Part shown: positions 1 through 58,808 of the stretch, in pieces
Layout of the letters: each line of letters begins with the position of its first letter
How positions within the stretch are numbered: position 1 is the first letter of the stretch
DNA from: Myxococcaceae bacterium
Lineage (GTDB): Bacteria > Myxococcota > Myxococcia > Myxococcales > Myxococcaceae
NCBI GenBank assembly: GCA_003818285.1
Contig: RPRB01000010.1
Location: 1 to 58,808 of the forward strand
Direction of reading: 5' to 3'
Length of the DNA: 58,808 nt
Notes under the pieces: generated by a model
Told to the model about the DNA's origin: nothing
The model's database searches: none
The model's input: only the letters and a program-made list of their open reading frames with translations
Made by a program: the position numbers and the translations under genes

Positions 1-125
1 AACACCGAGTAATCGAGCGGGGACTTGATTCCCAGGGACAGTGCCATGGCCAGCGCGAAGATCAGAAGGAGGGCCGCGGAGGCGAGCGCCACCGGCCGTC
101 GCCACACGCCCAGCACCAGGAGAGG
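1..125 (-). pseudogene. DoxX-family membrane protein, 5'-truncated fragment
   Basis: On the minus strand an open frame runs off the left edge and reads as a hydrophobic helix, with LLVLGVWRRPVALASAALLL followed by a stretch ending in GIKSPLDYSV. This is the middle of a DoxX/MauE-like four-helix membrane protein (loop, helix, then the 'gik.pldysvF' motif). Upstream of about position 125 the frame turns into Arg/Pro-rich sequence that does not resemble a DoxX N-terminus and shows no start codon or ribosome site. The 5' part is therefore judged missing, lost at the junction with the MocR remnant next to it. The 3' part lies outside the window, so it could be intact there. The family is inferred from a short motif only. 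Confidence 0.5.
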
Positions 126-429
126 TCCATGCCGAGCGGAGGGCCGCGCTGGTCGAGTCCGCGGGACGCATGCTCGGCGACCGGCTCGCGCTCTCCCCGG
201 TCGAGGCGGGCCTGCAGACCAGCGGCCTGCTCGGCCGGGGTTCCGCGCCGAGGCCGTGGTCCGCGCGGCTGCGGAGCGGGAGGTGGAGGTCACGACGCTC
301 GGGCGCGAGTGGCGGGGGCGCTCCCGGCGGGAAGGCCTGCAGCTCGGCTTCGCCGCCGTGCCTCCGGAAGAGGTCCGCCGCGGCGTCGAAGTGCTCGCGC
401 GAGTCCTCGACGGGGCTCGACCCCGCTGA
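126..429 (+). pseudogene. MocR/GntR-type aminotransferase-like regulator, C-terminal remnant with frameshift
   Basis: The second reading frame from about 128 gives ERRAALVESAGRML and then a GLQTSGLL stretch, which matches the region near the C-terminus of MocR-type (GntR-aminotransferase fusion) regulators. Near 225-240 the similarity jumps to the first frame, giving AEAVVRAAAERE, then LQLGFAAVPPEEVRRGVEVL, and a stop at 427-429. The ending 'lGFa..peei..gv..L' is typical for the family. The DNA-binding domain and most of the aminotransferase fold are absent, so this is a decayed remnant. It begins exactly where the divergent DoxX fragment ends, suggesting one deletion removed both 5' ends. 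The frameshift could also be a sequencing error. Confidence 0.5.
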
Positions 430-501
430 GCATTCGCCGCCTCAACCCAGGCGGAACACGAGCGCGAGCGCGACCCGCCGGCAGCATCGTCATTTCCCCC
501 C

Positions 502-532
502 TGTCCGGAGACGATTCTTCCAGCTCCGGACA
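502..532. promoter_or_regulatory. 9-bp perfect inverted repeat upstream of the coiled-coil gene
   Basis: TGTCCGGAG (502-510) and CTCCGGACA (524-532) are exact reverse complements separated by 13 nt. The element sits 60 bp before the next start codon. It could be an operator for a dimeric regulator or an RNA hairpin. There is no T-tract after it, so it is not an obvious terminator. Confidence 0.3.
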
Positions 533-591
533 TTCGGCGGGAACTATTCTGCACCTCGCTCCGCTCCGGGGCTCAGCTGGAAGTGCATCGC

Positions 592-1146
592 ATGAGCCAG
601 CCGTCCGATGAGTCCGACCTGGTGGACGCCGCCACCGCGCTCGAAGGGACGCTCCGTCGCCTGCGCGAGGCGGTAGAGCGTTCCCTCCACGGCTCGCTCA
701 CCACGCGGAAGCAGATCGAGCGCACGGCGGCTGCGCTCGGCGCGCTCGGGCCGCTGGAGGCCGAGATTGGCGTTCAGGCCCGGGCGCTCGTCGGAGCCAT
801 CGACCGGAGCCGGAGGATGCAGGAGGACCTCACCAGCAAGGCGCACGCGCGGGCGCTGGAGCTGCAGGCCCGGAGCGCCGAGCTGCAGTTCCTGATGGAC
901 GCGCTCGGACAGCTCGGCCAGGAGACGCACCGGGTGGCCGGGTCCTTCGAGGGTCAGACCAGCCCCGAGGGCCTGGCGGCGGCGGCGGTGGAGCTGGACG
1001 CGCTGGTGGCGCGGGCGCGCGAGCTCGCCGAGCAAGCCGGGACGCGCGGGTTCGAGGACGTGCGGCGGCAGGTGGAGTCGCTCCGGCAGCAGCTGTCTGC
1101 CGCGCGCAACCGCCTGACGCTCTCCGGAGGACCGGCTCGGGCGTAG
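592..1146 (+). CDS. Hypothetical coiled-coil protein
   Basis: A 184-residue protein rich in Ala, Arg, Glu, Gln and Leu with no signal peptide, no membrane segment and no recognised catalytic motif. Most of the chain (roughly residues 12-175) is predicted helix with heptad-like leucines, interrupted by a small loop near residue 120 (FEGQTSPEGL). I chose ATG 592; an in-frame GTG at 583 is the alternative. The gene stands alone: the region upstream is a decayed junction and QueD begins 75 nt downstream on the same strand. I do not recognise the family. A cytoplasmic scaffold or regulator is possible but nothing in the sequence shows it. Confidence 0.65.
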   Translation: MSQPSDESDLVDAATALEGTLRRLREAVERSLHGSLTTRKQIERTAAALGALGPLEAEIGVQARALVGAIDRSRRMQEDLTSKAHARALELQARSAELQFLMDALGQLGQETHRVAGSFEGQTSPEGLAAAAVELDALVARARELAEQAGTRGFEDVRRQVESLRQQLSAARNRLTLSGGPARA

Positions 1147-1221
1147 GAGAGTGTGCTGCCTGGAGCTTCGGCGGGGAGCCGGGCGATTGCAGCTCGGGGA
1201 GATCGGGGTTACGACGGATCC

Positions 1222-1575
1222 ATGCCGATGGACCTCTCGGTCGACTTCCACTTCTGCGCCGCGCACCGGCTGCCCTACTACGATGGCCCCTGCTTCCGGA
1301 TGCACGGGCACAACTACAAGCTTCAAGTCGTGGTGACCGGAAAGCCCAACCCGCGCGACGGGATGATCATCGACTTCGAGGAGATCCGGAAGAAGGCCTG
1401 GGAGCTCGCGCTCAACCAGTGCGATCACCACACGCTGAACGACTTCCTCGAGAACCCCACCGCGGAGAACGTGATCGTCTGGATCTGGGACCGGCTGAAG
1501 CCGCAGCTTCCCCAGCTCAAGGAGCTCCGCCTGTGGGAAACGCCCGAGTACTGCGTCGCGTACAGCGCGGATTGA
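1222..1575 (+). CDS. queD: 6-pyruvoyl-tetrahydropterin synthase / QueD family protein
   Basis: The 117-residue chain has the whole signature of this zinc enzyme family, which acts on 7,8-dihydroneopterin triphosphate. QueD makes 6-carboxy-tetrahydropterin for queuosine; PTPS makes the biopterin precursor. Visible residues: zinc ligands H15 (CAAH), H28 and H30 (MHGH); the catalytic Cys24 four residues before HGH, as in the QueD CxxxHGH motif; D68-H69 of the catalytic relay; PTAEN at 79-83; and E106 near the C-terminus. ATG 1222 gives family-typical length; ATG 1228 is possible. The TTG start proposed for the next gene (folE) overlaps this stop codon, implying translational coupling. No QueE or QueC gene is nearby, so the end product is open. 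Confidence 0.88.
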   Translation: MPMDLSVDFHFCAAHRLPYYDGPCFRMHGHNYKLQVVVTGKPNPRDGMIIDFEEIRKKAWELALNQCDHHTLNDFLENPTAENVIVWIWDRLKPQLPQLKELRLWETPEYCVAYSAD

Positions 1576-2222
1576 GCCGCCGTTCCCGCGCGGCTGGACC
1601 CCCGCTCGAGGCGCCGGGCGACCGGCGTGACGGCGAGGCGCCGGACGTCGAGGCCATGCGACGGGCGGTGCGGAGTTTTCTCGAGGCCTCCGGACTCTCT
1701 CCCGACGACCCCGAGCTCCGGGAGACCCCTGCTCGCGTCGCCGAGGCCTGGGCCCGGCATTTCCTCGACGGCTACGGTCGCGACCCCGACACGGTCCTCG
1801 CCGAGCGGATTCCCGTCCCGGAGGGTTCCCGGGGCGAGCTGGTGGTGGTCACCGGCCTGCGCTTCCACTCGATGTGCCCGCATCACCTGCTTCCGGTGGA
1901 GGGACGCGCGCACCTCGCCTACGTCCCTGGCGATCACGTGGTGGGCTTCGGGCGGCTCGCCGCGCTGCTCGACACCTGGGCCCACCGCCTCATCCTCCAG
2001 GAGCACCTGGCCCGCGGCGTCGCGCGCTCGCTGGCCCGCGGGCTGGAGAGCCCCGGCGCGGCGTGCATCCTCGAGGCGCACCAGGCCTGTCTTCGGGTAA
2101 GGGGCGAGGAGCAGCGCGACGCGGTGACCCACGCCGAGGCCTACGAGGGTGTCCTTCGCAAGGACGGGATGCTCCGGCGCGAGCTGTGGGCGCGCATCGC
2201 CGCAGCCGGAGCGGCGTGGTGA
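1572..2222 (+). CDS. folE: GTP cyclohydrolase I
   Basis: FolE converts GTP to 7,8-dihydroneopterin triphosphate, the substrate of the QueD/PTPS enzyme encoded just upstream. In the 216-residue reading, zinc ligands C102 and H105 (MCPHHLLP) and C173 (AHQACLRVRG) are present. The family start 'AvrsfLeasGlspddpeLreTP' begins at residue 31. I chose TTG 1572, whose TTGA overlaps the QueD stop, because ATG 1656 would cut into the first helix of the domain; the start remains uncertain. The chain is divergent: the usual 'GLSK..R' and 'RLQvQErlt' segments read GFGRLA and RLILQEHLA, and the HxCM motif is HQAC. Its stop overlaps the start of the following reductase gene. Confidence 0.88.
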   Translation: MSRRSRAAGPPLEAPGDRRDGEAPDVEAMRRAVRSFLEASGLSPDDPELRETPARVAEAWARHFLDGYGRDPDTVLAERIPVPEGSRGELVVVTGLRFHSMCPHHLLPVEGRAHLAYVPGDHVVGFGRLAALLDTWAHRLILQEHLARGVARSLARGLESPGAACILEAHQACLRVRGEEQRDAVTHAEAYEGVLRKDGMLRRELWARIAAAGAAW

Positions 2223-2914
2223 GCAGCCTCGCCGGTCGGGTCGCGCTGGTGACCGGAGGCTCGCGAGGAATCGGCAAGGCGGTCGCCGAGCAGCTCGCGG
2301 AGGCCGGCGCCGCGGTGGCGGTGCTCTCCACCACCGAGCCCGGCAGCCTGGCGGTCGCCGATGCGCTGCGGACCCGTGGTGCCCGGGCGCTGGGTCTCGC
2401 CGCAGACGTGGCGGACGCCGGAGCCCTGGACGAGGCGGTGGCGAGCGTGGAGCGCGCTCTCGGTCCGGTGGACGTGCTGGTGAACGACGCCGGCGTGGCG
2501 CTCCGGCGGCCACTCTCGGAGATGACCGACGCCGACTGGGACCGGGTGCTGGCGGTCAACCTCAGCGGGCCCTTCTACCTGTGCAGGCGCTGCGTGCCGG
2601 CGATGGCCGAGCGGCGCTGGGGAAGAGTGGTGAACGTCTCGTCGATCAGCGGGCGGCTGGGGACGCCGGGGATGACCGCGTACTGCGCGAGCAAGTGGGG
2701 GCTGAACGGCTTCACCCAGGCGCTCGCCGCCGAGGTGAAGGCGCGCAACGTGCTGGTGGCGGCGGTCCTCCCCGGCAGCACCGACACCGACATGCTGAAG
2801 GGCTCCGGGTGGGAGCCGGAGATGGCCCCCGCCGACGTGGCGCGGGTGGTGACGTTTCTTTGTACCGAGGCCCCGCTGGCGATGAGCGGGAGCCTGGTGG
2901 AGATGTTCGGATGA
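2219..2914 (+). CDS. Short-chain dehydrogenase/reductase (FabG-like)
   Basis: A 231-residue classical SDR, predicted NAD(P)H-dependent and cytoplasmic. It has the cofactor motif TGGSRGIG at 12-19, NDAG at 89-92 in place of NNAG, and the catalytic set S142, Y155, K159 (YxxxK). By overall similarity it resembles 3-oxoacyl-ACP reductases. However, its GTG start (2219) lies inside the folE stop (GTGA), so it is translated with two pterin enzymes, and a pteridine, sepiapterin or dihydromonapterin reductase role is at least as plausible. The sequence alone does not decide between these. Its own stop overlaps the ATG of the next gene. Confidence 0.85.
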   Translation: MSSLAGRVALVTGGSRGIGKAVAEQLAEAGAAVAVLSTTEPGSLAVADALRTRGARALGLAADVADAGALDEAVASVERALGPVDVLVNDAGVALRRPLSEMTDADWDRVLAVNLSGPFYLCRRCVPAMAERRWGRVVNVSSISGRLGTPGMTAYCASKWGLNGFTQALAAEVKARNVLVAAVLPGSTDTDMLKGSGWEPEMAPADVARVVTFLCTEAPLAMSGSLVEMFG

Positions 2915-4305
2915 ACCGTCCTACGAAGCAGCAGCTGGACTCGTGCCGGGCCGCCCTGGTCGAGGCGCTCGGGTCGGACGCCCTGAAGAGCGACCCGGAC
3001 GCGCTCTCGGACTACGGGCGCGACGAGTCGGACCTGGGGACCACCCCGGCGGACCTGGTGGTGCTGCCGCGGACGACGGCGGAGGTGTCGCGGGTCCTGA
3101 AGATCGCCCGCGAGCACCGGGTGCCGGTGACCCCCTGTGGTGCGCGGAGCGGGAAGAGCGGCGGGTCGATGCCGGTCCACGGGGGAATCGTCCTCACCTT
3201 GGAGCGGATGAACGCGATCAAGGAGATCTCCACCGAGGACCTGGTGGCGGTGGTCGAGCCGGGGGTGGTGACCGGAGATCTGATGAAGGCGGTCGAGGCG
3301 AAGGGCCTCTTCTACCCTCCCGATCCCAACTCCTGGGGCTGGTGCACGCTGGGCGGGAACATCGCCGAGAACGCCGGCGGGCCGCGGGCGCTGAAGTACG
3401 GGGTCACCCGCGAGTACGTCCTGGGCATGGAGTGGGTGATGCCCGACGGTGAGGTGCTCCGCGTCGGTAGGCGCACCATCAAGGGCGTGGCCGGCTACGA
3501 CCTGGTGGGCCTGCTGGTGGGGAGCGAGGGGACTCTGGGCATCGCCACCGAGATCACCCTGCAGCTGCTGCCGCTGCCGCGGGAGGTGCAGACGGCGCTC
3601 CTGGTCTTCTCCGACGTGCGGCAGGCGGCGCGGGCGGTGAGCGCGATCCTGGCGGCGGGGGTGCTGCCGCGGACGCTCGAGCTGATGGACGACCTGGCAG
3701 TGAAGGCGGTGGACGGGAAGGGCTTCAACTTTCCGCCGGAAACCGGAGCCTGCGTGCTCGCCGAGGTCGACGGGAACGTGCCCGAGGCGGTGTTCGGCGA
3801 GCTCGCGCGACTGGGGGAGATCGCCGAGCAGCACGGCGCGAAGGAGACGTGGCTGGCGCAGGACGAGGGGCAGCGGGAGAAGCTCTGGGCGGCGCGCCGC
3901 ACGGTGAGCATCGCGCTCCGGGGGCTGGCGAAGCACAAGCTCTCCGAGGACCTGGTGGTCCCTCGCTCGCGGATCCCGGAGATGATCGACCGCTGCAAGG
4001 CCATCGGCCAGGCGCTCGGGTTGACGGTCGCGACCTACGGGCACGCGGGCGACGGCAACCTCCACGCCAACATCCTCTTCGAGTCGGCGGACGAGCGGCC
4101 GAAGGTGGACGAGGCGCTCCGCCAGATGGCGGTGGTGGCCATTGAGCTGGGCGGCACCATCACCGGCGAGCACGGCATCGGCGTGGCCAAGAAGGACCTG
4201 CTGCCGCTCGAGCAAGCGCCCGCCGTCCTGGCACTCCAGCGGAAGCTCAAGCAGGTCTTCGACCCGGAAGGCTTCATGAACCCGGGCAAGTTCCTGCCGG
4301 ACTGA
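2911..4305 (+). CDS. FAD-binding 2-hydroxyacid oxidase subunit (GlcD/lactate dehydrogenase type)
   Basis: A 464-residue flavoprotein of the FAD-binding PCMH / FAD-oxidase C family that oxidises a 2-hydroxy acid such as glycolate or D-lactate. The FAD-binding half carries PCGARSGKSGGS (about 71-82) and NIAENAGGPRALKYG (about 151-165). The C-terminal cap has GHAGDGNLHAN (about 377-387) and ITGEHGIGVAKK, both diagnostic for the family. ATG 2911 overlaps the upstream SDR stop (ATGA). No GlcE or GlcF partner gene follows, so it is either a stand-alone D-2-hydroxyacid dehydrogenase or its partners lie elsewhere. A copy of the 15-bp dispersed element begins 7 nt after its stop. Confidence 0.9.
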   Translation: MNRPTKQQLDSCRAALVEALGSDALKSDPDALSDYGRDESDLGTTPADLVVLPRTTAEVSRVLKIAREHRVPVTPCGARSGKSGGSMPVHGGIVLTLERMNAIKEISTEDLVAVVEPGVVTGDLMKAVEAKGLFYPPDPNSWGWCTLGGNIAENAGGPRALKYGVTREYVLGMEWVMPDGEVLRVGRRTIKGVAGYDLVGLLVGSEGTLGIATEITLQLLPLPREVQTALLVFSDVRQAARAVSAILAAGVLPRTLELMDDLAVKAVDGKGFNFPPETGACVLAEVDGNVPEAVFGELARLGEIAEQHGAKETWLAQDEGQREKLWAARRTVSIALRGLAKHKLSEDLVVPRSRIPEMIDRCKAIGQALGLTVATYGHAGDGNLHANILFESADERPKVDEALRQMAVVAIELGGTITGEHGIGVAKKDLLPLEQAPAVLALQRKLKQVFDPEGFMNPGKFLPD

Positions 4306-4312
4306 AATCGGC

Positions 4313-4327
4313 GTCTCAGAGAACTCG
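4313..4327 (+). repeat. Dispersed 15-bp element, exact copy
   Basis: GTCTCAGAGAACTCG followed by TTTTCGG. It starts 7 nt after the glcD-like stop codon, in the same direction as that gene. Confidence 0.9.
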
Positions 4328-4364
4328 TTTTCGGAGTTCACGCCGCGGTCCAGGTCCGGTCGAG

Positions 4365-4379
4365 GTCTCAGAGAACTCG
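4365..4379 (+). repeat. Dispersed 15-bp element, exact copy
   Basis: Second copy in the same intergenic region, 52 bp after the first, same orientation, preceded by GAG and followed by TTCCTCGG. Confidence 0.9.
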
Positions 4380-4462
4380 TTCCTCGGACCCCTCCCCCGG
4401 TCGGCTGTCCGGAGGGGTGCCAAGCACTCGACGCAGCGGTACAGAACCCGTCTTCGTGAAAC

Positions 4463-4477
4463 GTCTCAGAGACCTCG
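4463..4477 (+). repeat. Dispersed 15-bp element, one mismatch
   Basis: GTCTCAGAGACCTCG: the same A-to-C change as in the copy at 33715-33729, so this looks like a recurring subtype. Preceded by AAAC and followed by TTAGAGG. Confidence 0.85.
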
Positions 4478-4687
4478 TTAGAGGTGAATGCAGTCGGCGC
4501 GTCGAGCCGGCCTCGCGCTCGACTCGCACGGAAAACCCGAGCAGTTCCGGGCTCCCGCGAGGGGCAGCCTCCCGCCCGTCGGTGAGGCACAAGAGCGGCC
4601 GATTCCTCTCGTAAGAGGGAAGAATGCCCAGGTTCCCGGCTGTTGCAGCCCGGCGAAACCTTGGGGCTCTTCGTGCGTCCAAAAAGT

Positions 4688-4750
4688 GTCTCTGAAGACC
4701 CCTCCGGGTCCTCATCACTTCAGCAAATCCGACGAAAGGAGGTTTGAGAC
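4688..4750 (+). promoter_or_regulatory. Possible structured leader hiding the sigma-gene ribosome site
   Basis: The ribosome-binding site AAAGGAGG (4735-4742) precedes ATG 4751. GTCTC (4688-4692) can pair with GAGAC (4746-4750), the five bases directly before the ATG. CCTCC (4701-4705) can pair with GGAGG (4738-4742). Together this gives a two-stage stem with an internal loop and a loop of about 32 nt. Such masking is known for RNA thermometers of heat-shock genes; here it is an inference from base pairing only. Confidence 0.35.
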
Positions 4751-5494
4751 ATGGCCTCAGTAGCCCGTTCCGAAAGTCTTTCCTCGTACCTCCGCCAGAT
4801 TGGCGGTCGCCCCCAGCTCACCCGCGAGCAGGAATACGAGCTCGCCCGGCGCGCCCGGAAGGGTGACGCCTCGGCCCGCGACACGCTCGCCCTCTCGAAC
4901 CTCCCCTTCGTGGTGGCGGTCGCGAAGAAGTTCGCTCACCGCGGTGCTCGGCTCGACGACCTCGTCCAGGAGGGAAACGTCGGCCTCATGAAGGCCATCG
5001 AGCACTTCGACCCGAAGAAGAACGTCCGCTTCGCCACCTACGCGGTGTGGTGGATCCGCGCGTACATCACCCGGTACCTGAAGGACAACCGGAGCCAGGT
5101 GCGCGGCGGCGAGTCCGAGCGCGGGTCGATGGTGGACTTCAGTCTCGACACCGCGATCGACGAGGACGGCGACACCACGTTCCTCGATCGGCTCGAGGAG
5201 CCGGGCGTGGGGCCTCAGGACACGTTCCTCGGGCGCGAGCAGGACGAGGACGTTCAGGAGGCGCTCGCCAAGGTGCGCAAGCGCATCGGCGACCTCGGTT
5301 GGGACATCGTCCAGGAGCGGCTCACGCAGGACAAGCCGCGGACCCTGGAGGAACTCGGTCAGCGTTGGGGCGTCAGCCGCGAGCGTGTCCGGCAGGTCGA
5401 ACTGAAGACGAAGCACTTCCTCGCCCGATATCTCTCCGCGTTCAACCAGGACGAGGAGCAGCTCGAGACCCCGGCCGAGGCCGACGCCGCCTGA
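4751..5494 (+). CDS. RNA polymerase sigma factor, sigma-32-like
   Basis: A 247-residue sigma-70 family factor of the RpoH-like group. Region 1.2/2.1 begins at about residue 9 (SLSSYLRQIG). Region 2.2-2.4, which binds core enzyme and melts and reads the -10 element, spans about 40-115 (DDLVQEGNVGLMKAIEHFDP, then a YAVWWIRAYI segment). Region 4.2 with its helix-turn-helix is at about 195-220 (EELGQRWGVSRERVRQVE). The RpoH box (QRKLFFNLR) of true sigma-32 is not seen; that stretch reads DNRSQVRGGES. It may therefore be an alternative factor like the myxobacterial SigB/SigC rather than the main heat-shock sigma. It has a strong AAAGGAGG site and a possibly masking leader, and stands alone with a hairpin after the gene. 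Confidence 0.9.
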   Translation: MASVARSESLSSYLRQIGGRPQLTREQEYELARRARKGDASARDTLALSNLPFVVAVAKKFAHRGARLDDLVQEGNVGLMKAIEHFDPKKNVRFATYAVWWIRAYITRYLKDNRSQVRGGESERGSMVDFSLDTAIDEDGDTTFLDRLEEPGVGPQDTFLGREQDEDVQEALAKVRKRIGDLGWDIVQERLTQDKPRTLEELGQRWGVSRERVRQVELKTKHFLARYLSAFNQDEEQLETPAEADAA

Positions 5495-5551
5495 GCGTCG
5501 TCCGTGCCTGAGATGCACCGGCTCCGACCGGCGCGTCTCGTCGCCGGCAGA

Positions 5552-5578
5552 GGCTGCTGACGCGCCGCGCCAGCAGCC
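5552..5578 (+). terminator. Hairpin after the sigma gene
   Basis: GGCTGCTG (5552-5559) pairs perfectly with CAGCAGCC (5571-5578) around an 11-nt loop, 57 nt after the sigma stop. It is followed by a pyrimidine-rich stretch (CACCTTCCTT) rather than a pure T-run. Likely intrinsic terminator. Confidence 0.5.
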
Positions 5579-5628
5579 GCACCTTCCTTGCGACTGGCGA
5601 CGGCCGCGTGTTACGCGGGCCGGCACCC

Positions 5629-6402
5629 ATGCGCTGGACGTGTTTCTTTCTTCTCCTGGCCTGTCCGGGGGTGTGTCTGGCCGCGGACGGTTCAGACGCC
5701 GGGATTCCTCCCACCTCCGGGGACCCGGCTCTGGCAACGCTGGACGCGCTGTGGCGTGACCGCGGCGACCCGGTGAAGGCCGAGGAAGGCATCCAGCTGG
5801 GCCAGGCAGCGGTGGCCGCGAAGCCCGACGACGTCGACCGAATGTACCGGCTGGCCCGGGCCACGCTCTGGGTCGGGGACGGCGAGGAGAACAACGACCG
5901 GAAACAGAAGCTCGGCCGCGACGTCTGGGACCTCGGCGACCGGATGGCGAAGGCCAGGCCCGCGTGGGTCGGCGGGCACTACTACGCCGCCGCGGGCATC
6001 GGGATCTACAGCCAGGCGGTGGGGATCCTGAAGGCCCTCGGCGAGGGGCTGGAGAGCAAGTTCAACCAGCGGCTGGACCGGGCGATCGAGCTCGACCAGC
6101 GGTTCCAGAACGAGATGCCGCTCATCGCCAAGGGTCGGTACTACTTCGAGCTGCCCTGGCCCAAGCGGAACCTCGGCAAGTCGGCGACGTGGTACCGCAA
6201 GGCGCTGGCGCTCAATCCGAACAATCTCCGCGCGACGGCCTGGCTCGCCGAGACTCTCTGGCGGGATGGTGACGTCGCCGGGGCGAAGGCACAACTGGCG
6301 AAGGTGGCAGAAGGGCACGACCCCGACCCGGCGGAGGACGCGCGGGTCAAGTCCATCGCGAAGAAGATCGCGGCCCAGATGGAAAAGGAGGGCGCACGAT
6401 GA
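5629..6402 (+). CDS. Exported TPR-like protein
   Basis: A 257-residue protein with an N-terminal signal peptide (positively charged MRW, then a hydrophobic FFLLLACPGVCLA, cut near residue 19). The rest is helical with tetratricopeptide-like pairs: an early repeat around 35-75, a middle segment with GGHYYAAAGIGIYSQAVG, and a good TPR at about 185-225 (TWYRKALALNPNNLRATAWL). It resembles periplasmic TRAP-associated or TatT-like TPR proteins, but no specific partner is visible. ATG 5629 fits the signal peptide; an upstream in-frame ATG-like start at 5608 would add seven residues. Its stop overlaps the start of the acyl-CoA ligase gene (ATGA), so the two are co-translated. Confidence 0.75.
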   Translation: MRWTCFFLLLACPGVCLAADGSDAGIPPTSGDPALATLDALWRDRGDPVKAEEGIQLGQAAVAAKPDDVDRMYRLARATLWVGDGEENNDRKQKLGRDVWDLGDRMAKARPAWVGGHYYAAAGIGIYSQAVGILKALGEGLESKFNQRLDRAIELDQRFQNEMPLIAKGRYYFELPWPKRNLGKSATWYRKALALNPNNLRATAWLAETLWRDGDVAGAKAQLAKVAEGHDPDPAEDARVKSIAKKIAAQMEKEGAR

Positions 6403-8255
6403 GAGCCGAGAGCCAGGTGGCGACCCCGGCGAGCGGCGGGACGCTGCTCCACCTGTTGCAGGAGCGGGCGGCCCGGACCCCGCAGCGAGAGGCGGCGACT
6501 CACAAGAGATTCGGCAAGTGGACCCACGTCGGCTGGGAGACCATCCTCGGCGACGTGCGGCACCTCTCGGCCGCGCTGGTGGCCCGAGGGATCCAGCCCG
6601 GTGACCGGGTGGCAATCTTCGCCGACAGCTCGCTGCCGTGGTGCGTCGCCGACATGGCGATCTGCGCGGCGCGCGCGATCACCGTGCCGATCTACGCCTC
6701 CAACACGCCCGACGAGGTGAAGTACGTCCTCCAGCACTCCGGGTCGGTGATGCTCTTCGTCGACCATGACCGGAGCGCCGGGAAGCAACCCGGACGCTTC
6801 ACCCGGGCCCGCTCCGTCCTCCGGGAGTGCCCGTCGGTCCGGCAGGTGGTCACCATGGAGGAAGAGGGCACCGGGACCGATGTGTCGATGGCGAAGCTCA
6901 TCGCCGATGGCACGGCCCTCGACCAGAAGGAACCACGCAAGTTCGAGGAGCGGATCGGCACGCTCCGCATCGACGACCCCTGCTGCTTCATCTACACCTC
7001 GGGAACGACCGGCGCCCCGAAGGGCGTGATGCTCACCCACGGGAACCTCGCGTTCGAGGCGAAGGCGCTCACCACGCTCCAGGTCCTCCGGGCGGACGAC
7101 GCGGTGATGCTCTTCCTTCCGCTGGCGCACAGCTTCGCCCAGGACGTGAAGGCCGCCTGGGTGGGGCTTGGCTACCGGATGATCTTCGCCCAGAGCACGG
7201 ACACGCTGCTCGCGGACATCGGCGAGACCTCGCCCACCATCCTCCCCGCGGTGCCCCGGATCTTCGAGAAGATCTACAACGCGGTGGTCTCCGGGGGCAT
7301 GTCCAAGCCCGGCGTGGCGGGGAAGCTGTTCCGCTGGGCGATGCGGCTGTTCGAGGAGTCGGTGGAGGCCCGGCTGCAGGGCCGGAGCCACGATTCGCTC
7401 TCGCTCACCCTCGCCAAGAAGCTGGTGTTCAGCAAGGTGAAGTCCACGCTCGACCAGAAGCTCGGCGGGAAGATGCGCCTGTTCGTGTCGGGCGGCGCGC
7501 CGCTCTCACGGAAGATCGCCTTCTTCTTCGACATGCTCGGCTTCGAGGTGCTCGAGGGCTACGGGCTCACCGAGACCACCGGGGGGGCGACGGTGAACCC
7601 GCCGGGCCGAGCGCGCATCGGCTCGGTGGGGCCGCCCATGCCAGGGTGCGAGGTGAAGGTCGCCTCGGACGGGGAGATCCTCATCCGTGGCCCCAACGTG
7701 ATGAAGGGCTACTTCAACCAGCCCGAGGCGACGCGGGAGATCCTCGAGCCCGACGGGTGGCTGCACTCAGGCGACATCGGGGAGATCGACCCCGCGGGCT
7801 TCGTCCGGATCACCGATCGCAAGAAGGACATCATCGTCACCGCCGGGGGCAAGAACGTCGCGCCGCAGAATCTGGAAAACAGCCTCAAGACCTTCCCGCT
7901 CATCAGCCAGGCGATGGTCCACGGCGACAAGCGGAAGTACCTCTCGGTGCTCATCACGGTGAGCGAGGAGACGGCGCGGAAGCTGCTCCAGGATCAGGGC
8001 ACCACCCCTCCGGCCGCGTACGCCGAGGTGGCGGCGCGCCCCGAGATCGTCGCCGCCGTGCAGAAGGTGCTGGACACCCTGAACGCTCACGAGCCGCCCT
8101 ACAACCAGCTCAAGCGCTTCCACGTCATGGACCACGACTTCACCCAGGAGTCCGGAGACCTCACGCCGACCCTCAAGGTGAAGCGGAAGGCCTGCACCCA
8201 GCGGTACCAGGCCATCCTCGACGGGCTCTACGACGGGGAGAAGATCGCCGATTGA
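6399..8255 (+). CDS. Long-chain fatty-acid--CoA ligase (AMP-forming)
   Basis: A 618-residue ANL-superfamily enzyme that activates fatty acids to acyl-CoA through an acyl-adenylate. The phosphate-binding loop YTSGTTGAPKGVMLTHGN lies at about 198-215, the adenine-binding GYGLTETTG at about 387, the hinge motif with DRKKDIIVTAGGKNVAP at about 473-490, and a late catalytic lysine region (LKVKRKA) near the C-terminus. Length and the long insert between these motifs match the FadD15/FAA1-type long-chain subfamily often found in actinobacteria and myxobacteria. Its ATG overlaps the stop of the exported TPR gene. Downstream it converges on tatA. Substrate chain length cannot be read from the sequence. 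Confidence 0.93.
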   Translation: MRAESQVATPASGGTLLHLLQERAARTPQREAATHKRFGKWTHVGWETILGDVRHLSAALVARGIQPGDRVAIFADSSLPWCVADMAICAARAITVPIYASNTPDEVKYVLQHSGSVMLFVDHDRSAGKQPGRFTRARSVLRECPSVRQVVTMEEEGTGTDVSMAKLIADGTALDQKEPRKFEERIGTLRIDDPCCFIYTSGTTGAPKGVMLTHGNLAFEAKALTTLQVLRADDAVMLFLPLAHSFAQDVKAAWVGLGYRMIFAQSTDTLLADIGETSPTILPAVPRIFEKIYNAVVSGGMSKPGVAGKLFRWAMRLFEESVEARLQGRSHDSLSLTLAKKLVFSKVKSTLDQKLGGKMRLFVSGGAPLSRKIAFFFDMLGFEVLEGYGLTETTGGATVNPPGRARIGSVGPPMPGCEVKVASDGEILIRGPNVMKGYFNQPEATREILEPDGWLHSGDIGEIDPAGFVRITDRKKDIIVTAGGKNVAPQNLENSLKTFPLISQAMVHGDKRKYLSVLITVSEETARKLLQDQGTTPPAAYAEVAARPEIVAAVQKVLDTLNAHEPPYNQLKRFHVMDHDFTQESGDLTPTLKVKRKACTQRYQAILDGLYDGEKIAD

Positions 8256-8299
8256 CGGTCGTCCGGGGAGCCGGGCGTGGTCGTCGGGTGCCGCCCGCT

Positions 8300-8545
8300 T
8301 CAGGCGTCCTTGCTCGCGGAGGCGGGCGCACGGGGTCCGGTCTTGTTCGCGTCCGCGCCGCCGGTGGTGAGCGAGTCCTGGCGGTTCGCCTCGGCCTGCC
8401 CATCCGCGTCTGCGCCGAAGCCCTTCTTGAAGTTCCGGATGGCCTGGCCGAGCGATGAGCCGAGCTGGGGCAGCTTGGTGCCCCCGAAGAGCACCAGAAT
8501 GACCAGGAAGATGATCAGCAGCTCACCCATCTTGAGACCGAACAT
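8300..8545 (-). CDS. tatA: Sec-independent protein translocase TatA/TatE
   Basis: An 81-residue protein with one N-terminal membrane helix (LLIIFLVILVLFGG), a hinge GGTKLPQLGSSLG, and an amphipathic helix with the diagnostic FKKGF. It ends in a polar, disordered tail. This is the pore-forming subunit that moves folded proteins with twin-arginine signals across the inner membrane. I chose ATG 8545 (MFGLKMGE), which places the helix at the usual position. It is an orphan here: neither tatB nor tatC is adjacent, and it converges with the acyl-CoA ligase gene. Confidence 0.93.
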   Translation of the reverse strand: MFGLKMGELLIIFLVILVLFGGTKLPQLGSSLGQAIRNFKKGFGADADGQAEANRQDSLTTGGADANKTGPRAPASASKDA

Positions 8546-8677
8546 AGACCAACCTTGTCGTAGGACCGAACAACGGTAGACACCATCCCCCCCCGTCACG
8601 CAAGCGCCTGACCACGACGCGGACCGTCGTTACGCACCCAGGGGGAGGAGACCCGAGGGCCCACGCGACCCTCAGGC

Positions 8678-9403
8678 TCAGCTCGCTGCGGGGAGGATGA
8701 GCTGGAACAGCGTGCGGCCGTTGTTGCTTCCCACCCGAGCCCGGCCGCCATGAGCTTGCACGAGCGCTCCGGCCATCGCCATCCGAAACGCCGATCCGAG
8801 CTCGTGCCCGCGCAGGGCCTGCCAGCGCCGGTCGAAGACGTGGGCTTCGACGTCCGGCGTGAGCGGGGGGCCGGAGTCCCAGAACGTCAGCTCGCATCCG
8901 TCGGGCAGCGCGCGCGCGGTGAGTCCGGCCGCCGCACCGGGGTGGCTCCGCGCGAGCACGTGCGACCACGCTCCGGAGAGGGCGAGATGGATGCGGTCGG
9001 GGTCCACTCGGACGCTGGGCAGGATTTCGGGCAGCGAGACCTCCAGGCGCACGCTCTGCGCACGAGCGGCGGTCAGGGCCGACTCGACGCTTCCCCGCAG
9101 TGCCGGCAGCAGGTTCTCGTCACGAAGGTCGAGCTGGAGACCCTCGACGTCGAGCCGCCAGGCCTCGACCAGGAGCTCCCAGCTGCCGAGCGCCCGGTCG
9201 ACGTTGCGGAGCATCACCTCGACCGCGGCGCGCACCCGCTCCTCGAGGGCAAAGCGAGGGGAGGCGAGGAGGGCCGCGTACGTGCGAACCGTCGCCAGGG
9301 GTCCCCGGAGCTCGTGACTGGCCAGGGAGAGGAACCGGACGGCGCTGTCGTCGAGGATGCGGTCCACGGGCTGAGGACTGCTATGCACGCGTCGGACGTC
9401 CAC
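8678..9403 (-). CDS. Histidine kinase-like protein with degenerate ATP-binding domain
   Basis: About 241 residues with no membrane segment or sensor domain. An intact dimerisation/phosphoacceptor box FLSLASHELRGPLATVRTY lies near the N-terminus. The catalytic domain is recognisable by position but eroded: the N-box, normally with two Asn, reads IHLALSGAWSHVLARS. The G1 box reads DSGPPL instead of DxGxG. The G2 area (ELGSAFRMAMAGALVQAHGG) keeps only the trailing 'vqaHGG'. It may therefore bind ATP poorly or act as a phosphotransfer or phosphatase partner. It is divergent from a single-domain response regulator 94 nt away, its likely partner. The start is uncertain: GTG 9403 or GTG 9388. Confidence 0.72.
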   Translation of the reverse strand: MDVRRVHSSPQPVDRILDDSAVRFLSLASHELRGPLATVRTYAALLASPRFALEERVRAAVEVMLRNVDRALGSWELLVEAWRLDVEGLQLDLRDENLLPALRGSVESALTAARAQSVRLEVSLPEILPSVRVDPDRIHLALSGAWSHVLARSHPGAAAGLTARALPDGCELTFWDSGPPLTPDVEAHVFDRRWQALRGHELGSAFRMAMAGALVQAHGGRARVGSNNGRTLFQLILPAAS

Positions 9404-9497
9404 GAGCCAACGACGCGTCGTACTGGAGGTGTACTTTCTGCGAGGTTCCCGACGGCTCGGTGCACAATCGTTGAGAACCGGGCAGCGGATTGGAGCG

Positions 9498-9896
9498 ATG
9501 GGCGGAGATTCCCCCAAGCATCGGAAACGAGGCGCGGTCCGTCGGGTGCTGGTCGTCGATGATGACCCGGACATCCTCGATGCCCTGGCCGAGATCCTCG
9601 AGGTCGAGGGGTATGACGTGCAGCGGGCGCGCAACGGGCGCGAGGCGCTGCAGCGGCTCGAGCAGGGGCTGCCGGACCTGGTGCTGCTGGACCTGATGAT
9701 GCCGGTGATGGACGGGTGGGAGTTCGCGCGGAGCCTGGCGCCCGGGGCCCGGCCGCCGATCATCGTCCTCAGCGCCGATCGCAACGTGTCGGTGAAGGCG
9801 AAGGAGATCGGCGCCCACGGCTGGCTGGCGAAGCCGTTCGAGCTGTCGGAGCTACTCGCGGCGGTGCGGGGCGCGGTGCCCGCCGAGACGTCTTGA
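9498..9896 (+). CDS. Single-domain response regulator (CheY-like)
   Basis: A 132-residue receiver domain with a short basic N-terminal tail. The acidic pocket (VVDDD, about 20-24), the phosphoacceptor Asp in LVLLDLMMP (about residue 65), the switch Ser in VLSAD and the conserved Lys in LAKPFELSEL are all present, so it should be phosphorylated normally. There is no output domain, so it acts by binding a partner or as a phosphorelay intermediate. It is divergent from the degenerate histidine kinase, and the two probably form a pair. ATG 9498 was chosen because the fold starts shortly after; the frame upstream is open without similarity. Confidence 0.9.
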   Translation: MGGDSPKHRKRGAVRRVLVVDDDPDILDALAEILEVEGYDVQRARNGREALQRLEQGLPDLVLLDLMMPVMDGWEFARSLAPGARPPIIVLSADRNVSVKAKEIGAHGWLAKPFELSELLAAVRGAVPAETS

Positions 9897-9975
9897 CGCG
9901 TCGCGTGGGCGGTCGCTACGGTCCGCCGCGCAGCCGTTGACTTGCGAATCAGCGCGAGCCCCGAGGAGGCGGCAC

Positions 9976-10308
9976 ATGTCGGATACCCCCAAGACCATCC
10001 TGGAACAGACCATCCCCGAGCTCCTCACCGCGAAGCCCGAGCTGGCGAAGGAGATGAACGCCGTCATCCACTTCGTCATCACCGGTGACCAGGGGGGGAC
10101 CTGGACACTGGACGCCACGAGGTCGTCCGACTGGGTGAAGAGCGGAGCCGAGGGCACGCCGAAGATGACGGTCACGGTAAGCGACCAGGACTTCGTGAAG
10201 ATCCGCAACAAGCAGCTCAACGCGCAGATGGCCGCGATGCAGGGAAAGCTGAAGTTCAAGCCCATGGACATGGGCCTGGCGATGAAGCTCGGGAAGCTAC
10301 TGACCTGA
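9976..10308 (+). CDS. SCP2 sterol-binding-fold lipid carrier protein
   Basis: A 110-residue single SCP2 domain: the central strand segment 'FVITGDQGGTWTLDAT' (about 33-48), a TVTVSDQDFVKI strand-helix, and the terminal helix 'GKLKFKPMDMGLAMKLGKLL'. These proteins carry fatty acyl chains or sterols in a hydrophobic tunnel. A strong ribosome site (GAGGAGG) precedes ATG 9976. Its stop lies close to the start of a CoA-transferase family enzyme, and an acyl-CoA dehydrogenase follows, so it is probably the lipid-shuttle part of a small acyl-CoA metabolism block. No signal peptide, so it is cytoplasmic. Confidence 0.88.
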   Translation: MSDTPKTILEQTIPELLTAKPELAKEMNAVIHFVITGDQGGTWTLDATRSSDWVKSGAEGTPKMTVTVSDQDFVKIRNKQLNAQMAAMQGKLKFKPMDMGLAMKLGKLLT

Positions 10309-10355
10309 CCCCCTCCGGCGAGACCGCGGGCGGTCCGGGCCTGCCGCTCTCGGGC

Positions 10356-11453
10356 GTGCGGGTGCTGGACCTCACGCGGCTCGCGCCGGGGCCGTACGCG
10401 ACGCTCGTCCTCGCGGACCTCGGGGCGGAGGTGGTGAAGCTCGAGCCTCCCGAGGGCGATGCCACGCGCCAGATGCCGCCCGGAGGCGCGGGCGAGCTGT
10501 TTGGAGCGCTCAACCGAGGCAAGCGGTCGCTGGTTCTCGACCTGAAGCGCCCCGGGGCGGTGGAGGCGGTGAGACGGGTCCTCGCCCGGTGCGACGTGCT
10601 GGTCGAGGGGTTCCGGCCAGGGGTGATGGACCGCCTGGGCCTGGGACATGAGGCGCTGCTCGAGGCCTTTCCGCGGCTGGTGGTGTGCGCGGTCTCCGGC
10701 TTCGGGCAGACCGGACTGGATCGGCTGCGGGCGGGACATGACCTGGGCTACGTGGCGCGGGCGGGACTCCTGGCGATGGGGGGGCGTGATGGCGAGCCGG
10801 CGATGCCGGGGCCGCAGGTGGCGGACATCGGCGGAGCGTGGACCGCGGTGTGCGGGATCCTGGCCGCGCTGCTGCAGCGGGCCACGACGGGTCGCGGGCG
10901 GCTGGTCGACGTCTCGCTGGCCGAGGCGGCGACGTCGTTCGGCGCGCTCCAGCTCGGCCCGGCGCTTCTCGGGCTTCCCGTACCGCCGGCGGGGCAGGGC
11001 GCGCTCGACGGCGGGCTCCCCTGTTACGGCCTCTACCGGACGGGGGACGGGCGATGGCTGGCGGTGGCGGCGCTCGAGCCGAAGTTCTTCACCGCGCTGT
11101 GCGAGCGGCTCGGCCTCGGGGACCTCACGGCGGAGGCATACGGCGGCGGCGAGGAGGCGGAGCGGGTGCGGGCGTTGCTGGCCCGGACGTTCGCCGGGGC
11201 TCCGCTCGAGACCTGGCGAGAGCGTCTGGCGGGGCTGGATGCGTGCGTCGAGCCGGTGCAGCTGCCGGAGGAAGTCTGCCGGGACGCGCACCTGGCGTAC
11301 CGGGGTCTGTTCCCCCGGCCGGGCGTGCTGGCGACGCCCCTCCACCTCGGGCCGCCGGCGTCGGCTCCCGCGCCCGGCCTGGGGGAGCACACCCGGGAGG
11401 TGCTGGCCGAGGCGGGGCTCAGCCCCGCCGAGATCGACGCGCTGGTGGTCTGA
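10356..11453 (+). CDS. CaiB/BaiF family CoA transferase, AMACR-like
   Basis: Family III CoA-transferase fold, at least 365 residues. The N-terminal VRVLDLTRLAPGPYATLVLA and later ADLGAEVVKLEPP are family hallmarks. The stretch RAGHDLGYVARAG followed by the PQVADIGGAW segment matches alpha-methylacyl-CoA racemases, which use the His of GHD and the Asp of VAD to invert the methyl-branched centre; both are present. The aspartate nucleophile usual for true CoA transferases is not evident. I give GTG 10356, but the homologous start (G-LPLSGVRVLD) lies a few residues earlier and the only in-frame candidate is a rare CTG at 10305 overlapping the SCP2 stop. Racemase is the favoured role. Confidence 0.85.
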   Translation: MRVLDLTRLAPGPYATLVLADLGAEVVKLEPPEGDATRQMPPGGAGELFGALNRGKRSLVLDLKRPGAVEAVRRVLARCDVLVEGFRPGVMDRLGLGHEALLEAFPRLVVCAVSGFGQTGLDRLRAGHDLGYVARAGLLAMGGRDGEPAMPGPQVADIGGAWTAVCGILAALLQRATTGRGRLVDVSLAEAATSFGALQLGPALLGLPVPPAGQGALDGGLPCYGLYRTGDGRWLAVAALEPKFFTALCERLGLGDLTAEAYGGGEEAERVRALLARTFAGAPLETWRERLAGLDACVEPVQLPEEVCRDAHLAYRGLFPRPGVLATPLHLGPPASAPAPGLGEHTREVLAEAGLSPAEIDALVV

Positions 11454-11467
11454 GGCGGGCGAGCGAC

Positions 11468-11482
11468 GTCTCAGAGAACTCG
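11468..11482 (+). repeat. Dispersed 15-bp element, exact copy
   Basis: Starts 14 nt after the CoA-transferase stop codon and points the same way as that gene. Forms an inverted pair with the copy at 11561-11575. Confidence 0.9.
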
Positions 11483-11560
11483 CTCGGCCAGCAGACCGGA
11501 GCCGGTCGAACACGGTCCCCGGCGACGCTCCCAACGATTTCAGTCAGTTATGGTCAAGAA

Positions 11561-11575
11561 CGAGTTCTCTGAGAC
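11561..11575 (-). repeat. Dispersed 15-bp element, exact copy, inverted
   Basis: Reads CGAGTTCTCTGAGAC on the plus strand. Inverse partner of the 11468 copy, preceded by AAGAA and followed by the ATTTTCCGG direct repeat. Confidence 0.9.
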
Positions 11576-11730
11576 ATTTTCCGGAGACATTTTCCGGCCA
11601 GTTCCTCTTTGACCAGGAGGCCTAGCGACCGCTCGTGCATTTGGTAAGTGGGCACCCCCCGTGTCCGCGCGTCTTCCGCCGGCGCGGCCGGACAGGCGAC
11701 GAGCGGTCTTGCGCAGGCCCGGCGCCTATC

Positions 11731-11748
11731 ATTGACTCGGAAATCAAT
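11731..11748. promoter_or_regulatory. Possible operator upstream of the acyl-CoA dehydrogenase gene
   Basis: ATTGA (11731-11735) and TCAAT (11744-11748) form a 5-bp inverted repeat around an 8-nt AT/GC-mixed spacer, 14 bp before the GTG start. It is one of few AT-rich palindromes in this GC-rich window. It could bind a TetR- or FadR-type fatty-acid regulator; this is a guess from position and shape. Confidence 0.25.
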
Positions 11749-11762
11749 CCGCGGAGGTCGGG

Positions 11763-12911
11763 GTGCCGACGATCCAGAGTCCGTTCACCGAGGCGCACGA
11801 GGCATTCCGGAGGAGTGTCCGGGCATGGGTGGAGAAGGAGCTGACCCCCCATGCGCTGGAGTGGGACCGGGCCGGCATCTTCCCGCGCGAGATCTTCAAG
11901 CGGGCCGGTGAGCTCGGATTCCTCGGCGCGCACCACGACCCCGCCTGGGGCGGCTCCGGAGGCGACTACTGGTTCGTCATCGCCTTCACCGAGGAGCTCG
12001 CCCGGAGCCGGAACGCCGGGGTCAACATGGCGTTGCTGGTCCAGGCGCAGATCGCCACGCCGGTGATCGGCGCCCTGGGCAGTGAGGAACAGAAGCGCGA
12101 GTTCCTCGCCCCGGCGCTGGCGGGTGATCGGATCGGTGCGCTCGGAGTCAGCGAGCCGGGCTGTGGTTCGGACGTGGCGAGCATCCGCACCACCGCCCGC
12201 CGGGTCGGCGACGACTACGTGATCAACGGCAGCAAGATGTGGATCACCAATGGGACCCGCGCCGACTTCATCGCGCTCGCGGTGCGGACCGGAGGGCCCG
12301 GACACGAGGGTATCTCCCTGGTCACGTTCCCCACCGACGTGCGCGGCTTCAGCGTGAGCAAGAAGCTGGACAAGGTGGGCAACCTCTCCAGCGATACCGC
12401 GGTGCTCTACTTCGAGGACTGCCGGATCCCGGCACGCTACCTCCTCGGAGAGGAGAACGGCGGCTTCGCGCACATCATGATCAACTTCCAGGGCGAGAGG
12501 CTGGTCGCCGCGGTCATTGCGGTCTCGGGGATGGAGATGATGCTTCATGACGCCATCCACTACGCCCGCGAGCGCCAGGCCTTCGGCAGGCCCCTGATCG
12601 GATTCCAGGTCTGGCGCCACCGCTTCGCCGAGCACCTGGCCTCGGTGGAGGCCGCGAGGCGCCTCACCTACCACGCCACCGCGCTGTTCGACGCCGGCCT
12701 CGACCCGGTGAAGGAGATCAGCATGGCGAAGCTCTTCGCCGGCGATCTGGCCCAGCGGGTCGCCTACGACTGCCAGCAGATCTACGGCGGGATGGGATAC
12801 GTGGACGAGACGGCGGTCGCCCGGGCGTGGCGGGACGTCCGTCTCATCACGATCGGCGGCGGGACCAGCGAGATCATGAAGGAGATCATCGTGAAGCTCG
12901 AGGGGCTGTGA
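11763..12911 (+). CDS. Acyl-CoA dehydrogenase, IVD/LCAD type
   Basis: A 382-residue flavoenzyme that introduces the 2,3-double bond into acyl-CoA. The FAD/substrate motif [19 protein letters not shown] lies at about 124-142, [12 protein letters not shown] at about 158-169, and the C-terminal [20 protein letters not shown] segment at about 338-358. The usual C-terminal catalytic Glu (YEGT) reads IGGGTSEI here. That matches isovaleryl- and long-chain-type enzymes, whose base sits earlier; a Glu is present at the corresponding place ([10 protein letters not shown]). GTG 11763 follows a GGAGGT ribosome site. Together with the upstream SCP2 and racemase-like genes it suggests branched-chain or branched fatty acyl-CoA oxidation. 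Confidence 0.92.
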
Positions 12912-12977
12912 GCTCGGCGCGGCGCTCCGCCCGGCTCCAGACCTCGCTCGTGCTGCACGAGTCGGCGGCCACGTCGG

Positions 12978-13262
12978 TCAGCGCCTGAAGAGCGCGTCCG
13001 TGGCCTCGCGCGCGGCGCGGACCGGGTCCTCGTCGGTGTGTCCGCCCTCGCCGAGCTGGAAGAACTCGCAGAAGTTCGCCTGGTCCTTGTCCGAGGGCAC
13101 CTCGGCGAAGGGCTCTTTGCACTCCTTGGCCACGGTCGGGTCGAAGTGTCGGCACTGCCGGCAGGCGTGGAGGTCGTGATCACAGCGGGGGCAGGTGTCC
13201 CGCCGGCCCACGGCGTTTCCGACGACGTCGAGGTGACTCCCGCACCAGGCGCACCCGGGCAT
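12978..13262 (-). CDS. Small cysteine-rich zinc-binding protein, function unknown
   Basis: A 94-residue soluble protein with three CxxC pairs: C4/C7 (CAWC), C24/C27 (CPRC) and C34/C37 (CRQC), followed by single C48 and C65. The spacing looks like one or two zinc ribbons. The segment from CRQCRHFDP through to DQANFCEFF recurs in small uncharacterised bacterial proteins that I recognise only as a pattern. The C-terminus is acidic and helical. It is convergent with the acyl-CoA dehydrogenase gene and lies just downstream of a small membrane-protein gene on the same strand. Zinc binding is inferred; no enzymatic motif is visible. Confidence 0.75.
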   Translation of the reverse strand: MPGCAWCGSHLDVVGNAVGRRDTCPRCDHDLHACRQCRHFDPTVAKECKEPFAEVPSDKDQANFCEFFQLGEGGHTDEDPVRAAREATDALFRR

Positions 13263-13307
13263 GGGGACAGGATAGACCAGTTCGCCCGAGGTGCGTCGGC
13301 CGGGTCG

Positions 13308-13676
13308 TCAGGCCACGGGCGAGCGCCCCTCCGCGCGGGGCTCGCCGAGCGCGAGATCGGCCTGGAGCTTTCGCAGCATCCACAGCAGCCATACGGCGAA
13401 GAGCCCGGCGAAGGTCCCGAGGCCGCCGAGCAGCTGGAGCCGTTGCCAGGACTGAACGCGGGAGATGACCTCGCGCCGTTGCTGAAAGGTATCGAGCTGC
13501 TGGTCCGCGAATTGCCCGTCGAACGAGCTGGCGAACGCATCGGCGTGGGCGCGCGAGCGAACGAGGAGCGCATCCGCTTCCCGCCGGAGCGGCTGCATCC
13601 GGAAGGTGGACACGGTCGCCGCCGAGATCGACAGGACCGTCCACAGCCACGCCAGCAGCACCCCGCGGCTCCTCAT
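13308..13676 (-). CDS. Small membrane protein with coiled coil
   Basis: A 122-residue protein with an N-terminal hydrophobic helix (GVLLAWLWTVLSISAATVS, about 5-23), then a charged helical stretch of about 60 residues rich in Arg, Gln and Ala. A second membrane helix (LLGGLGTFAGLFAVWLLWML, about 82-101) and a short polar tail follow. The layout resembles a two-helix hairpin with a periplasmic coiled coil, as in some chemoreceptor-like or LemA-like proteins, but I do not recognise a family. ATG 13676 matches the start of the first helix. It is divergent from rlmE, whose start is about 40 nt away, so they share a promoter region. Confidence 0.6.
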   Translation of the reverse strand: MRSRGVLLAWLWTVLSISAATVSTFRMQPLRREADALLVRSRAHADAFASSFDGQFADQQLDTFQQRREVISRVQSWQRLQLLGGLGTFAGLFAVWLLWMLRKLQADLALGEPRAEGRSPVA

Positions 13677-13715
13677 CCACACCTCGTCCCCGATGCTATG
13701 GAGAGAGTCCGACTC

Positions 13716-14324
13716 ATGGGCAAGCCGTACCGACCGAAAGATCATTACTTCCAACGCGCCAAGCAGCGAGGATTCCGGGCGCGCAGCGCGTTCAAGCTCG
13801 AGGAGCTGGTGCAGCGCTTCGGGTTGCTCCGTCCGGGAGGGCGGGTGCTGGACCTGGGATCGGCACCGGGGGGATTCCTCCAGGTCATCGCGCGTGCGGT
13901 GGGTCCTTCGGGCCTCGCGGTCGGAGTGGACCTGGTGCCGGTGCGGCCCTTCTCCGAGCAGTGGGTGCGAACGGCGGTGGTCGACGTGCTGGCCGACGAT
14001 GCGCGGGAACTGGTCGAGGCCGTGGCGTCAGGGCCGTACGACGCCGTGCTCTCGGACATGGCTCCGAAGACCACCGGAGTGCGCGCCACGGACGAAGCTC
14101 GTTCGCTCCGGCTCGCCGAGCGCGCGCTGGAGCTGGCCCGGGCGCTCGGAAGACCAGGCTCGAGCTTCGTGACCAAGCTCTTCATGGGCGGGGACTTCGA
14201 GGTGTTCCGCGCCCAGGTCCGCGAGGCCTATCGCGAGGTGAAGGTGGTGCGACCCGAGGCGACGCGCTCGGCAAGCAATGAGATCTATCTCGTGGGCCTC
14301 GGCCTCCGCGCTCCGGTCGACTGA
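13716..14324 (+). CDS. rlmE: 23S rRNA 2'-O-ribose methyltransferase (FtsJ/RlmE)
   Basis: A 202-residue SAM-dependent methyltransferase of the FtsJ/RrmJ family, which methylates U2552 of 23S rRNA at a late step of 50S assembly. The catalytic tetrad K-D-K-E is visible as K27 (SAFKLEEL), D114 (VLSDMAP), K154 (FVTKLFMGGD) and E189 (SASNEIYLV). The SAM-binding LDLGSAPGGF lies at 45-54. ATG 13716 gives the usual basic N-terminus (MGKPYRPKDHYF); ATG 13698 in frame is less likely. It is convergent with a lipoprotein gene, separated by an inverted repeat. Confidence 0.93.
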   Translation: MGKPYRPKDHYFQRAKQRGFRARSAFKLEELVQRFGLLRPGGRVLDLGSAPGGFLQVIARAVGPSGLAVGVDLVPVRPFSEQWVRTAVVDVLADDARELVEAVASGPYDAVLSDMAPKTTGVRATDEARSLRLAERALELARALGRPGSSFVTKLFMGGDFEVFRAQVREAYREVKVVRPEATRSASNEIYLVGLGLRAPVD

Positions 14325-14332
14325 CCCACGGC

Positions 14333-14364
14333 GGCTCCGCTCCAGGTCCTGTGTCCGGAGCCGA
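14333..14364. terminator. Inverted repeat between convergent rlmE and lipoprotein genes
   Basis: CGGCTCCG (14333-14340) pairs with CGGAGCCG (14357-14364) around a 16-nt loop, 9 nt after the rlmE stop. There is no T-run, so termination is only inferred from the position between convergent genes. Confidence 0.35.
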
Positions 14365-14419
14365 GCCGCGGCGAGACCTGCAGCTGCGGTTCCGGGAGAA
14401 CCTCGCCCGCCGGCCTCGT

Positions 14420-15112
14420 TCAGTAGACGCCGCCCTGCAGGTGGAGTCCCGATGCACCGAGCAGGGTCCGACCGAGGGCGCTGAACGCCGGGTCGCGGGC
14501 GAGCGTGTCGCGCTGGAAGACCCGGACCCGGTACTCCCCGGCGCGTGCGCCCTCGAAGATCCAGAGCGAGCCGGAGGCGACGGTGGGCAGGGAGGCGGGA
14601 CGCGTCGGGGGGCTCCAGAAGCTCGCGGCGTCGATCTGTGTGACGAGGTCCCGGACCTGGCTGGGCGGGGCGAGGGCGGTCGACTCCTCGAGGAGGTCGC
14701 CGGGGGTGTCGAGACCCTTGCCGTTGGTCTGGGCGCCTCGCAGCTGACCGGACTCGCCCTGGCGCTCGAAGCGGACGCTCACCGGGTGGGCGCCGGGGCG
14801 GATCCAGAGCAGGCGGTACACCTCGGCAGCGTGGGGGAGGGGGAACAGCGAAGGTTCGCCCAGGGCGTTGAGCTGGCCGGAAAGCCCGCACGCGAGTGCG
14901 TGCTCCGCTCCTCCCGGTGGACCAAGGGAGCCCTTCGGGAAGTCGGAGGGGACGCTGCTCCCGTCCCCGAGATCGCAGTCCTCGAACACCGCCTGTCCGA
15001 CTGGCGCTTCGACCCGCGCCGGGGCGGGCTGGTACGTCTCGTGGGCGCAAGCTGCGCTGAGCGCGACCAATCCCAGGAGCCCCGCGCCGCTCGGGCGGCT
15101 AATTCTCGTCAC
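14420..15112 (-). CDS. Predicted lipoprotein, function unknown
   Basis: A 230-residue protein with a lipoprotein signal: basic MTRISR, a hydrophobic stretch and the lipobox LSAAC (Cys about residue 22). The mature part is Pro/Ala/Gly-rich with few secondary-structure cues. It has a Cys pair (ACAHE... EDCDLG... LACGLS), a repeated LWI-type beta pattern (YRLLWIRPGAHPVSVRFERQ, SLWIFEGARAGEYRVRVF), and no known catalytic motif. The beta-rich segments resemble small carbohydrate- or protein-binding folds, but I do not name one. GTG 15112 is the start. Two dispersed repeats lie upstream. Outer- or inner-membrane attachment cannot be told; residue +2 is Ala, not Asp. Confidence 0.7.
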   Translation of the reverse strand: MTRISRPSGAGLLGLVALSAACAHETYQPAPARVEAPVGQAVFEDCDLGDGSSVPSDFPKGSLGPPGGAEHALACGLSGQLNALGEPSLFPLPHAAEVYRLLWIRPGAHPVSVRFERQGESGQLRGAQTNGKGLDTPGDLLEESTALAPPSQVRDLVTQIDAASFWSPPTRPASLPTVASGSLWIFEGARAGEYRVRVFQRDTLARDPAFSALGRTLLGASGLHLQGGVY

Positions 15113-15170
15113 GACGGAAAGCTAGGGCCGAGGCCATTTGCCCGCAAGGCAGGCGACCGAACACCCGAAA

Positions 15171-15185
15171 CGAGTTCTCTGAGAC
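15171..15185 (-). repeat. Dispersed 15-bp element, exact copy, inverted
   Basis: CGAGTTCTCTGAGAC on the plus strand, between the tyrS 3' side and the lipoprotein promoter region. Neighbouring copy at 15279 has the same orientation. Confidence 0.9.
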
Positions 15186-15278
15186 CTCGAACCAGGGATT
15201 CCCCGACCGAGGCGCGCCACGCCTCGCCCGAGGGGGCCCCATTCACGTGGGGCAGCGAGTTCAGGTTTCTCGGTCAAA

Positions 15279-15293
15279 CGAGTTCTCTGAGAA
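15279..15293 (-). repeat. Dispersed 15-bp element, one mismatch, inverted
   Basis: CGAGTTCTCTGAGAA. The changed last base makes a perfect 13-bp palindrome GTTCTC-T-GAGAAC, exposing the dyad symmetry that is imperfect in the consensus. It lies 55 nt downstream of the tyrS stop, in the tyrS direction. Confidence 0.85.
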
Positions 15294-15348
15294 CTGCCCC
15301 CGGAACTCCCTCCCGCCCTCCCGGTCGACCGAGGCCGCTGGAGCAGCG

Positions 15349-16602
15349 TCAGCGGACGGTGAGGCGGGCAGCCCGAAGCTTCCCCACCTGGACCAGATGG
15401 GTGCCCGGGGCGAGCTCGGCCTTGAAGTCGGAGATGCGCTCGCCGTCGACCTTCACTGCTCCCTGCGTGAGGAGGCGACGTGCCTCGGAGGTGGAGGCGA
15501 CCAGCTGGGCCTCGAGCAGGGCCCGGACGAGCGGCACCGGCGTGTTTCCAGTCCCGACCACCACCTCGGGGAACTTGTCTGGGTCCACCTCGCGCCGCGA
15601 GAACCGGCGCTCGAACTCCTCTGCTGCCCGGGCAGCTGCCTCGGCCCCGTGGAAACGGGCCACCATCTCCCGGGCGAACGCCACCTTGACGTCCTTCGGA
15701 TGGAGCTCGCCTCGAGCCACCCGCTCCCGGTCGGCATGGATCACCTCGAGCTGACGACCCGAGAGCAGCTCGGTGTACCTCCACATCAGGTCGTCGGACA
15801 TGCTCATCAGCTTCCCGAACATCTCCGACGGGGGCTCGGCGACCCCCACGTAGTTGTCGAGGGACTTGGACATCTTCTCGCCGACGATGCGTCCGTCTTC
15901 CATCCGCGCGTCGAGGCCCTCGAGGATCGGCCCGGTGAGGATGACCTGCGGCTCCAGGCCGTACTCGCGCATCAGGGTCCGGCCGACGAGGAGATTGAAC
16001 AGCTGGTCCGTGCTGCCGAGCTCCACGTCCGCCTTCAGCGCCACCGAGTCGTACCCCTGGAAGAGCGGGTACAGGAGCTCGTGCATCGAGATGCTCCGGC
16101 CCTCGCGGAACCGGGTCTTGAAATCGTCGCGCTCCAGCATCCGTGCGAGCGGCCAGTGCGCCGCCAGCCGGACCGTTCCCTCGGTTCCGAGCGCATCGAG
16201 CCACTCGGAGTTGAACCGGATCTTCGTCCGCTCCGGGTCCAGCACCTTGAAGACCTGCGTCTTGTAGGTCTCGGCGTTGGCCAGGACCTCCTCCCGGCTG
16301 AGCGCGGGGCGAGTGACGTTCTTTCCGGAGGGATCACCGATCATCGCGGTGAAATCCCCGATCAGGAAGACCACCTCGTGCCCGAAGTCCTGGAACCGCC
16401 GCATGCGGGTGAGAAGCAAGGTGTGGCCCAGGTGCAGGTCGGGCCGGTTCGGGTCGAAGCCGGCCTTGACGATGAGCGGCTGTTCGCGCTCGTACGCGCG
16501 GCGGAGCTTGGAGCGGAGCTCGTCGGCGACCTGGAGGTCGACCGTGGCCCGGGTGACCTCGGCGAATTGCTCGTCGGGAGTGGCGTGGCGAAGGAGCGAC
16601 AT
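15349..16602 (-). CDS. tyrS: Tyrosyl-tRNA synthetase
   Basis: A 417-residue class I synthetase that charges tRNA-Tyr. The HIGH-type motif reads HLGH (in PDLHLGHTLLL, about residues 55-60) and the KMSKS loop is intact (GEKMSKSLDN, about 240). The C-terminal S4-like RNA-binding domain (ARRLLTQGAVKVDGERI) is present. The length and HLGH form place it in the TyrZ/TyrRS2-like bacterial branch. It is the last gene of a minus-strand run with the YmdB-type phosphodiesterase and the folate enzyme, 33 nt after the former. ATG 16602 is well placed. Confidence 0.95.
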   Translation of the reverse strand: MSLLRHATPDEQFAEVTRATVDLQVADELRSKLRRAYEREQPLIVKAGFDPNRPDLHLGHTLLLTRMRRFQDFGHEVVFLIGDFTAMIGDPSGKNVTRPALSREEVLANAETYKTQVFKVLDPERTKIRFNSEWLDALGTEGTVRLAAHWPLARMLERDDFKTRFREGRSISMHELLYPLFQGYDSVALKADVELGSTDQLFNLLVGRTLMREYGLEPQVILTGPILEGLDARMEDGRIVGEKMSKSLDNYVGVAEPPSEMFGKLMSMSDDLMWRYTELLSGRQLEVIHADRERVARGELHPKDVKVAFAREMVARFHGAEAAARAAEEFERRFSRREVDPDKFPEVVVGTGNTPVPLVRALLEAQLVASTSEARRLLTQGAVKVDGERISDFKAELAPGTHLVQVGKLRAARLTVR

Positions 16603-16635
16603 CCCGCTCCACCTACCAGGCCAGCGGGGGAGGGG

Positions 16636-17427
16636 TCACGTCCCGGGAAGGTGCTCGCGCACGCGGGTGATGGCCCGGGCCCTGCCGGTCTGGTCGTCGA
16701 TGTCGATGACCACTCCCTGCAGGTAGACCAGGTTCTTCGCCACCTCGTACTGGTTCGGGCGCTGGGTGAGGAACCGCTCGATGCTCTGCTCCTTCTTGAT
16801 GCCGATGACCGAATCGAGTGGGCCGCACATCCCGACGTCGGTGATGAAGGCCGTGCCGCCGGGGAGGATCCGTTCGTCCGCGGTCTGCACGTGGGTGTGC
16901 GTCCCGACCACCGCCGACACCTTCCCGTCGAGCCAGGCGCCCATCGCGTTCTTCTCGCTGGTGGCCTCGCAGTGCATGTCCACGAGGATGCAGGAGGTGG
17001 TGCGCCGCAGCTCCGCCACCAGCCGCTCTCCGACGCGGAACGGGTCGTCCAGGGACTTCATGAACACCCGGCCCTCGAGGTTCAGGACCCCGAGCTTCCG
17101 CCCATCCGGCGTCTGGATGACGGTATGCCCGCGCCCGGGGCTGCCCTCGGGATAGTTGGCCGGGCGGAGCAGCCTCTCAGGATGCGCCTCCACCCACGGC
17201 AGAATCTGGCGCTTGGTCCAGAAGTGGTTGCCGGAGGTGAGGAGGTTCACCTGCGCGGAGAGCAGCGCCTCGGCGGACTCGCCGGAGATCCCCGCGCCGC
17301 CCTCCGAGTTCTCGGCGTTGGCGACGACGAGGTCCACCTCGTGGCGGGCGATCAGGCGGGGCAGGAGGGTACGGACGGCGAGCACCCCGGGCTTGCCGAC
17401 CACGTCACCCATGAACAGGACGATCAC
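16636..17427 (-). CDS. YmdB/TIGR00282-type metallophosphoesterase
   Basis: A 263-residue calcineurin-like phosphodiesterase. Metal-ligand motifs run through the chain: MGDVVGKPG near the N-terminus, ANAENSEGGAGI (about 36-47), TSGNHFW (about 64-70), VDMHCEATSEK (about 150-160) and VVGTHTHVQTADE (about 173-185). In Bacillus the homologue hydrolyses 2',3'-cyclic nucleotides and works with RNase Y; that is family knowledge. Its GTG start (17427) overlaps the stop of the 5-formyl-THF cyclo-ligase gene. RNase Y, which often sits between these two genes in related bacteria, is absent here. Confidence 0.9.
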   Translation of the reverse strand: MIVLFMGDVVGKPGVLAVRTLLPRLIARHEVDLVVANAENSEGGAGISGESAEALLSAQVNLLTSGNHFWTKRQILPWVEAHPERLLRPANYPEGSPGRGHTVIQTPDGRKLGVLNLEGRVFMKSLDDPFRVGERLVAELRRTTSCILVDMHCEATSEKNAMGAWLDGKVSAVVGTHTHVQTADERILPGGTAFITDVGMCGPLDSVIGIKKEQSIERFLTQRPNQYEVAKNLVYLQGVVIDIDDQTGRARAITRVREHLPGT

Positions 17428-18038
17428 GTGGCGGCGAAGTCGGGCGGCCGGGCCAGCCCGCGGAAGACCTCGTTCTCGGTGACCACCAGATCAACGTCCA
17501 CGTCGTCCTCGTTGGTGGGCAGATCGTCGACGATCTGCTCGGCGAAGGCGAGCCCGACCCGCCGGCTCAAGGAGCCGCCCGCCTTGAGGGTCGCGTCGTA
17601 GTAGCCACCACCGCGGCCCAGCCGCTTGCCGTCGGGTGTGAACCCGAGGCCCGGCACGACGAACAGGTCGATCTGCTCCACCGGGATGAGCTCGGCAGCG
17701 TCAGCCGGCTCCCGCACGCCGAGCCGGCCAGGCTCGAGCTCGGACTCGCTCCGCACCGCGCGGAAGGAGAGCACCCGCCCCCGGACGTGGCTGAGCGGGT
17801 AACAGATCACCTTCCCGTCGGCGAGGCCGGCGGTGAGGATGTCCCGAGTCGGAACCTCGCCACGGATCGGCGCGTAGAGGGCGACGGTCCGCGCGTGGTG
17901 GTAGTAGGGGGTCGCCAGGAATCGCGCCTGGATCTTCAGACCCCGGGTGTCGACCAGCTCCGCGCTAAGCGCCTTCCGACGGGCGGTGAGCTGCTCGCGG
18001 AGTGTGGCCTTGCGCAGTGCCCCCTCGTCGGTTCCCAT
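17424..18038 (-). CDS. 5-formyltetrahydrofolate cyclo-ligase
   Basis: A 204-residue enzyme that uses ATP to turn 5-formyl-THF into 5,10-methenyl-THF, recycling stalled folate. The basic N-terminus (KATLREQLTARRKALS) and the nucleotide/folate motif GFTPDGKRLGRGGGYYD near residues 137-153 are diagnostic, followed by GLAFAEQIVDDLPTNEDD. ATG 18038 begins 37 nt downstream of the 6S RNA terminator stretch. This reproduces the ssrS-ygfA arrangement of many proteobacteria, where the cyclo-ligase can be read through from the 6S transcript. Its stop overlaps the next gene. Confidence 0.93.
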   Translation of the reverse strand: MGTDEGALRKATLREQLTARRKALSAELVDTRGLKIQARFLATPYYHHARTVALYAPIRGEVPTRDILTAGLADGKVICYPLSHVRGRVLSFRAVRSESELEPGRLGVREPADAAELIPVEQIDLFVVPGLGFTPDGKRLGRGGGYYDATLKAGGSLSRRVGLAFAEQIVDDLPTNEDDVDVDLVVTENEVFRGLARPPDFAAT

Positions 18039-18077
18039 CTCCCGCCTGTCCGTCGCCAGCCCTCACCTCTCCTGAAA

Positions 18078-18284
18078 AAACGTCCCCCGCCGCTGGGCCG
18101 TGTGCGCAGCGTCCATTGAACCCAGTTGAGCCAGGTGGGAGCCGAGGTGAGGTGCCGTAGGTCTCCCGGGTCGTCGGCGAGTGCCGGCTGCCCCGGGCCT
18201 GACGCATGGAACCCCGGTACGGCCCCCGGAATGGACGTATCGGTTCGAATTTCTGCTGCACATCACGCACCCCGCAGGGGACAA
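18078..18284 (-). ncRNA. ssrS: 6S RNA
   Basis: On the minus strand, immediately upstream of the cyclo-ligase gene, a closing stem forms between GTCCCC (18282-18277) and GGGGAC (18087-18082), continued by GCAGC paired with GCTGC further in. The 3' arm carries CACCTGGCTCAACTGGGTTC followed by AATGGACGCTGC. It matches the CACCTTGAACCAAGGGTTCAA segment of E. coli 6S in layout and many bases. A run of six U residues (18080-18075) follows. About 200 nt, the expected size. 6S binds the sigma-70 holoenzyme by imitating an open promoter. A promoter lies upstream, and the gene order 6S-cyclo-ligase is the classical one. The central bubble was not folded formally. Confidence 0.78.
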
Positions 18285-18322
18285 CCTTGCAAGGGTTTCC
18301 GGCCTCCGACCGGTCGGCTCCG

Positions 18323-18351
18323 ACAATAAGGACGGCCCGGAGGGGGGTCAA
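18323..18351 (-). promoter_or_regulatory. Sigma-70-type promoter of the 6S RNA
   Basis: On the minus strand TTGACC (18351-18346) and TATTGT (18328-18323) are separated by exactly 17 nt. The predicted start near 18316 lies about 34 nt before the closing stem, implying 5' processing. Confidence 0.65.
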
Positions 18352-18436
18352 GGGAACCTGGCCACTCGTGTTTCGGTGCGCGGCTGGCATCGGCCGCGCC
18401 GCTCGTGCCAGCATCAGTGGGATTCAGATCCGCCCC

Positions 18437-19261
18437 GTGCCCCGGCTCCTGCTTGCCACCACGCTTTGTGCCGTGCTCGGTGCCGGATCGGCATCTGCCG
18501 CGGTGCCCTTGCTGGCGTCGCGCGCTCGCTGGGGCCCGAAGGGCGTCCTGACGTGGCAGGCCGTGAACGACCACGTGCTCGGGCGAGCCGGGGAATCCAA
18601 TCCGTGCGGGTTCGAGACGGGCCGAGCAGTGGTGGACGCGGCGTGGGAGGGCGACGTGCTCGCCGGCCGGCTGACGCTCTGCACCTCCTGCGGGGAGCGC
18701 ACGGTGCCCTACCTCGGGGTGCACGTGTCGGCGAACGGGACGGTGGTCGCCGATGTGTCGCCGTCCCTGGTGCCAGGCTGCGAGTCGCCGGGCCTGGACC
18801 GCCGCGGGAGGCTCATCCTCGAGCCGCTGGCCGAACCGGCCGGCCGGCCGCCCCTGCCCCATCACCTCGAGGCAGGCGAGAAGCTGCTGCAGCTGCGCCG
18901 GGGCAAGGCGGCGCAGGCCGAGTTCCAGAAGGCGCTCGCGGCGAAGGAGGACCCGGGGAAGGCCTGGCTCGGCATCGGTCTCTCCGCGGTGCTGCTCGGA
19001 GACGCCGAGGCGGCGGTCGCGGCCTACCAGAAGGCGAGGTCCTTCGCGCCGAGCGTGCTCCTCTCCTACAACCTGGCCTGCGCACAGGCGCGGCTCGGGC
19101 GCGTGGACGAGGCGCTCGCCAGCCTGGGCGACTCGATCGAGCGGGGCTTCGCGGCGTCCGATGACCTGCTCCGGGACCCCGACCTGGCACCGCTCCGAGG
19201 CGACCCGCGGTTCTCGTCTCTGCTGGCGCGGACCAAGAACAACGAGGAGCGGCGCCGGTGA
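18437..19261 (+). CDS. Exported TPR-containing protein
   Basis: A 274-residue protein with a signal peptide from GTG 18437 (PRLLLATTLCAVLGAGSASA). The first half holds three Cys (NPCGF, CTSCG) and beta-like segments, then a linker. The C-terminal half has two or three tetratricopeptide repeats: AEFQKALAAKEDPGKAWLGI (about 156-175), then repeats starting at AAVAAYQKA and VDEALASLGD. It ends with the 'ASDDLLRDPDLAPLRGDPRF' pattern seen in TPR proteins of many bacteria. Its stop overlaps the start of a Ser/Thr kinase gene (GTGA), so the two are co-translated and may work together, for example with the TPR protein reporting an envelope state. That link is inference. Confidence 0.75.
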   Translation: MPRLLLATTLCAVLGAGSASAAVPLLASRARWGPKGVLTWQAVNDHVLGRAGESNPCGFETGRAVVDAAWEGDVLAGRLTLCTSCGERTVPYLGVHVSANGTVVADVSPSLVPGCESPGLDRRGRLILEPLAEPAGRPPLPHHLEAGEKLLQLRRGKAAQAEFQKALAAKEDPGKAWLGIGLSAVLLGDAEAAVAAYQKARSFAPSVLLSYNLACAQARLGRVDEALASLGDSIERGFAASDDLLRDPDLAPLRGDPRFSSLLARTKNNEERRR

Positions 19262-20199
19262 AGCAGTCCGAGGTCGTCCTCTGGTCATCCGGGGCGCGGT
19301 TCGGCCACTACGAGATTCTGGCCCCGCTCGGGAAAGGCGGGATGGCGGAAGTCGTGCGGGCACGGACGCTCGATGGCCCATGGGCGGGCACCGAGGTTGC
19401 GATCAAGCGGCTCCTGCCACAGCTCGCGCGCGCGCCGGAGTACGTCCAGCTCTTCGCCAAGGAGGCCGAGCTCTCCATCGCGCTTCGACATCCCAACATC
19501 GTCCAGACGCTGGACGTCGGGGCCATCGGCGGCGTGGCCTACCTGGCGATGGAATGGGTCGACGGACGGGATCTCGGACAGGTGCTTCGCCGTTGCCGAA
19601 AGCAGGGGATCGCGCTCCCGATCGACTTTGCGGTGTACCTCGCGCGCGTGCTGCTGGAGGCGCTCGATTACGCGCACCGGGCGGAGAACGCGAGCGGCAC
19701 GCCGCTCCAGGTGGTTCACTGCGACGTTTCACCGTCCAACGTGTTCATCTCGCGGGTGGGCGAGGTGAAGCTGGGCGACTTCGGCGTGGCGCGAGTCCGG
19801 GTGAAGTCGGGTGTCCGCGATGCGGTGATTGCCGGGAAGCCGTACTACCTGTCTCCGGAGGCGACGGCGGGGGAGGTGACACAGGCGGTGGACCTGTGGG
19901 CGACCGCGGTGGTGCTGTTCGAGCTCCTGACGCTGGAGCGCCCGTTCCAGGGGAGCAACCCGCCAGAGGTGTTCGGGGCCATCCGCGCAGGTCGGAGAAA
20001 AGGGGTCCGGGAGCGCCGGCCCGAGGTGACAGGGGGGCTGGAGGCGGTGGTCGACCGCGCGCTTGCGGCGGATCCGCGGGTGCGCTTCCCGACCGCAGCG
20101 GAGTTCGCCGCCGCCCTCGAGCCGCACTGTGACGAGCGAATCGGCACGCCACTCGCGATCGCCGCGCTGGTCCGTGGCCTCTTCGGCGCCGCCGGCTGA
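19258..20199 (+). CDS. Ser/Thr protein kinase (PknB/Hanks type)
   Basis: A 313-residue cytoplasmic kinase without a membrane helix. Glycine loop GKGGMAEV (25-32), ATP-anchoring K50 (VAIK), catalytic loop HCDVSPSN with D156 and N161, and the DFG motif D174-G176 (LGDFGVAR) are all present, so it should be active. The HxDVSPxN form is typical of the large myxobacterial kinase family. The activation segment is AGKPYYLSPEA. The chain ends soon after the kinase domain, with no sensor part, so its input must come from a partner, possibly the TPR protein translated just before it. The 15-bp element starts 5 nt after its stop. Confidence 0.93.
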   Translation: MKQSEVVLWSSGARFGHYEILAPLGKGGMAEVVRARTLDGPWAGTEVAIKRLLPQLARAPEYVQLFAKEAELSIALRHPNIVQTLDVGAIGGVAYLAMEWVDGRDLGQVLRRCRKQGIALPIDFAVYLARVLLEALDYAHRAENASGTPLQVVHCDVSPSNVFISRVGEVKLGDFGVARVRVKSGVRDAVIAGKPYYLSPEATAGEVTQAVDLWATAVVLFELLTLERPFQGSNPPEVFGAIRAGRRKGVRERRPEVTGGLEAVVDRALAADPRVRFPTAAEFAAALEPHCDERIGTPLAIAALVRGLFGAAG

Positions 20200-20204
20200 A
20201 CGAC

Positions 20205-20219
20205 GTCTCAGAGAACTCG
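20205..20219 (+). repeat. Dispersed 15-bp element, exact copy, flanking the transposase
   Basis: Starts 5 nt after the kinase stop codon, same direction, followed by TTTCGAG. With the copy at 21428 it brackets the Y1 transposase gene in direct orientation. The 237 nt between this copy and the transposase 3' end show no gene; a short in-frame stretch (VDGALAHGELTLHEVAAT) could be debris. Confidence 0.9.
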
Positions 20220-20456
20220 TTTCGAGAGCGTTCCTCGCTCGGGAGACGCTGGGTGGACGGTGCGCTGGCGCACGGCGAGCTCACGCTCCACGAGGTGGCT
20301 GCGACTTAGGCGCGTCGGGTTCGTGAACCCGAGTACGATCGGGGAGACCCTCGGCGTGCCTTCGGCTCGTTCGAATGCGAGATGCGCGCTGCCGTCAGGC
20401 GCGTTGGCTAGGGAGCAACCCCGGGTTGGGAAGCGAATTGTCCGCTGTATCCGGCT

Positions 20457-21377
20457 TTAGCCCGCCAGCGGCGGGTACACCGCAGGCCAGACGAAAGGCT
20501 TGATGGCCCCGAGCGGAAACTCGGCCCCGAACTCACCGCGGCGCCATCTGGCCGATGCCGCTCGGAAACTCGCAACGTAAGCCCGGTAGTGCTCGATGAA
20601 CGCTCGCCGGACTGTGGCGTGAGTTGCGTGACAATACGGTCGCGGTGACCGCTTTGGCCGAGAGGGACGATGATGCGGATGCTGGGAGAGCACTGCGGCT
20701 CGCCCCAAGACGCGCTCGTGGGTCCCCTCTGCCTCGCGCTCGGTTTTCCGGACGAGTTCGAGCACGCAACGTGCGCGGTGTTTTCTCGACAAACCCGCCC
20801 AATGGGGGAGCACAGCGAGCTCGAGCGTCTCCCGCTCTGCCCAGCGCGGGTGAAAGCGGTCAGTTGATGCCTGATCGTTTCGCGCTTTCCAGCGATTGGA
20901 CCACCCGAACCAAAGGAAGGTTCTCCGAGAGCCGCGGACGAGCATCCTGAGGCAGCTCAGTCCGGGCCAGTCCCGACATCTGCGGACCAACCCGTCCTTC
21001 ACCCCTTGGGCAAGGACGTACCGCAGCCGCTCGACCAGTGCCTCGTCGTCGAGAACCGGCTCGGCCGAGTAGCGCCGCTCCCAGAAGGTGCCGCGCCATC
21101 GCACGAGCCAGCCGACCTTTCGTGCGACGTTGCCCATGACGTACTGCATGAACTTCGAAAGGTTTCCGCGCGGTGCACGGACCAGGAGATGGAGGTGGTT
21201 CGACTGGAAGCTGAACGCGAAGACCTCGACGCCCATGAGTCGCGCCCCCCTCGCCAGTACACCGCCGAGGACCTCATTCGTCTCGCGTGACGGACGCATG
21301 AGCATTCGCGCCTGGCAGCACCTCGCCGTGACAAAGACTGCCAGCCCAGGAATCAACAACCTGAGCGGATAGCCCAC
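20457..21377 (-). CDS. Y1 (HUH) transposase, REP-associated (RAYT) type
   Basis: About 306 residues of the IS200/IS605-like Y1 transposase superfamily, solitary-gene (RAYT) branch. The N-terminus (PLRLLIPGLAVFVTAR) matches the 'plri..pg..yhvt.R' entry. The HUH metal site is SNHLHLLV, and LSKFMQYVMGNVARKVG followed by FWERRYSAEPV corresponds to the tyrosine helix. The classical 'tYaRyfN' Tyr position is Val here, so the nucleophile is uncertain; Tyr sits five residues earlier. The C-terminal part (HPHHRPSRPKRSP and later) is typical for the myxobacterial/planctomycete subgroup. GTG 21377 has a ribosome site (AAGGGGG); the frame opens at 21422. No inverted-repeat IS ends; direct copies of the 15-bp element flank it. 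Confidence 0.82.
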   Translation of the reverse strand: MGYPLRLLIPGLAVFVTARCCQARMLMRPSRETNEVLGGVLARGARLMGVEVFAFSFQSNHLHLLVRAPRGNLSKFMQYVMGNVARKVGWLVRWRGTFWERRYSAEPVLDDEALVERLRYVLAQGVKDGLVRRCRDWPGLSCLRMLVRGSRRTFLWFGWSNRWKARNDQASTDRFHPRWAERETLELAVLPHWAGLSRKHRARCVLELVRKTEREAEGTHERVLGRAAVLSQHPHHRPSRPKRSPRPYCHATHATVRRAFIEHYRAYVASFRAASARWRRGEFGAEFPLGAIKPFVWPAVYPPLAG

Positions 21378-21427
21378 GCGTTCCCCCTTGCCGGAGGAGG
21401 GCACCAGCACGAACCAGGCCAAGCGAC

Positions 21428-21442
21428 GTCTCAGAGAACTCG
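21428..21442 (+). repeat. Dispersed 15-bp element, exact copy, overlapping the cysteine desulfurase stop
   Basis: Read on the minus strand as CGA-GTT-CTC-TGA-GAC, it encodes the last three residues (Arg-Val-Leu) and the stop codon of the desulfurase gene. It is also the right-hand flank of the transposase gene. Related sequence (GACTCGATCGAG) continues into the coding region. Confidence 0.9.
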
Positions 21443-22537
21443 ATCGACAACTCGCTCAAGGACTCGATCGAGGGTCTGGAGGAGGGCGGTGACGTCCGCC
21501 TCGGTCGTATCCCGGCCGAAAGAGATGCGGATCGAGCCGCGCGCGTCCCGCTCCGACACCCCCATCGCCAGCAGCACCGGCGACGGCCGCATCGTTCCCG
21601 ACGCGCACGCCGCACCCACCGACACCGCGAATCCTTCCAGGTCTAGGGCCATCAACAGCGTCTCGGCATCTGCCCCGGGGAAACACACATTGCTCGTGTT
21701 CCCGAGCCGCACCGCCCCCGCCCCGTGCACCCGCACCCACGGTCGTGCCTCGCACAGCGTTCGCTCGAACCGGTCGCGCAATGTCGCAACCCTCGGACCT
21801 TCCGATCCCCTGCTCCTCTCCGCCAGCTCCAGCGCAAGCGCCGCCGCCTCGCAGAGCACCACCGCCGGCGTGCCGCCCCGGAGCCCGCCTTCCTGATGCC
21901 CAGGCACCAGCGGCTGGAGGGGGAGCCCCCGCCGGACTGCCAGGATCCCCACTCCCGCCGGCCCGCCGAACTTGTGCGCGGAGTACGCGACCACGTCCGC
22001 CTCGGACTCGGGTGGGAGCCGGGCCGGCGCCTGCACCGCGTCCACGAAGCTTGTCACCCCTCGCGCGCGCGCCATCCGCGCCACCTCGTCCGAGGGCTGG
22101 ACCACGCCGGTCTCGTTGTTCGCCGCCTGCAACGCACACAGGCCCGCGCCGCCCATCGCCGCCTCCATCGCCGCCGGCTCCACCCGCCCATCCGCCGCGG
22201 GCCGCACCTGGACCACCGGGGACCCGCGCCGCTCGGCCGCAAGCAGCACACAGGGGTGCTCGATGGCGCTGGTCACCAGGGCGGCCCCTCGGCCGACCCC
22301 GAGCACCGCCATGGCACACGCCTCGGACCCGGACGCGGTGAAGAGGACCTCGCGAGGAGCTCGGCCCAGGATGCGTGCCACCCGCGCCCGGGCCCCGTCG
22401 AGCCGCGCCCGGGCCGCTCGCCCGGGGCCGTGAACGCTGCTCGGATTGCCCGCAGTCTCCCGCCGGTACGCGGCGGCGAGGAACTCCGCCACCTCCGGGT
22501 GGAGCGGCGTGCCGGCGTTGTGGTCGAGGTAGGTCAC
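21431..22537 (-). CDS. Cysteine desulfurase, NifS/IscS family
   Basis: A 368-residue PLP enzyme that takes sulfur from cysteine for Fe-S clusters or thio-cofactors. The N-terminal YLDHNAGTPLHPEV, the PLP lysine K189 in SAHKFGGP, and the catalytic persulfide Cys311 in GAACASGTMRPSPVL are present. NNETG at 140-144 contacts PLP. The C-terminus (DRVLERVVDRVL) is repetitive because it runs into a dispersed 15-bp element that supplies the stop codon. The start ATG overlaps the stop of the DHH phosphoesterase gene (ATGA). No iscU or iscR is nearby, so the sulfur acceptor is unknown. Confidence 0.92.
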   Translation of the reverse strand: MTYLDHNAGTPLHPEVAEFLAAAYRRETAGNPSSVHGPGRAARARLDGARARVARILGRAPREVLFTASGSEACAMAVLGVGRGAALVTSAIEHPCVLLAAERRGSPVVQVRPAADGRVEPAAMEAAMGGAGLCALQAANNETGVVQPSDEVARMARARGVTSFVDAVQAPARLPPESEADVVAYSAHKFGGPAGVGILAVRRGLPLQPLVPGHQEGGLRGGTPAVVLCEAAALALELAERSRGSEGPRVATLRDRFERTLCEARPWVRVHGAGAVRLGNTSNVCFPGADAETLLMALDLEGFAVSVGAACASGTMRPSPVLLAMGVSERDARGSIRISFGRDTTEADVTALLQTLDRVLERVVDRVL

Positions 22538-23655
22538 CGCTCGAGGGCGGCGCTCTTCCAGGCCAGCAGAAGCGACCGCGGCCGCTCGCCCTTCGCCCCG
22601 AACGCCTCGAGGAAGGCCTGGGTCAGCTCACGCCGCAGGGCTGCCCCGGCCCGCCCGGCCGACAACGGGAGCCGCGCACCCGCCATGCTCCCGTGGCCAC
22701 CAGCGGACCCGCCGCGGTTCTCGCAGATGTCCCGGATGAGCCGCCCGGCATTCATTCGCCGGTCCCGTACCCGCAGTGAGACGTAGAGCTGGCGTCGAAA
22801 GGTCCCCATCGCCAGCGACCACTTCATTCCCTCGAGGAAGCTGAGCCGCTCCGCCACCTCGGCGACCATGTCCGGCGAGTACACCTCGCCCAGATCCACG
22901 GTCACCACCGTCTGCCCGTACACCCTCGCCCGACCGATCGCCGAGTGGTACAGCTGGAAGTACTCCGCCGGAAGGTCAGGGTGCTCGATGCGGCCGAGCA
23001 GATGCTTGTCCACCCGCGGAACGAGCCAGAGGTACGCATCGACGTCCGCGGGGGTCGTCTGCCGACCGAGATCCCGGCTATCCGTCTTGATGCCGTAGAA
23101 CAGCGCGGTCGCCACCTCGATGGAGGGCTCGAGCTTCGCCGCGCGCAGGTACTCCACGAGCATCGTCGAGGTGGCCCCGTACTCCCCGCCGACATCGGCG
23201 AACGGTGCACCGAGACTCTCGTCCCGCAGCGGGTGGTGGTCCAGCACCACCTCCACCGGGTACTGCGCGGGCACCGAGTGGTTCCCCACCGGCGGCTGTG
23301 TATCGACCAGCGCGAGGAGGTCGTGCTCGTCGAAGACGACCTGGCTCACGGGGCTGATGGGCAGCCGCAGCACCTTCACCAGCGCCAGGTTCTCCGCCCG
23401 ACCGATGATGCCGCCGTACACCACCCGGGCCTCCACGCCGGCCCGCTTCTCGAGAAGGAACGCCAGGGCCACCGCCGAGGCGATGCTGTCCGGGTCCGGA
23501 TTGTCGTGGGTCAGGACCAGCACCCGCTGTCGCCCCCGGGCGAGCTTGAGAAGCTCGTCGAGCTTGCTCCGGACCGGCAGCTCGGCGAGCGCGCGTTCCG
23601 GACTGGGAGGGTCCTCGGCCTTCGAGCGAGTCGAGGAGGATGAAGCGGACGGCAT
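22534..23655 (-). CDS. DHH-family phosphoesterase (NrnA/RecJ-like)
   Basis: A 373-residue protein with DHH and DHHA1 domains, like the nanoRNase/pAp phosphatase NrnA and c-di-AMP/pGpG-cleaving relatives. The manganese-ligand motifs are THDNPDPDSIAS (about 49-60), DTQPPVGNHS (about 117-126), VLDHHP (about 136-141) and GIKTDSRD (about 188-195). The DHHA1 motif GGHGSMAGARLP lies at about 322-333. The N-terminus is Ser/Glu-rich and variable. It probably degrades very short RNAs or cyclic-dinucleotide products. Its stop overlaps the desulfurase start; endonuclease IV lies 10 nt downstream of its own start region on the same strand. Confidence 0.88.
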   Translation of the reverse strand: MPSASSSSTRSKAEDPPSPERALAELPVRSKLDELLKLARGRQRVLVLTHDNPDPDSIASAVALAFLLEKRAGVEARVVYGGIIGRAENLALVKVLRLPISPVSQVVFDEHDLLALVDTQPPVGNHSVPAQYPVEVVLDHHPLRDESLGAPFADVGGEYGATSTMLVEYLRAAKLEPSIEVATALFYGIKTDSRDLGRQTTPADVDAYLWLVPRVDKHLLGRIEHPDLPAEYFQLYHSAIGRARVYGQTVVTVDLGEVYSPDMVAEVAERLSFLEGMKWSLAMGTFRRQLYVSLRVRDRRMNAGRLIRDICENRGGSAGGHGSMAGARLPLSAGRAGAALRRELTQAFLEAFGAKGERPRSLLLAWKSAALER

Positions 23656-23665
23656 GTGCGGCCTT

Positions 23666-24496
23666 TTACTTCCGGATCAGAGAATGGAGAAGCCGGAGCC
23701 CCCTTGCATAACGGCTCGAATCCGGGGTTTCCAGGACCGCGGGCGTGTCACCAAAGCGGGGGTCGTTCACCAGGAACCTGAATGCTGACAGGCCCATAGC
23801 TCCGCGGCCGATCTCCGCATGCCGGTCCACCCTTGCCCCGCGCGGGCGGAGGCTGTCGTTCAGGTGGAAGCAGCGGATCCGCCGCCGGCCGAATCGCCGG
23901 ACCGCTTCGCTCATCACCGCCTCGGTCCCGGATTCGCTGGACAGGTCATAGCCCGCGCTGAAGAGGTGACAAGTATCCAGGCAGACGCCGACCCGCCCGG
24001 GCGCGTTCACCCGTACGAGAATCTCTTCCAGGTGCTCGAGCCGATGTCCGAGACAGTTCCCCTGGCCGGCGGTGACCTCGAGACACACTCGCACGAAGAT
24101 CTCCGGCAGCTCGCTGTGGACCTCGTCGAGCGCCCGCGCGACGAGCTTGAGTCCTCGCCGCAGCGAGGGGTGCGAGCCTGGATGGAACACCAGGGCAGGG
24201 ATGCCGAGGGCCTCGCAGCGCAGCAGTTCATCGCGGACCGCCTCGAGGCTCCGCCCTCTCACCAGCGGATCTTCCGACGCGAGGTTGACGAGGTAGCTTC
24301 CGTGAGCGATTGCCGGTACGCCCGCTGCCCGTGCCGCCCGGCGGAAGGCCCTGCGCTCGTCCGCTGCGAGAGGCGGTGAGGACCAGCCGCGGGCCGACCG
24401 GGTGAAGATCTGCACCGATCGCGCTCCGTGCGCTGCGGCGCGCTGGAACGCAAGCGACACACCGCCCGCGACCGACTCGTGCGCTCCGAGCTTCAC
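23666..24496 (-). CDS. nfo: Deoxyribonuclease IV (apurinic endonuclease)
   Basis: A 276-residue TIM-barrel AP endonuclease of base excision repair. It has the N-terminal KLGAHESVAGGVSLAFQRA, AIAHGSYLVNLAS (about 62-74), VFHPGSHP, the family pattern CLDTCHLFSAGYDL (about 172-185), CFHLNDSL (about 209-216) and DRHAEIGRGAMG (about 224-235). These supply the three-zinc site His, Asp and Glu ligands. Length and motif order are normal. It is encoded 10 nt after the Fic-fold gene and followed by the DHH phosphoesterase gene, suggesting a minus-strand unit of nucleic-acid enzymes. Confidence 0.93.
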   Translation of the reverse strand: MKLGAHESVAGGVSLAFQRAAAHGARSVQIFTRSARGWSSPPLAADERRAFRRAARAAGVPAIAHGSYLVNLASEDPLVRGRSLEAVRDELLRCEALGIPALVFHPGSHPSLRRGLKLVARALDEVHSELPEIFVRVCLEVTAGQGNCLGHRLEHLEEILVRVNAPGRVGVCLDTCHLFSAGYDLSSESGTEAVMSEAVRRFGRRRIRCFHLNDSLRPRGARVDRHAEIGRGAMGLSAFRFLVNDPRFGDTPAVLETPDSSRYARGLRLLHSLIRK

Positions 24497-24506
24497 CGCG
24501 CCGGGA

Positions 24507-25340
24507 TCAGTTGATCGCCCGGTACCTCCGCGCCTGATCGCGGAAGTACTTCAGCCCGTTGTCCAGCGAGTTTTCCATCGCGTCCATCATGAGCACGCGG
24601 AAGGAGGCCGGCGTACCGCGGAAAGACTCGTAGTACCGCTGCCGATCGATGGAGTGGATGATGCACGGGAGGTATCCGTGCCGGGCGAGGACGAGGTTGG
24701 ACGTCATCCGCGCCACCTTCCCCGAGTGCTCGCTGAACGGGAAGACCTGCAGGAACTGGAACTGGAACGTCGCAGCCTGCTTGATGGGGTGGTACTCGCG
24801 GAACTCGGTCGAGCCGGTGAACTCGATCAGCTTGTCCAGGAGCCCCTGGATCTTCGCGGGCTGCGCAATGTCGTGGAAGTAGGTGCGGTGCAGCGGCATG
24901 TCCTTCCGAAGCCCCGCGCGCTCGCGCTCCTTGGCCAGCTCCTTTTCCGTCCGTTCCCGTCGCTCGAGCTGCGCCCGTATCGCCTGCGCCTCGGGGGTGT
25001 TCCCGAGCAGGAGATCGTGGATGCGCTTCACCGTGGCCATCGGAACGGCCGAGGCCTTCCGGCCGGACGTGCGCGCCTCCTCGCGGATGTAGTCGATCGC
25101 TGCCTTGTGATTGCGGATGTCGAGCACCGCGGGGAGCAGCGAGGCCTCGGGCGGAGCGCCGCTGGGATCGAGCCCTGCGGCCAGCTCTTGCTCGTTGTAG
25201 ACCACGCCCTCGAGCGCGTTGTCGTGGTAAACCCAGGCCCGCTCGAAGCGAGACATGAACGCCGGCGCCTTGGGATGCTCGCCGAGGAGCTCCCGCAGCG
25301 CGTCGTTCTTGTCGTCGATGTCCTGGTAACGTTCCTTCAA
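24507..25340 (-). CDS. Fic/DOC-fold protein lacking the catalytic motif
   Basis: A 277-residue protein of the Fido superfamily. Canonical enzymes carry HPFx(D/E)GNGRxxR, whose His accepts the nucleotide target and whose Asn/Arg hold the phosphates. Here the aligned segment (200-211) reads FPFSEHSGKVAR: His is Phe200, Gly-Asn are His-Ser, and Arg is Lys. The preceding HPIKQAATFQFQFLQV and following SNLVLARHGY fit the fold well. An inhibitory-helix-like stretch (NALEGVVYNEQEL, about 41-53) is present. AMP-transfer activity is therefore unlikely by the known mechanism. TTG 25340 is the apparent start, without a clear ribosome site; a later start cannot be excluded. It sits upstream of nfo. Confidence 0.78.
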   Translation of the reverse strand: MKERYQDIDDKNDALRELLGEHPKAPAFMSRFERAWVYHDNALEGVVYNEQELAAGLDPSGAPPEASLLPAVLDIRNHKAAIDYIREEARTSGRKASAVPMATVKRIHDLLLGNTPEAQAIRAQLERRERTEKELAKERERAGLRKDMPLHRTYFHDIAQPAKIQGLLDKLIEFTGSTEFREYHPIKQAATFQFQFLQVFPFSEHSGKVARMTSNLVLARHGYLPCIIHSIDRQRYYESFRGTPASFRVLMMDAMENSLDNGLKYFRDQARRYRAIN

Positions 25341-26038
25341 GGGGGGTGGGGGGCGCAGCGAGGGCGGGGGAGGCTAATCGCCTCGGACGCACTGCGCAAG
25401 AGTCGGCCGGGCGTTCAGCCGCCCGGGAACACTGCCTGCCCGCTGACCACTCTGGAGGGGACGCGCGGCAGTGCGCCGGCCGGCGAGGTCCCCGGCGCGG
25501 TCTCGGAACTCGTCCGCCGGCGAGGTTCTCCGCCGACGACTTCTCTGAGAACCCATCGGAATGCGTCAGAGAACTCGTCGGAACCCCGGCCTGAAACCGG
25601 AGAGTCCGCGACCCGCCTCCCGGCGCCCCCAGAATCTCGGAGAACTCGTCGAGGTCGGTCCCGAGTTCCGGACTCCGGCCAACGTCTCAGAGAACTCGTC
25701 GCAGAGAACTCGTCGCACCGGCCGGCAGGCGCGCTCGGCAGAGAACCCGTCGAAACTCCTGGGGATGAGGTCTCCGACCGGGGGCCAGCCGAGTGCCACT
25801 GACGTCTCAGAGAACTCGCCATCGAGAACTCGTCATCGGCCTGACGGGGAGGGCCAGCCGAGCCCTCCTGAGGTCTCAGTAAACGCGTTCATCGGCCTGA
25901 CCGGAGGGGCCAGCGGGGCGCCACCGAGGTCTCAGAGAACTCGTCGGGGCTCGATGGCGCCGCCGGCGACGACCCTGGAGAGATCCGGCCGACGTTCCTC
26001 CGAGAGCGCCCCGTGCCCGCCGGCCGTGCCCACCCCGC
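25341..26038. other. 698-nt intergenic region dominated by decayed repeats
   Basis: Between two minus-strand genes. The left 150 nt (25341-25490) is GC-rich with no feature I can name and should hold the Fic-gene promoter. The rest is the repeat cluster listed separately. Reading frames across it are produced by the repeats (recurrent EFSE/ENSS-type peptides) and are not judged genes. Confidence 0.6.
25535..25945. repeat. Cluster of at least nine intact and decayed 15-bp elements
   Basis: Exact copies lie at 25684-25698, 25804-25818 and 25929-25943. Degenerate ones lie near 25540, 25565, 25634, 25702, 25738, 25823 and 25873. From about 25823 the cluster becomes a tandem array with a period near 56 bp, each unit being the element followed by CATCGGCCTGAC, a G-rich stretch and GGCCAGC. 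It looks like local amplification and decay of one element type. The nearest genes point toward the minus strand. Confidence 0.8.
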
Positions 26039-26986
26039 TCAGACGTACGTGAGCCACTCCGAGTACCGGGGCTCCTGGCCTCGGACGACCCGGAAGTACG
26101 TGTCCTGGACCTTCTTCACCACCGGCCCGGGGGCCCCGGTGCCGATCCGCCGGTTGTCCACCTCACGGACCGGGGTGATCTCCGCCGCCGTCCCGGTGAA
26201 GAACACCTCGTTCGAGATGTACAGCGCATCGCGGGTGAAGGTGACCTCCTCCACCGGGTGCCCCATGTCCTTCAGGATGCGGAGCACCGAGCGCCGCGTG
26301 ATGCCGGCGAGGATCGGGGAGGACAGCGGCGGCGTCCGCACGATGTCCTTCTTGTTCACCATGAACACGTTCTCACCCGAGGCCTCGGCGACGAAGCCCG
26401 CCATGTCGAGAAGGATGGCCTCGTCATAGCCCGCCTGCACCACCTCGCGCTTCGCGAGGATGCCGTTCACGTACTGTCCGGTGATTTTCCCCCGGACCAT
26501 GTTCACGTTCACGTGCATGCGGGTGAAGCTCGACACCTTCGCCCGGATTCCCTCGCGCATCCCCTTGTCGCCCAAGTACGCGCCCCAGTCCCACGCCGTG
26601 ATCGCCACACGGGTGGGGTTCACCGCCCCGAGGCCCATCGCCCCGTCGCCCATGAAGGCGATCGGCCGCAGGTAGGCCCCGTTCGAGAACCGCTGCCGCT
26701 GCACCCGGAGCACCTCCAGGCAGGCCTCGCAGAGCTGGTCCTCGCTGTAGGGCAGCTGCAGCTGGATGATGTGGCACGAGTCGGCAAAGCGCTTCATGTG
26801 CTCGCGCAGCCGGAACACTGCCAGCCGCCCGTCGTGCGTGCGGTAGGCGCGGAGGCCCTCGAACACTCCCAGCCCGTAGTGCAGGGCGTGGGTCATGATC
26901 GGCACCTGCCCCTGCGCCCAGGGGATGATCTTCCCGTCCAGCCAGATGCTGTCTGCGGTGAGGATCGCGTTGGAGGTCGAGCTCAT
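26039..26986 (-). CDS. ilvE: Branched-chain amino acid aminotransferase
   Basis: A 315-residue class IV PLP aminotransferase that interconverts Val/Leu/Ile and their 2-oxo acids. The opening IWLDGKIIPWAQGQVPIMTHALHYG, GVFEGLRAY, the PLP-lysine region (MVRGKITGQYVNGILAKREV) and 'GYDEAILLDMAGFVAEASGENVF' are all family signatures, as is the GTAAEITPVREVDNRRIG stretch near the C-terminus. ATG 26986 is the preferred start; an upstream frame extends to 27007. It is a single gene downstream of the receiver-TPR protein and just upstream of the repeat cluster. Confidence 0.95.
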   Translation of the reverse strand: MSSTSNAILTADSIWLDGKIIPWAQGQVPIMTHALHYGLGVFEGLRAYRTHDGRLAVFRLREHMKRFADSCHIIQLQLPYSEDQLCEACLEVLRVQRQRFSNGAYLRPIAFMGDGAMGLGAVNPTRVAITAWDWGAYLGDKGMREGIRAKVSSFTRMHVNVNMVRGKITGQYVNGILAKREVVQAGYDEAILLDMAGFVAEASGENVFMVNKKDIVRTPPLSSPILAGITRRSVLRILKDMGHPVEEVTFTRDALYISNEVFFTGTAAEITPVREVDNRRIGTGAPGPVVKKVQDTYFRVVRGQEPRYSEWLTYV

Positions 26987-27031
26987 GTCGGGGCCCAACC
27001 TCCGCACGCCGCGCCCCCGCAGTCAAAGGCT

Positions 27032-29137
27032 TCAGGACGGCCTGGGCTGTGCCAGCCGCGCCGCCCAGGTGAGGATGCTCAGCTCCCGCAGCGCCTCGGT
27101 GCACCCCGGGTTGCACTCCACGGCCTTCTCGTACTCGCCCTGCGCCTCACCGGTCTGGCCCAGCGCCTTGTGCACGTGCCCCTTGTAGAGGTGGGCCCGG
27201 TCGAGGGTGGGGCTCCGCTCCACGGCCTCGGCGAGGAACGTCAGCGCCTCTCGACCCGCGACGGCGTCCGACGGAGCCCGGGCGTGGGTCGTCCAGCCCA
27301 GGAGCGCCAGGAACTCGCCTTCGTCGGGCTGCAGCCGCACGGCCTCGCTGAACGCCGCGTGCGCCCCCGGGACATTCCCCGCCGCAAGGAGCTGCTCGCC
27401 CCGCCGGAACGCGCTCTCCGCCTCGAGCATGCGGCCGACCGCCTCGCCCACCTCGTGCTTCACGCCGCCAACCCGGAGCTCCGCCCGGTACCGGTCGCGA
27501 GACGCCGGGTCGACCAGGGTGTCGTGCGCCTTGCCGACCAGCTCGGCGATCTGGTGGACCACCGTCTCCACCTCGGCCGAGCTGGCCGGGCCGTCGACGC
27601 GGTACTCGCGGAGCAGCTCCACCGCGGCGGACCGGACCGCGTCGGGCGGAGCGTCGTGACGCAGCCCCAGGAGCTCGAAGTAGTCCATCCGGCGCATGGC
27701 CGCGAGCGCGCCCAGGAGGCGCTCGCGCAGATGGCCCTCGTCGTCACCGGGCACCTCGTCCTCGAGCTCCAGGACCTCCTCGTCCTCGTCCCAGGGCCGG
27801 TCTCCCGGCGCCCGCGCCACCGTGGCCTGGAGGCGAGGCGGAGGCGGTCCGGTCCGACGCTCGGTCCGGAGCTCCACCATCTGCGAGCAGAGCAGGGCGT
27901 AGAGGAAACGGTCCGTGTCCAGCGGCGACAGCGGCCCTCGCCGCCGGAGCTCCCGCACGGTTCGGCTCCCGTCCATGAGCGCCAGGAGCCCCGCCTCCTC
28001 TTCACCGAGCGACATGTCCTGCGCGGCGAACAGCGGATCCTCGGCCGGGTGCACGTACTTGCCGGCGATCTCCCCCAGCGCCTTCTTGATGCGGGTGGTG
28101 TCGTAACTCCGCTTGATGCCCTCGTGGACGATGCCCGCGGTGGACATCTGCAGGCGCACCGTCTCCGAAGGCGGCTGTGCTCGGGGGTTGAACTGGAACT
28201 CGCCCCTGGTCCAGCCGAACACCTCGAGCAGCTTCAGCCGCAGCTGCAGCTCCAGCGCGTAGCGGAGGTTGTGCGGGCTGATGCAGCCCATCTCGATCAG
28301 CACTGTGCCCTGCTGGCGCCCCGAGGTCTTCATCCGCTTCAGCGACTCCTCGCAGTCGGCCTCGGAGATCATCCGCTCGCGGACCATCACCCGCCCGAGG
28401 CACTCCGACAGCCGGTTGCTCTTGACGCTCTCCGGGGCGCCGGCGCGGAAGAAGACGATCTTCTTCACCTTGTCCCGCCGGAGCAGCAGCCCTCCGGTGG
28501 AACGGCGCCGGTGGAGGTCGGCCAGCAGCTCGGGGAAGGCCCGGGCGGCGAAGCTTCCCCGGTCGACTGCCGGCGCGCTGGCCGGTGCGGCGCGGATTCC
28601 CGCCTCGTCGGCGGCGGGCTCGGCAGCGGTCGACTCGGCGGCGGTGAACTCGACCAGCGAGGCCTCCGCCCGGGCACGCGGATCGGCCAGCGGCTCCGAC
28701 GCCGGTTCGGGCGATCCGTTGGAGGGAGGCGGGGGCGGCGGTTTCGGGAAGCGCTCGCCCAGCACCCCCTCGAGCTTCCCGAACAGCTGGTTCAGCTTGA
28801 ACGGCTTCTCGACGAACCCCGCGGCGCCGTGGCGCTCCACGGCCTGCGCCTGGTGCATCTTCGTCTTGTAGATCCCCGACAGCATCAGCACCGGGGTGCC
28901 CTCCCCGCGCGGGGTGCTCTTGATCCGCCGGGCGACCTCGTAGCCGTTCAGCGCCGGGAGCAACACGTCGAGGAGCACCACGTCGAATGGCTGCCGCTCG
29001 AAGGCGGCCAGCGCCGCCTCGCCGTCCCGCTCCACCGTCACCCGGAAGCCCGCCCTGGTGAGCGCATCCGCCAGCATGCGCTGGACGTTGCGGTCGTCGT
29101 CGACCACCAGCACGTGGACGGGGTCCGTGGGGGCCAC
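27032..29137 (-). CDS. Receiver - DUF4388 - J-domain-like - TPR protein
   Basis: A 701-residue modular protein. A complete response-regulator receiver occupies about 1-125 (LVVDDDRN, phosphoacceptor in VVLLDVLLP, VEKPF). A Pro/Ala-rich linker (about 125-185) follows. Then comes a DUF4388/PatA-N-like domain (about 185-320: AFPELLADLHRRRSTGGLLL and RLKLLEVFGWTRGEFQFNP). A J-domain-like segment lies near 525-590 (MDYFELLGLRHDAPPDAVRS) and TPR repeats close the chain (HLYKGHVHKALGQTGEAQGE). Such chimeras are common in myxobacteria, where they act in motility, surface or envelope signalling; the role here is unknown. GTG 29137 has an AAGGA site; the frame is open further upstream inside glnE. It follows glnE by 22 nt. 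Confidence 0.85.
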   Translation of the reverse strand: MAPTDPVHVLVVDDDRNVQRMLADALTRAGFRVTVERDGEAALAAFERQPFDVVLLDVLLPALNGYEVARRIKSTPRGEGTPVLMLSGIYKTKMHQAQAVERHGAAGFVEKPFKLNQLFGKLEGVLGERFPKPPPPPPSNGSPEPASEPLADPRARAEASLVEFTAAESTAAEPAADEAGIRAAPASAPAVDRGSFAARAFPELLADLHRRRSTGGLLLRRDKVKKIVFFRAGAPESVKSNRLSECLGRVMVRERMISEADCEESLKRMKTSGRQQGTVLIEMGCISPHNLRYALELQLRLKLLEVFGWTRGEFQFNPRAQPPSETVRLQMSTAGIVHEGIKRSYDTTRIKKALGEIAGKYVHPAEDPLFAAQDMSLGEEEAGLLALMDGSRTVRELRRRGPLSPLDTDRFLYALLCSQMVELRTERRTGPPPPRLQATVARAPGDRPWDEDEEVLELEDEVPGDDEGHLRERLLGALAAMRRMDYFELLGLRHDAPPDAVRSAAVELLREYRVDGPASSAEVETVVHQIAELVGKAHDTLVDPASRDRYRAELRVGGVKHEVGEAVGRMLEAESAFRRGEQLLAAGNVPGAHAAFSEAVRLQPDEGEFLALLGWTTHARAPSDAVAGREALTFLAEAVERSPTLDRAHLYKGHVHKALGQTGEAQGEYEKAVECNPGCTEALRELSILTWAARLAQPRPS

Positions 29138-29159
29138 CTGGACGTCCTTCCTACCACGC

Positions 29160-32100
29160 TCACTGCTGTAGGACACGGACGTAGGCCGCTCGCACTGTGG
29201 CTGCGACCGCGCGGTATTCCGACAGGAACGCACCGCCGGCGTCCGGCCCTCCGTACCCCAGCCGCCGTGCGAGCAGCAGCAGCGGTCGACCGCGGGTCGG
29301 GAGGTGCTGCAGCGCGCGCCCGTGCACCAGTCGCTGACGGTTCTCGACGCGGCGCAGGAAGAGGTACCCCTCGCGGAGCTCGCCGGCGTCCTCCCGATGC
29401 AGCTTGCCTCCCGCGGCCAGCGCTGCCAGCGCGTCCAGGGTCCCGGGCTGGCGCACCGCCGGGAGCACCGCACCGTGCACCAGCTGCAGGTACTGGGTCG
29501 CGAACTCCACGTCGACCAGGCCGCCCTGTCCGGTCTTGGGGTTGAGCTGGTCCACGGACTCGCCGGCCACCTCGCGCTCCATCCTCATCCGGAGCCGGTG
29601 GATCTCCTCGGCTGCACCCTCGGGGAGAGGTCGTTCCCAGACGAGCGGTGCGAGCGCCGCGCCGAGAAGCCGCTCCCCGTACGCCACGTCGCCCGCCACC
29701 GCCCGCGCCTTCACCAACGCCTGGCGCTCCCAGAGCTGCGCCCGGCGCGTGTGGTGCTCGAGGAGGGCCTCCTCGCTCACCACCAGCGGGCCCTGGTTCC
29801 CCGAGGGCCGGAGGCGCGTGTCCACCTGGTAGAGGCGTCCCTCGCGGTACTGCAGCGTCAGGAGCGAGAGCAGCCGCTGCACCATCCGGGCGAAGTACTC
29901 GTGGTGTCCGATGCGCCCGGCGCTGCCCCCGGTGGTCTCCTCGTCGGCGCTCGAGCCGTAGACGAAGAGCAGATCCAGGTCCGAGTGGAACCCGAGCTCG
30001 CGTCCACCGAGCTTCCCCATCCCCAGGACCGCCAGCGGGGCTCGCCGTCCGTCCCGCATCCGGGGGAGGCCCCAGCGTGCGCGGGCGTGCTCGGCGGCGA
30101 GGAGCATCGCGTGATCGAGCAGGCCGTCGGCGAGCGCCGTAAGCTGCCGCGCGACCTCCGGGACCTCGAGCTCTCCGGCGATGTCGCCGAGTCCCACCCG
30201 GAGCACCTCCTCGTTCTTGAACCGGCGAAGCGCTCCCAGCAGCTGCTCCGGATCCTCGGTGGCCCGCGCCGCCCGGCCGTCGAGCTCGGAGCGGATGCGC
30301 TCCGGCGGCTTGTGCAGGGCCTCGGCGTCCCAGGACACCAGCTGGTCGAGTAGCTCCGGCGTCCGGACCAGCTCCGCGCTCAGGTAGGCGCTCTGCCCGA
30401 AGAGGTCGAGCAGCCGCCGCGCCACCGCCGGCCGCGATGCGAGGAGCCGGAGATAGCCAGCCGGCACGGAGAGGGCCGAGGCGAAGTCCGCGAGGTAGAA
30501 GAGCGCCTGGTCCGGATCGGGGCTCCGCACCACCCCCTGCAGCAGGTGGAGAGCGACTGCCGACGGCCCGGGACCCTCCTCGAGCCGCGCTGCGCCGAGC
30601 ACCCGCCGGAGCCGCTGCACCGACGCCAGGGCCGCGGTGGGGTCGTCGAAGCCTCGCCGCGCGAGCGCCTCGGTGCGCGCGCCGTCGTCCAGGTCCTCGT
30701 CCAGGGCGACGACCAGCTCGGGCTCCTGCGCGAGCTCGCCGCGAGCCTCCCGTCCGAGCAGGACGTGGAAGGCCTGCGCCACGTAGGTCCGATGCCGGTC
30801 GAGCTCCGCCTCGAACGCGGCCGCGTCGGCGAAACCGAGCGAGTGCGCCAGGCGATCTCGCTCCGGCCCGGGCGGAGGCAGCACCTGGGTCTGCCGCTCG
30901 TCCACCATCTGAAGCCGGTTCTCCACCCTCCGGAGGAAGGCGTAGGCCTCGAGGAGCCGATCGGCATCGGCCTGACTGAGCAGCCCCGCCTCCACCAGCC
31001 GGCGCAGCGCGCGCTGGGTGGAACGGACCCGGAGCGCCGGATTCCGCCCTCCGTGGAGCAGCTGCAGCGCCGCCGCGACGAACTCCACCTCGCGAATTCC
31101 GCCCGGCCCCAGCTTCACGTCGCTCTCGCGGGCGGTGCTGCGGAGGTCGATCTGCATCTTGAGATCCCGCAGCGCCTCCACCGCGGCCAGGTCGAGCGTC
31201 CTCCGCCAGACGAACGGGCCGAGCCCCTCGAGCAGCTCCTGTCCCAGAGCGACGTCGCCCGCGACGGGGCGGGCCTTGATCCACGCCGCGCGCTCCCAGG
31301 TGCGGCCCTGCTGCTCGTAGTACTGCAGCATTGCTGGCAGCGAGCTCACCGCCGCTCCGGCGCGTCCCTGCGGACGAAGGTCCAGGTCCACCCGGAAGCA
31401 GAAGCCGTCCTCGGTGACGGTGGACATGGTGCGGGCCAGCGCCTCGGCGAGCCGGGTGTAATAGGTCACGGTGGGCACGGACCCCGCGGTGCCTCCCGCG
31501 GTCATGCCGTCTCCGCGGTGGACCAGCACCAGGTCGATGTCCGAGCTCCAGTTGAGGTCCTCGCCGCCGAGCTTGCCCAGCCCGAGCACCACGAAGCCCT
31601 CCGGGACGGGGGCGCCGTAGCGCCGGCGCAGCGGAGCCTCCAGCGCGGGCAGCACTGCCCGGAGCAGTGCCTCGGCCAGCGCCGTCTGCTCGCGCCCCAG
31701 CGTCTCCATCCCCACCCCCAGCCACGCGTCGCGCGCTGCCAGCCGCAGCGCCTGACGCGCCTTGAAGCGGCGGAGCCGTCGGAGCAGATCCTCGGTGTCC
31801 TCGCCATCGCCCCGACGGAGGAGCGTGGCCAGCGTGTCCGCCAGCGCCGCAGCATCCAGCTGTGCCGAAGTGGTGGCGCTCCGGTGCACCCAGCGGAGGA
31901 GCCCCGGGCGGCGCTGGAGCACCCGCTGCATGGACTCGCTGGCCAGGACCAGCCGGGTCGCCAGGGCCTCCGCGCCCGGCGCTCCGAGCAGCGCCTCCTG
32001 GATCCGGAGCAGCCCTCGGGTGGCGGAGTCGATCTCCCCGGTGCGGCGGATGGCGTCCACCAGCTCCGCCGCGCGGCGCTCGCCGAGCCGGGCCGCGAGC

Positions 32101-32162
32101 GCCTCGAGCTCCCGCCCGGTGCGCTCGGGGAGCCCGAGCGTGCCCGGCCCGGCGGTGGTCAC
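29160..32162 (-). CDS. glnE: Bifunctional glutamine synthetase adenylyltransferase/deadenylase
   Basis: Full-length GlnE (1000 residues), which adds AMP to or removes it from glutamine synthetase according to PII and glutamine. Two nucleotidyltransferase centres are visible: LGLGKLGGEDLNWSSDIDLV at about 193-212 and LGMGKLGGRELGFHSDLDLL near 710-730, each with the DxD metal pair. The first is the deadenylating and the second the adenylating half by family convention. The regulatory linker with HD-like helices lies between them. GTG 32162 overlaps the MoxR stop. The order MoxR-glnE-receiver protein on one strand suggests a transcription unit, though only glnE is a recognised nitrogen-control gene. 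Confidence 0.95.
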   Translation of the reverse strand: MTTAGPGTLGLPERTGRELEALAARLGERRAAELVDAIRRTGEIDSATRGLLRIQEALLGAPGAEALATRLVLASESMQRVLQRRPGLLRWVHRSATTSAQLDAAALADTLATLLRRGDGEDTEDLLRRLRRFKARQALRLAARDAWLGVGMETLGREQTALAEALLRAVLPALEAPLRRRYGAPVPEGFVVLGLGKLGGEDLNWSSDIDLVLVHRGDGMTAGGTAGSVPTVTYYTRLAEALARTMSTVTEDGFCFRVDLDLRPQGRAGAAVSSLPAMLQYYEQQGRTWERAAWIKARPVAGDVALGQELLEGLGPFVWRRTLDLAAVEALRDLKMQIDLRSTARESDVKLGPGGIREVEFVAAALQLLHGGRNPALRVRSTQRALRRLVEAGLLSQADADRLLEAYAFLRRVENRLQMVDERQTQVLPPPGPERDRLAHSLGFADAAAFEAELDRHRTYVAQAFHVLLGREARGELAQEPELVVALDEDLDDGARTEALARRGFDDPTAALASVQRLRRVLGAARLEEGPGPSAVALHLLQGVVRSPDPDQALFYLADFASALSVPAGYLRLLASRPAVARRLLDLFGQSAYLSAELVRTPELLDQLVSWDAEALHKPPERIRSELDGRAARATEDPEQLLGALRRFKNEEVLRVGLGDIAGELEVPEVARQLTALADGLLDHAMLLAAEHARARWGLPRMRDGRRAPLAVLGMGKLGGRELGFHSDLDLLFVYGSSADEETTGGSAGRIGHHEYFARMVQRLLSLLTLQYREGRLYQVDTRLRPSGNQGPLVVSEEALLEHHTRRAQLWERQALVKARAVAGDVAYGERLLGAALAPLVWERPLPEGAAEEIHRLRMRMEREVAGESVDQLNPKTGQGGLVDVEFATQYLQLVHGAVLPAVRQPGTLDALAALAAGGKLHREDAGELREGYLFLRRVENRQRLVHGRALQHLPTRGRPLLLLARRLGYGGPDAGGAFLSEYRAVAATVRAAYVRVLQQ

Positions 32163-33055
32163 GGCGTGGCGATCTGCCCCAGCTGGGTCCGCACCTTCTC
32201 CACGTCGGTCGCGTGCTTGAGGAGCACGTTGAGCGTCGCGGCGACCAGCTCGGGCGAGAGGGCCTCGGCGTTGAGCAGCACCAGGCTCCGGGCCCAGTCC
32301 AGGGTCTCGCTGATGGAAGGTGGCTTCTTCAGCTCCAGGCGGCGAATGCGCTCCACCGCCGAGACCACCTGCGCGGCGAGGGCGGCCGGGACCTCGGGCG
32401 CGCGGGTGCGGACGATGCGCAGCTCCCGTTCGCGGTCCGGGAACTCGATGTGGAGGTGGAGACAGCGGCGCTTCAGCGCGTCCGACAGCTCGCGAGCGGC
32501 GTTGGAGGTGAGAACGGCCCGCGGTATGAACTTCGCCCGGAGAGTCCCCAGCTCGGGGATGGTCACCGCCGAGTCGGCGAGCACCTCCAGGAGGAAGGCC
32601 TCGAACTCCGGGTCGGCCTTGTCCACCTCGTCGACGAGCAGGAGCGCCGGCTGCGGCGAGAGCAGGGCCCGGAGCACCGGCCGTGGCACCAGGAATCGCT
32701 CGGAGAAGAAGACTGCGTCCGAGGCAGCGATGCGATCCGCCGCCTCGGTCAGCGTGGCCGCCCCGGCGAGCGTCTCACCGAGCTTGTCCTTGAGGATCTG
32801 CGTGTACAGCAGCTGCTTGGCGTACTCCCACTCGTACAGCGCCTTTGCCTCGTCCAGCCCCTCGTAGCACTGGAGCCGGAAGAGGGGCCTCCCGAGCGCC
32901 TGGGACAACGCCCGGGCGAAGTCGGTCTTCCCGACACCTGCCGGACCTTCGACCAGCACCGGCTTCTGGAGGCGATCGGCCAGGAAGGCCGCAGTCGCGA
33001 TCTCGGTCGACGCCAGGTAGCCCGTCGCCTCGAGGCGCCCCAGGGCGTCTGTCAC
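32159..33055 (-). CDS. MoxR-family AAA+ ATPase
   Basis: A 298-residue AAA+ ATPase of the MoxR group. It has Walker A GPAGVGKT (37-44), Walker B with LLLVDEVDKAD (about 128-138), a sensor segment VLTSNAARELSDALKRRC with the arginine finger region, and the C-terminal lid. MoxR proteins act as chaperones, usually with a VWA-domain partner; none follows here, and glnE starts in the overlapping GTGA. I chose GTG 33055, which has a GGAGGG site nine bases upstream. GTG 33115 or ATG 33163 would add a low-complexity N-terminus. Function beyond chaperone-like remodelling is not evident. Confidence 0.88.
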   Translation of the reverse strand: MTDALGRLEATGYLASTEIATAAFLADRLQKPVLVEGPAGVGKTDFARALSQALGRPLFRLQCYEGLDEAKALYEWEYAKQLLYTQILKDKLGETLAGAATLTEAADRIAASDAVFFSERFLVPRPVLRALLSPQPALLLVDEVDKADPEFEAFLLEVLADSAVTIPELGTLRAKFIPRAVLTSNAARELSDALKRRCLHLHIEFPDRERELRIVRTRAPEVPAALAAQVVSAVERIRRLELKKPPSISETLDWARSLVLLNAEALSPELVAATLNVLLKHATDVEKVRTQLGQIATP

Positions 33056-33287
33056 GGAAGTGAACCCTCCGGAGACCCCTGAAGAAGAAGGCGAAGGTGT
33101 GACCGAATTTTCCACGGTGAGCCGCCGTCCCTGTTTCTTGCCGGCCCCAACGCCGATGCGCATCTCGTGGATATCAGAGGTGCGGCAGCCGGGCACGAGC
33201 GTTGGTCCGGCGCGTGCAATGCAGGGCGGGGACGGGCCCGGGCCGGGGGCTCTGAGAGGTGCGAACGTGCGGTCGCGCGGGGTGAGG

Positions 33288-33488
33288 ATGGGGCTGGGAC
33301 TGGTGGCGCTGCTGCTGCCGGGCGGTCTCCTCTTCCTGGTCGGCTGGGTCCTGGTACGAGCGCTGGCGAGGGCGAGGACCCGCGTCCGCCAGGAGCCGGT
33401 CTCTCCCGGCGAGCCGAGCGGCGTGTGGCAGGCAGTGTCGAGCCTGAGCTTCCGCGACGTGCTCCGGGAGGCGCGGGCCGCGCTGTAA
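33288..33488 (+). CDS. Small single-helix membrane protein
   Basis: A 66-residue predicted membrane protein: hydrophobic helix GLGLVALLLPGGLLFLVGWV (residues 2-21), a basic stretch (RALARARTRVRQ), and a polar tail ending in SSLSFRDVLREARAAL. ATG 33288 fits the helix; GTG codons at 33267 and 33282 are alternatives. It is divergent from the MoxR gene, about 230 nt apart. I do not recognise a family and coding status rests on composition and topology, so confidence is moderate. Confidence 0.5.
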   Translation: MGLGLVALLLPGGLLFLVGWVLVRALARARTRVRQEPVSPGEPSGVWQAVSSLSFRDVLREARAAL

Positions 33489-33598
33489 CTCTGTCCGGTC
33501 ACCGGCGGAGCCCCGCCGCGGGTCGATTCCCGAGGGGGCCGCCGGTGACCTCCGGGGCGCGCCCGACTCGGGGCCTTGCCGATTCCTTCGCGTCGAAC

Positions 33599-33613
33599 GT
33601 CTCAGAGAACTCG
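33599..33613 (+). repeat. Dispersed 15-bp element, exact copy
   Basis: About 110 nt after the small membrane-protein gene, same direction. It faces the inverted copy at 33678, giving a second inverted pair in the window. Confidence 0.9.
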
Positions 33614-33677
33614 TCAGTCGAACGTCAACGGAGAAGTTCGGCCGGGACGGACGACGCGAGGACGCGATCTCGAAAAA

Positions 33678-33692
33678 CGAGTTCTCTGAGAC
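33678..33692 (-). repeat. Dispersed 15-bp element, exact copy, inverted
   Basis: Inverse partner of the 33599 copy, centre-to-centre 79 bp; flanked by AAAAA on the element's 3' side. Confidence 0.9.
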
Positions 33693-33714
33693 ATGGCTCG
33701 TGACCTGGTTCGAA

Positions 33715-33729
33715 CGAGGTCTCTGAGAC
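33715..33729 (-). repeat. Dispersed 15-bp element, one mismatch, inverted
   Basis: Same CTCGAG-side variant as at 4463 (GACC for GAAC). It begins 14 nt after the stop codon of the AglZ-like gene, in that gene's direction. Confidence 0.85.
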
Positions 33730-33743
33730 CTCCGCCGGCTCGG

Positions 33744-36700
33744 TCAGGGCTTGTCGAGCTCGTCGACCAGCTTCTGCCACGCCTCGTCGCCGTCGCTCGG
33801 CGGAGCGGGCTTCGGGGGCGCAGCTGCCGGGGCAGGCCGCTGGACCACCACGTTCGCCCCGGAGGGCGTCGACGGCGCCGGCGCGGCCCGGGCCTTGAGC
33901 CGGGCCAGCTCGAGCTCGGCCACCTTCAGCGCCCGCGCCCGCTCCTGCACTGAGTGCTGCAGCCGGGCCACCTCCTGCGCCTTCGCCGCGTCCCGCCGCT
34001 CCAGCTCCGCCCGCTGCTTCGCCACCAGCTCCTCGCGCTCGGCCAGAGCCCGGGCCTCGTTCTCCTTGCGCGCCCGCTCCGCCGCGGCGAGCCTCCCCGC
34101 CGCGTCCGCCGCCCGCGCCTCCGCCGCCTGCACCCGTCCGCCAAGCTCGCGCTCGACGCGGGTTCGCTCGGCCACCGCCGTCCGCGCCTCTCCCTCGCGC
34201 ACCGCCGCCCGCTGCGCCGCCTCGTCGCGCCCGGCCAGAGCCCCCGCCGTCGCCTCCTCCAGCTCCGCCACCCGCGCCCCGAGCTCGCTCGCCGTCTCCT
34301 GGGCCTGCCGCTCCGCCGCCTCCGCTCGCTCGAGCAGCGCCTGCTCCCGTCCGGCCCCCTCCGCCCGCTCGCTGGACAGCTCCGCCTCGAGCTCGCCGGC
34401 CCGCGCCCGGAGCGCTTCCACCTCGGCCCCGAGCTCGGTGCGCGCCTTGTCCCGCTCGGCCTGCGTCTGCGCCAGCTGCGCCGAGAGCTGGTCCACCCGC
34501 CCGCCCAGCTCGGTCTTGAGGGTCAGGCTCTCCCGGGTCGCCGTGGCCAGCTTCTGGGACAGCTCGGTCTGCCTTCGCCCCGCGGCCTCGGTGAACTCCT
34601 TGAATCGCGCCTCGGCCTGCTTCAGCTGCTCGCTCTTCGCCTGCGCGTCACGCGCCGCCGCGTCGCGCTCGCGGACCCGCTCGGCCGTGGACTCCGCCAG
34701 CCGCGCCCGCGCCTCGTCCAGCTGGGTGGTCAGCCCGGCGAGATCGCCCCGGAGAAGCTCCTCCTGCCGTGCGGCCGAATCCTGGAGCTGCCGGAGCTTC
34801 TCCTCGACGTCCGTCCGCGCGTCCTCGGTCTGCGCGAGCTGCCCCGACAGACGGGTCACCTCGGCGACCCGCGTGCCCAGCTCCTGCTTGGTGAGCGACA
34901 GCAGCTCCACGTGGTCCGCCAGCTCGTCCTGCGTCCGGGCCAGGTCGGCGTCGAGCGCCGCGCGCGCGGCCGAGGTCGATTCGAGCTCGGCCCGGGTCCC
35001 GCCGTGCCGTTCCCGCTCCTGAGCCAGCTCGGCGGCAGTCGCCTCCAGCTGGCCCCGCGTGTCCACCACCAGGTGCTCGGCCCGGTCCAGGGACGCCTGG
35101 CTGTCGGACAGGAGCCGCTGGGTCGCGGACAGCTCGCCCTGCAGCGCGAGCTTCTCCGCCTCCACCGCGGCCAGCCTGCCCTCCAGATCGGTCCCCCGGG
35201 CGCGGGCGTCGCGCAGCTGGCTGTCCGCCTCCTCGAGCTCGCGCACGAACTCCTCGGCCTGCTGGGCCCGTTCGGCCAGCTGCTCCTGCGCGGTGGCCAG
35301 CGCGTCCTCGGTCCGCGCGAGCGCCTCCTGGAGCCGGGTCCGCTCCGCCTCCACCTGGGCCCGCGCGCTCCGCTCGGCCTCGAGCGCGGCGGTGGTCTCG
35401 GCGAGGTTGGTGGTGAGCCTCTTCACCTGACCGCTGAGCTCGGTCTCGCGCTCCTCGAGAATCGTGCGGGTGGACTCCAGCTCGCCCTCGAGCTCGCCGA
35501 TGCGCTCGAGCTTGGCCTGCACCTGGGCGTGCATCTCGGCCTCGACGCTCTCCCGCTGCTCGTGCGCCTGCGCCAGCTCTCGCTCCAGGGCGGCGGTCCG
35601 CGCGTCGCGCTCGGCGAGCCGGTCCGCCATCTGCTTCCCCAGGTGCTCGAGCTCGAGCTTGAGGTTCTCGCCCGCAGTCTCCGCGGTGAACAGACGCTGC
35701 TCCAGGCCCTGCACCTGCGCGGCGTTCCGCGCCTCCGCCTGCTCGTGCTCCTGGGTGATGCGGGCGAGCTCTGCCTCTGCCCGGTCCGCGCGCGTCTCGC
35801 CCTTCTGCGCCCGGGTCTCCAGCCCCTGGACGGTGGACTCGCGCTCGGCGTGCGTCTCGGCGAGGGTCTTCTCCAGCTCGGCGATGCGCCCGGCGTTCTC
35901 CGCGTCGTGGGCGTCGCGCTCCTGGGTCGTGCGCTCCAGGGTGGCGCGCGTCTCGGCGAGGTCGCGCTCCGCCGCCTCCGCCCGACCGGTCATCGTCGCC
36001 AGCCCGCTGGAGAGCGTCTGCTCCTTCACCTCGAACTCGAGCGTGGCCACCCCCAGCACTCGCTCCAGCCGCTCGGCCTCGGCGAGCCCGCGCTCCACCG
36101 CCTGCCCCTTCTCGGCCAGCTCCTGCTCGCGGGCGACCAGGTCGCGCCGCAAGTGCGCGACGTCCTTCTCCTTGGAGGCCACCACCTCGATGAGGTCCTT
36201 CTCGGTGGCGAACTTCTGGAGCAGGAGGTCGTCGACGGTGGCCCCATGCTCCCGCTCCTTCTGGAGCATCGCCGCCTGCGCCTCGTTGAAGCGGCGGAGC
36301 AGGTCGTCCACCTGCATCTTCAGGCCCTGGAGCTCGACGTCCTTCTCGTGCAGCCGGTCCTCGACGCTGAGGAGCTCCCGCTCGCGGACGGTCCAGATCT
36401 CCGAGATGCGGGCCAGCTGCGCCTCGCGCAGCTTGAGCTCGTCCCGGAGGATCTGGATCTTCCCCTCGGGCGTGCCCATCGATTCGCGGCGCGGCGGCGT
36501 CCGCCGCAGCTTCTGCGACTCTGCGAGCAGCTCCGCCTTCCGGTCGGCGACCGAGGCGAAGGTCCGGTCGAGGAAGGCCCGGTCCTCCTCGGTGAAGGCG
36601 CTTCGCCGTTCGCGCCGCGGCAGCCGCGGAGGACTGCCCGGCGGCGGCGCCCGCAGAGGCGGAGGCACCGGGGGCATCTCCCGCGTCGGCGTGGGATGGC

Positions 36701-37130
36701 TCTCGCCGCTCAGCGCCTCGTCCAGCGAGCGGTCCATGTCGTCGCCGGCCGGGGGCGGCGGGGGCAGGATGCCGTGGGTGATCTCCGCCAGCTCTCCCAT
36801 CTCGAAGGGGATGGTGAGGTAGCCGTCGGCCGCGTTCGGCCCCTGCGAGTGCTGGGCCAGGCCTTCCTGCCCCACGTCCGAAGACAGCAGCAGGACCGGA
36901 AGGTTCTGGCCGAAGCGTCCCTTCTTGATCTGCCCGCAGAGCACGAACCCCGACTGGTCCGGCAGCTCGGCGCGCAGCACCACCAGGTCCGGCCGGCGTA
37001 ACTCCAGCTCGCGCTGGGCATCGGCGGCATTCTCGGCGGTCGCGGTCTGGAAACCCGCCGACCGGAGCATGGAGGCCATGCTCAGGGCGAATTCGTTCTG
37101 GCTCTCGACGATGAGGACTCGGCGATCCAT
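33744..37130 (-). CDS. Pseudo-receiver plus giant coiled-coil protein, AglZ/FrzS-like
   Basis: A 1128-residue protein. Residues 1-120 form a receiver-like domain (VLIVESQNEFALSMASMLRS, LPVLLLSSDVG) whose phosphoacceptor Asp is replaced: the strand reads VVLRAELP. The acidic pocket is reduced to Glu and the conserved Lys is missing, so it is not phosphorylated normally. After a Pro-rich linker (about 120-180) a nearly unbroken coiled coil runs to about residue 1085, followed by a Pro/Ala tail. Myxococcus AglZ and FrzS share this plan (pseudo-receiver plus coiled coil) and act in gliding and pilus motility polarity. The assignment is by architecture. ATG 37130 follows an in-frame TTG 37133. Confidence 0.8.
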   Translation of the reverse strand: MDRRVLIVESQNEFALSMASMLRSAGFQTATAENAADAQRELELRRPDLVVLRAELPDQSGFVLCGQIKKGRFGQNLPVLLLSSDVGQEGLAQHSQGPNAADGYLTIPFEMGELAEITHGILPPPPPAGDDMDRSLDEALSGESHPTPTREMPPVPPPLRAPPPGSPPRLPRRERRSAFTEEDRAFLDRTFASVADRKAELLAESQKLRRTPPRRESMGTPEGKIQILRDELKLREAQLARISEIWTVRERELLSVEDRLHEKDVELQGLKMQVDDLLRRFNEAQAAMLQKEREHGATVDDLLLQKFATEKDLIEVVASKEKDVAHLRRDLVAREQELAEKGQAVERGLAEAERLERVLGVATLEFEVKEQTLSSGLATMTGRAEAAERDLAETRATLERTTQERDAHDAENAGRIAELEKTLAETHAERESTVQGLETRAQKGETRADRAEAELARITQEHEQAEARNAAQVQGLEQRLFTAETAGENLKLELEHLGKQMADRLAERDARTAALERELAQAHEQRESVEAEMHAQVQAKLERIGELEGELESTRTILEERETELSGQVKRLTTNLAETTAALEAERSARAQVEAERTRLQEALARTEDALATAQEQLAERAQQAEEFVRELEEADSQLRDARARGTDLEGRLAAVEAEKLALQGELSATQRLLSDSQASLDRAEHLVVDTRGQLEATAAELAQERERHGGTRAELESTSAARAALDADLARTQDELADHVELLSLTKQELGTRVAEVTRLSGQLAQTEDARTDVEEKLRQLQDSAARQEELLRGDLAGLTTQLDEARARLAESTAERVRERDAAARDAQAKSEQLKQAEARFKEFTEAAGRRQTELSQKLATATRESLTLKTELGGRVDQLSAQLAQTQAERDKARTELGAEVEALRARAGELEAELSSERAEGAGREQALLERAEAAERQAQETASELGARVAELEEATAGALAGRDEAAQRAAVREGEARTAVAERTRVERELGGRVQAAEARAADAAGRLAAAERARKENEARALAEREELVAKQRAELERRDAAKAQEVARLQHSVQERARALKVAELELARLKARAAPAPSTPSGANVVVQRPAPAAAPPKPAPPSDGDEAWQKLVDELDKP

Positions 37131-37145
37131 CAAGGGGGCCAGAGT

Positions 37146-38396
37146 TTACCCGAACCCCCCGGAGGGCGTGCCAGGGTCGGTGCCCTCAGGTGCTCGCTCG
37201 CCAGGCAGCCGAGAAGACCCACTCCATCCGGGTGGCAACGAGGCCCGCCAGCGGCCCGAGCCCGCCTGCCAGGCGCTCGAAACGGCTCCGTGCGCCCGGT
37301 AGAGGTCCCGCAGCAGGCCGCGGACCCGGGCGGCGTCATGTCGGCGCTCCACGTATGCGCGCGCCTCGGCTCCGGACTCCGCGAGGAGGTCGGGCCTCCT
37401 GGCCAGCGCGACCAGCGCCCTGCCCAGCGCATCCCCATCGGCGCCCGGAAAGAAGACGGTGCACCCGGCCGGAAGCTCCCCTCGGGCGGCCTCGGAGTCC
37501 GGCGCCAGCACCGGCCGGCCGCGCGCGTACGCCTCCAGCGCGTCGCCGAGCACCGCCGGTGCACGGGCGTCCGGGCCCACGCCGGAGAGCACCTCCACGT
37601 CCGCCCAGGTCCCGGGCAGCGCGCCGGGAGGGCCGGACGTGACCGCACCGGATCGCGCGGCGGCGCTCACCTCGCGCTGGAGGCTCGCGTCCCAGGGCTT
37701 GCTGGCCGGCTGGACCAGGTGCAGACGCGCTCCGGGCCCGAGCATCGCCAGCGCGTCCAGGAGCACCCGGAGCCCGGCGCTCGACAGGTCCCAACCGACG
37801 TGTCGGATTCGCAACGCTCCCGGCAGCCGCGGGAGCACGGGCCCCGGCTCGATACCGTCCGGCACCAGGTGCACCGCGCCGGCCCGCCCTGCCGCCCGGA
37901 CCTCCTCGGCGCGGAGCCCGGTGGTGACCAGCACGGCGTCGGCCCGCTCCAGGCACTGCCGGTCCGAGCGGCGCAGGGCCTGGTCGAGCACCGCCCCGTC
38001 GCGGCCCCGCGCGACCAGAAGCGGCAGCTCGGCGGAGGGGAGCCGCCGCGCCTCGTAGAGCAGCGCGGGACGGCGCGGGCGGCAGAGCACCGCCACGCCC
38101 ACAAGAGGGTCGGCGGTGTGCACCAGCAGGTGGGCGTCGGAGTCGAGCTGCCGGTGGACCGCGCGGCCGAACGCCTCGACCTGCTCCAGGAGGGACCCGG
38201 GCCCGGGGGGGACCCGCAGCACGCGGGCACCGAGGAGCGACTCGGTGTGAGCCAGGGCCGCGCCCCGCAGCGAGAGCGTGAGGACCCGGTGCCGATTCGC
38301 GCTCGCCCGAACGCTCTCCGTCATGCGCCGCGCCCACGCCGAGGGCCCGGGCCACACGTCGAACCCGGCGAGGAGGACGGCTGGAGGTTCGGTCAT
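37146..38396 (-). CDS. Glycosyltransferase, GT4-like
   Basis: A 416-residue protein with the two-Rossmann GT-B layout of family 4. The N-terminal half has LLAGFDVWPGPSAWARRM and a middle ERADAVLVTTGLRAEEV that precedes HLVPDGIEPG, the usual acceptor/donor hinge. The C-terminal half reads EAYARGRPVLAPDSEAARGE, matching the nucleotide-sugar E-x7-E region. Substrate unknown. The gene is divergent from the DUF4912/GH57 pair, so the three genes form a carbohydrate-linked cluster around one promoter region. The C-terminus (beyond about 380) is Ser/Pro/Gly-rich and variable. Confidence 0.78.
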   Translation of the reverse strand: MTEPPAVLLAGFDVWPGPSAWARRMTESVRASANRHRVLTLSLRGAALAHTESLLGARVLRVPPGPGSLLEQVEAFGRAVHRQLDSDAHLLVHTADPLVGVAVLCRPRRPALLYEARRLPSAELPLLVARGRDGAVLDQALRRSDRQCLERADAVLVTTGLRAEEVRAAGRAGAVHLVPDGIEPGPVLPRLPGALRIRHVGWDLSSAGLRVLLDALAMLGPGARLHLVQPASKPWDASLQREVSAAARSGAVTSGPPGALPGTWADVEVLSGVGPDARAPAVLGDALEAYARGRPVLAPDSEAARGELPAGCTVFFPGADGDALGRALVALARRPDLLAESGAEARAYVERRHDAARVRGLLRDLYRAHGAVSSAWQAGSGRWRASLPPGWSGSSRLPGERAPEGTDPGTPSGGFG

Positions 38397-38532
38397 CACG
38401 GGCAGCAGCGCGAGGATGACACATCTTCCCGGAGCCGTTGACCGAAGGCGTCACCGACGCGTAAGCGGCGATGCCGGTGGGGTGGGAGCGTTCCGCTGCC
38501 CTCCTCCGGACGACCCGGACTTCGGACGAGTG

Positions 38533-40452
38533 ATGGACGACTTGAAGAAGCTGAGCGTGGAGCGGCTCCGGGAGCTTGCGCGGAAGCACCTCGGCAAGGG
38601 TCACAGCCGACTCCGAACCCGGGCCGAGCTGCTCGCCGCGCTGAAGGAAGCGCTCCGGGAGCTGCCGTCGCGCCTGCTCGACGCCGCCGAGTCGGTCGTG
38701 CCCCACGCACGGGAGAACATCCGGGTGGTCGACTTTCCACCGGGTCGCAAGGGACGGGTGCGGACCGAGCGCACCACGCCCGCAGCAGACGCGTCCGCGG
38801 CGTCTCCGCAGGCTCCGGCTGCCCGCGAGCCTCAGGCCCGTCCCGGGCCACCTCGCGCGGAATCCTCTTCGGCATCGCCCCGGGCTCCGATCGGTCGTGA
38901 GGGTGCGGGCCGCACCAGCGGACCTCGGAAGGAGGCCCGACCGACGTCGCCTCGGCGTCCGCCGACTCCCGAGACGCCCGCGAGCGGATCGCGTGGCGAA
39001 TCGTCACCGGCATCTCCGCGGCCTCGGGCGACTCGCGAGGCGGCCACGCGCACGAGTGGAGCCGGTGCGGATTCGTCCGTGGCACCGCCCCGTGCTCCTG
39101 CCGCTCGCGAGGGAGCGGCCCGCACGGGTGGGCCCCGGAAGGAGGCTGCACCGGAGTCGCCTCGGCCTCCAGCCATTCGCGACACTCCGGCGCGTACGAG
39201 GCCGGCGCGTGCGGAGTCGTCACCGGCATCCCCGCGGCCTCGGGCCACTCGCGAGGCGGCGACGCGCACGAGTGGAGCCGGTGCGGATTCGTCCGTGGCA
39301 CCGCCCCGTGCTCCTGCCGCTCGCGAGGCGGCCCGCACGAGTGGGCCCCGGAAGGAGGCTCGACCGGCGCCGCCTCGGTCTCCGCCGAGCCCCGAGACGC
39401 CGGCGCGCACAAGCCCGGCGCCGTCGGCGTCGTCTGCGGCATCGCCCAGGGATCCGGCCGCTCGCGACGCGGTGAGCCGCGCGAGCCCACCGCGTGCGAA
39501 GCCCGCGGGATCGACCCGGTCTCCGGCCACTCCCGAGACGCCGGCCCGCCCGAGCGCGCGGCAGGCGGAGTCGTCCGCCGCGTTCTCCCGGGCGGAGGCC
39601 ACTCGTGATGGGGCGAGGCGCGCGAGCCCACCACGTGCGGAGCCGGCCGCGGCGTCGTCCTCCTCCGAGAGGGGCACAACCGCCACGTCCGCCCATCCGC
39701 TGAGCGTGCGTTCCGGGCCAGGAACTCACCGCGCGGGCCCACCGAACGGCGCGCCGGTCGCTGGAAGCATTCCCATGCCCACCCCTCGGTCGGCCGGGAC
39801 CGTGACGCCCCGTCGCGCGCCGGCGCCCGGGCGCCCGGTCGAGGAGGGCTTCTTCGAGGCTCCCACCGCCCCTCGCCGTCCGCGCCGCGCGCCCTCGACC
39901 GCCGAGCGCTTCGAGCCCGGGCCGTTCGCCTTGCCGCGGGAGGTCGGGACCGACGCTCCGGTGCTCCTGGTACGCGACCCCACCACGCTGTTCGTCTTCT
40001 GGGACTTTCGCCGCGAGCTCGAGCGTGGGGCGGCACTCGGCCTCCGCGAGCCGCGGCTGCTCCTTCGCCTCCACCGCGGTCCGGATCTGGATCGGACGCT
40101 CGAGCTTCCGCTCGCCGCCCGCAGCACCTACGTGACCGGGCTCATTTCCGGTCAGGAGTACACCGCCGAGGTGCTCCTCCTGGGCCGCGACGGCTGGACC
40201 CGGCCCGTGGGCTTCCGGAGCGCTGTCCGGCGTCTGCCGCCGGGCCGTGTCTCGGCCCAGCTCGAGGTGCGGATGCTCCGCCTGCCCTGGTCCGAGCCGC
40301 TCTCCGGAGAGCCCGTGCCCTCCGCCCCGTCCGCACCTCGCCACGAGCCGCTCGACTCTCCCCGGCGCGTCCCGCTCCCGACCAGCCCCGGCGCGCGCGG
40401 GCCGGCAGGTGGGTCGGACCAATCCGGCGGCCCTCGCTCCGGGCGGAACTGA
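38533..40452 (+). CDS. DUF4912 protein with SAP-like N-terminus and low-complexity centre
   Basis: A 639-residue protein. The N-terminus (DDLKKLSVERLRELARKHLG then HSRLRTRAELLAAL, residues 2-38) looks like a SAP or Rho-N-type DNA/RNA-binding helix pair. About residues 80-430 are Ala/Pro/Ser/Arg-rich, made of repeated SP-R-P and TREAA-type blocks. The C-terminal DUF4912 domain (about 470-600) contains APVLLVRDPTTLFVFWDF and the YTAEVLLLGRDGWTRPV stretch. DUF4912 proteins are widely paired with GH57/DUF1957 enzymes, as here, 12 nt downstream. The centre includes an internal DNA repeat (separate entry) and is probably disordered. Function unknown; possibly carbohydrate-associated. Confidence 0.8.
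   Translation: MDDLKKLSVERLRELARKHLGKGHSRLRTRAELLAALKEALRELPSRLLDAAESVVPHARENIRVVDFPPGRKGRVRTERTTPAADASAASPQAPAAREPQARPGPPRAESSSASPRAPIGREGAGRTSGPRKEARPTSPRRPPTPETPASGSRGESSPASPRPRATREAATRTSGAGADSSVAPPRAPAAREGAARTGGPRKEAAPESPRPPAIRDTPARTRPARAESSPASPRPRATREAATRTSGAGADSSVAPPRAPAAREAARTSGPRKEARPAPPRSPPSPETPARTSPAPSASSAASPRDPAARDAVSRASPPRAKPAGSTRSPATPETPARPSARQAESSAAFSRAEATRDGARRASPPRAEPAAASSSSERGTTATSAHPLSVRSGPGTHRAGPPNGAPVAGSIPMPTPRSAGTVTPRRAPAPGRPVEEGFFEAPTAPRRPRRAPSTAERFEPGPFALPREVGTDAPVLLVRDPTTLFVFWDFRRELERGAALGLREPRLLLRLHRGPDLDRTLELPLAARSTYVTGLISGQEYTAEVLLLGRDGWTRPVGFRSAVRRLPPGRVSAQLEVRMLRLPWSEPLSGEPVPSAPSAPRHEPLDSPRRVPLPTSPGARGPAGGSDQSGGPRSGRN
39001..39358 (+). repeat. Internal direct repeat in the DUF4912 gene, offset 216 bp
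   Basis: The stretch starting TCGTCACCGGCATC at 39001 recurs at 39217, with few differences over at least 110 bp and weaker match to about 145 bp. 216 is a multiple of three, so the frame is kept and a 72-residue unit is duplicated (AGADSSVAPPRAPAARE appears twice). Recent in-frame duplication or unequal crossover. Confidence 0.85.
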
Positions 40453-40464
40453 GGCCACCGACCG

Positions 40465-42045
40465 ATGCGCCGGCCGCGGGGTGCGCTCCTCCTCGTGCTC
40501 CACGCGCACCTCCCGTACGTGCGGCACCCGGACGATGAGGACCACCTCGAGGAGGAGTGGCTCCGGGAGGCGGTCCTCGAGTGCTACCTGCCGCTCCTCG
40601 ACCTGCTCGAGCGGCTCGCGGACGACCGCGTCCCGGTGCGGCTCACGCTCTCGCTCACCCCGACGCTGGTGGCGATGCTCGAGGACCCGCTCCTGCGCGG
40701 CCGCATCGGACGCCGAATCGAGCGCCAGCAAGCGCTCGCCGAGCGTGAGGTCCGCCGGACGCGCGACGATCCCTCGCTCCACGCGGTGGCGCGGTTCTAC
40801 CAGGAGCGGCTGGCGAGACTCGCCCGGCTGTGGACGGACCGTTACCGGGGCGAGCTCGTCCCCGCCTTCGCCGCGCTACGGGACCACGGGCTGATCGAGC
40901 TGCTGGCCTCGGGCGCGACCCACGGGTTCCTCCCGCTCCTGCGCTCCTCGCCCCAGGCGGTACGTGCGCAGGTGGCGGTCGGCGCGTCCGAGCACGCGCG
41001 GGCGCTCGGGCGACGCGCGAGTGGATTCTGGCTCCCCGAGTGCGGCTATTACCCCGGCCTCGACCGGGTCCTCGCGGACGAGGAGCTCCGCTTCACGTTT
41101 CTGGATGCGCACGGGCTGGCGGACGCCGAGCCTCGCCCGCTGCTCTCGGTGCACGCGCCGGCCTTCACCCCCGCCGGCGTCGCGGTGTACGCGCGCGACC
41201 CCGAGGCGTCCGAGCAGGTGTGGAGCGCCGAGGTCGGCTACCCCGCCGACCCGGTGTACCGCGACTTCTACCGCGACGTGGGGTGGGACCTGCCGGAGGA
41301 CGCGCTCGTGCCGATGGTGGGCCCCGGCCGTCCTCGCCGCGCCACCGGCTTCAAGTACCACCGCATCACCGGCCGGGGCATGGACAAGGCGGTCTGGGAG
41401 CCGGAGCCGGCGTTCGCCCGCGCCCGCGCGCACGCCCGTCACTTCGTCTCCCGGGTCAAGGAGCGCACCGGGGCGCTGGTGGAGCGAATGGAGCGCGACC
41501 CGCTGGTGGTCGCCCCGTACGACGCCGAGCTCTTCGGGCACTGGTGGTTCGAGGGCCCGGCGTTTCTCGAGGCGGTGTTCCGCGAGGCCGCCGCCGCGGG
41601 GCTCGCGGTGGTGACCCCGGGGGACGATCTGCAGGCCTGGCCCGAGGCCCAGGTCGTCTCTCCGGTGGAGAGCAGCTGGGGCGAGCACGGCCACGCGTCG
41701 ATGTGGCTCGACCCGGTCAACGACTGGATCCCCCAGGCCCTCCACGGCTGCGCGCAGCTCCTCGCGCCCTTCGCGCGCCTGCAACGCGAGACCGGAATCG
41801 AAGGCCGCGCGCTGGTGCAGGCGTTTCGCGAGCTGCTCCTCGCCCAGTCGTCCGACTTCGCCTTCATCCTCCGCAGCGGAACCGTCACCGCCTACGCTCG
41901 GGCCCGCGTGCAGTCGCATCTGTCGGCGTTCCTCGAGCTCGTTCGCGCCGTCCGCACCCGCACGGTGGATCCGCTCCGGCTGCAGTCCCTGGAGCGTCGG
42001 GACGCGCTGTTCCCGGCCCTGACGCTGTCGCAATTCCGCGAATGA
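40465..42045 (+). CDS. GH57-family glycoside hydrolase / 1,4-alpha-glucan branching enzyme-like (DUF1957)
   Basis: A 526-residue GH57 enzyme. The opening ALLLVLHAHLPYVRHPDDED is the family's first conserved region. The nucleophile Glu is in FWLPECGYYPGLD (about 191) and the acid/base Asp in PYDAELFGHWWFEG (about 350). The C-terminal DUF1957 helix bundle closes the chain. Enzymes of this shape add alpha-1,6 branches to glucans or cut alpha-glucans. It follows the DUF4912 gene by 12 nt and a glycosyltransferase gene is divergent upstream, pointing to glycogen-like polymer metabolism. A hairpin lies downstream before htrA. Confidence 0.88.
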   Translation: MRRPRGALLLVLHAHLPYVRHPDDEDHLEEEWLREAVLECYLPLLDLLERLADDRVPVRLTLSLTPTLVAMLEDPLLRGRIGRRIERQQALAEREVRRTRDDPSLHAVARFYQERLARLARLWTDRYRGELVPAFAALRDHGLIELLASGATHGFLPLLRSSPQAVRAQVAVGASEHARALGRRASGFWLPECGYYPGLDRVLADEELRFTFLDAHGLADAEPRPLLSVHAPAFTPAGVAVYARDPEASEQVWSAEVGYPADPVYRDFYRDVGWDLPEDALVPMVGPGRPRRATGFKYHRITGRGMDKAVWEPEPAFARARAHARHFVSRVKERTGALVERMERDPLVVAPYDAELFGHWWFEGPAFLEAVFREAAAAGLAVVTPGDDLQAWPEAQVVSPVESSWGEHGHASMWLDPVNDWIPQALHGCAQLLAPFARLQRETGIEGRALVQAFRELLLAQSSDFAFILRSGTVTAYARARVQSHLSAFLELVRAVRTRTVDPLRLQSLERRDALFPALTLSQFRE

Positions 42046-42133
42046 ACACGCCTCCCCCCAGGCCTGTCGCTGGGGGAAGAACCGACGCCCACGCGCTGTT
42101 CAAGCACCGGCCCTGGTCGTGCATTCCGGCTTG

Positions 42134-42153
42134 CGCCGCCTCCGGCGGCCTTT
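42134..42153 (+). terminator. Intrinsic terminator between GH57 and HtrA genes
   Basis: GCCGCC (42135-42140), loop TCC, GGCGGC (42144-42149), followed by CTTT. An additional C-rich hairpin (CCCCCA/TGGGGG) lies at 42055-42076, 10 nt after the stop codon. Confidence 0.5.
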
Positions 42154-42168
42154 AGGTTGGGTCCCAAC

Positions 42169-43662
42169 ATGAACGGTCTCCGTCGCTTTCTGGCGCCGGT
42201 GGCGTTGTTCGCCGCCGGCCTTCTCACCGTGCCTCTGCTGCACGGCCTCCCCGCGCGGGCGCAAACGCCTGCGCCTCCCGCTGGACAGGCCACCGCGCCG
42301 AGCCAGGCCACGCCACAGGCCATCGCGTTGCCCTCACTCGCACCGCTGGTGGACAGCGTGAAGGCGGCGGTGGTGAACGTGGACGTCACCTCGCGCGTCG
42401 AGCGCGACGAGGGAGGCGGTGAGGATCTGTTCGATCTCTTCGGGCGCGGGCGCGGAGGACGGCCCCAGGTCCGGCAGGGAGCGGGCAGCGGCTTCGTCAT
42501 CGACCCCCGCGGCTACATCCTCACCAACAACCACGTGGTGGAGGGGGCCTTCAACATCCGGGTGCGGTTCGATGACGGGCGCACGCTCGAGGCCGAGGTG
42601 CTGGGCACCGACCCGCTCACCGACATCGCGCTGATCAAGCTCAAGGCTCCCCCGCCGAACCTGCCGTTCGTCAAGCTGGGCGACTCCGACGCGATCCGCG
42701 TGGGCGACTGGGTGGTGGCCATCGGCAACCCCTTCGGGCTCGCCTCGAGCGTGAGCACCGGCATCCTCAGCGCCAAGGCCCGCGAGATCGGCGCCACCCA
42801 GTACGACGACTTCCTCCAGACCGACGCGGCCATCAACCCCGGCAACTCGGGCGGACCGCTGTTCAACCTCCGCGGCGAGGTCATCGGCATCAACACCGCC
42901 ATCGTCAGTGGCGGTGCAGGCATCGGCTTCGCAGTGCCGAGCAACCTGGCCAAGGCGCTCATCCCGCAGCTGGAGAAGAACGGAAAGGTCACCCGGGGCT
43001 ACATCGGCGTGAAGCTGCAGAATCTGACCCCGGAGCTGGCCAAGGCGCTCAACGTTCCCCAGAGCTCGGGCGCGCTGATCAACGAGGTGACCAAGAACAG
43101 CCCGGGCGACAAGGCCGGCCTCAAGTCGGACGACGTGGTGGTCTCGCTCGACGGCAAGAAGGTGGAGAGCAGCTCCGCGCTGTCGCGCAACGTCGCGCTC
43201 CGGCCGCCCAACGCCAGCGTCACCCTGGGCATCATCCGCGGCGGCAAGCCGCAGGACGTGAAGGTGACGCTCACCTCCCGTCCCGGCGACGTGGACCGGG
43301 TGGGTGATGCGCGCGGTCCGCGCCCGGGCGGAAGCCGCGGCCAGAAGGACGAGAGCAACCGCCAGCGCATCGGACTCACGCTCCAGAGCATCGACCCCCG
43401 CACGGCGGAGGCGAACGGACTGCCCACCAAGGGAGCGGTGATCACCGAGGTGCAGCCGGGCTCGCCGGCGGACGCCGCCGAGCTGGCTCCGGGGATGGTG
43501 GTCACCGAGGCGGGCGGGAAGAAGATTGCCTCGGCCGACGACCTCTCGCGCATCCTGAAGGACGCCAAGCCGGGCACCACCGTCCTGCTCCGGGTGCAGG
43601 TCCGCCTCCCCAACCGCGAGGAGAACACGCTGCGCCGGGCGCTGACCATCCCGGGAGCATGA
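42169..43662 (+). CDS. Do-like periplasmic serine protease (HtrA/DegP)
   Basis: A 497-residue envelope protease and chaperone. The signal peptide spans about 1-31 (cut after ARA). The catalytic triad is H122 (TNNHVV), D152 (TDIAL) and S227 (GNSGGPLF). Two PDZ domains follow (GYIGVKLQNLTPELAKAL, about 279-375, and a second after about 400), the normal DegP arrangement. ATG 42169 gives the signal peptide; an upstream in-frame start at 42157 adds four residues. It is not in an obvious operon; the YlmD-type gene starts about 70 nt downstream. Periplasmic quality control is the expected role. Confidence 0.95.
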   Translation: MNGLRRFLAPVALFAAGLLTVPLLHGLPARAQTPAPPAGQATAPSQATPQAIALPSLAPLVDSVKAAVVNVDVTSRVERDEGGGEDLFDLFGRGRGGRPQVRQGAGSGFVIDPRGYILTNNHVVEGAFNIRVRFDDGRTLEAEVLGTDPLTDIALIKLKAPPPNLPFVKLGDSDAIRVGDWVVAIGNPFGLASSVSTGILSAKAREIGATQYDDFLQTDAAINPGNSGGPLFNLRGEVIGINTAIVSGGAGIGFAVPSNLAKALIPQLEKNGKVTRGYIGVKLQNLTPELAKALNVPQSSGALINEVTKNSPGDKAGLKSDDVVVSLDGKKVESSSALSRNVALRPPNASVTLGIIRGGKPQDVKVTLTSRPGDVDRVGDARGPRPGGSRGQKDESNRQRIGLTLQSIDPRTAEANGLPTKGAVITEVQPGSPADAAELAPGMVVTEAGGKKIASADDLSRILKDAKPGTTVLLRVQVRLPNREENTLRRALTIPGA

Positions 43663-43734
43663 TCGCAGCCTGATCGACGGAGGCCTGGCCAGTCCCGGTG
43701 GGAGGTGACTCCCCTGGGGTAGGCTCGGCAGACG

Positions 43735-44487
43735 GTGGTGGACAGCGCGCTCTTCCTCGTCGCCAGGAGCCTTCCCGTCCGGCATGGCTTCACCCTCCGC
43801 TCGGGCGGGGTGAGCGAGGGCAAGCGCGCCTCGCTCGACCTCGGGCCCGCGGGAGACGCCGGACCGGACGTCCGCGAGAACCGTGCCCGGCTGGCGAGCG
43901 CCGCCGGGCTTCCGCCGGCACGGCTGGTGCTGGCCGAGCAGGTCCATGGCACACGCGTGGTGCATGGCCGCCCGGGCGAGCTCCCGGAGGCGGATGCGCT
44001 GTGGACCGACTCCACGGACTCGTGGATCGGCATTCGCACCGCGGACTGCGTCCCGCTGCTGCTCAGCAGCGTCGATGGGTCACGGGTGGCCGCGGTTCAC
44101 TCCGGATGGCGCGGCACCCTCGGGCGCATCGCCGAGATGGCGGTGGCCACCCTCGGGCAGGAGGCCGGCGCCGCACCCGCCACCCTGCGCGCGGCCATCG
44201 GCCCGTGCATCGGCGCCTGCTGTTACGAGGTGAGCGAGGACCTGGCGGAGCGCTTCGCCCACGCCTTCGGGGAGAACGTCGTCCGTCGCGACCGGCGGCC
44301 GAGGCCGCACCTGGACCTCCGACTGGCGGTGCGGCGAACGCTGGCCGAGGCCGGCCTGGCCGAGGCTCACATCGAGGACGTGCCCGGGTGCAACGCCTGC
44401 GAGCCAGAGCGCTTCTTCTCGCACCGTAGGGACCAGGGTGGGACTGGCCGGCACCTGGCCTTCATTGCTCCGGGCGCCCTTTCTTGA
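43735..44487 (+). CDS. YlmD/LACC1-family protein (purine nucleoside phosphorylase/polyphenol-oxidase-like)
   Basis: A 250-residue protein of the DUF152/multicopper-polyphenol-oxidase family, whose better-studied members cleave purine nucleosides. The signature VRHGFTLRSGGVSEG, LAEQVHGTRV, TADCVPLLLSS with zinc ligand Cys, and AAVHSGWRGTL with zinc ligand His are present, as is IGPCIGACCYEV. GTG 43735 or 43738 starts the gene. A CpoB-like and a LysM protein follow on the same strand, but not overlapping. In many bacteria this gene sits next to cell-division or envelope genes; its physiological role is poorly known. Confidence 0.9.
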   Translation: MVDSALFLVARSLPVRHGFTLRSGGVSEGKRASLDLGPAGDAGPDVRENRARLASAAGLPPARLVLAEQVHGTRVVHGRPGELPEADALWTDSTDSWIGIRTADCVPLLLSSVDGSRVAAVHSGWRGTLGRIAEMAVATLGQEAGAAPATLRAAIGPCIGACCYEVSEDLAERFAHAFGENVVRRDRRPRPHLDLRLAVRRTLAEAGLAEAHIEDVPGCNACEPERFFSHRRDQGGTGRHLAFIAPGALS

Positions 44488-44534
44488 CCCCTCTCGAACG
44501 CGGTCCGTAGACTCGGGAAATCCCTCGGTTTCCC

Positions 44535-45317
44535 GTGCTCCGTGTGCGCCCTTCGACCGTCCTCACGCTGCTCGTCCCCTGCGCGATGGGCTGTGCCTCG
44601 GACGCGGCGAGCAAGAGCGAGGTGCGGACCCTGCAGGCCTCGGTGAAGCAGCTCCAGGACGAGAACCTCCGGCTGCTGGAGCGCGTCCAGTCACTGGAGA
44701 CCGAGCGAGCCGTGACCCGCGCCCAGCAGCAGCCACTCGGGCCGGTCCTGGCCGCCGCGCCGTCGTCCACCCCCACCGGCGCCGAGGTGCCCAGCCTCGC
44801 GGTGGTGAAGCTGAAGCCGCGCGCCGACCGCGCCCCGCCGCTCGACGTGCGGACCCCGGTGCAGGAGCCGGACGCGGAGCTGGTCGCCGCGGTGGGCCGC
44901 TCCGTGCCCGCTGGCAACGACGACCCCGACGCCACCCAGGTCGACGGCGAGTTCGCCCAGGCTCAGGAGGCGCTGCGCACCGGGAACCTCGATCGCGGGG
45001 TGGAGCGGATGACCCGGTTCGCCGAGGCGCACCCGAAGGATCCCCGCGCCGACGACGCCCTCTACCTGGCCGCGCTCGGCGAGCTGGGCCAGGACGAGCC
45101 GGCGCGGGCGGCGAAATTGCTCGAGACCGTGCTCCAGCGCTATCCGGCCGGAGACGTGGTGCAGCAGGCGATGCTCAAGCTGGCCGAGTGCCGGATGCGG
45201 CTGAAGCAGCCCGCCGAGGCGCGTGCTCTGCTCGCGCGGCTCGTGAACTCCTTCCCCGGGACGCCGGCGGCCACCGAGGCCCAGGCGCGCCTGACCCGAA
45301 TTCCGAGGACACCCTGA
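44535..45317 (+). CDS. CpoB/YbgF-like lipoprotein with coiled coil and TPR
   Basis: A 260-residue envelope protein. The signal region has a lipobox (LVPCAMGC, Cys20), then an N-terminal coiled coil (EVRTLQASVKQLQDENLRLL), a Pro-rich linker and C-terminal TPRs (AQEALRTGNLDRGVERMTRF and ADDALYLAALGELGQ). This is the CpoB/YbgF arrangement, which in E. coli coordinates Tol-Pal with cell-wall synthesis; Tol-like genes occur 6 kb away in this window. GTG 44535 is the start. The next gene's ATG overlaps its stop by one base (TGATG). Confidence 0.82.
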   Translation: MLRVRPSTVLTLLVPCAMGCASDAASKSEVRTLQASVKQLQDENLRLLERVQSLETERAVTRAQQQPLGPVLAAAPSSTPTGAEVPSLAVVKLKPRADRAPPLDVRTPVQEPDAELVAAVGRSVPAGNDDPDATQVDGEFAQAQEALRTGNLDRGVERMTRFAEAHPKDPRADDALYLAALGELGQDEPARAAKLLETVLQRYPAGDVVQQAMLKLAECRMRLKQPAEARALLARLVNSFPGTPAATEAQARLTRIPRTP

Positions 45318-46492
45318 TGAGAGTGCCGTTCCTGCTGCTGTGCCTCGCCGTCACTGCTGCCCGGGCCCAGGCACCCGGCGGCGGGAGCTCCGAGGTTGAA
45401 GGCACCGAGGTGAAGCAGCCCGCGCCGCAACAGCCGCGCACGCCCGGGCCGGGAGAGGTGCAGACCGCTCCGCCCGAAGGCCCCTCCCAGGTCCACACCG
45501 TGGAGAAGGGCGACACGCTCTGGGACCTGTCCAGCAAGTACCTCGGCACCCCGTGGTACTGGCCGAAGGTCTGGTCCTACAACCCGCAGATCGCCAACCC
45601 GCACTGGATCTACCCGGGCAACCAGGTGCGCTTCTATCCCGGCAACGGTGAGGAGACGCCCGCCCGCGCCGAGCAGGTCGTCGGCGACGAGGACGAGCTC
45701 CAGGCCGGCCAGGCCATCGAGGGCGACGACGAGGTCCAGATGGTGCGCCTCCCGGTGGAGGCCAAGACCCGGGAGATCGTCCTCAAGGACGGGTTCGTCA
45801 CGCCGAACGAGGTCGAGGCCGCGGGCACCCTGGTGGGCAGCTACGCCGAGTCGGAGATGCTCTCTCCGCCCGATGTCGTCTACCTCGAGTTCAAGGACCG
45901 GAGCGCGGTTCAGGTCGGCGCGAGCTACCTCGTGTACCGGACGGTGGGGAAGGTCCACCACCCCCGGACGGGGAAGTTCCTCGGGTACCAGACCCAGGTC
46001 CTCGGCACGGTGAAGGTGAACCGCACCAGCGAGCCGAAGGTGCGCGCCACGATCGAGAAGGCGTTCGACGAGATCGGCCGCGGGGCTCGCATCGGACCCG
46101 CGCGGGAGCGGCTGTTCGAGACCGTCGCCCCGGTGACCAACGCGGTCTCCCTGCAGAACCTCACCGTCGTCGCGCAGCTGGAGACGTCGCTCACCATGGC
46201 CGGCGAGCAGGTGCGGGTGCTGGTCGACGCCGGGAGCGCCCAGGGCGTCCAGGTGGGCAACGTCTTCACCGTCATCCGCCAGGTGGACCCCATCCTGTCC
46301 AGCGTGGGAGTCGATCCGAGCGCCAACCAGGACACCAGCCTGCCCGTGGAGGAGGTGGGGCGGTGCATGGCCGTGGACGTCCGGGAGGCGGTCACCACCT
46401 GCCTGCTCCTCCGCTCCTTCCGCGAGGTGGTGGCAGGCGACCGCGTCGAGCTCCGCGCCGCAGGACCACAAACAGCTGTAATTACTAGATAA
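45317..46492 (+). CDS. LysM-domain exported protein
   Basis: A 391-residue secreted or periplasmic protein. The signal peptide is about 1-18 (PFLLLCLAVTAARA). A LysM peptidoglycan-binding domain follows at about 57-110 (VHTVEKGDTLWDLSSKYLGT, ending NPHWIYPGNQVRFYPG). The remaining 260 residues are beta-rich with an OB-like or SH3-like pattern (VYLEFKDRSAVQVGASYLVY, QVLGTVKVNRT, GVQVGNVFTVIRQ), similar to cell-wall-binding proteins of unknown partner. It is coupled to the CpoB-like lipoprotein by a one-base overlap, supporting an envelope-integrity role. A hairpin 15 nt after the stop probably ends the transcript. Confidence 0.82.
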   Translation: MRVPFLLLCLAVTAARAQAPGGGSSEVEGTEVKQPAPQQPRTPGPGEVQTAPPEGPSQVHTVEKGDTLWDLSSKYLGTPWYWPKVWSYNPQIANPHWIYPGNQVRFYPGNGEETPARAEQVVGDEDELQAGQAIEGDDEVQMVRLPVEAKTREIVLKDGFVTPNEVEAAGTLVGSYAESEMLSPPDVVYLEFKDRSAVQVGASYLVYRTVGKVHHPRTGKFLGYQTQVLGTVKVNRTSEPKVRATIEKAFDEIGRGARIGPARERLFETVAPVTNAVSLQNLTVVAQLETSLTMAGEQVRVLVDAGSAQGVQVGNVFTVIRQVDPILSSVGVDPSANQDTSLPVEEVGRCMAVDVREAVTTCLLLRSFREVVAGDRVELRAAGPQTAVITR

Positions 46493-46506
46493 AGTTGCCA
46501 TTTGGA

Positions 46507-46526
46507 GGGTCCCCTCGGGAGGACCC
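46507..46526 (+). terminator. Hairpin after the LysM gene
   Basis: GGGTCC (46507-46512) pairs with GGACCC (46521-46526). It lacks a T-run. A weak promoter-like TTGACC (46532-46537), 17-nt spacer and TATGTC (46555-46560) follows and could serve dprA. Confidence 0.4.
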
Positions 46527-46629
46527 CTGCTTGACCCGGTGGGGGCGGGCGCTTATGTCTCGCCGCCGCTTCCAGCCGGTCGTTCACTTCTATATAGGTG
46601 GCCCGCGACTGGCAGGCGGCGTGCCCGAG

Positions 46630-47748
46630 ATGGACACCCAGCCCCCCCCCAGCGCAGAACGTGACGCTCTGCTGGCCCTCTGGGCCGTGCCGGGCATCGG
46701 AAGCATCGGCCTCGGCGGGATGCGCCGGTGGGCCGCCGGGCGCTGGGCGGACCTGCTCGATACCCCGGCCCACGACTGGGTAGACGGCCTTCCGGCGAGC
46801 GACCTGGTGCGCGCCCGGATCCGCGCGGCGGGCTCCCTTCGCGCCGTCGCCGACGAGGTGCGCGACCGGGCAGCGCGGGGACGGATGGAGGTGCTCCATC
46901 GGGGAGACCCCGCCTATCCCGAGCGTCTGGCGGAGGTGCGGGATGCGCCTCCGGTGCTCTTCATGCGCGGCACGGTGGGGCGCCCGCGGCGGCGACTCGC
47001 ACTGGTCGGCACGCGCCACCCGGAGCAGGGCTTTCTCCGGCACGCGCGGGCGTTCGCGGCGGCCGTCGCTGGCGCCGGAGCAGGCGTCGTGTCGGGCGCG
47101 GCGGCGGGCGTGGACCGGTCCTGCCATCTGGGGGCGCTGGACGTGGGGGGCGAGACCTGGGCGTTTCTCGGCTCGGCGCTCGACGTGGTGGACCCCGCGC
47201 AGGCCCGTCTGGTGCCGCTGATCCTCGATGGGGGCGGGGCGGTGTACAGCGAGCTGCCTCCGGGAATCCGGGCGAGCAAGCAGACGTTCCCCCGGCGAAA
47301 CAGACTCATCTCCGGTGCATCGGATGCGGTCCTGGTTCTCCGGGCAGGGAGGCGCAGCGGCGCGATGCACACCGTGGCTGCTGCCCGGGTGCAAGGCCGG
47401 CCCATCCTCGCCTGTCCGGGCGAGACCTGGGCGGAGGCGGCGTTGGGCTGCAACCTGCTCGTGGCGCGTGGGCTCGCTCGGCTCTGCATCGAGCCCGCCG
47501 ATGCGCTCCGCGCGGTGGGGCTCGATGGGACCGCACCCGTTCGCGGTGACCAGGAGCCGCGGGAGATGCCCGGGCTGTCCGCCGCGGCGGCGCAGGTCTA
47601 CGCGCTGCTCGACCGGCAGCCCCGGGAGGTTGAGGAGCTGGAGGAACGCTCGGGGCTGGACCCGGGCGGAGCGGTGAGCGCGCTGTGCGAGCTGGAGCTC
47701 CTGGGCCTTGCGGTGCAGGGGCCCGGAAGAACGTACCAACGGGTGTGA
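46630..47748 (+). CDS. dprA: DNA-processing protein DprA (Smf)
   Basis: A 372-residue protein with the DprA Rossmann fold that protects incoming single-stranded DNA and loads RecA during transformation. It has an HhH-like N-terminus (LLALWAVPGIGSIGLGGMR), the Rossmann core with LALVGTRHPEQGFLRHARAF and GVVSGAAAGVDRSCHLGAL, and the conserved TFPRRNRLISGASDAVLVL. A C-terminal winged helix (EREVEELEERSGLD-like, about 330-372) follows. ATG 46630 is preferred; a GTG at 46621 is close. It is the first gene of the dprA-topA-...-hslU order. The stop is 8 nt before the topA ATG. Confidence 0.93.
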   Translation: MDTQPPPSAERDALLALWAVPGIGSIGLGGMRRWAAGRWADLLDTPAHDWVDGLPASDLVRARIRAAGSLRAVADEVRDRAARGRMEVLHRGDPAYPERLAEVRDAPPVLFMRGTVGRPRRRLALVGTRHPEQGFLRHARAFAAAVAGAGAGVVSGAAAGVDRSCHLGALDVGGETWAFLGSALDVVDPAQARLVPLILDGGGAVYSELPPGIRASKQTFPRRNRLISGASDAVLVLRAGRRSGAMHTVAAARVQGRPILACPGETWAEAALGCNLLVARGLARLCIEPADALRAVGLDGTAPVRGDQEPREMPGLSAAAAQVYALLDRQPREVEELEERSGLDPGGAVSALCELELLGLAVQGPGRTYQRV

Positions 47749-47756
47749 GGAGAGAG

Positions 47757-50249
47757 ATGCCGACGACACGGATCAGGAAGACCGACACGGGGGCCGCCCC
47801 GGCCGAGAAGGCGAAGAAGCCTCTGGGCCGGAAGGCAGCGCCGGCGGTCAAGGCGAGGAAGGCCGCTCCGGCGAAGACCGCCGCGAAGAAGCGGACCCTG
47901 GCCGTGGTGCGCGCCGACACGCCCCCCGCTCCCCGCCGCGCCGGCCGCTACCTGGTGGTGGTGGAGTCCCCGGCCAAGGCGAAGACCATCAAGAAGTACC
48001 TGGGCTCGGGCTACGCGGTGAAGGCGTCGGTGGGCCACGTGAAGGATCTGCCCAAGAGCAAGATGGGCATCGACGTGGAGCGCGACTTCACGCCCGAGTA
48101 CCACGTCATTCCGAGCAAGGAGAAGGCGCTCGGCGAGCTGAAGAAGGCGGCCGCGGGCGCCGATCAGGTCTTCCTCGCCACCGACCCCGATCGCGAGGGC
48201 GAGGCGATCGCCTGGCACCTGAACGAGGAGCTCCGTCACCCGAACGCGGTGCGCGTGCTGTTCAACGAGATCACCAAGAAGGCGATCCAGGAGGCCATCG
48301 CCAAGCCGCACGCGCTCGATCAGCGCATGTACGACTCGCAACAGACGCGGCGGATCCTCGACCGGCTGGTGGGCTACCAGATCAGCCCGCTGCTCTGGAA
48401 GAAGGTGCGCCGCGGGCTCTCCGCGGGCCGGGTGCAGTCGGTCGCGGTGCGGCTGATCGTCGAGCGGGAGCGGGAGATCAAGGCGTTCGTTCCGGTGGAG
48501 TACTGGACGCTGGAGGCGGAGCTGGAGGGCAAGTCGCCGCCGTCGTTCCGCGCTCGCCTGGCGAAGCTGGACGGAAAGAAGGCCGAGGTTCCGGACCGGG
48601 CGACCGCCGACGCGCTCCTCGAAGAGCTGCGGAAGGCCGACTACCGGGTGGAGACGGTGGAGCGCCGCGAGCGCCGCCGGAACGCGCCTGCGCCGTTCAT
48701 CACCAGCAAGCTGCAGCAGGAGGCGGCGAACCGGCTCCACTTCACCGCGAAGAAGACGATGACCCTCGCCCAGCGGCTGTACGAGGGCGTCGAGCTCGGT
48801 GACGAGGGCCAGACCGCCCTCATCACCTACATGCGCACCGACTCGGTGCGCCTCTCGGACGACGCGGTGAAGGCGGCCCGCGAGCACATCGCCGACACCT
48901 ACGGGAAGGACGCGCTGCCCGACGCGCCGGTGGTCTACAAGAGCCGGAAGAGCGCCCAGGACGCGCACGAGGCGATCCGTCCGGTGTCGATGGAGTGGAC
49001 CCCCGACCGGGTCCGTCCCTTCCTCGAGCCGGACATGGCGCGGCTGTACGAGCTGATCTGGAACCGGTTCGTGGCCTGCCAGATGATGCCCGCGGTCTAC
49101 GACCAGACGGTCGTGGAGATCTCCGCCGGCCGGGCGACCTTCCGCGCCGCCGGATCGATCCTCAAGTTCGCGGGCTACCTCGCGGTGTACGGGATGGCGC
49201 CCACCACCGAGGAGGAAGCGGACCGGGAGAAGACCGGGACCGACGAGCCGCGCGGCGACGAGGGCAACGTGCAGCTGCCGGAGCTGGCCGAGGGCGACCT
49301 GCTCCGGCTGGTGGGGCAAGGACTCCTCTCCGAGCAGCACTTCACGCAGCCGCCGCCCCGGTTCACCGAGGCCTCGCTGGTGAAGGAGCTGGAAGAGGAC
49401 GGCATCGGGCGGCCGTCGACCTACGCCTCCATTCTCTCGGTCATCCAGGAGAAGAAGTACGCGGAGAAGATCGAGGGTCGGTTCCATCCGACCGAGCTGG
49501 GGACGATCACCACCGAGGAGCTGGTGAAGCACTTCCCCTCCGAGATGGACGTGACCTTCACCGCGGGGATGGAGGAGCAGCTGGACCAGATCTCCGAGGG
49601 CGAAGCGGACTGGCGCCGGGTGCTGCGCGACTTCTACGGCCCGTTCCAGGCGACCCTGGCCAAGGCCGAGCAGGAGATGCGCGACGTCAAGCGGGAGGAG
49701 ATCCCGACGGACGTCACCTGCGAGAAGTGCGGGAAGATGATGGCCATCAAGTGGGGGAAGATGGGCCGCTTCCTGGCCTGCACCGGCTACCCCGACTGCA
49801 AGAACACCAAGGACTTCAAGGAGGTCGACGGCAAGGTGGTGCCGGTCGAGGAGGAGCCCACCGACGAGACCTGCGAGAAGTGCGGCCGACCGATGGTCAT
49901 CAAGCGCGGCCGGTTCGGGCGGTTCATGGCCTGCTCCGGGTACCCGGAGTGCAAGACCAGCAAGCCGCTCTCCATCGGCGTGGCCTGCCCGACCTGCAAG
50001 GTGGGCTACCTGACCGAGCGCCGGAGCCGCCGCGGGAAGGTGTTTTTTGGCTGCCACCGCTACCCGGACTGCACCTTCGCCGCCTGGGACCGGCCGCTGC
50101 CCCAGGCTTGTCCGCAGTGCGCCTCGCCGTACCTGCTGCAGAAGTACAGCAAGCGCGACGGCGCGCGCATCGTGTGTCCGAACAAGGAGTGCGGGTACAC
50201 CCGCTCGGTGGACGAGGGCGGGCCGGTGGCGCCGCCCAGCGCGGCCTGA
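47757..50249 (+). CDS. topA: DNA topoisomerase I
   Basis: An 830-residue type IA topoisomerase that relaxes negative supercoils. A Lys/Ala-rich, histone-tail-like N-terminal extension (about 1-60) precedes the TOPRIM domain (VVVESPAKAKTIKKYLG; ATDPDREGEAIAWHL). The active-site Tyr is in LITYMRTDSVRLS (about residue 357). The C-terminus holds four zinc-ribbon repeats: CEKCGKMM (about 658), CEKCGRPM (about 704), CPTCKVGY and CPQCASPY, with matching second Cys pairs in the first three and a CPNKEC variant in the last. ATG 47757 has a GAGGAGAGAG site. The basic N-terminal tail is unusual compared with E. coli and may aid DNA binding. Confidence 0.96.
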   Translation: MPTTRIRKTDTGAAPAEKAKKPLGRKAAPAVKARKAAPAKTAAKKRTLAVVRADTPPAPRRAGRYLVVVESPAKAKTIKKYLGSGYAVKASVGHVKDLPKSKMGIDVERDFTPEYHVIPSKEKALGELKKAAAGADQVFLATDPDREGEAIAWHLNEELRHPNAVRVLFNEITKKAIQEAIAKPHALDQRMYDSQQTRRILDRLVGYQISPLLWKKVRRGLSAGRVQSVAVRLIVEREREIKAFVPVEYWTLEAELEGKSPPSFRARLAKLDGKKAEVPDRATADALLEELRKADYRVETVERRERRRNAPAPFITSKLQQEAANRLHFTAKKTMTLAQRLYEGVELGDEGQTALITYMRTDSVRLSDDAVKAAREHIADTYGKDALPDAPVVYKSRKSAQDAHEAIRPVSMEWTPDRVRPFLEPDMARLYELIWNRFVACQMMPAVYDQTVVEISAGRATFRAAGSILKFAGYLAVYGMAPTTEEEADREKTGTDEPRGDEGNVQLPELAEGDLLRLVGQGLLSEQHFTQPPPRFTEASLVKELEEDGIGRPSTYASILSVIQEKKYAEKIEGRFHPTELGTITTEELVKHFPSEMDVTFTAGMEEQLDQISEGEADWRRVLRDFYGPFQATLAKAEQEMRDVKREEIPTDVTCEKCGKMMAIKWGKMGRFLACTGYPDCKNTKDFKEVDGKVVPVEEEPTDETCEKCGRPMVIKRGRFGRFMACSGYPECKTSKPLSIGVACPTCKVGYLTERRSRRGKVFFGCHRYPDCTFAAWDRPLPQACPQCASPYLLQKYSKRDGARIVCPNKECGYTRSVDEGGPVAPPSAA

Positions 50250-51144
50250 AGCGGCCGGCGCGACGCAGGGCCGGAAGGGCTCGACGCGCGCCCTCGAAGC
50301 CGCCGAACCGCCCCGGCCGGCGGGACGACCGCAGCGATTCCGCGGGCCCCCGGGAAGGGCCTTGTCGTCGCGCGAGCCGACGGGATCGTTGCGCGGTGAG
50401 TCCAGCAGTCCCCGGGGAGCACGCGTCGTCGGCGACTCGACGAGCCCCGGGTCAGCGCCTCGTGGGAGACCCTCGGAGGTCGTCGATCCCTCACCCGCGG
50501 ACCGACGAGGGCTCTTGTGCAAGCGGGACCGCCGAGCAGCCCCGGTGCGCCCGACGCTGCCCTGACCTCACGTGCGGACCGACGAGGGCTCTTGTGCAAG
50601 CGGGCCCGCCGAGCAGCCCCGGCGCGCCCGACGCTGCCCTGACCTCACGCGCGGACCGACGAGGGCTCTTGTGCAAGCGGGACCGCCGAGCAGCCCCGGC
50701 GCGCCGAGGCTGCGCGGGACCTGACCTCCGGAACGACGCCGCCGGGCCTCGCGACCCGCCGACGACGGCCGCCTGCGAGCCGTGCGACCGGGACGCCGAG
50801 CCGCCGCCCTGCGCCGGGAGGGCGTCGCGACCAGATCTGCGGAACGACGGCCGCCGCGGCAGCGCGACCGGGAGTCACCGGCCGGGCGAGGTCAGGGGAT
50901 CTGCGCGGCGGTGCGATGCTTCCCTCCGCCGAGCGAACGCGCGTGCGTGCGCCGCGCGGCCGTGCCGTTCTTGACACCCCCGGGGGCGCAAAGGGACGAT
51001 GTTCCTCAGCTTCGCCGTGAAGCACCGCTCCGCTGCGTCCCCGGAACGTCGCCTGCTGCCCCGGGGCCGCTCCCTTCCCGAGAGTCTGACCGCGCCGGCC
51101 ACGAGCCACCCCCGAGCGCGCCGAAGAAAGGATTCACCCCCGTG
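50250..51144. other. 895-nt intergenic region with GC-rich tandem repeats
   Basis: No gene was accepted here. From about 50490 it is dominated by the 77-bp tandem array listed separately, with degenerate units to about 50860. Near the right end TTGACA (50971-50976) is a perfect -35 hexamer but lacks a convincing -10 partner at the normal distance; it may drive the ExbB operon. Confidence 0.6.
50490..50860 (+). repeat. 77-bp tandem repeat array with degenerate flanks
   Basis: GACCGACGAGGGCTCTTGTG begins at 50500, 50577 and 50654, giving a 77-bp period. Each unit continues with a short AAGCGG run, GCCGAGCAGCCCCGG and a GACCTCAC stretch. More diverged units start near 50719 and 50829 (GGAACGACG variants). 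77 is not a multiple of three, so reading frames rotate and the array is non-coding. It differs from the 15-bp element family. Confidence 0.85.
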
Positions 51145-51876
51145 ATGGACACGTCGCTGAGCCACCTGGTCGAGGCCGTCCTCGCCGCCGCGCCTGCTGC
51201 GAAGGGCGGGGCGATGGACTCGATCGTCCGGTTCTTCAAGGAGGGTGGCCCGTTCATGTACGTGAACCTCTTCTGGATGGCGTGCGCGATCGCCGTGGTG
51301 GTCGAGCGCGTCGTCACGCTGATGTTCCGCTACAACCTGAACGCCGAGCCCTTCATGGAGCAGATCACCAAGCTGGTGCTCACCGGCAACGTGGACCGGG
51401 CGGTGAAGCTCTGTGGCGCGGCGCCGCACTCGCCGCTGGCCCGGGTGATCCGCGCCGGACTGACCCGCGCCAACCGGGGCGAGATGGAGGTGGCCAAGAG
51501 CGTGGAGGAGGCCATCCTCGAGCACACCCCGCCCATCCAGTCGCGCATCCCCTGGCTCTGGTCGCTGGCCAACATCGCCACCCTGGTGGGGCTCCTCGGC
51601 ACGATCAGCGGTCTGATCATCACCTTCCAGTCGCTGGGCAACGTGCCCGCGGACCAGAAGCAGGCCATTCTCTCCAACGGCATCTCGGAGGCGATGAACA
51701 ACACCGCCTTCGGTCTGGGCATCGCGGTGTCCTGCATCATCGCCCACCTCTTCCTGACCGCGTACGCCAAGAAGATGGTGGAGTCGGTGGAGCTCAGCGC
51801 CCTGAAGCTGGAAAATCTCCTCTCGCGTCGCCAGGCGGGCGAGACGTCGGCGATGGACTTCGAGCGCTCGGCGTAA
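51145..51876 (+). CDS. ExbB/TolQ/MotA-family proton-channel subunit
   Basis: A 243-residue inner-membrane protein. One membrane helix follows a short amphipathic start (GGPFMYVNLFWMACAIAVVV, about 32-52). Two more occur in the ExbB core (WLWSLANIATLVGLLGTISG, about 131-150, and AFGLGIAVSCIIAHLFLTAY, about 190-210). The LLGTISGLIITF pattern is the hallmark. It forms the stator with the ExbD-type proteins encoded directly downstream and couples the proton gradient to envelope work. Candidates are TonB/Tol-type energising or the AglR-type gliding motor of myxobacteria. ATG 51145 follows AAAGGA; GTG 51142 is also in frame. Confidence 0.9.
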   Translation: MDTSLSHLVEAVLAAAPAAKGGAMDSIVRFFKEGGPFMYVNLFWMACAIAVVVERVVTLMFRYNLNAEPFMEQITKLVLTGNVDRAVKLCGAAPHSPLARVIRAGLTRANRGEMEVAKSVEEAILEHTPPIQSRIPWLWSLANIATLVGLLGTISGLIITFQSLGNVPADQKQAILSNGISEAMNNTAFGLGIAVSCIIAHLFLTAYAKKMVESVELSALKLENLLSRRQAGETSAMDFERSA

Positions 51877-51901
51877 GGGCGGGTCCGAGGGTCCCTGGCC
51901 G

Positions 51902-52444
51902 ATGGCCTTCTTCTACAGCAAGCGCAAGCTTCGGGTCCGGGGCCGCGAGGAGGGCCAAGAGCTCAACATCGTTCCCTACCTCGACATCCTCATGAACCTG
52001 ATCATGTTCATGCTCCTGTCGATCACGGGGCTGTCGGCGTTCGGCATCCTGAACGTGAACGCGCCGAACTACGGCGGGCCGAGCACGCAGATGACGGAGG
52101 AGGGCGAGAAGCCGAAGCTCCTCCTGACCGTGCTCATCTCCCAGAAGGGCTTCTACGTCGCGGCGACCGGGGGCGTGCTGGGCCAGCAGCCGCAGGGGCA
52201 GCCCAACCCGGCCGAGGCGCCGCCGAGCATCCCCAAGAAGGCGGACGGGACGTACGACTACACCGCGCTCACCGAGTCGATGGTGAACGTGAAGAAGGAG
52301 TTCCCCTCCGAGTCGAAGGTCATCGTCGGCGCCGAGGGGGACATCGCGTACGAGGTCCTGGTCCAGACGATGGACGCGATCCGCGAGACGCCGGGCAAGG
52401 ACCGGAAGCTGCTCTTCACCGACGTCACCCTGGGAGCGATGTGA
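51902..52444 (+). CDS. ExbD/TolR-family protein, first copy
   Basis: A 180-residue single-pass inner-membrane protein. The short cytoplasmic start is followed by the helix with the essential Asp28: NIVPYLDILMNLIMFMLLSI (about 22-41). The periplasmic part is TolR-like but contains a Gln/Pro-rich insert (QQPQGQPNPAEAPPSIP). It pairs with the ExbB-type protein and the second ExbD. The duplication of ExbD next to ExbB is a known layout of the myxobacterial AglR-Q-S and related motors; sequence alone does not separate these from Tol. The next gene's ATG overlaps its stop (ATGTGATG region). Confidence 0.9.
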   Translation: MAFFYSKRKLRVRGREEGQELNIVPYLDILMNLIMFMLLSITGLSAFGILNVNAPNYGGPSTQMTEEGEKPKLLLTVLISQKGFYVAATGGVLGQQPQGQPNPAEAPPSIPKKADGTYDYTALTESMVNVKKEFPSESKVIVGAEGDIAYEVLVQTMDAIRETPGKDRKLLFTDVTLGAM

Positions 52445-53034
52445 TGCCGGCCCCCGCCGCCCGAGCCCCGGAGCTGGATGAGGAGACCCTGCAGCGGCTG
52501 ATGTTCCGCAAGGCGCTGGCGCGCAAGAAGCGCAAGGAGCGCGAGGCCGCCGGCGAGATCCACGAACTGAACATCACCGCGATGATGGACATGATGACCA
52601 TCATCCTGGTGTTTCTCCTGAAGTCCTACGCCGCCTCGGCCATCTCGCTGACCCAGAGCGAGGACATCAAGCCGCCCATCTCCAGCACCCGGGCGGTTCC
52701 CAAGGACACCGTAGCGGTGACCATCACCCCCAAGGACATCCTGGTCGGCGACCGGGTGGTGGTGACGCTGCAGAACGGGCAGGTGCCGCCGAACCTCCTC
52801 GACGGGCGGCTGGTCAAGCCGCTGGACCAGGCCCTCCGCCGCGAGGTGGAAAAGCTGAAGCTCATCGCCGCGCGCAATCCCGCCGCCCCGTTCAGCAAGG
52901 AACTGTCGGTCATCGGGGACCGGAAGATCCCCTATGACCTGCTCCTCACCGTCCTCTACACGGCCGGGCAGGCGGAGCTGGAGAACTACCGATTCGTGGT
53001 GCTCCAGAAGGGCGAGGTCAGCAGCGAAGGGTAG
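52444..53034 (+). CDS. ExbD/TolR-family protein, second copy
   Basis: A 196-residue ExbD relative with a longer, basic N-terminus (RKALARKKRKEREAAGEIHE). The membrane helix has its essential Asp49 in MMDMMTIILVFLLKSYAAS (about 47-65). The periplasmic domain has the usual beta-alpha-beta pattern (TITPKDILVGDRVVVTLQNG, IPYDLLLTVLYTAG). ATG 52444 is one base inside the upstream stop; GTG 52441 is an alternative. With the preceding genes it makes an ExbB-ExbD-ExbD module. The gene is convergent with the DksA-like gene, 17 nt away. Confidence 0.9.
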   Translation: MPAPAARAPELDEETLQRLMFRKALARKKRKEREAAGEIHELNITAMMDMMTIILVFLLKSYAASAISLTQSEDIKPPISSTRAVPKDTVAVTITPKDILVGDRVVVTLQNGQVPPNLLDGRLVKPLDQALRREVEKLKLIAARNPAAPFSKELSVIGDRKIPYDLLLTVLYTAGQAELENYRFVVLQKGEVSSEG

Positions 53035-53051
53035 GGGGCGCCCCGCGCGCC

Positions 53052-53435
53052 CTAGAGCGAGGGCCGGGGGACGTTGCCCCGCAGGGTCCGTTCCCGCTCC
53101 TCTTCGTCCTCCTGGCAGCGGAAGGTGAAGGGCAGGGCGCGCAGCCGCTCGATGGGGATCTCCTGGCCGCAGTCCATGCACTCGCCGTACTCGCCCTCGT
53201 CCATCCGGCGCAGCGCGGCGTCGATCAGGAGCACCTCGCGGCGGGCGGTCTCGGACCGGGTGGTGAGCACGTCGTCGGCGAGCTTCACCTGGGCCCCCTC
53301 CTCGTACTCGCGGCTCCGGTCCTGCGACTGGAGGGCGCGCAGCTCTCCCTGCTGGGACTCCCGGGTCTGGAGCAGCACCCGGCGGCGCTCGGTCATCATG
53401 CGGCGCAGCTCGTCGAACTGGGCGGAACGGTCCAT
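53052..53435 (-). CDS. TraR/DksA-family zinc-finger-like protein with incomplete finger
   Basis: A 127-residue protein: N-terminal coiled coil (about 8-75, DELRRMMTERRRVLLQTRES), then the DksA-type finger at about 90-112. DksA uses C-x2-C-x17-C-x2-C. Here CMDC supplies two Cys and RCQED only one, the fourth being Asp. Zinc binding may be weaker or use Asp as ligand. DksA/TraR proteins enter the RNA polymerase secondary channel and modulate initiation, often with ppGpp. ATG 53435 is the start. It is convergent with the second ExbD and divergent from trmFO. Confidence 0.85.
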   Translation of the reverse strand: MDRSAQFDELRRMMTERRRVLLQTRESQQGELRALQSQDRSREYEEGAQVKLADDVLTTRSETARREVLLIDAALRRMDEGEYGECMDCGQEIPIERLRALPFTFRCQEDEEERERTLRGNVPRPSL

Positions 53436-53522
53436 GGGCGGGCAAGGTAAGGCCGGCCTTCCGGGGCGAAACCCCCCGGCCGGGGGTTGCTGCGGGGCGC
53501 CATCTGGGCCAGGACAGCAGGC

Positions 53523-54911
53523 ATGGAACCGGTCACGGTCATCGGCGCGGGGCTCGCCGGGAGCGAGTGTGCGGTGCAGCTCGCGCGGCGCGGCATCCCC
53601 GTCCGACTGTGCGAGATGAAGCCTCTCCGGCGGAGCCCGGCCCACCGGATGGACGGGCCGGCAGAGCTGGTGTGCAGCAACAGCTTCCGGTCGGACAGTC
53701 CGGAGACGCCCATCGGGATCCTGCACGCCGAGCTCCGCCGGCTCGGCTCGGTGATCCTCGGGGAGGCCGACCGCTGCCGCGTTCCCGCCGGTGAGGCCCT
53801 GGCCGTGGACCGGGACCGCTTCTCCGCAGGCGTCGACCGCGCGCTCGGCGCGGCGCCGGGACTCCTCCGGGTGGTGGGCGAGGTGGAGGCCCTGCCGTCC
53901 GGCGACGTCGTGATCGCGACCGGGCCGCTCACCTCGGAGGCGCTGACGGGGGCGCTGTCCCGCTGGACCGGGGACAAGCTCTACTTCTACGACTCCATCG
54001 CGCCCATCGTCGCCGCCGACTCGGTGGACGAGACCATCGCCTTCCGGGCGAGCCGCTGGGGCCGCGGGGACGGCGCGGACTACCTGAACCTGCCGCTGGA
54101 CGAGGCCGGGTACCGCGCCTTCGTCCGGGAGGTGGTGGCGGCGGAGAAGGTGGTGCCCCATGCGTTCGAGGAGCCGCGCTACTTCGAAGGGTGTCTGCCC
54201 ATCGAGGTGATGGCCGAGCGGGGGGAGGAGACACTGGCGCACGGCCCGATGAAGCCGGTGGGCCTCGTCGATCCGCGCACCGGGCGGCGCCCGTACGCGG
54301 TGGTGCAGCTCCGCCAGGAGGACGTGGGCGGGACGGCCTACAACCTGGTGGGGTTCCAGACGCGGCTCACCTGGCCGGAGCAGCGGAGGGTGTTCCGGAC
54401 GTTGCCGGGGCTGCAGTCCGCCGAATTCCTTCGCATGGGCCAGATTCACCGGAACACGTTCATCGACGCTCCGCGGCTGCTCGGGCCGGACCTGTCGCTC
54501 CAGGCCGAGCCGCGGGTGTGGTTCACGGGGCAGATCTCCGGGGTGGAGGGCTACGTGGAGTCGGCGGCGTCCGGGTACCTGGTGGCGCTGGCGGTGGCGG
54601 CGCGCCGGCAGGGGCGGGCGTTCCTGCCCCCGCCGGGTGAGACGGCGCTGGGGGCGCTGTACCACCACGTGACGGGGGCGGCGCACCCCCCCGGGACGGA
54701 GTACCAGCCCTCCAACGTGACCTTCGGGCTTTTCCCTCCCTTGCCCGGCCGGGTCCCGAAGTCCGGACGCCGCGAGGCCCACGCCGCCCGCGCCCGCGCC
54801 TCTCTTTCTCAGTGGATCGAGTTCTCTGAGACGTCGTCTTCCCCGTCGTCGGGGCCGGCGGCGTGGACGGGGACGTCCGGCATCGTGGACCCGGCGGCGG
54901 TGGCCCGGTGA
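53523..54911 (+). CDS. trmFO: Methylenetetrahydrofolate--tRNA-(uracil-5-)-methyltransferase
   Basis: A 462-residue FAD/folate-dependent enzyme that makes ribothymidine at tRNA position 54. It has the N-terminal FAD motif [20 protein letters not shown], the folate/redox region [20 protein letters not shown], and [21 protein letters not shown], all characteristic. The conserved core ends near [11 protein letters not shown] (about 400). Beyond about residue 432 the chain reads IEFSETSSS and a Pro/Gly/Ser tail: these bases are a dispersed 15-bp element read in frame, so the natural end seems displaced by about 31 residues. The stop overlaps the start of the next gene (GTGA). This is the gid position in the topA-trmFO-xerC-hslVU order. 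Confidence 0.93.
54818..54832 (-). repeat. Dispersed 15-bp element, exact copy, inside trmFO
   Basis: CGAGTTCTCTGAGAC on the plus strand, read in the trmFO frame as part of I-E-F-S-E-T. It is the only copy seen inside an accepted coding sequence apart from the desulfurase end. It has ATCGAG-type context like the copy at 21428. Confidence 0.9.
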
Positions 54912-56479
54912 GGTCCGCGCGGGGGCTGGTGCTCGCCGCGCTCGTTGGTGCCGCCGCCGCCTGCAGCAAGGGCGGTGGCGAGCCCGCGCAGGCCGAGAAG
55001 CCGCTGGTGGGCGGCCTGGGCAAGCGTCTCGCCGCGGGCCCCGTCGCCGACCTCAAGCTCACCAAGGACGGTGCCCACGCGACCTTCCTCCGCAACCCGA
55101 AGCGCCCCCCCATCCAGGGCGTGTCGCCGTTGATGGTCCTCGGCGAGCTCGGCCTCGTGTCGGTGAAGGACGAGAGCGTCCGCTTCGTCGGTCAAGGCGT
55201 TTCCAACCGGCCCGGGAGCGTTCTCTTCAGTCCGGATTCCCGCTGGCTCTTCTTCGTCGAGGCCTACAACTCGGCCAGCGAGTCCGGCATCCTCCGCACC
55301 CTTCCGCTGGGGAAGGCCGGCGAGCCCGAGCAGCGGGGGCGTGCGGTCTCGTTCGTCACCGTGAGCCCGAACGGGAAGGCGTTCGCCTTCGTCGACGGGG
55401 GCGTTCTCCGGGTGGCCCCGCTCGAGCCCGGGAGCACCGCCCGCACCGTGGCGACCGAGGTCTCCACCGCGCAGTTCACGCCCGACGGGGCGTTCCTGGT
55501 CGTCCACCATCGCCGGGCGGCCGGAGCAGGGCTCGAGCTCGCCAGGGTCGAGGAGGCCAGGCCGCCCGTCCGCCTCGGCGATCCGGTGGGGGACTGGGTC
55601 ATCTCGCCCGACGGTCGCCACGTCGCCTTCGCCGTCGACAGCCGCAGCACCCGGGACACGCGCGACCTCTGGGTAGGCAGCATTCCCGAGGGGCGACCAT
55701 CTCGCGTCGGCTCGGGGGTCACCGCGTTCGCATTCTCGCCGGACTCGGCGCTGCTCGCGCGACTCGAGGGCGGCAGGGCAGACAGCCCGGGCAAGCTCGT
55801 GGTCGGTCCGGCCGCCGGCGGCGCGGGCCGGATGCTCGGGGAGCGCACCGGGAAGTTCTGGTTCTCGCCCGACGGCAAGGCCATCGCCGCGCTCACCAAC
55901 TACGACGAGAAGAAGAGCTGGGGCCGCCTCACCTACGCGGACGTGCCGGACGGCAAGCCCGTCGATCTCGCCACGCGCGTGTCCACGACCGTCTGGAGCC
56001 CGGACAACAGGCACCTGGCGTTCAACTCCACCGTGTTCCAGCCGCTCCCCTCGGTGGACCTCTGGCTCTATGGGCGGGGGAAGCCGTCGGCGAGGAAGCT
56101 GATGCCGAACGTCTACGGCTATGACTTCGGTCCGGGCGGGGTGCTGTACCTCCGTGCCGAGTGCATCCGGGAGGCGCGCGCCTGCAACTTGCAGCGCGTG
56201 GACCCGGGGATTCCGGACGGAAAGTCCACCCCCATCCTCGAGGGAGTCTTCGGGTTCCGGCCCAGCGAGGCCGGCAACCGGATGCTCGTCACCTACGCCC
56301 GCACCGACGCCGAGACGTACGACGTCGCGGTCCTCAATCTGAAGACCAACGTGCGGGTGACGCTCGAGGAGCGCATCCTGCTCCCCGCGCTCTTCGCCGA
56401 CCCCGAGGGCAGCAAGGTGGTCTACCTCGTCTCCCAGGGCGACCGGTCGGGGTTCTACGTCTGCGACCAGGTACCCTGA
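54908..56479 (+). CDS. Lipoprotein with WD40-like beta-propeller repeats (PD40/TolB-like)
   Basis: A 523-residue protein from GTG 54908 with a lipoprotein signal ([16 protein letters not shown], Cys near residue 19). The mature chain shows at least six PD40-type motifs of the form 'fSPDgk.iaf': [60 protein letters not shown] and [12 protein letters not shown]. This is a TolB/DPP-IV-like propeller, suggesting a scaffold or protein-binding role at the envelope. It is translated from a start overlapping the trmFO stop. xerC follows 60 nt later. Partner unknown; the Tol-like trio nearby is a possibility, not a demonstrated link. Confidence 0.85.
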
Positions 56480-56540
56480 GGCCGTGCCCGCGGGTCCGGG
56501 AAGTCGCGGGGCCTTCCCGCTGCCCGTAGTCTCCGGACCG

Positions 56541-57434
56541 ATGCAGGACGCCTGGATCGACGAGTTCGAGGAGTCGCTGGCCCGCGTCCGTGGCAGCTCG
56601 CCGCACACGGTCAAGGCGTACCTCACCGACCTACGCGCCTTCGCCCGCTACCTCGAGGGTGCCGGGCGGAGCCTGTCCACCGCCGACCACGGGAGCATCC
56701 GGGGGTGGCTCGGCACGCTCGCCGTGGACCACGCCCCCCGGAGCCGCGCCCGGGCCCTGGCCTCCGTCCGCGCGCTCTACCGGCATCTCGTGACCACCGG
56801 CCGCGTGTCCTCCAACCCGGCGCGCACCGTCCGCAGCCCCAAGCTCCCCACCCGGCTTCCCCACGTGCTCCCGGTGGACGAGGTGTTCGCGATCCTCGCC
56901 GTCCCCGGCAAGGACGGACCGCTCGGGCTGCGCGACCGCGCTCTGTTCGAGCTGCTCTACGGCTCGGGCCTCCGGGTGAGCGAGGCCTGCGGGCTGGACG
57001 TGGACGACCTCGACCTGCGCGCCCGGACCGTCCGGGTGTTCGGCAAGGGCCGGAAGGAGCGCCTGTGCCCGATGAATGCCGGGTGCGTCACCGCGCTCCG
57101 GCGGTGGCTCGAGCGGCGCGGCGAGCTCCTGGCGAAGCCGGCACCCGGCCAGGACCCGGCGGCCCTCTTCCTCAACCACCGCGGCGGGCGGCTCACCTCC
57201 CGGAGCGTCGCCCGGCACCTGGACCGGACGGTTCTCCAGCTCGCGCTCCAGAGAAGGGTGAGCCCGCACGCGCTCCGGCATTCGTTCGCCACCCACCTCC
57301 TCGCCGGGGGAGCGGACGTCCGCGTCATCCAGGAGCTGCTCGGCCACGCGAGCCTCTCCACGACGCAGAAGTACACGCAGGTGAGCATCGAGCAGCTCCA
57401 GGCCGTGTACGACCGGACGCACCCTCACGCCTGA
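56541..57434 (+). CDS. xerC: Tyrosine recombinase XerC
   Basis: A 297-residue site-specific recombinase that with XerD resolves chromosome dimers at dif. The core-binding SAM-like domain (about 1-90) precedes the catalytic domain. Catalytic residues are visible: R145 (GSGLRVSEA), K169 (FGKGRKER), H243 and R246 (SPHALRHSFATHLL), H269 (LLGHASLS) and the nucleophile Y278 (TTQKYTQV). ATG 56541 is preferred over an upstream open frame starting at 56484. It is followed by hslV and hslU, as in the codV-clpQ-clpY order of Firmicutes. Being in this position, it is the housekeeping Xer rather than an integrase. Confidence 0.95.
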   Translation: MQDAWIDEFEESLARVRGSSPHTVKAYLTDLRAFARYLEGAGRSLSTADHGSIRGWLGTLAVDHAPRSRARALASVRALYRHLVTTGRVSSNPARTVRSPKLPTRLPHVLPVDEVFAILAVPGKDGPLGLRDRALFELLYGSGLRVSEACGLDVDDLDLRARTVRVFGKGRKERLCPMNAGCVTALRRWLERRGELLAKPAPGQDPAALFLNHRGGRLTSRSVARHLDRTVLQLALQRRVSPHALRHSFATHLLAGGADVRVIQELLGHASLSTTQKYTQVSIEQLQAVYDRTHPHA

Positions 57435-57531
57435 CCGGACCGCCTCGGGAAGTCGCGGCGGCAGCGGGACCCCTCGGCGACTCGACGGTTTCCCGCACTC
57501 GGGGATGGAACGGCCACCCCCCGGCTGTTAG

Positions 57532-58077
57532 ATGGCCCGAGAAATCGCGATGTTCCACGGAACGACCATTCTCTGCGTCCGCCGCGACGGCCGGGTGGTG
57601 ATCGGCGGCGACGGCCAGGTCACGCTCGACAAGACGGTGATGAAAGCCAGCGCCCGGAAGGTGCGCCGGCTCGGGGAGGGCCGCGTGCTGGCCGGCTTCG
57701 CCGGGAGCACCTCCGATGCCTTCACCCTCTTCGAGCGCTTCGAGTCGAAGCTCCAGGAGTACAAGCACAACCTTGCCCGGGCCTGCGTCGAGCTGGGCAA
57801 GGACTGGCGGACGGACCGCTTCCTCCGCCGGCTCGAGGCGCTCCTCATCGTCGCCGACATGGAGCGGACCTTCGTCCTCAGCGGCGCCGGCGACGTCATC
57901 GAGCCCGACTTCGGGGCCGCGGCCGTGGGCTCCGGCGGCCCGTACGCGCTCGCCGCGGCCCGCGCGTTGCTCGAGCACTCGACCTTGAGCGCGCGACAGA
58001 TCGCCGAGGTCTCGCTCGGCATCGCCGCCGACACCTGCATCTACACCAACCGCAACCTCACCTTCGAGGAGCTCTGA
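57532..58077 (+). CDS. hslV: ATP-dependent protease peptidase subunit HslV
   Basis: A 175-181-residue N-terminal-threonine protease, forming the two-hexamer chamber with HslU. The catalytic Thr follows a short propeptide: [18 protein letters not shown], then [32 protein letters not shown] and [16 protein letters not shown] 57550 (MFHG, the usual pro-sequence) may be the real start; ATG 57532 would add six residues (MAREIA). hslU starts 6 nt after the stop. The pair lies in the classical order after xerC. Confidence 0.95.
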
Positions 58078-58083
58078 AGACCG

Positions 58084-58808
58084 ATGCCCGCGGGCGGCGC
58101 CAACCTCACACCCCGGGAGATCGTCTCCGAGCTGGACCGCTACATCGTCGGCCAGTCAGCGGCGAAGCGCGCAGTCGCCATCGCGCTCCGGAATCGCTGG
58201 CGCCGCCAGCGCGTCACCGGCGAGCTGCGGGACGAGATCACCCCGAAGAACATCATCCTCATCGGCCCCACCGGGGTGGGGAAGACGGAGATTGCCCGGC
58301 GGCTGGCGCGCCTCGCCCAGGCCCCCTTCGTCAAGGTCGAGGCGAGCAAGTTCACCGAGGTGGGCTACGTCGGCCGCGACGTCGAGTCGATGGTCCGCGA
58401 CCTGGTCGAGGCCTCCATCTCTCTCGTCCGCGAGGAGGAGACCGCCAAGGTGAGGACCCGGGCCCGCGAGGCCGCCGAGGACCGGCTGGTCGAGCTGCTC
58501 GCCCACGGAACACCGCCCTCGCCGCGCCCCGGGAGCATGGGCTTCGCCGCCCCACCCCCACCGCCGGGGCGCCTCGGCGACGCCGAGCGGGAGAAGCTCC
58601 GGGCCCAGCTCCGCGCCGGCACCCTCGACGACCGGACGGTGGAGGTCGACGTCGCCGACGCCGGGCCCACCTTCCTCCGCAACTTCTCCGGCCAGGGCAT
58701 GGAGGAGATCGGCGTCAACCTCTCCGACCTCTTCCGCTCCATGCCCGGCATGGCTCGCACCCGCCGACGCAGCGTCACCGTGCCCGAGGCCCTCGACCTT
58801 CTCGCCCA
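58084..58808 (+). CDS. hslU: ATP-dependent protease ATPase subunit HslU, partial
   Basis: The first 241 residues of the AAA+ unfoldase that feeds HslV; the 3' part lies beyond the window. Family signatures: [20 protein letters not shown] at the N-terminus, Walker A in [20 protein letters not shown] (about 58-77), [20 protein letters not shown], then the intermediate I-domain, which includes a Pro run ([11 protein letters not shown]) at about 157-167. ATG 58084 is 6 nt after hslV. Walker B is not yet reached within the window. Confidence 0.95.

Follow-up and report, generated by a model that had tools for sequence, protein, structure and literature searches.

A probable REPtron-like mobile system with a long Y1 transposase and its own dispersed palindromes in Myxococcaceae

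Introduction

The REPtrons and REPINs of the REP/RAYT (TnpA-REP) type combine a single-Tyr HUH protein of the TnpA-REP fold with flanking palindromes, copies of which are dispersed, mostly outside genes, singly or in direct or inverted pairs. Each transposase has one palindrome family and several families can share a genome. The spread of REPs by RAYTs is still unproven, and most work has been done on GTAG-type REPs in gammaproteobacteria. The myxobacterial locus described here resembles these systems in all of the above features but its palindromes are near-symmetrical 19-bp dyads with CGA(G)..CTCG arms that lack the GT[AG]G foot. Its transposase is longer, with a C-terminal extension, and carries Y---Q, or Y---H in the sister proteins, instead of Y---NP; furthermore, the copies are concentrated near the transposase, and those at the gene itself are in direct orientation. 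With neither the GT[AG]G foot nor the Y---NP motif, the system does not qualify as a canonical REP family.

Among published categories, TIRtrons (PMC3733652) and the TnpA-Y1 subclasses of PMC6006769 come closest. The TIRYT proteins of TIRtrons (Di Nocera 2013, PMC3733652), which largely correspond to TnpA-Y1 subclass 2.1 of Quentin 2018 (PMC6006769), are likewise long Y1 proteins that possess a C-terminal domain, and their flanking repeats are unrelated to GTAG, in some cases self-complementary, and dispersed as moderately abundant families (PMC3733652). The repeats at the present locus, in contrast, are direct rather than inverted terminal repeats, and no GGGGWSAS motif was seen in them. No REP-like sequences were found for the long subclasses 2.1 and 2.3 (PMC6006769). 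The TnpA-Y1 class 3 shares atypical non-GTAG hairpins near the gene and a Gln in the Tyr motif with the present system, but has a median length of 178 aa, a Y----Q motif and a CnGA foot (PMC6006769), compared with ~305-321 aa and Y---Q/H followed by GVK here. The IS200/IS605 TnpA proteins share the HUH-Tyr core and the fold, whereas the protein described here is longer, has no near-identical copies in its host and is far outnumbered by its palindromes. By description, the long Y1 protein with its C-terminal extension and Y---Q/Y---H motif fits none of the published subclasses compared (PMC3733652, PMC6006769). Names of the Sorangium or Myxococcus type are not mentioned in the main text of either paper. 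A search of openly readable literature yielded no relevant paper on REP-associated tyrosine transposases in myxobacteria, and the element sequences are absent from the literature searched, apart from one unrelated paper.

Results

The element and the transposase in the window

The window, that is, the whole 58.8-kb stretch of DNA analyzed, is the entire contig C35 of the host genome G000 (5.77 Mb in 502 contigs, rated 100% complete, with 3.5% contamination). The 15-mer GTCTCAGAGAACTCG is present in the window in 20 copies, of which 13 are exact, 4 differ at one position and 3 at two, against 0.17 expected from shuffled sequence. The first-pass annotation had counted 16 copies when allowing one mismatch; the repeat itself stands and the recount gives 17. 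The statement that essentially all copies lie between genes is true of most of them, the exceptions being 54818, inside trmFO, and 21428, at the stop codon of a gene. The two exact copies in direct orientation that had been reported to bracket a Y1 gene (20457-21422, minus strand) are indeed located at 20205 and 21428 and have the identical 19-bp core CGAGTTCTCTGAGACGTCG. The following features are discussed below; lengths in the congeneric genome G001 are given alongside, that at the transposase unit from blastn of the window against it.

4313..4477, plus strand: three intergenic element copies (4313, 4365, 4463); stretch 4306-4525, 218 bp here, 77 bp in the congener
11468..11575, both strands: inverted element pair (11468 plus, 11561 minus); stretch 11453-11727, 274 bp here, ~23 bp in the congener
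15171..15293, minus strand: direct element pair (15171, 15279); stretch 15049-15349, 300 bp here, ~103 bp in the congener
20196..21464, no single strand: whole inserted unit (transposase and two elements); 1,270 bp here, ~33 bp in the congener
20205..20219, plus strand: element copy on one side of the transposase, 6 bp past the protein-kinase stop codon (gene 19258-20199)
20457..21422, minus strand: Y1/HUH transposase, RAYT-like, 321 aa from TTG, with HUH H76-x-H78, catalytic Y135 and a long C-terminal extension
21428..21442, plus strand: element copy on the other side of the transposase, a direct repeat of the first, overlapping the end of gene 21431-22537
25537..25943, no single strand: seven-copy cluster with local tandem duplications; stretch 25380-26039, 659 bp here, ~63 bp in the congener
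33599..33729, both strands: three copies (33599 plus, 33678 minus, 33715 minus), an inverted pair and one more; stretch 33512-33732, 220 bp here, ~0 in the congener
54818..54832, minus strand: single copy, in-frame in the C-terminus of trmFO (GidA family); insertion relative to contig C272 of the congener

A palindromic repeat thus flanks the gene and is dispersed in intergenic DNA, as in REPtrons. The element at 21428 furnishes the stop codon of gene 21431-22537 (class-V aminotransferase, cysteine-desulfurase-like), which ends in CGA GTT CTC TGA. In trmFO, the element at 54818 lengthens the C-terminus, a protein-coding change compared to the congener.

The 15-mer is part of a degenerate 19-bp palindrome, the symmetrical form of which is CGAGTTCTC-A-GAGAACTCG, and covers its loop and a single arm; the first-pass annotation had thus seen only this portion. 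An alignment of 29 copies shows that the motif continues leftward as CGA[C/G] and rightward as T[T/C], yielding the imperfect 19-bp dyad CGA-nn-TCTC-A-GAGA-nn-TCG. Copies with GAGACCTCG (33715) or GTTCTC (15279) are perfect or nearly perfect palindromes, and the copy CGAGTTCTCAGAGAACTCG in the genome G060 is a perfect 19-bp palindrome. The single-stranded DNA folding energies vary from -2.2 kcal/mol (21428) to -12.3 kcal/mol (11468). The first-pass annotation, which had seen no stable hairpin, was only partly right: it holds for some copies, including the pair that flanks the transposase (-2.2 and -4.2 kcal/mol, weak hairpins only), but not for 11468, for 33715, which folds with a 7-bp stem, or for the G060 copy. 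No conserved GTAG or GTGG that would correspond to the GT[AG]G hairpin foot was detected among the 29 aligned copies of the window family; in the sister families, the 5' flanks are GTAA, ATTA, GATC or GTCA-like.

The transposase matches the Pfam Y1_Tnp family with 33.1 bits (cut-off 23) and the NCBIfam equivalog REP_Tyr_transpos with 52.9 bits, under the cut-off of 80. Judging from the alignment of V17 with the MGWPLRM start of its relatives, the true start is probably near 21374, which would give a protein of ~305 aa. The residues H76, H78 and Y135 are invariant across 26 homologs. The Tyr motif is RYVLAQGVKDGLV (YVLAQG, Y---Q) in the window protein and mostly Y---HGVKEGLV in its relatives; the Class 2 motif Y---NP is absent from the window protein and is found only in a more distant group of homologs. 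Position Tyr+4 holds a metal ligand, as in IS608. The AlphaFold2 model (pLDDT 85.6) has as its top PDB fold match 4er8, the E. coli TnpA-REP structure containing a REP hairpin (E 2e-7, TMt 0.73). This match covers the core only and leaves out ~160 C-terminal residues. The protein is a Y1 HUH transposase with a TnpA-REP-like core.

Presence and absence in related genomes

The congener is syntenic with the window and mostly 79-89% identical to it; a divergence of 11-19% blurs the exact insertion junctions and any preference for particular targets. No copies of the element were detected in the searched genome sequence of the congener. Every one of the eight window sites is empty there, and the whole 1.27-kb transposase unit is absent as well; the element-bearing intergenic stretches are each ~140-1,240 bp longer in the window. 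Alignment of related genomes, which had been proposed as a way to see movement, thus reveals filled and empty sites, and conservation of copies at orthologous sites, previously named as counter-evidence, is not observed in the congener. At the site of the unit (20196-21464), the matches on either side lie only 450-630 bp apart in G004, G007 and G008 by their coordinates, and there is no match whatever to the window transposase in G008. Given these short gaps and the lack of a transposase match in G008, gain of the unit in the host lineage appears to be the simpler reading, the direction being suggested by its absence in four relatives.

Pattern searches of the entire host genome identify 23 copies at up to one mismatch and none with the reversed-pattern control, which is the genome-wide count that the first-pass annotation had called for. 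Of these, 17 are on C35, which makes up 1% of the genome (58.8 kb); the other element-bearing contigs are C62, C87, C79 and C29. Synteny with G008 places C62 (477-501 kb), C35 (543-601 kb) and C87 (702-709 kb) as neighbors, with C62 and C87 mapping within ~40 and ~100 kb of C35, respectively; C29 and C79 were not located by the synteny search in the 320-720 kb region of G008.

Sister transposases and their palindromes

Six paralogous transposases, three in the host genome and three in the congener, are each flanked by palindromes of their own, with 12-22 bp palindromic sequences shared between the flanks:

contig C112: GAAGGTGTCTGGCACCTTC
contigs C262 (host) and C417 (congener): GAGGTGTTTGGCACCTC
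contig C282: GAAGGTGTTTGACACC
contig C198: GAGGTGTTTGACACCTC
contig C254: GAGGTGTCTGACACCTC

The C262 and C417 proteins are sisters in the tree and the core GAGGTGTTTGGCACCTC is common to both. Among the paralogs, each RAYT-like gene is accompanied by its own REP-like family. The host paralogs are 51-52% identical, and no near-identical copies are encoded in the host genome, which has four transposases, only ~50% identical to one another, and more than 100 elements. We also observe a second, larger and related palindrome family, AGGTGTYTGRCACCT, matched 162 times in the host genome (0 in the control) and 99 times in the congener at up to one mismatch; this sequence is near-palindromic, so that both strands of some sites contribute to the counts, and at least 100 exact places are present in the host. 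The family occurs across the host genome, for example, at L336 229-14702 and L231 17246-17356, and its sub-variants correspond to different transposase paralogs.

G007, G028, G027 and G004 carry GTGTCAAAGAACTCG or a close variant of it as their element, and in G007 and G004 the elements are inverted around the gene, like terminal repeats. Many transposase remnants also carry elements. At some loci, e.g., in G028, G027 and G018, an automatic comparison of the two flanks gave no shared 11-mer of the palindrome type. The clustering of copies around RAYT genes that had been anticipated is found in G007 and G028, far above chance: 23 of the 35 copies of GTGTCAAAGAACTCG in G007 (0.2 expected) and 18 of the 70 in G028 (0.4 expected) are located within 1.5 kb of transposase genes or their remnants. 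Short tandem-like palindrome arrays are present near transposases in G028 (L347 2529-2677 and 3397-3403) and G007 (L344 5503-5592), suggesting local tandem growth like that of the cluster at 25.5 kb in the window.

Co-occurrence across genomes

Among 61 genomes, 9 match the transposase strongly (E below 1e-60), and 7 of these are element-rich (more than 10 matches to one of three element patterns), compared to 1 of the 52 without such a match (Fisher P 6e-7, an optimistic value given the relatedness of the genomes and a threshold picked after inspection of the data). Element abundance thus follows the presence of the transposase. G055 and G018 encode the transposase and have few matches to the patterns tested. 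Conversely, G003, which is 78% complete, contains 17 palindrome matches (C123, C312, C402, C666, C973) with no transposase detected, reflecting either loss or a missing contig.

In the Deltaproteobacteria MAGs G060, G061 and G062, nearly the same 14-bp core adjoins homologous Y1 genes, the products of which are only ~27% identical to the window transposase. Coevolution does not readily explain a common core at this level of divergence. Some perfect palindromes and inverted pairs are located beside Y1 genes in these MAGs (L199, L198, L210, L194, L356, L357). Pattern scans of viral and genome contigs returned, among the matches listed, mostly single hits across unrelated phyla, which are probably due to chance; several copies were found, among the same listed matches, only in the Deltaproteobacteria MAGs ZE-3nov15-121 and RE-9nov16-221 and in MAG AM_0240.

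Discussion

Taken with the linkage of the palindromes to the transposase and the catalytic residues, four lines of evidence, namely, the empty sites in the congener, the paralogs with palindromes of their own, the element counts that track the transposase, and the fold match to TnpA-REP, support the REP/RAYT-type reading first suggested for this locus. Most probably, this is a REPtron-like mobile system, in which the transposase would recognize the bracketing element as its site and multiply it as a non-autonomous product. The enzyme would act as a single-Tyr HUH endonuclease on single-stranded DNA, probably recognizing the palindrome as a hairpin on the lagging strand or at the replication fork. 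It would cut beside the hairpin and rejoin the ends, producing new single or paired copies of the element in nearby intergenic DNA. Together with its two elements, the transposase would have entered the locus as one unit. A local or cis preference of the enzyme would account for the clustering near the transposase, and the clusters appear to grow locally as well, by later tandem duplication, because the cluster at 25.5 kb contains tandemly duplicated units of 14 bp and ~56-69 bp.

An ordinary IS200-like insertion sequence or a TIRtron, with the palindromes as transposon ends and the scattered copies as decayed or internally deleted remnants, would fit the inverted elements around the gene in G007 and G004, the many element-bearing transposase remnants and the single 1.27-kb insert in the window. 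This explanation is nevertheless unlikely: there are 20 copies for one gene in the window, a whole-genome transposase search found no remnant in the other window inserts, the host genome has over 100 elements for four transposases of ~50% identity, and the window copies are direct rather than inverted. We consider it quite unlikely, too, that the contig comes from another organism, in which case the genome-wide clustering would be a binning artefact and the REPtron itself real. The 3.5% contamination of the bin and the near restriction of the element to C35 would be compatible with such an artefact, but the tetranucleotide usage of C35 resembles that of the rest of the bin, synteny and 81-89% identity link it to the congener, no second gene copies of a tested 19.9-kb stretch exist in this bin, which is rated 100% complete, and the element-bearing contigs C62 and C87 adjoin C35 by synteny. 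A foreign contig was rejected on composition, synteny and the absence of duplicate genes.

The first-pass annotation had also offered a chromosome-organizing site and a DNA-uptake signal as alternatives, and both are disfavored. A regional site for a dimeric host DNA-binding protein, whether chromosome-organizing, parS-like or regulatory, would agree with the palindromic 19-bp shape and with the concentration of 17 of the 23 copies in 58.8 kb, with C62 and C87 within ~40 and ~100 kb in G008. It is, however, very improbable given that the eight window sites and indeed any copy are missing from the searched congener sequence, that copies arise with local duplications and one interrupts trmFO, and that the sister palindromes accompany transposases. 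An uptake signal could likewise be a short, exact, dispersed motif, but such signals are found genome-wide in hundreds to thousands of copies; the 5.77-Mb host genome has only 23, most of them within 1% of its length, which makes this explanation extremely improbable.

Returning to the REPtron-like interpretation, we tentatively propose, as a possibility somewhat short of even, a separate branch in this order that would be characterized by a long Y1 protein with a distinct C-terminal domain, an altered Tyr motif, matching GTAG-less CGAG..CTCG palindromes and preferential spread, local or in cis, into the chromosome near the gene. Palindromes are now assigned to long Y1 proteins, the long subclasses 2.1 and 2.3 of which had been reported without any (PMC6006769). 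A single genus contains at least seven transposase-palindrome pairs, two of which, those of sister transposases, share a core, whereas the others differ. Together with a congener in which eight sites are empty, these pairs make the specificity of recognition, the mechanism of insertion, and local as opposed to genome-wide spread directly testable.

What the first reader, a model, noticed from the sequence alone, without database searches (positions are those of the whole stretch)
24507..25340. Fic-fold protein without the catalytic His: a likely pseudoenzyme
The motif HPFx(D/E)GNGRxxR reads FPFSEHSGKVAR (200-211), losing His, Gly-Asn and the first Arg, while the surrounding fold and an inhibitory-helix-like NALEG remain. 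Such proteins may have switched chemistry, bind nucleotides or targets without AMPylation, or regulate other Fic enzymes. It lies in line with DNA-repair and RNA-decay genes.
Basis: partly seen in the sequence, partly recalled or inferred. Interest (0 to 1): 0.5.

Follow-up and report, generated by a model that had tools for sequence, protein, structure and literature searches.

The report
Remodelled Fic protein conserved across Myxococcota
An inherited protein of the bacterial phylum Myxococcota keeps the shape of Fic enzymes, which attach nucleotides to proteins, but has lost their key histidine and carries instead a different, strictly preserved set of residues, so it looks put to a new use rather than fallen into decay.

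Summary
Window 25340..24507 (minus) encodes a 277-aa Fic protein (Pfam Fic 4.9e-10; model closest to human FICD, Z 28.1) whose loop reads FPFSEHSGKVAR, without the catalytic His.

It is not decay. A family-level match occurs in 176 of 195 sampled Myxococcota genomes (177, one a canonical paralogue), one of 1.3 Mb included. In the 151 distinct sequences read, position 200 is Phe 141, Tyr 9, gap 1, never His. Representatives form one clade against canonical HPF relatives.

The newly invariant residues sit in the flap: P149, H151, Y154. H151 aligns with FICD Val316, a flap residue reported to lie where the in-line nucleophile would attack (PMC6826200 passages). Loop positions E204, 205 and K208 drift.

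Best reading: a Fic scaffold with a relocated acid/base (flap H151 with E44) acting on a phosphate-linked ligand (0.4). Main rival: a natural substrate trap/reader like FICD-H363A (0.3). Ligand and chemistry are unknown and the flap is predicted poorly. Neighbours are conserved only within the class. New variant of a known kind.

The parts
24507..25340 (-). CDS of the His-less Fic-fold protein, 277 aa, TTG start, stop included
   Evidence: homologue starts
25206..25226 (-). residues 39-45 HDNALEG, counterpart of the inhibitory helix motif; E44 aligns with FICD Glu234
   Evidence: H39 151/151, G45 151/151, E44 E134 D17 of 151
24930..24992 (-). residues 117-137, charged insert present in the family of the window but gapped in 37-40 of 107 distinct homologues
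24858..24908 (-). residues 145-161 RKDMPLHRTYFHDIAQP, the flap, with the family-specific invariants P149, H151, Y154
   Evidence: flap pLDDT low (148-157 under 50)
24708..24743 (-). residues 200-211 FPFSEHSGKVAR, the Fic loop without catalytic His
24630..24647 (-). residues 232-237 DRQRYY; R233, Y236 and Y237 shared with canonical Fic relatives (Y237 aligns with FICD Tyr400)
23666..24496 (-). deoxyribonuclease IV (nfo) family gene, next downstream
   Evidence: 31 of 73 class loci at the cut used
22534..23655 (-). DHH/DHHA1 phosphoesterase gene
   Evidence: 68 of 73 class loci
21431..22537 (-). cysteine desulfurase-like aminotransferase class V gene
   Evidence: 60 of 71 class loci
26039..27007 (-). 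branched-chain amino acid transaminase (ilvE) upstream
   Evidence: 48 of 75 class loci, 5 of 31 outside

Best explanation
Shown: a vertically inherited, normally single-copy protein of Myxococcota that kept the class-II (FICD-like) Fic fold but whose active site was rebuilt: the general-base His became Phe/Tyr, and Pro149, His151 and Tyr154 became fixed in the flap that covers the site. Inferred: it is still an enzyme. A phosphate-linked ligand (a nucleotide, or a nucleotide already attached to a protein) lies between the anion nest with Arg211 and the flap. His151, at the place of FICD Val316, supplies the acid/base (or nucleophile) that His363 supplies in FICD, and the gate carboxylate (E44, or Asp) places the water or nucleophile. 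Because the Mg-binding and beta/gamma-phosphate positions (E204, K208) drift, canonical MgATP-driven AMPylation is unlikely; hydrolysis of, or transfer from, a phosphodiester is the commonest reaction to test first.
For: Family-wide loss of His (0 of 150 with a residue). Family-specific near-invariants against 11 canonical relatives: P149 150/152 (V in 11), H151 151/152 (I10 V1), Y154 152/152 (none with Y), F200 142/152 (H in 11). H151 aligned with FICD Val316, which lies at the in-line nucleophile position (PMC6826200 passages); flap residues pointing inward form the slot for the target side chain and can hover over the alpha-phosphate (PMC8401265 section 13). Gate carboxylate E134/D17 of 151 and R211 149 with 2 gaps. 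Drift at E204 (rank 106), 205 (rank 217), K208 (rank 82) of 277 positions by entropy. FICD-like fold Z 28.1, rmsd 2.8, 243 aligned. Purifying selection. Retained in a 1.3-Mb genome.
Against: No activity is shown. The flap, where the argument rests, is predicted under pLDDT 50 in both models, so that H151 faces the pocket is inferred from alignment next to a 3-residue gap with FICD. One of 151 sequences has N at 151 and four have G at 152. Invariant flap residues could equally bind a fixed protein partner. H156, R145, H39, R233 and Y236, although invariant, are shared with canonical relatives and so do not mark new chemistry. FICD needs His363 also for deAMPylation (PMC8373988 passages).
Confidence: 0.4

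Rival explanations
1. Natural substrate trap or reader: a non-catalytic Fic that recognises a nucleotide or a nucleotide-modified protein and holds it, as the engineered FICD-H363A does with AMPylated BiP.
For: Losing only the His while keeping the gate Glu is what the trap mutant does; FICD-H363A binds BiP-AMP tightly with low off rates (PMC6826200 passages). R211, G207, R233, Y236 and mostly Y237 are kept.
Against: A reader need not fix His151 and Tyr154 at the slot. The nest changed (S/T/N at 206) and loop positions drift. No modified partner is known.
Confidence: 0.3
2. Protein-binding scaffold: the flap region is a docking surface for a fixed housekeeping partner and the pocket is structural only.
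For: [quoted passage not shown] Flap low confidence in both models, as for a segment that folds on a partner.
Against: Pocket positions such as R211, G207, R233, Y236 are as invariant as the flap, which a surface scaffold would not need.
Confidence: 0.2
3. Residual canonical AMPylase: transfers AMP without the His.
For: A review-type analysis says an IbpA His-to-Ala mutant kept some activity and describes a Gln-for-His Doc clade (PMC4454073 section 6).
Against: Metal carboxylate and first Arg positions are not held (E103 D29 K6 Q4 S3 among 151; K115 R20 M5 S3), and FICD-H363A gives only background AMP (passage).
Confidence: 0.07
4. Simple decay of one Fic copy.
For: The motif departs from the consensus at four places.
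Against: Same departures phylum-wide, dN/dS 0.06 and 0.16, one clade.
Confidence: 0.02

Closest known systems
FICD/HYPE (human class-II Fic AMPylase/deAMPylase)
   Same: Fold over nearly the whole chain (Z 28.1, rmsd 2.8, 243 aligned, 22% identity); gate Glu, R374 counterpart R211, Tyr400 counterpart Y237.
   Different: No His363 (F200), Asn369 is S206, Arg371 is K208; flap Val316 is H151 with a 3-residue longer flap; no TPR domain in the 277 aa.
BT_2513 (PDB 3cuc) and single-domain canonical Fic proteins of Pseudomonadota and Spirochaetota samples
   Same: Closest non-family sequences; single-domain layout.
   Different: The seven read (L216-L222) all have HPFxDGNGR and I/V where the family has H151.
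Bartonella Bep Fic domains with non-canonical motifs (BepC; Bep8)
   Same: Fic folds kept with altered motif; binding role without found activity for BepC (passages).
   Different: Injected effectors of a pathogen lineage, not core genes of a phylum; their motif changes differ.
Doc clade D2 (Qx[F/Y]x[D/E][G/V]NKR)
   Same: A clade with the His replaced throughout (PMC4454073 section 6).
   Different: Doc, not FICD-like; Gln not Phe/Tyr; NKR kept.
AvrB
   Same: Fido fold without the Fic motif; structures with UDP and rhamnosylated RIN4 are listed (Z about 11.8).
   Different: Much weaker structural match than FICD.

Membership tests
Fic/Doc (Pfam PF02661) | profile match above the curated cut-off | tested here: met
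   40.5 bits against 24; 55 of 55 A1 members match at E 0.01 or better
Fic/Doc (Pfam PF02661) | Fido fold | tested here: met
   FICD chain 4u0u_A Z 28.1, rmsd 2.8, 243 aligned; Foldseek best E 2.7e-10
catalytic Fic (HPFx[D/E]GN[G/K]RxxR) | catalytic His | tested here: not met
   F in the window; F141 Y9 gap 1 of 151
catalytic Fic (HPFx[D/E]GN[G/K]RxxR) | anion-nest Asn and first Arg | tested here: not met
   S and K in the window; S135 T11 N3 A1 gap 1, and K115 R20 among 151
catalytic Fic (HPFx[D/E]GN[G/K]RxxR) | last Arg of the motif | tested here: met
   R149, gap 2 of 151
class II Fic (own N-terminal inhibitory helix, (S/T)xxxE(G/N); motif recalled) | gate Glu followed by G | tested here: met
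   E44-G45; E134 D17 and G151 of 151
class II Fic (own N-terminal inhibitory helix, (S/T)xxxE(G/N); motif recalled) | Ser/Thr four before the Glu | tested here: not met
   D40; D98 E53 of 151
AMPylase or deAMPylase | enzymatic activity | not testable with these tools
   no assay
FicT/FicA-type toxin-antitoxin | adjacent small antitoxin gene | tested here: inconclusive
   neighbours found are housekeeping genes, but the neighbour scan took ORFs of 90 aa or more, so a short antitoxin would be missed
SoFic / PDC-S04 defence candidates | PADLOC profile match | tested here: inconclusive
   E 9.6e-9 (SoFic) and 8.6e-10 (PDC-S04) for P0002, up to 1.2e-16 for L073; that library gave no cut-offs and these are the levels of general Fic likeness

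The most novel reading that the evidence does not exclude
A phylum-wide core enzyme made from a Fic AMPylase by moving the catalytic histidine from the Fic loop to the flap: His151 at the in-line position opposite the alpha-phosphate, acting as acid/base or even as a phospho-accepting nucleophile, with a chemistry and substrate not yet known for any Fido-fold protein.
Probability: 0.3. Interest if true: 0.85.

Novelty: new variant of a known kind. Interest (0 to 1): 0.6.

Why it matters
Fic proteins are usually patchily distributed, often mobile or toxin-like, and judged by their His motif. Here a His-less Fic is a vertically inherited gene of a phylum, kept in a 1.3-Mb genome, and the conserved residues have shifted to the flap. 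If it is an enzyme, it shows how a Fido active site can be rebuilt around another residue; if a reader, it would be a natural counterpart of the engineered FICD trap. In both cases motif-based annotation would miss its function, and a deletion in a laboratory Myxococcus can test it directly.

Tried and rejected
Decay: rejected. Mobile or phage origin: no relative in two viral-contig scans; plasmids 29 records, best listed identity 28.0%, phages 2 records, 25.7% at best, i.e. general Fic likeness. Regulator of other Fic enzymes: no canonical HPF Fic seen in this genome. Function from gene context: the conserved order (ilvE, this gene, nfo, DHH, cysteine desulfurase) is class-level only (chained clusters were not trusted). 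In 31 loci outside the class DHH was 0, nfo 1, ilvE 5; eight Polyangia-like loci have a TPR protein downstream and six a GTP cyclohydrolase II-like one, neither general. Gamma: nitrogen link through the nearby glnE: dropped, no evidence.

Against universality: 19 of 195 phylum genomes lack the family match (18 with none plus G053, whose only match is a canonical HPF Fic). G053 (99% complete) also lacks the DHH gene, so the segment may be lost or unassembled; G165, G166, G167 and G107 lack DHH too, G183 has DHH but no Fic. So the gene is dispensable or was not assembled in some genomes.

Outside the phylum: 2 of 299 genomes (phylum of L074's genome) and 9 of 149 (phylum of L075's genome) matched at E 1e-25 or better; 7 of these 11 were fetched and read, all canonical; 4 were not read. 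Other phyla were covered only by the peptide-pattern scan of genome contigs, which finds close relatives only: 43 of its 45 loci are family members, all in Myxococcota by genome match or title except one titled Comamonas (see noticed).

Limits of method: the tree is the quick method with SH-aLRT only, motif columns were not left out, and one of its 14 outgroup rows (L212) was labelled canonical without its motif being verified. Sequences with E above 1e-50 were dropped from the family before counting: 4 (L134, L203-L205), all HPF., 91 and the other paper searches showed no description of this family; PMC7180214 and PMC2701414 hold both 'Fic' and 'Myxococcus xanthus' and were not opened, so absence from print is only as good as those searches of one open-access library.

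Full report
What was claimed and what is there. The ORF at 24507..25340 is on the minus strand, 277 aa from a TTG. Compared with canonical Fic (HPFx(D/E)GNGRxxR) His is Phe, the nest Gly-Asn is His-Ser, and the first Arg is Lys; the last Arg remains. HDNALEG at 39-45 lies where FICD has its inhibitory helix.

Spread. With the single protein, 95 of 98 relatives matched. A profile of 55 members (A1) matched 142 of 147 genomes of the class and 177 of 195 of the phylum at E 1e-15. One of these, G053, matches only through a canonical HPF Fic (L205), so the family count is 141 of 147 and 176 of 195; among genomes at least 90% complete and at most 5% contaminated the tool counts 143 of 149, G053 included. 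Members occur in a 1.3-Mb genome (G172). In the listed places, matches below 1e-50 occur once per genome; second matches are weaker, and the four of those that were in the set read are canonical. The scores are bimodal in the set read: family down to 6e-62, others from 4e-27 up (samples L216-L222 outside the phylum reach 2.7e-37).

Sequence constraint. Of 199 family ORFs, 151 are distinct. Position 200: F141, Y9, gap 1. Others of 151: H39 151, G45 151, E44 E134 D17, R145 151, P149 149 (Q1 M1), H151 150 (N1), R152 141 (K6 G4), Y154 151, H156 150 (gap 1), P161 149, S206 S135 T11 N3 A1, G207 150, R211 149 (gap 2), R233 149 (gap 2), Y236 149 (gap 2). In contrast E204 is E103 D29 K6 Q4 S3 and others, K208 is K115 R20 M5 S3 and others. 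By entropy over 277 positions E204 ranks 106, K208 82, 205 217. Against 11 canonical relatives the family-specific near-invariants are P149, H151, Y154, I158, F200 and the packing positions F28, L43, V47; R145, H39, H156 (H in 9 of 11), H184, R233, Y236 are shared and so are inherited Fic features.

History. In a quick maximum-likelihood tree 51 family representatives are separated from 14 outgroup rows by one branch (SH-aLRT 99), and deep families of the phylum mostly group together. Thirteen of the 14 outgroup rows show HPF. This fits one loss of the His before the phylum's radiation, followed by vertical descent. dN/dS to the two nearest relatives is 0.06 and 0.16.

Structure. AlphaFold2 with 32 sequences gave pLDDT 84.5, pTM 0.83; residues 148-157 are under 50. 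A second model of a member without the insert (L073) gave 81.4, with its flap 113-134 under 50. FICD chains are the best matches (4u0u_A Z 28.1, rmsd 2.8, 243 aligned). The profile alignment with FICD pairs F200 with His363, E204 with Asp367, S206 with Asn369, K208 with Arg371, R211 with Arg374, Y237 with Tyr400, E44 with Glu234 and H151 with Val316, the numbering taken from His363; the last pairing stands beside a 3-residue gap, but without that gap 11 canonical relatives have I10/V1 at 151.

Mechanism. In FICD Glu234 positions the water and His363 protonates the leaving group in deAMPylation (PMC8373988 passages). Flap Val316 lies within the space of an in-line nucleophile at the alpha-phosphate (PMC6826200 passages), and inward flap residues form the target slot and can stabilise the transition state (PMC8401265 section 13). 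A His fixed at that place, together with loss of the loop His and relaxation of the Mg and beta/gamma-phosphate positions, suggests that the acid/base moved to the flap and the ligand is not MgATP in the usual mode. This is inference: no coordinates could be measured and the flap is poorly predicted. The main rival, a substrate trap or reader, follows from the tight binding of BiP-AMP by FICD-H363A.

Context. In the class, same-strand neighbours at the cut used are DHH 68 of 73, cysteine desulfurase 60 of 71, ilvE 48 of 75, nfo 31 of 73 loci (some further loci have short nfo matches under the cut); outside the class DHH 0 of 31, nfo 1 of 31, cysteine desulfurase 3 of 25, ilvE 5 of 31. So the operon-like order is a regional habit. 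In G053 the gene and DHH are absent together.

Known or new. NCBIfam has no family for it (best 0.025) and Pfam only the general Fic domain. Published His-replaced groups seen here are the Gln-type Doc clade and non-canonical Bartonella motifs. Paper searches listed nothing on this family. It fails the catalytic Fic motif, so it is not filed as an AMPylase; it is a new subfamily with the Fic fold.

Noticed in passing
window 25534-25946: A 14-base repeat (CAGAGAACTCGTCG, up to one mismatch) occurs seven times in the intergenic stretch upstream of the gene, once elsewhere in the window; 4 of 5 exact copies in the genome lie here; it is absent from the sister species' locus L031.
   Followed up: partly
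window 20457-21422 (-): IS200-like (Y1) transposase domain protein, Pfam 6.7e-8.
   Followed up: no
window 27032-29473 (-): Unusual chain: response regulator receiver, DUF4388, a weak DnaJ match and TPR in one ORF.
   Followed up: no
L053 (BNCN01000003.1): A record titled Comamonas sp. KCTC 72670 carries a 66% identical copy; a contig of the same length (767,272) is placed in the window's family as G041, so the title looks wrong.
   Followed up: partly
L207 (G000:C391): Only other Pfam Fic match of the genome: partial, Doc-like, with RRFLDGNKR in the frame; may be a remnant.
   Followed up: no
residues 117-137, window 24930-24992: A charged insert before the flap is present in the Myxococcaceae-like members and gapped in 37-40 of 107 distinct homologues.
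   Followed up: no
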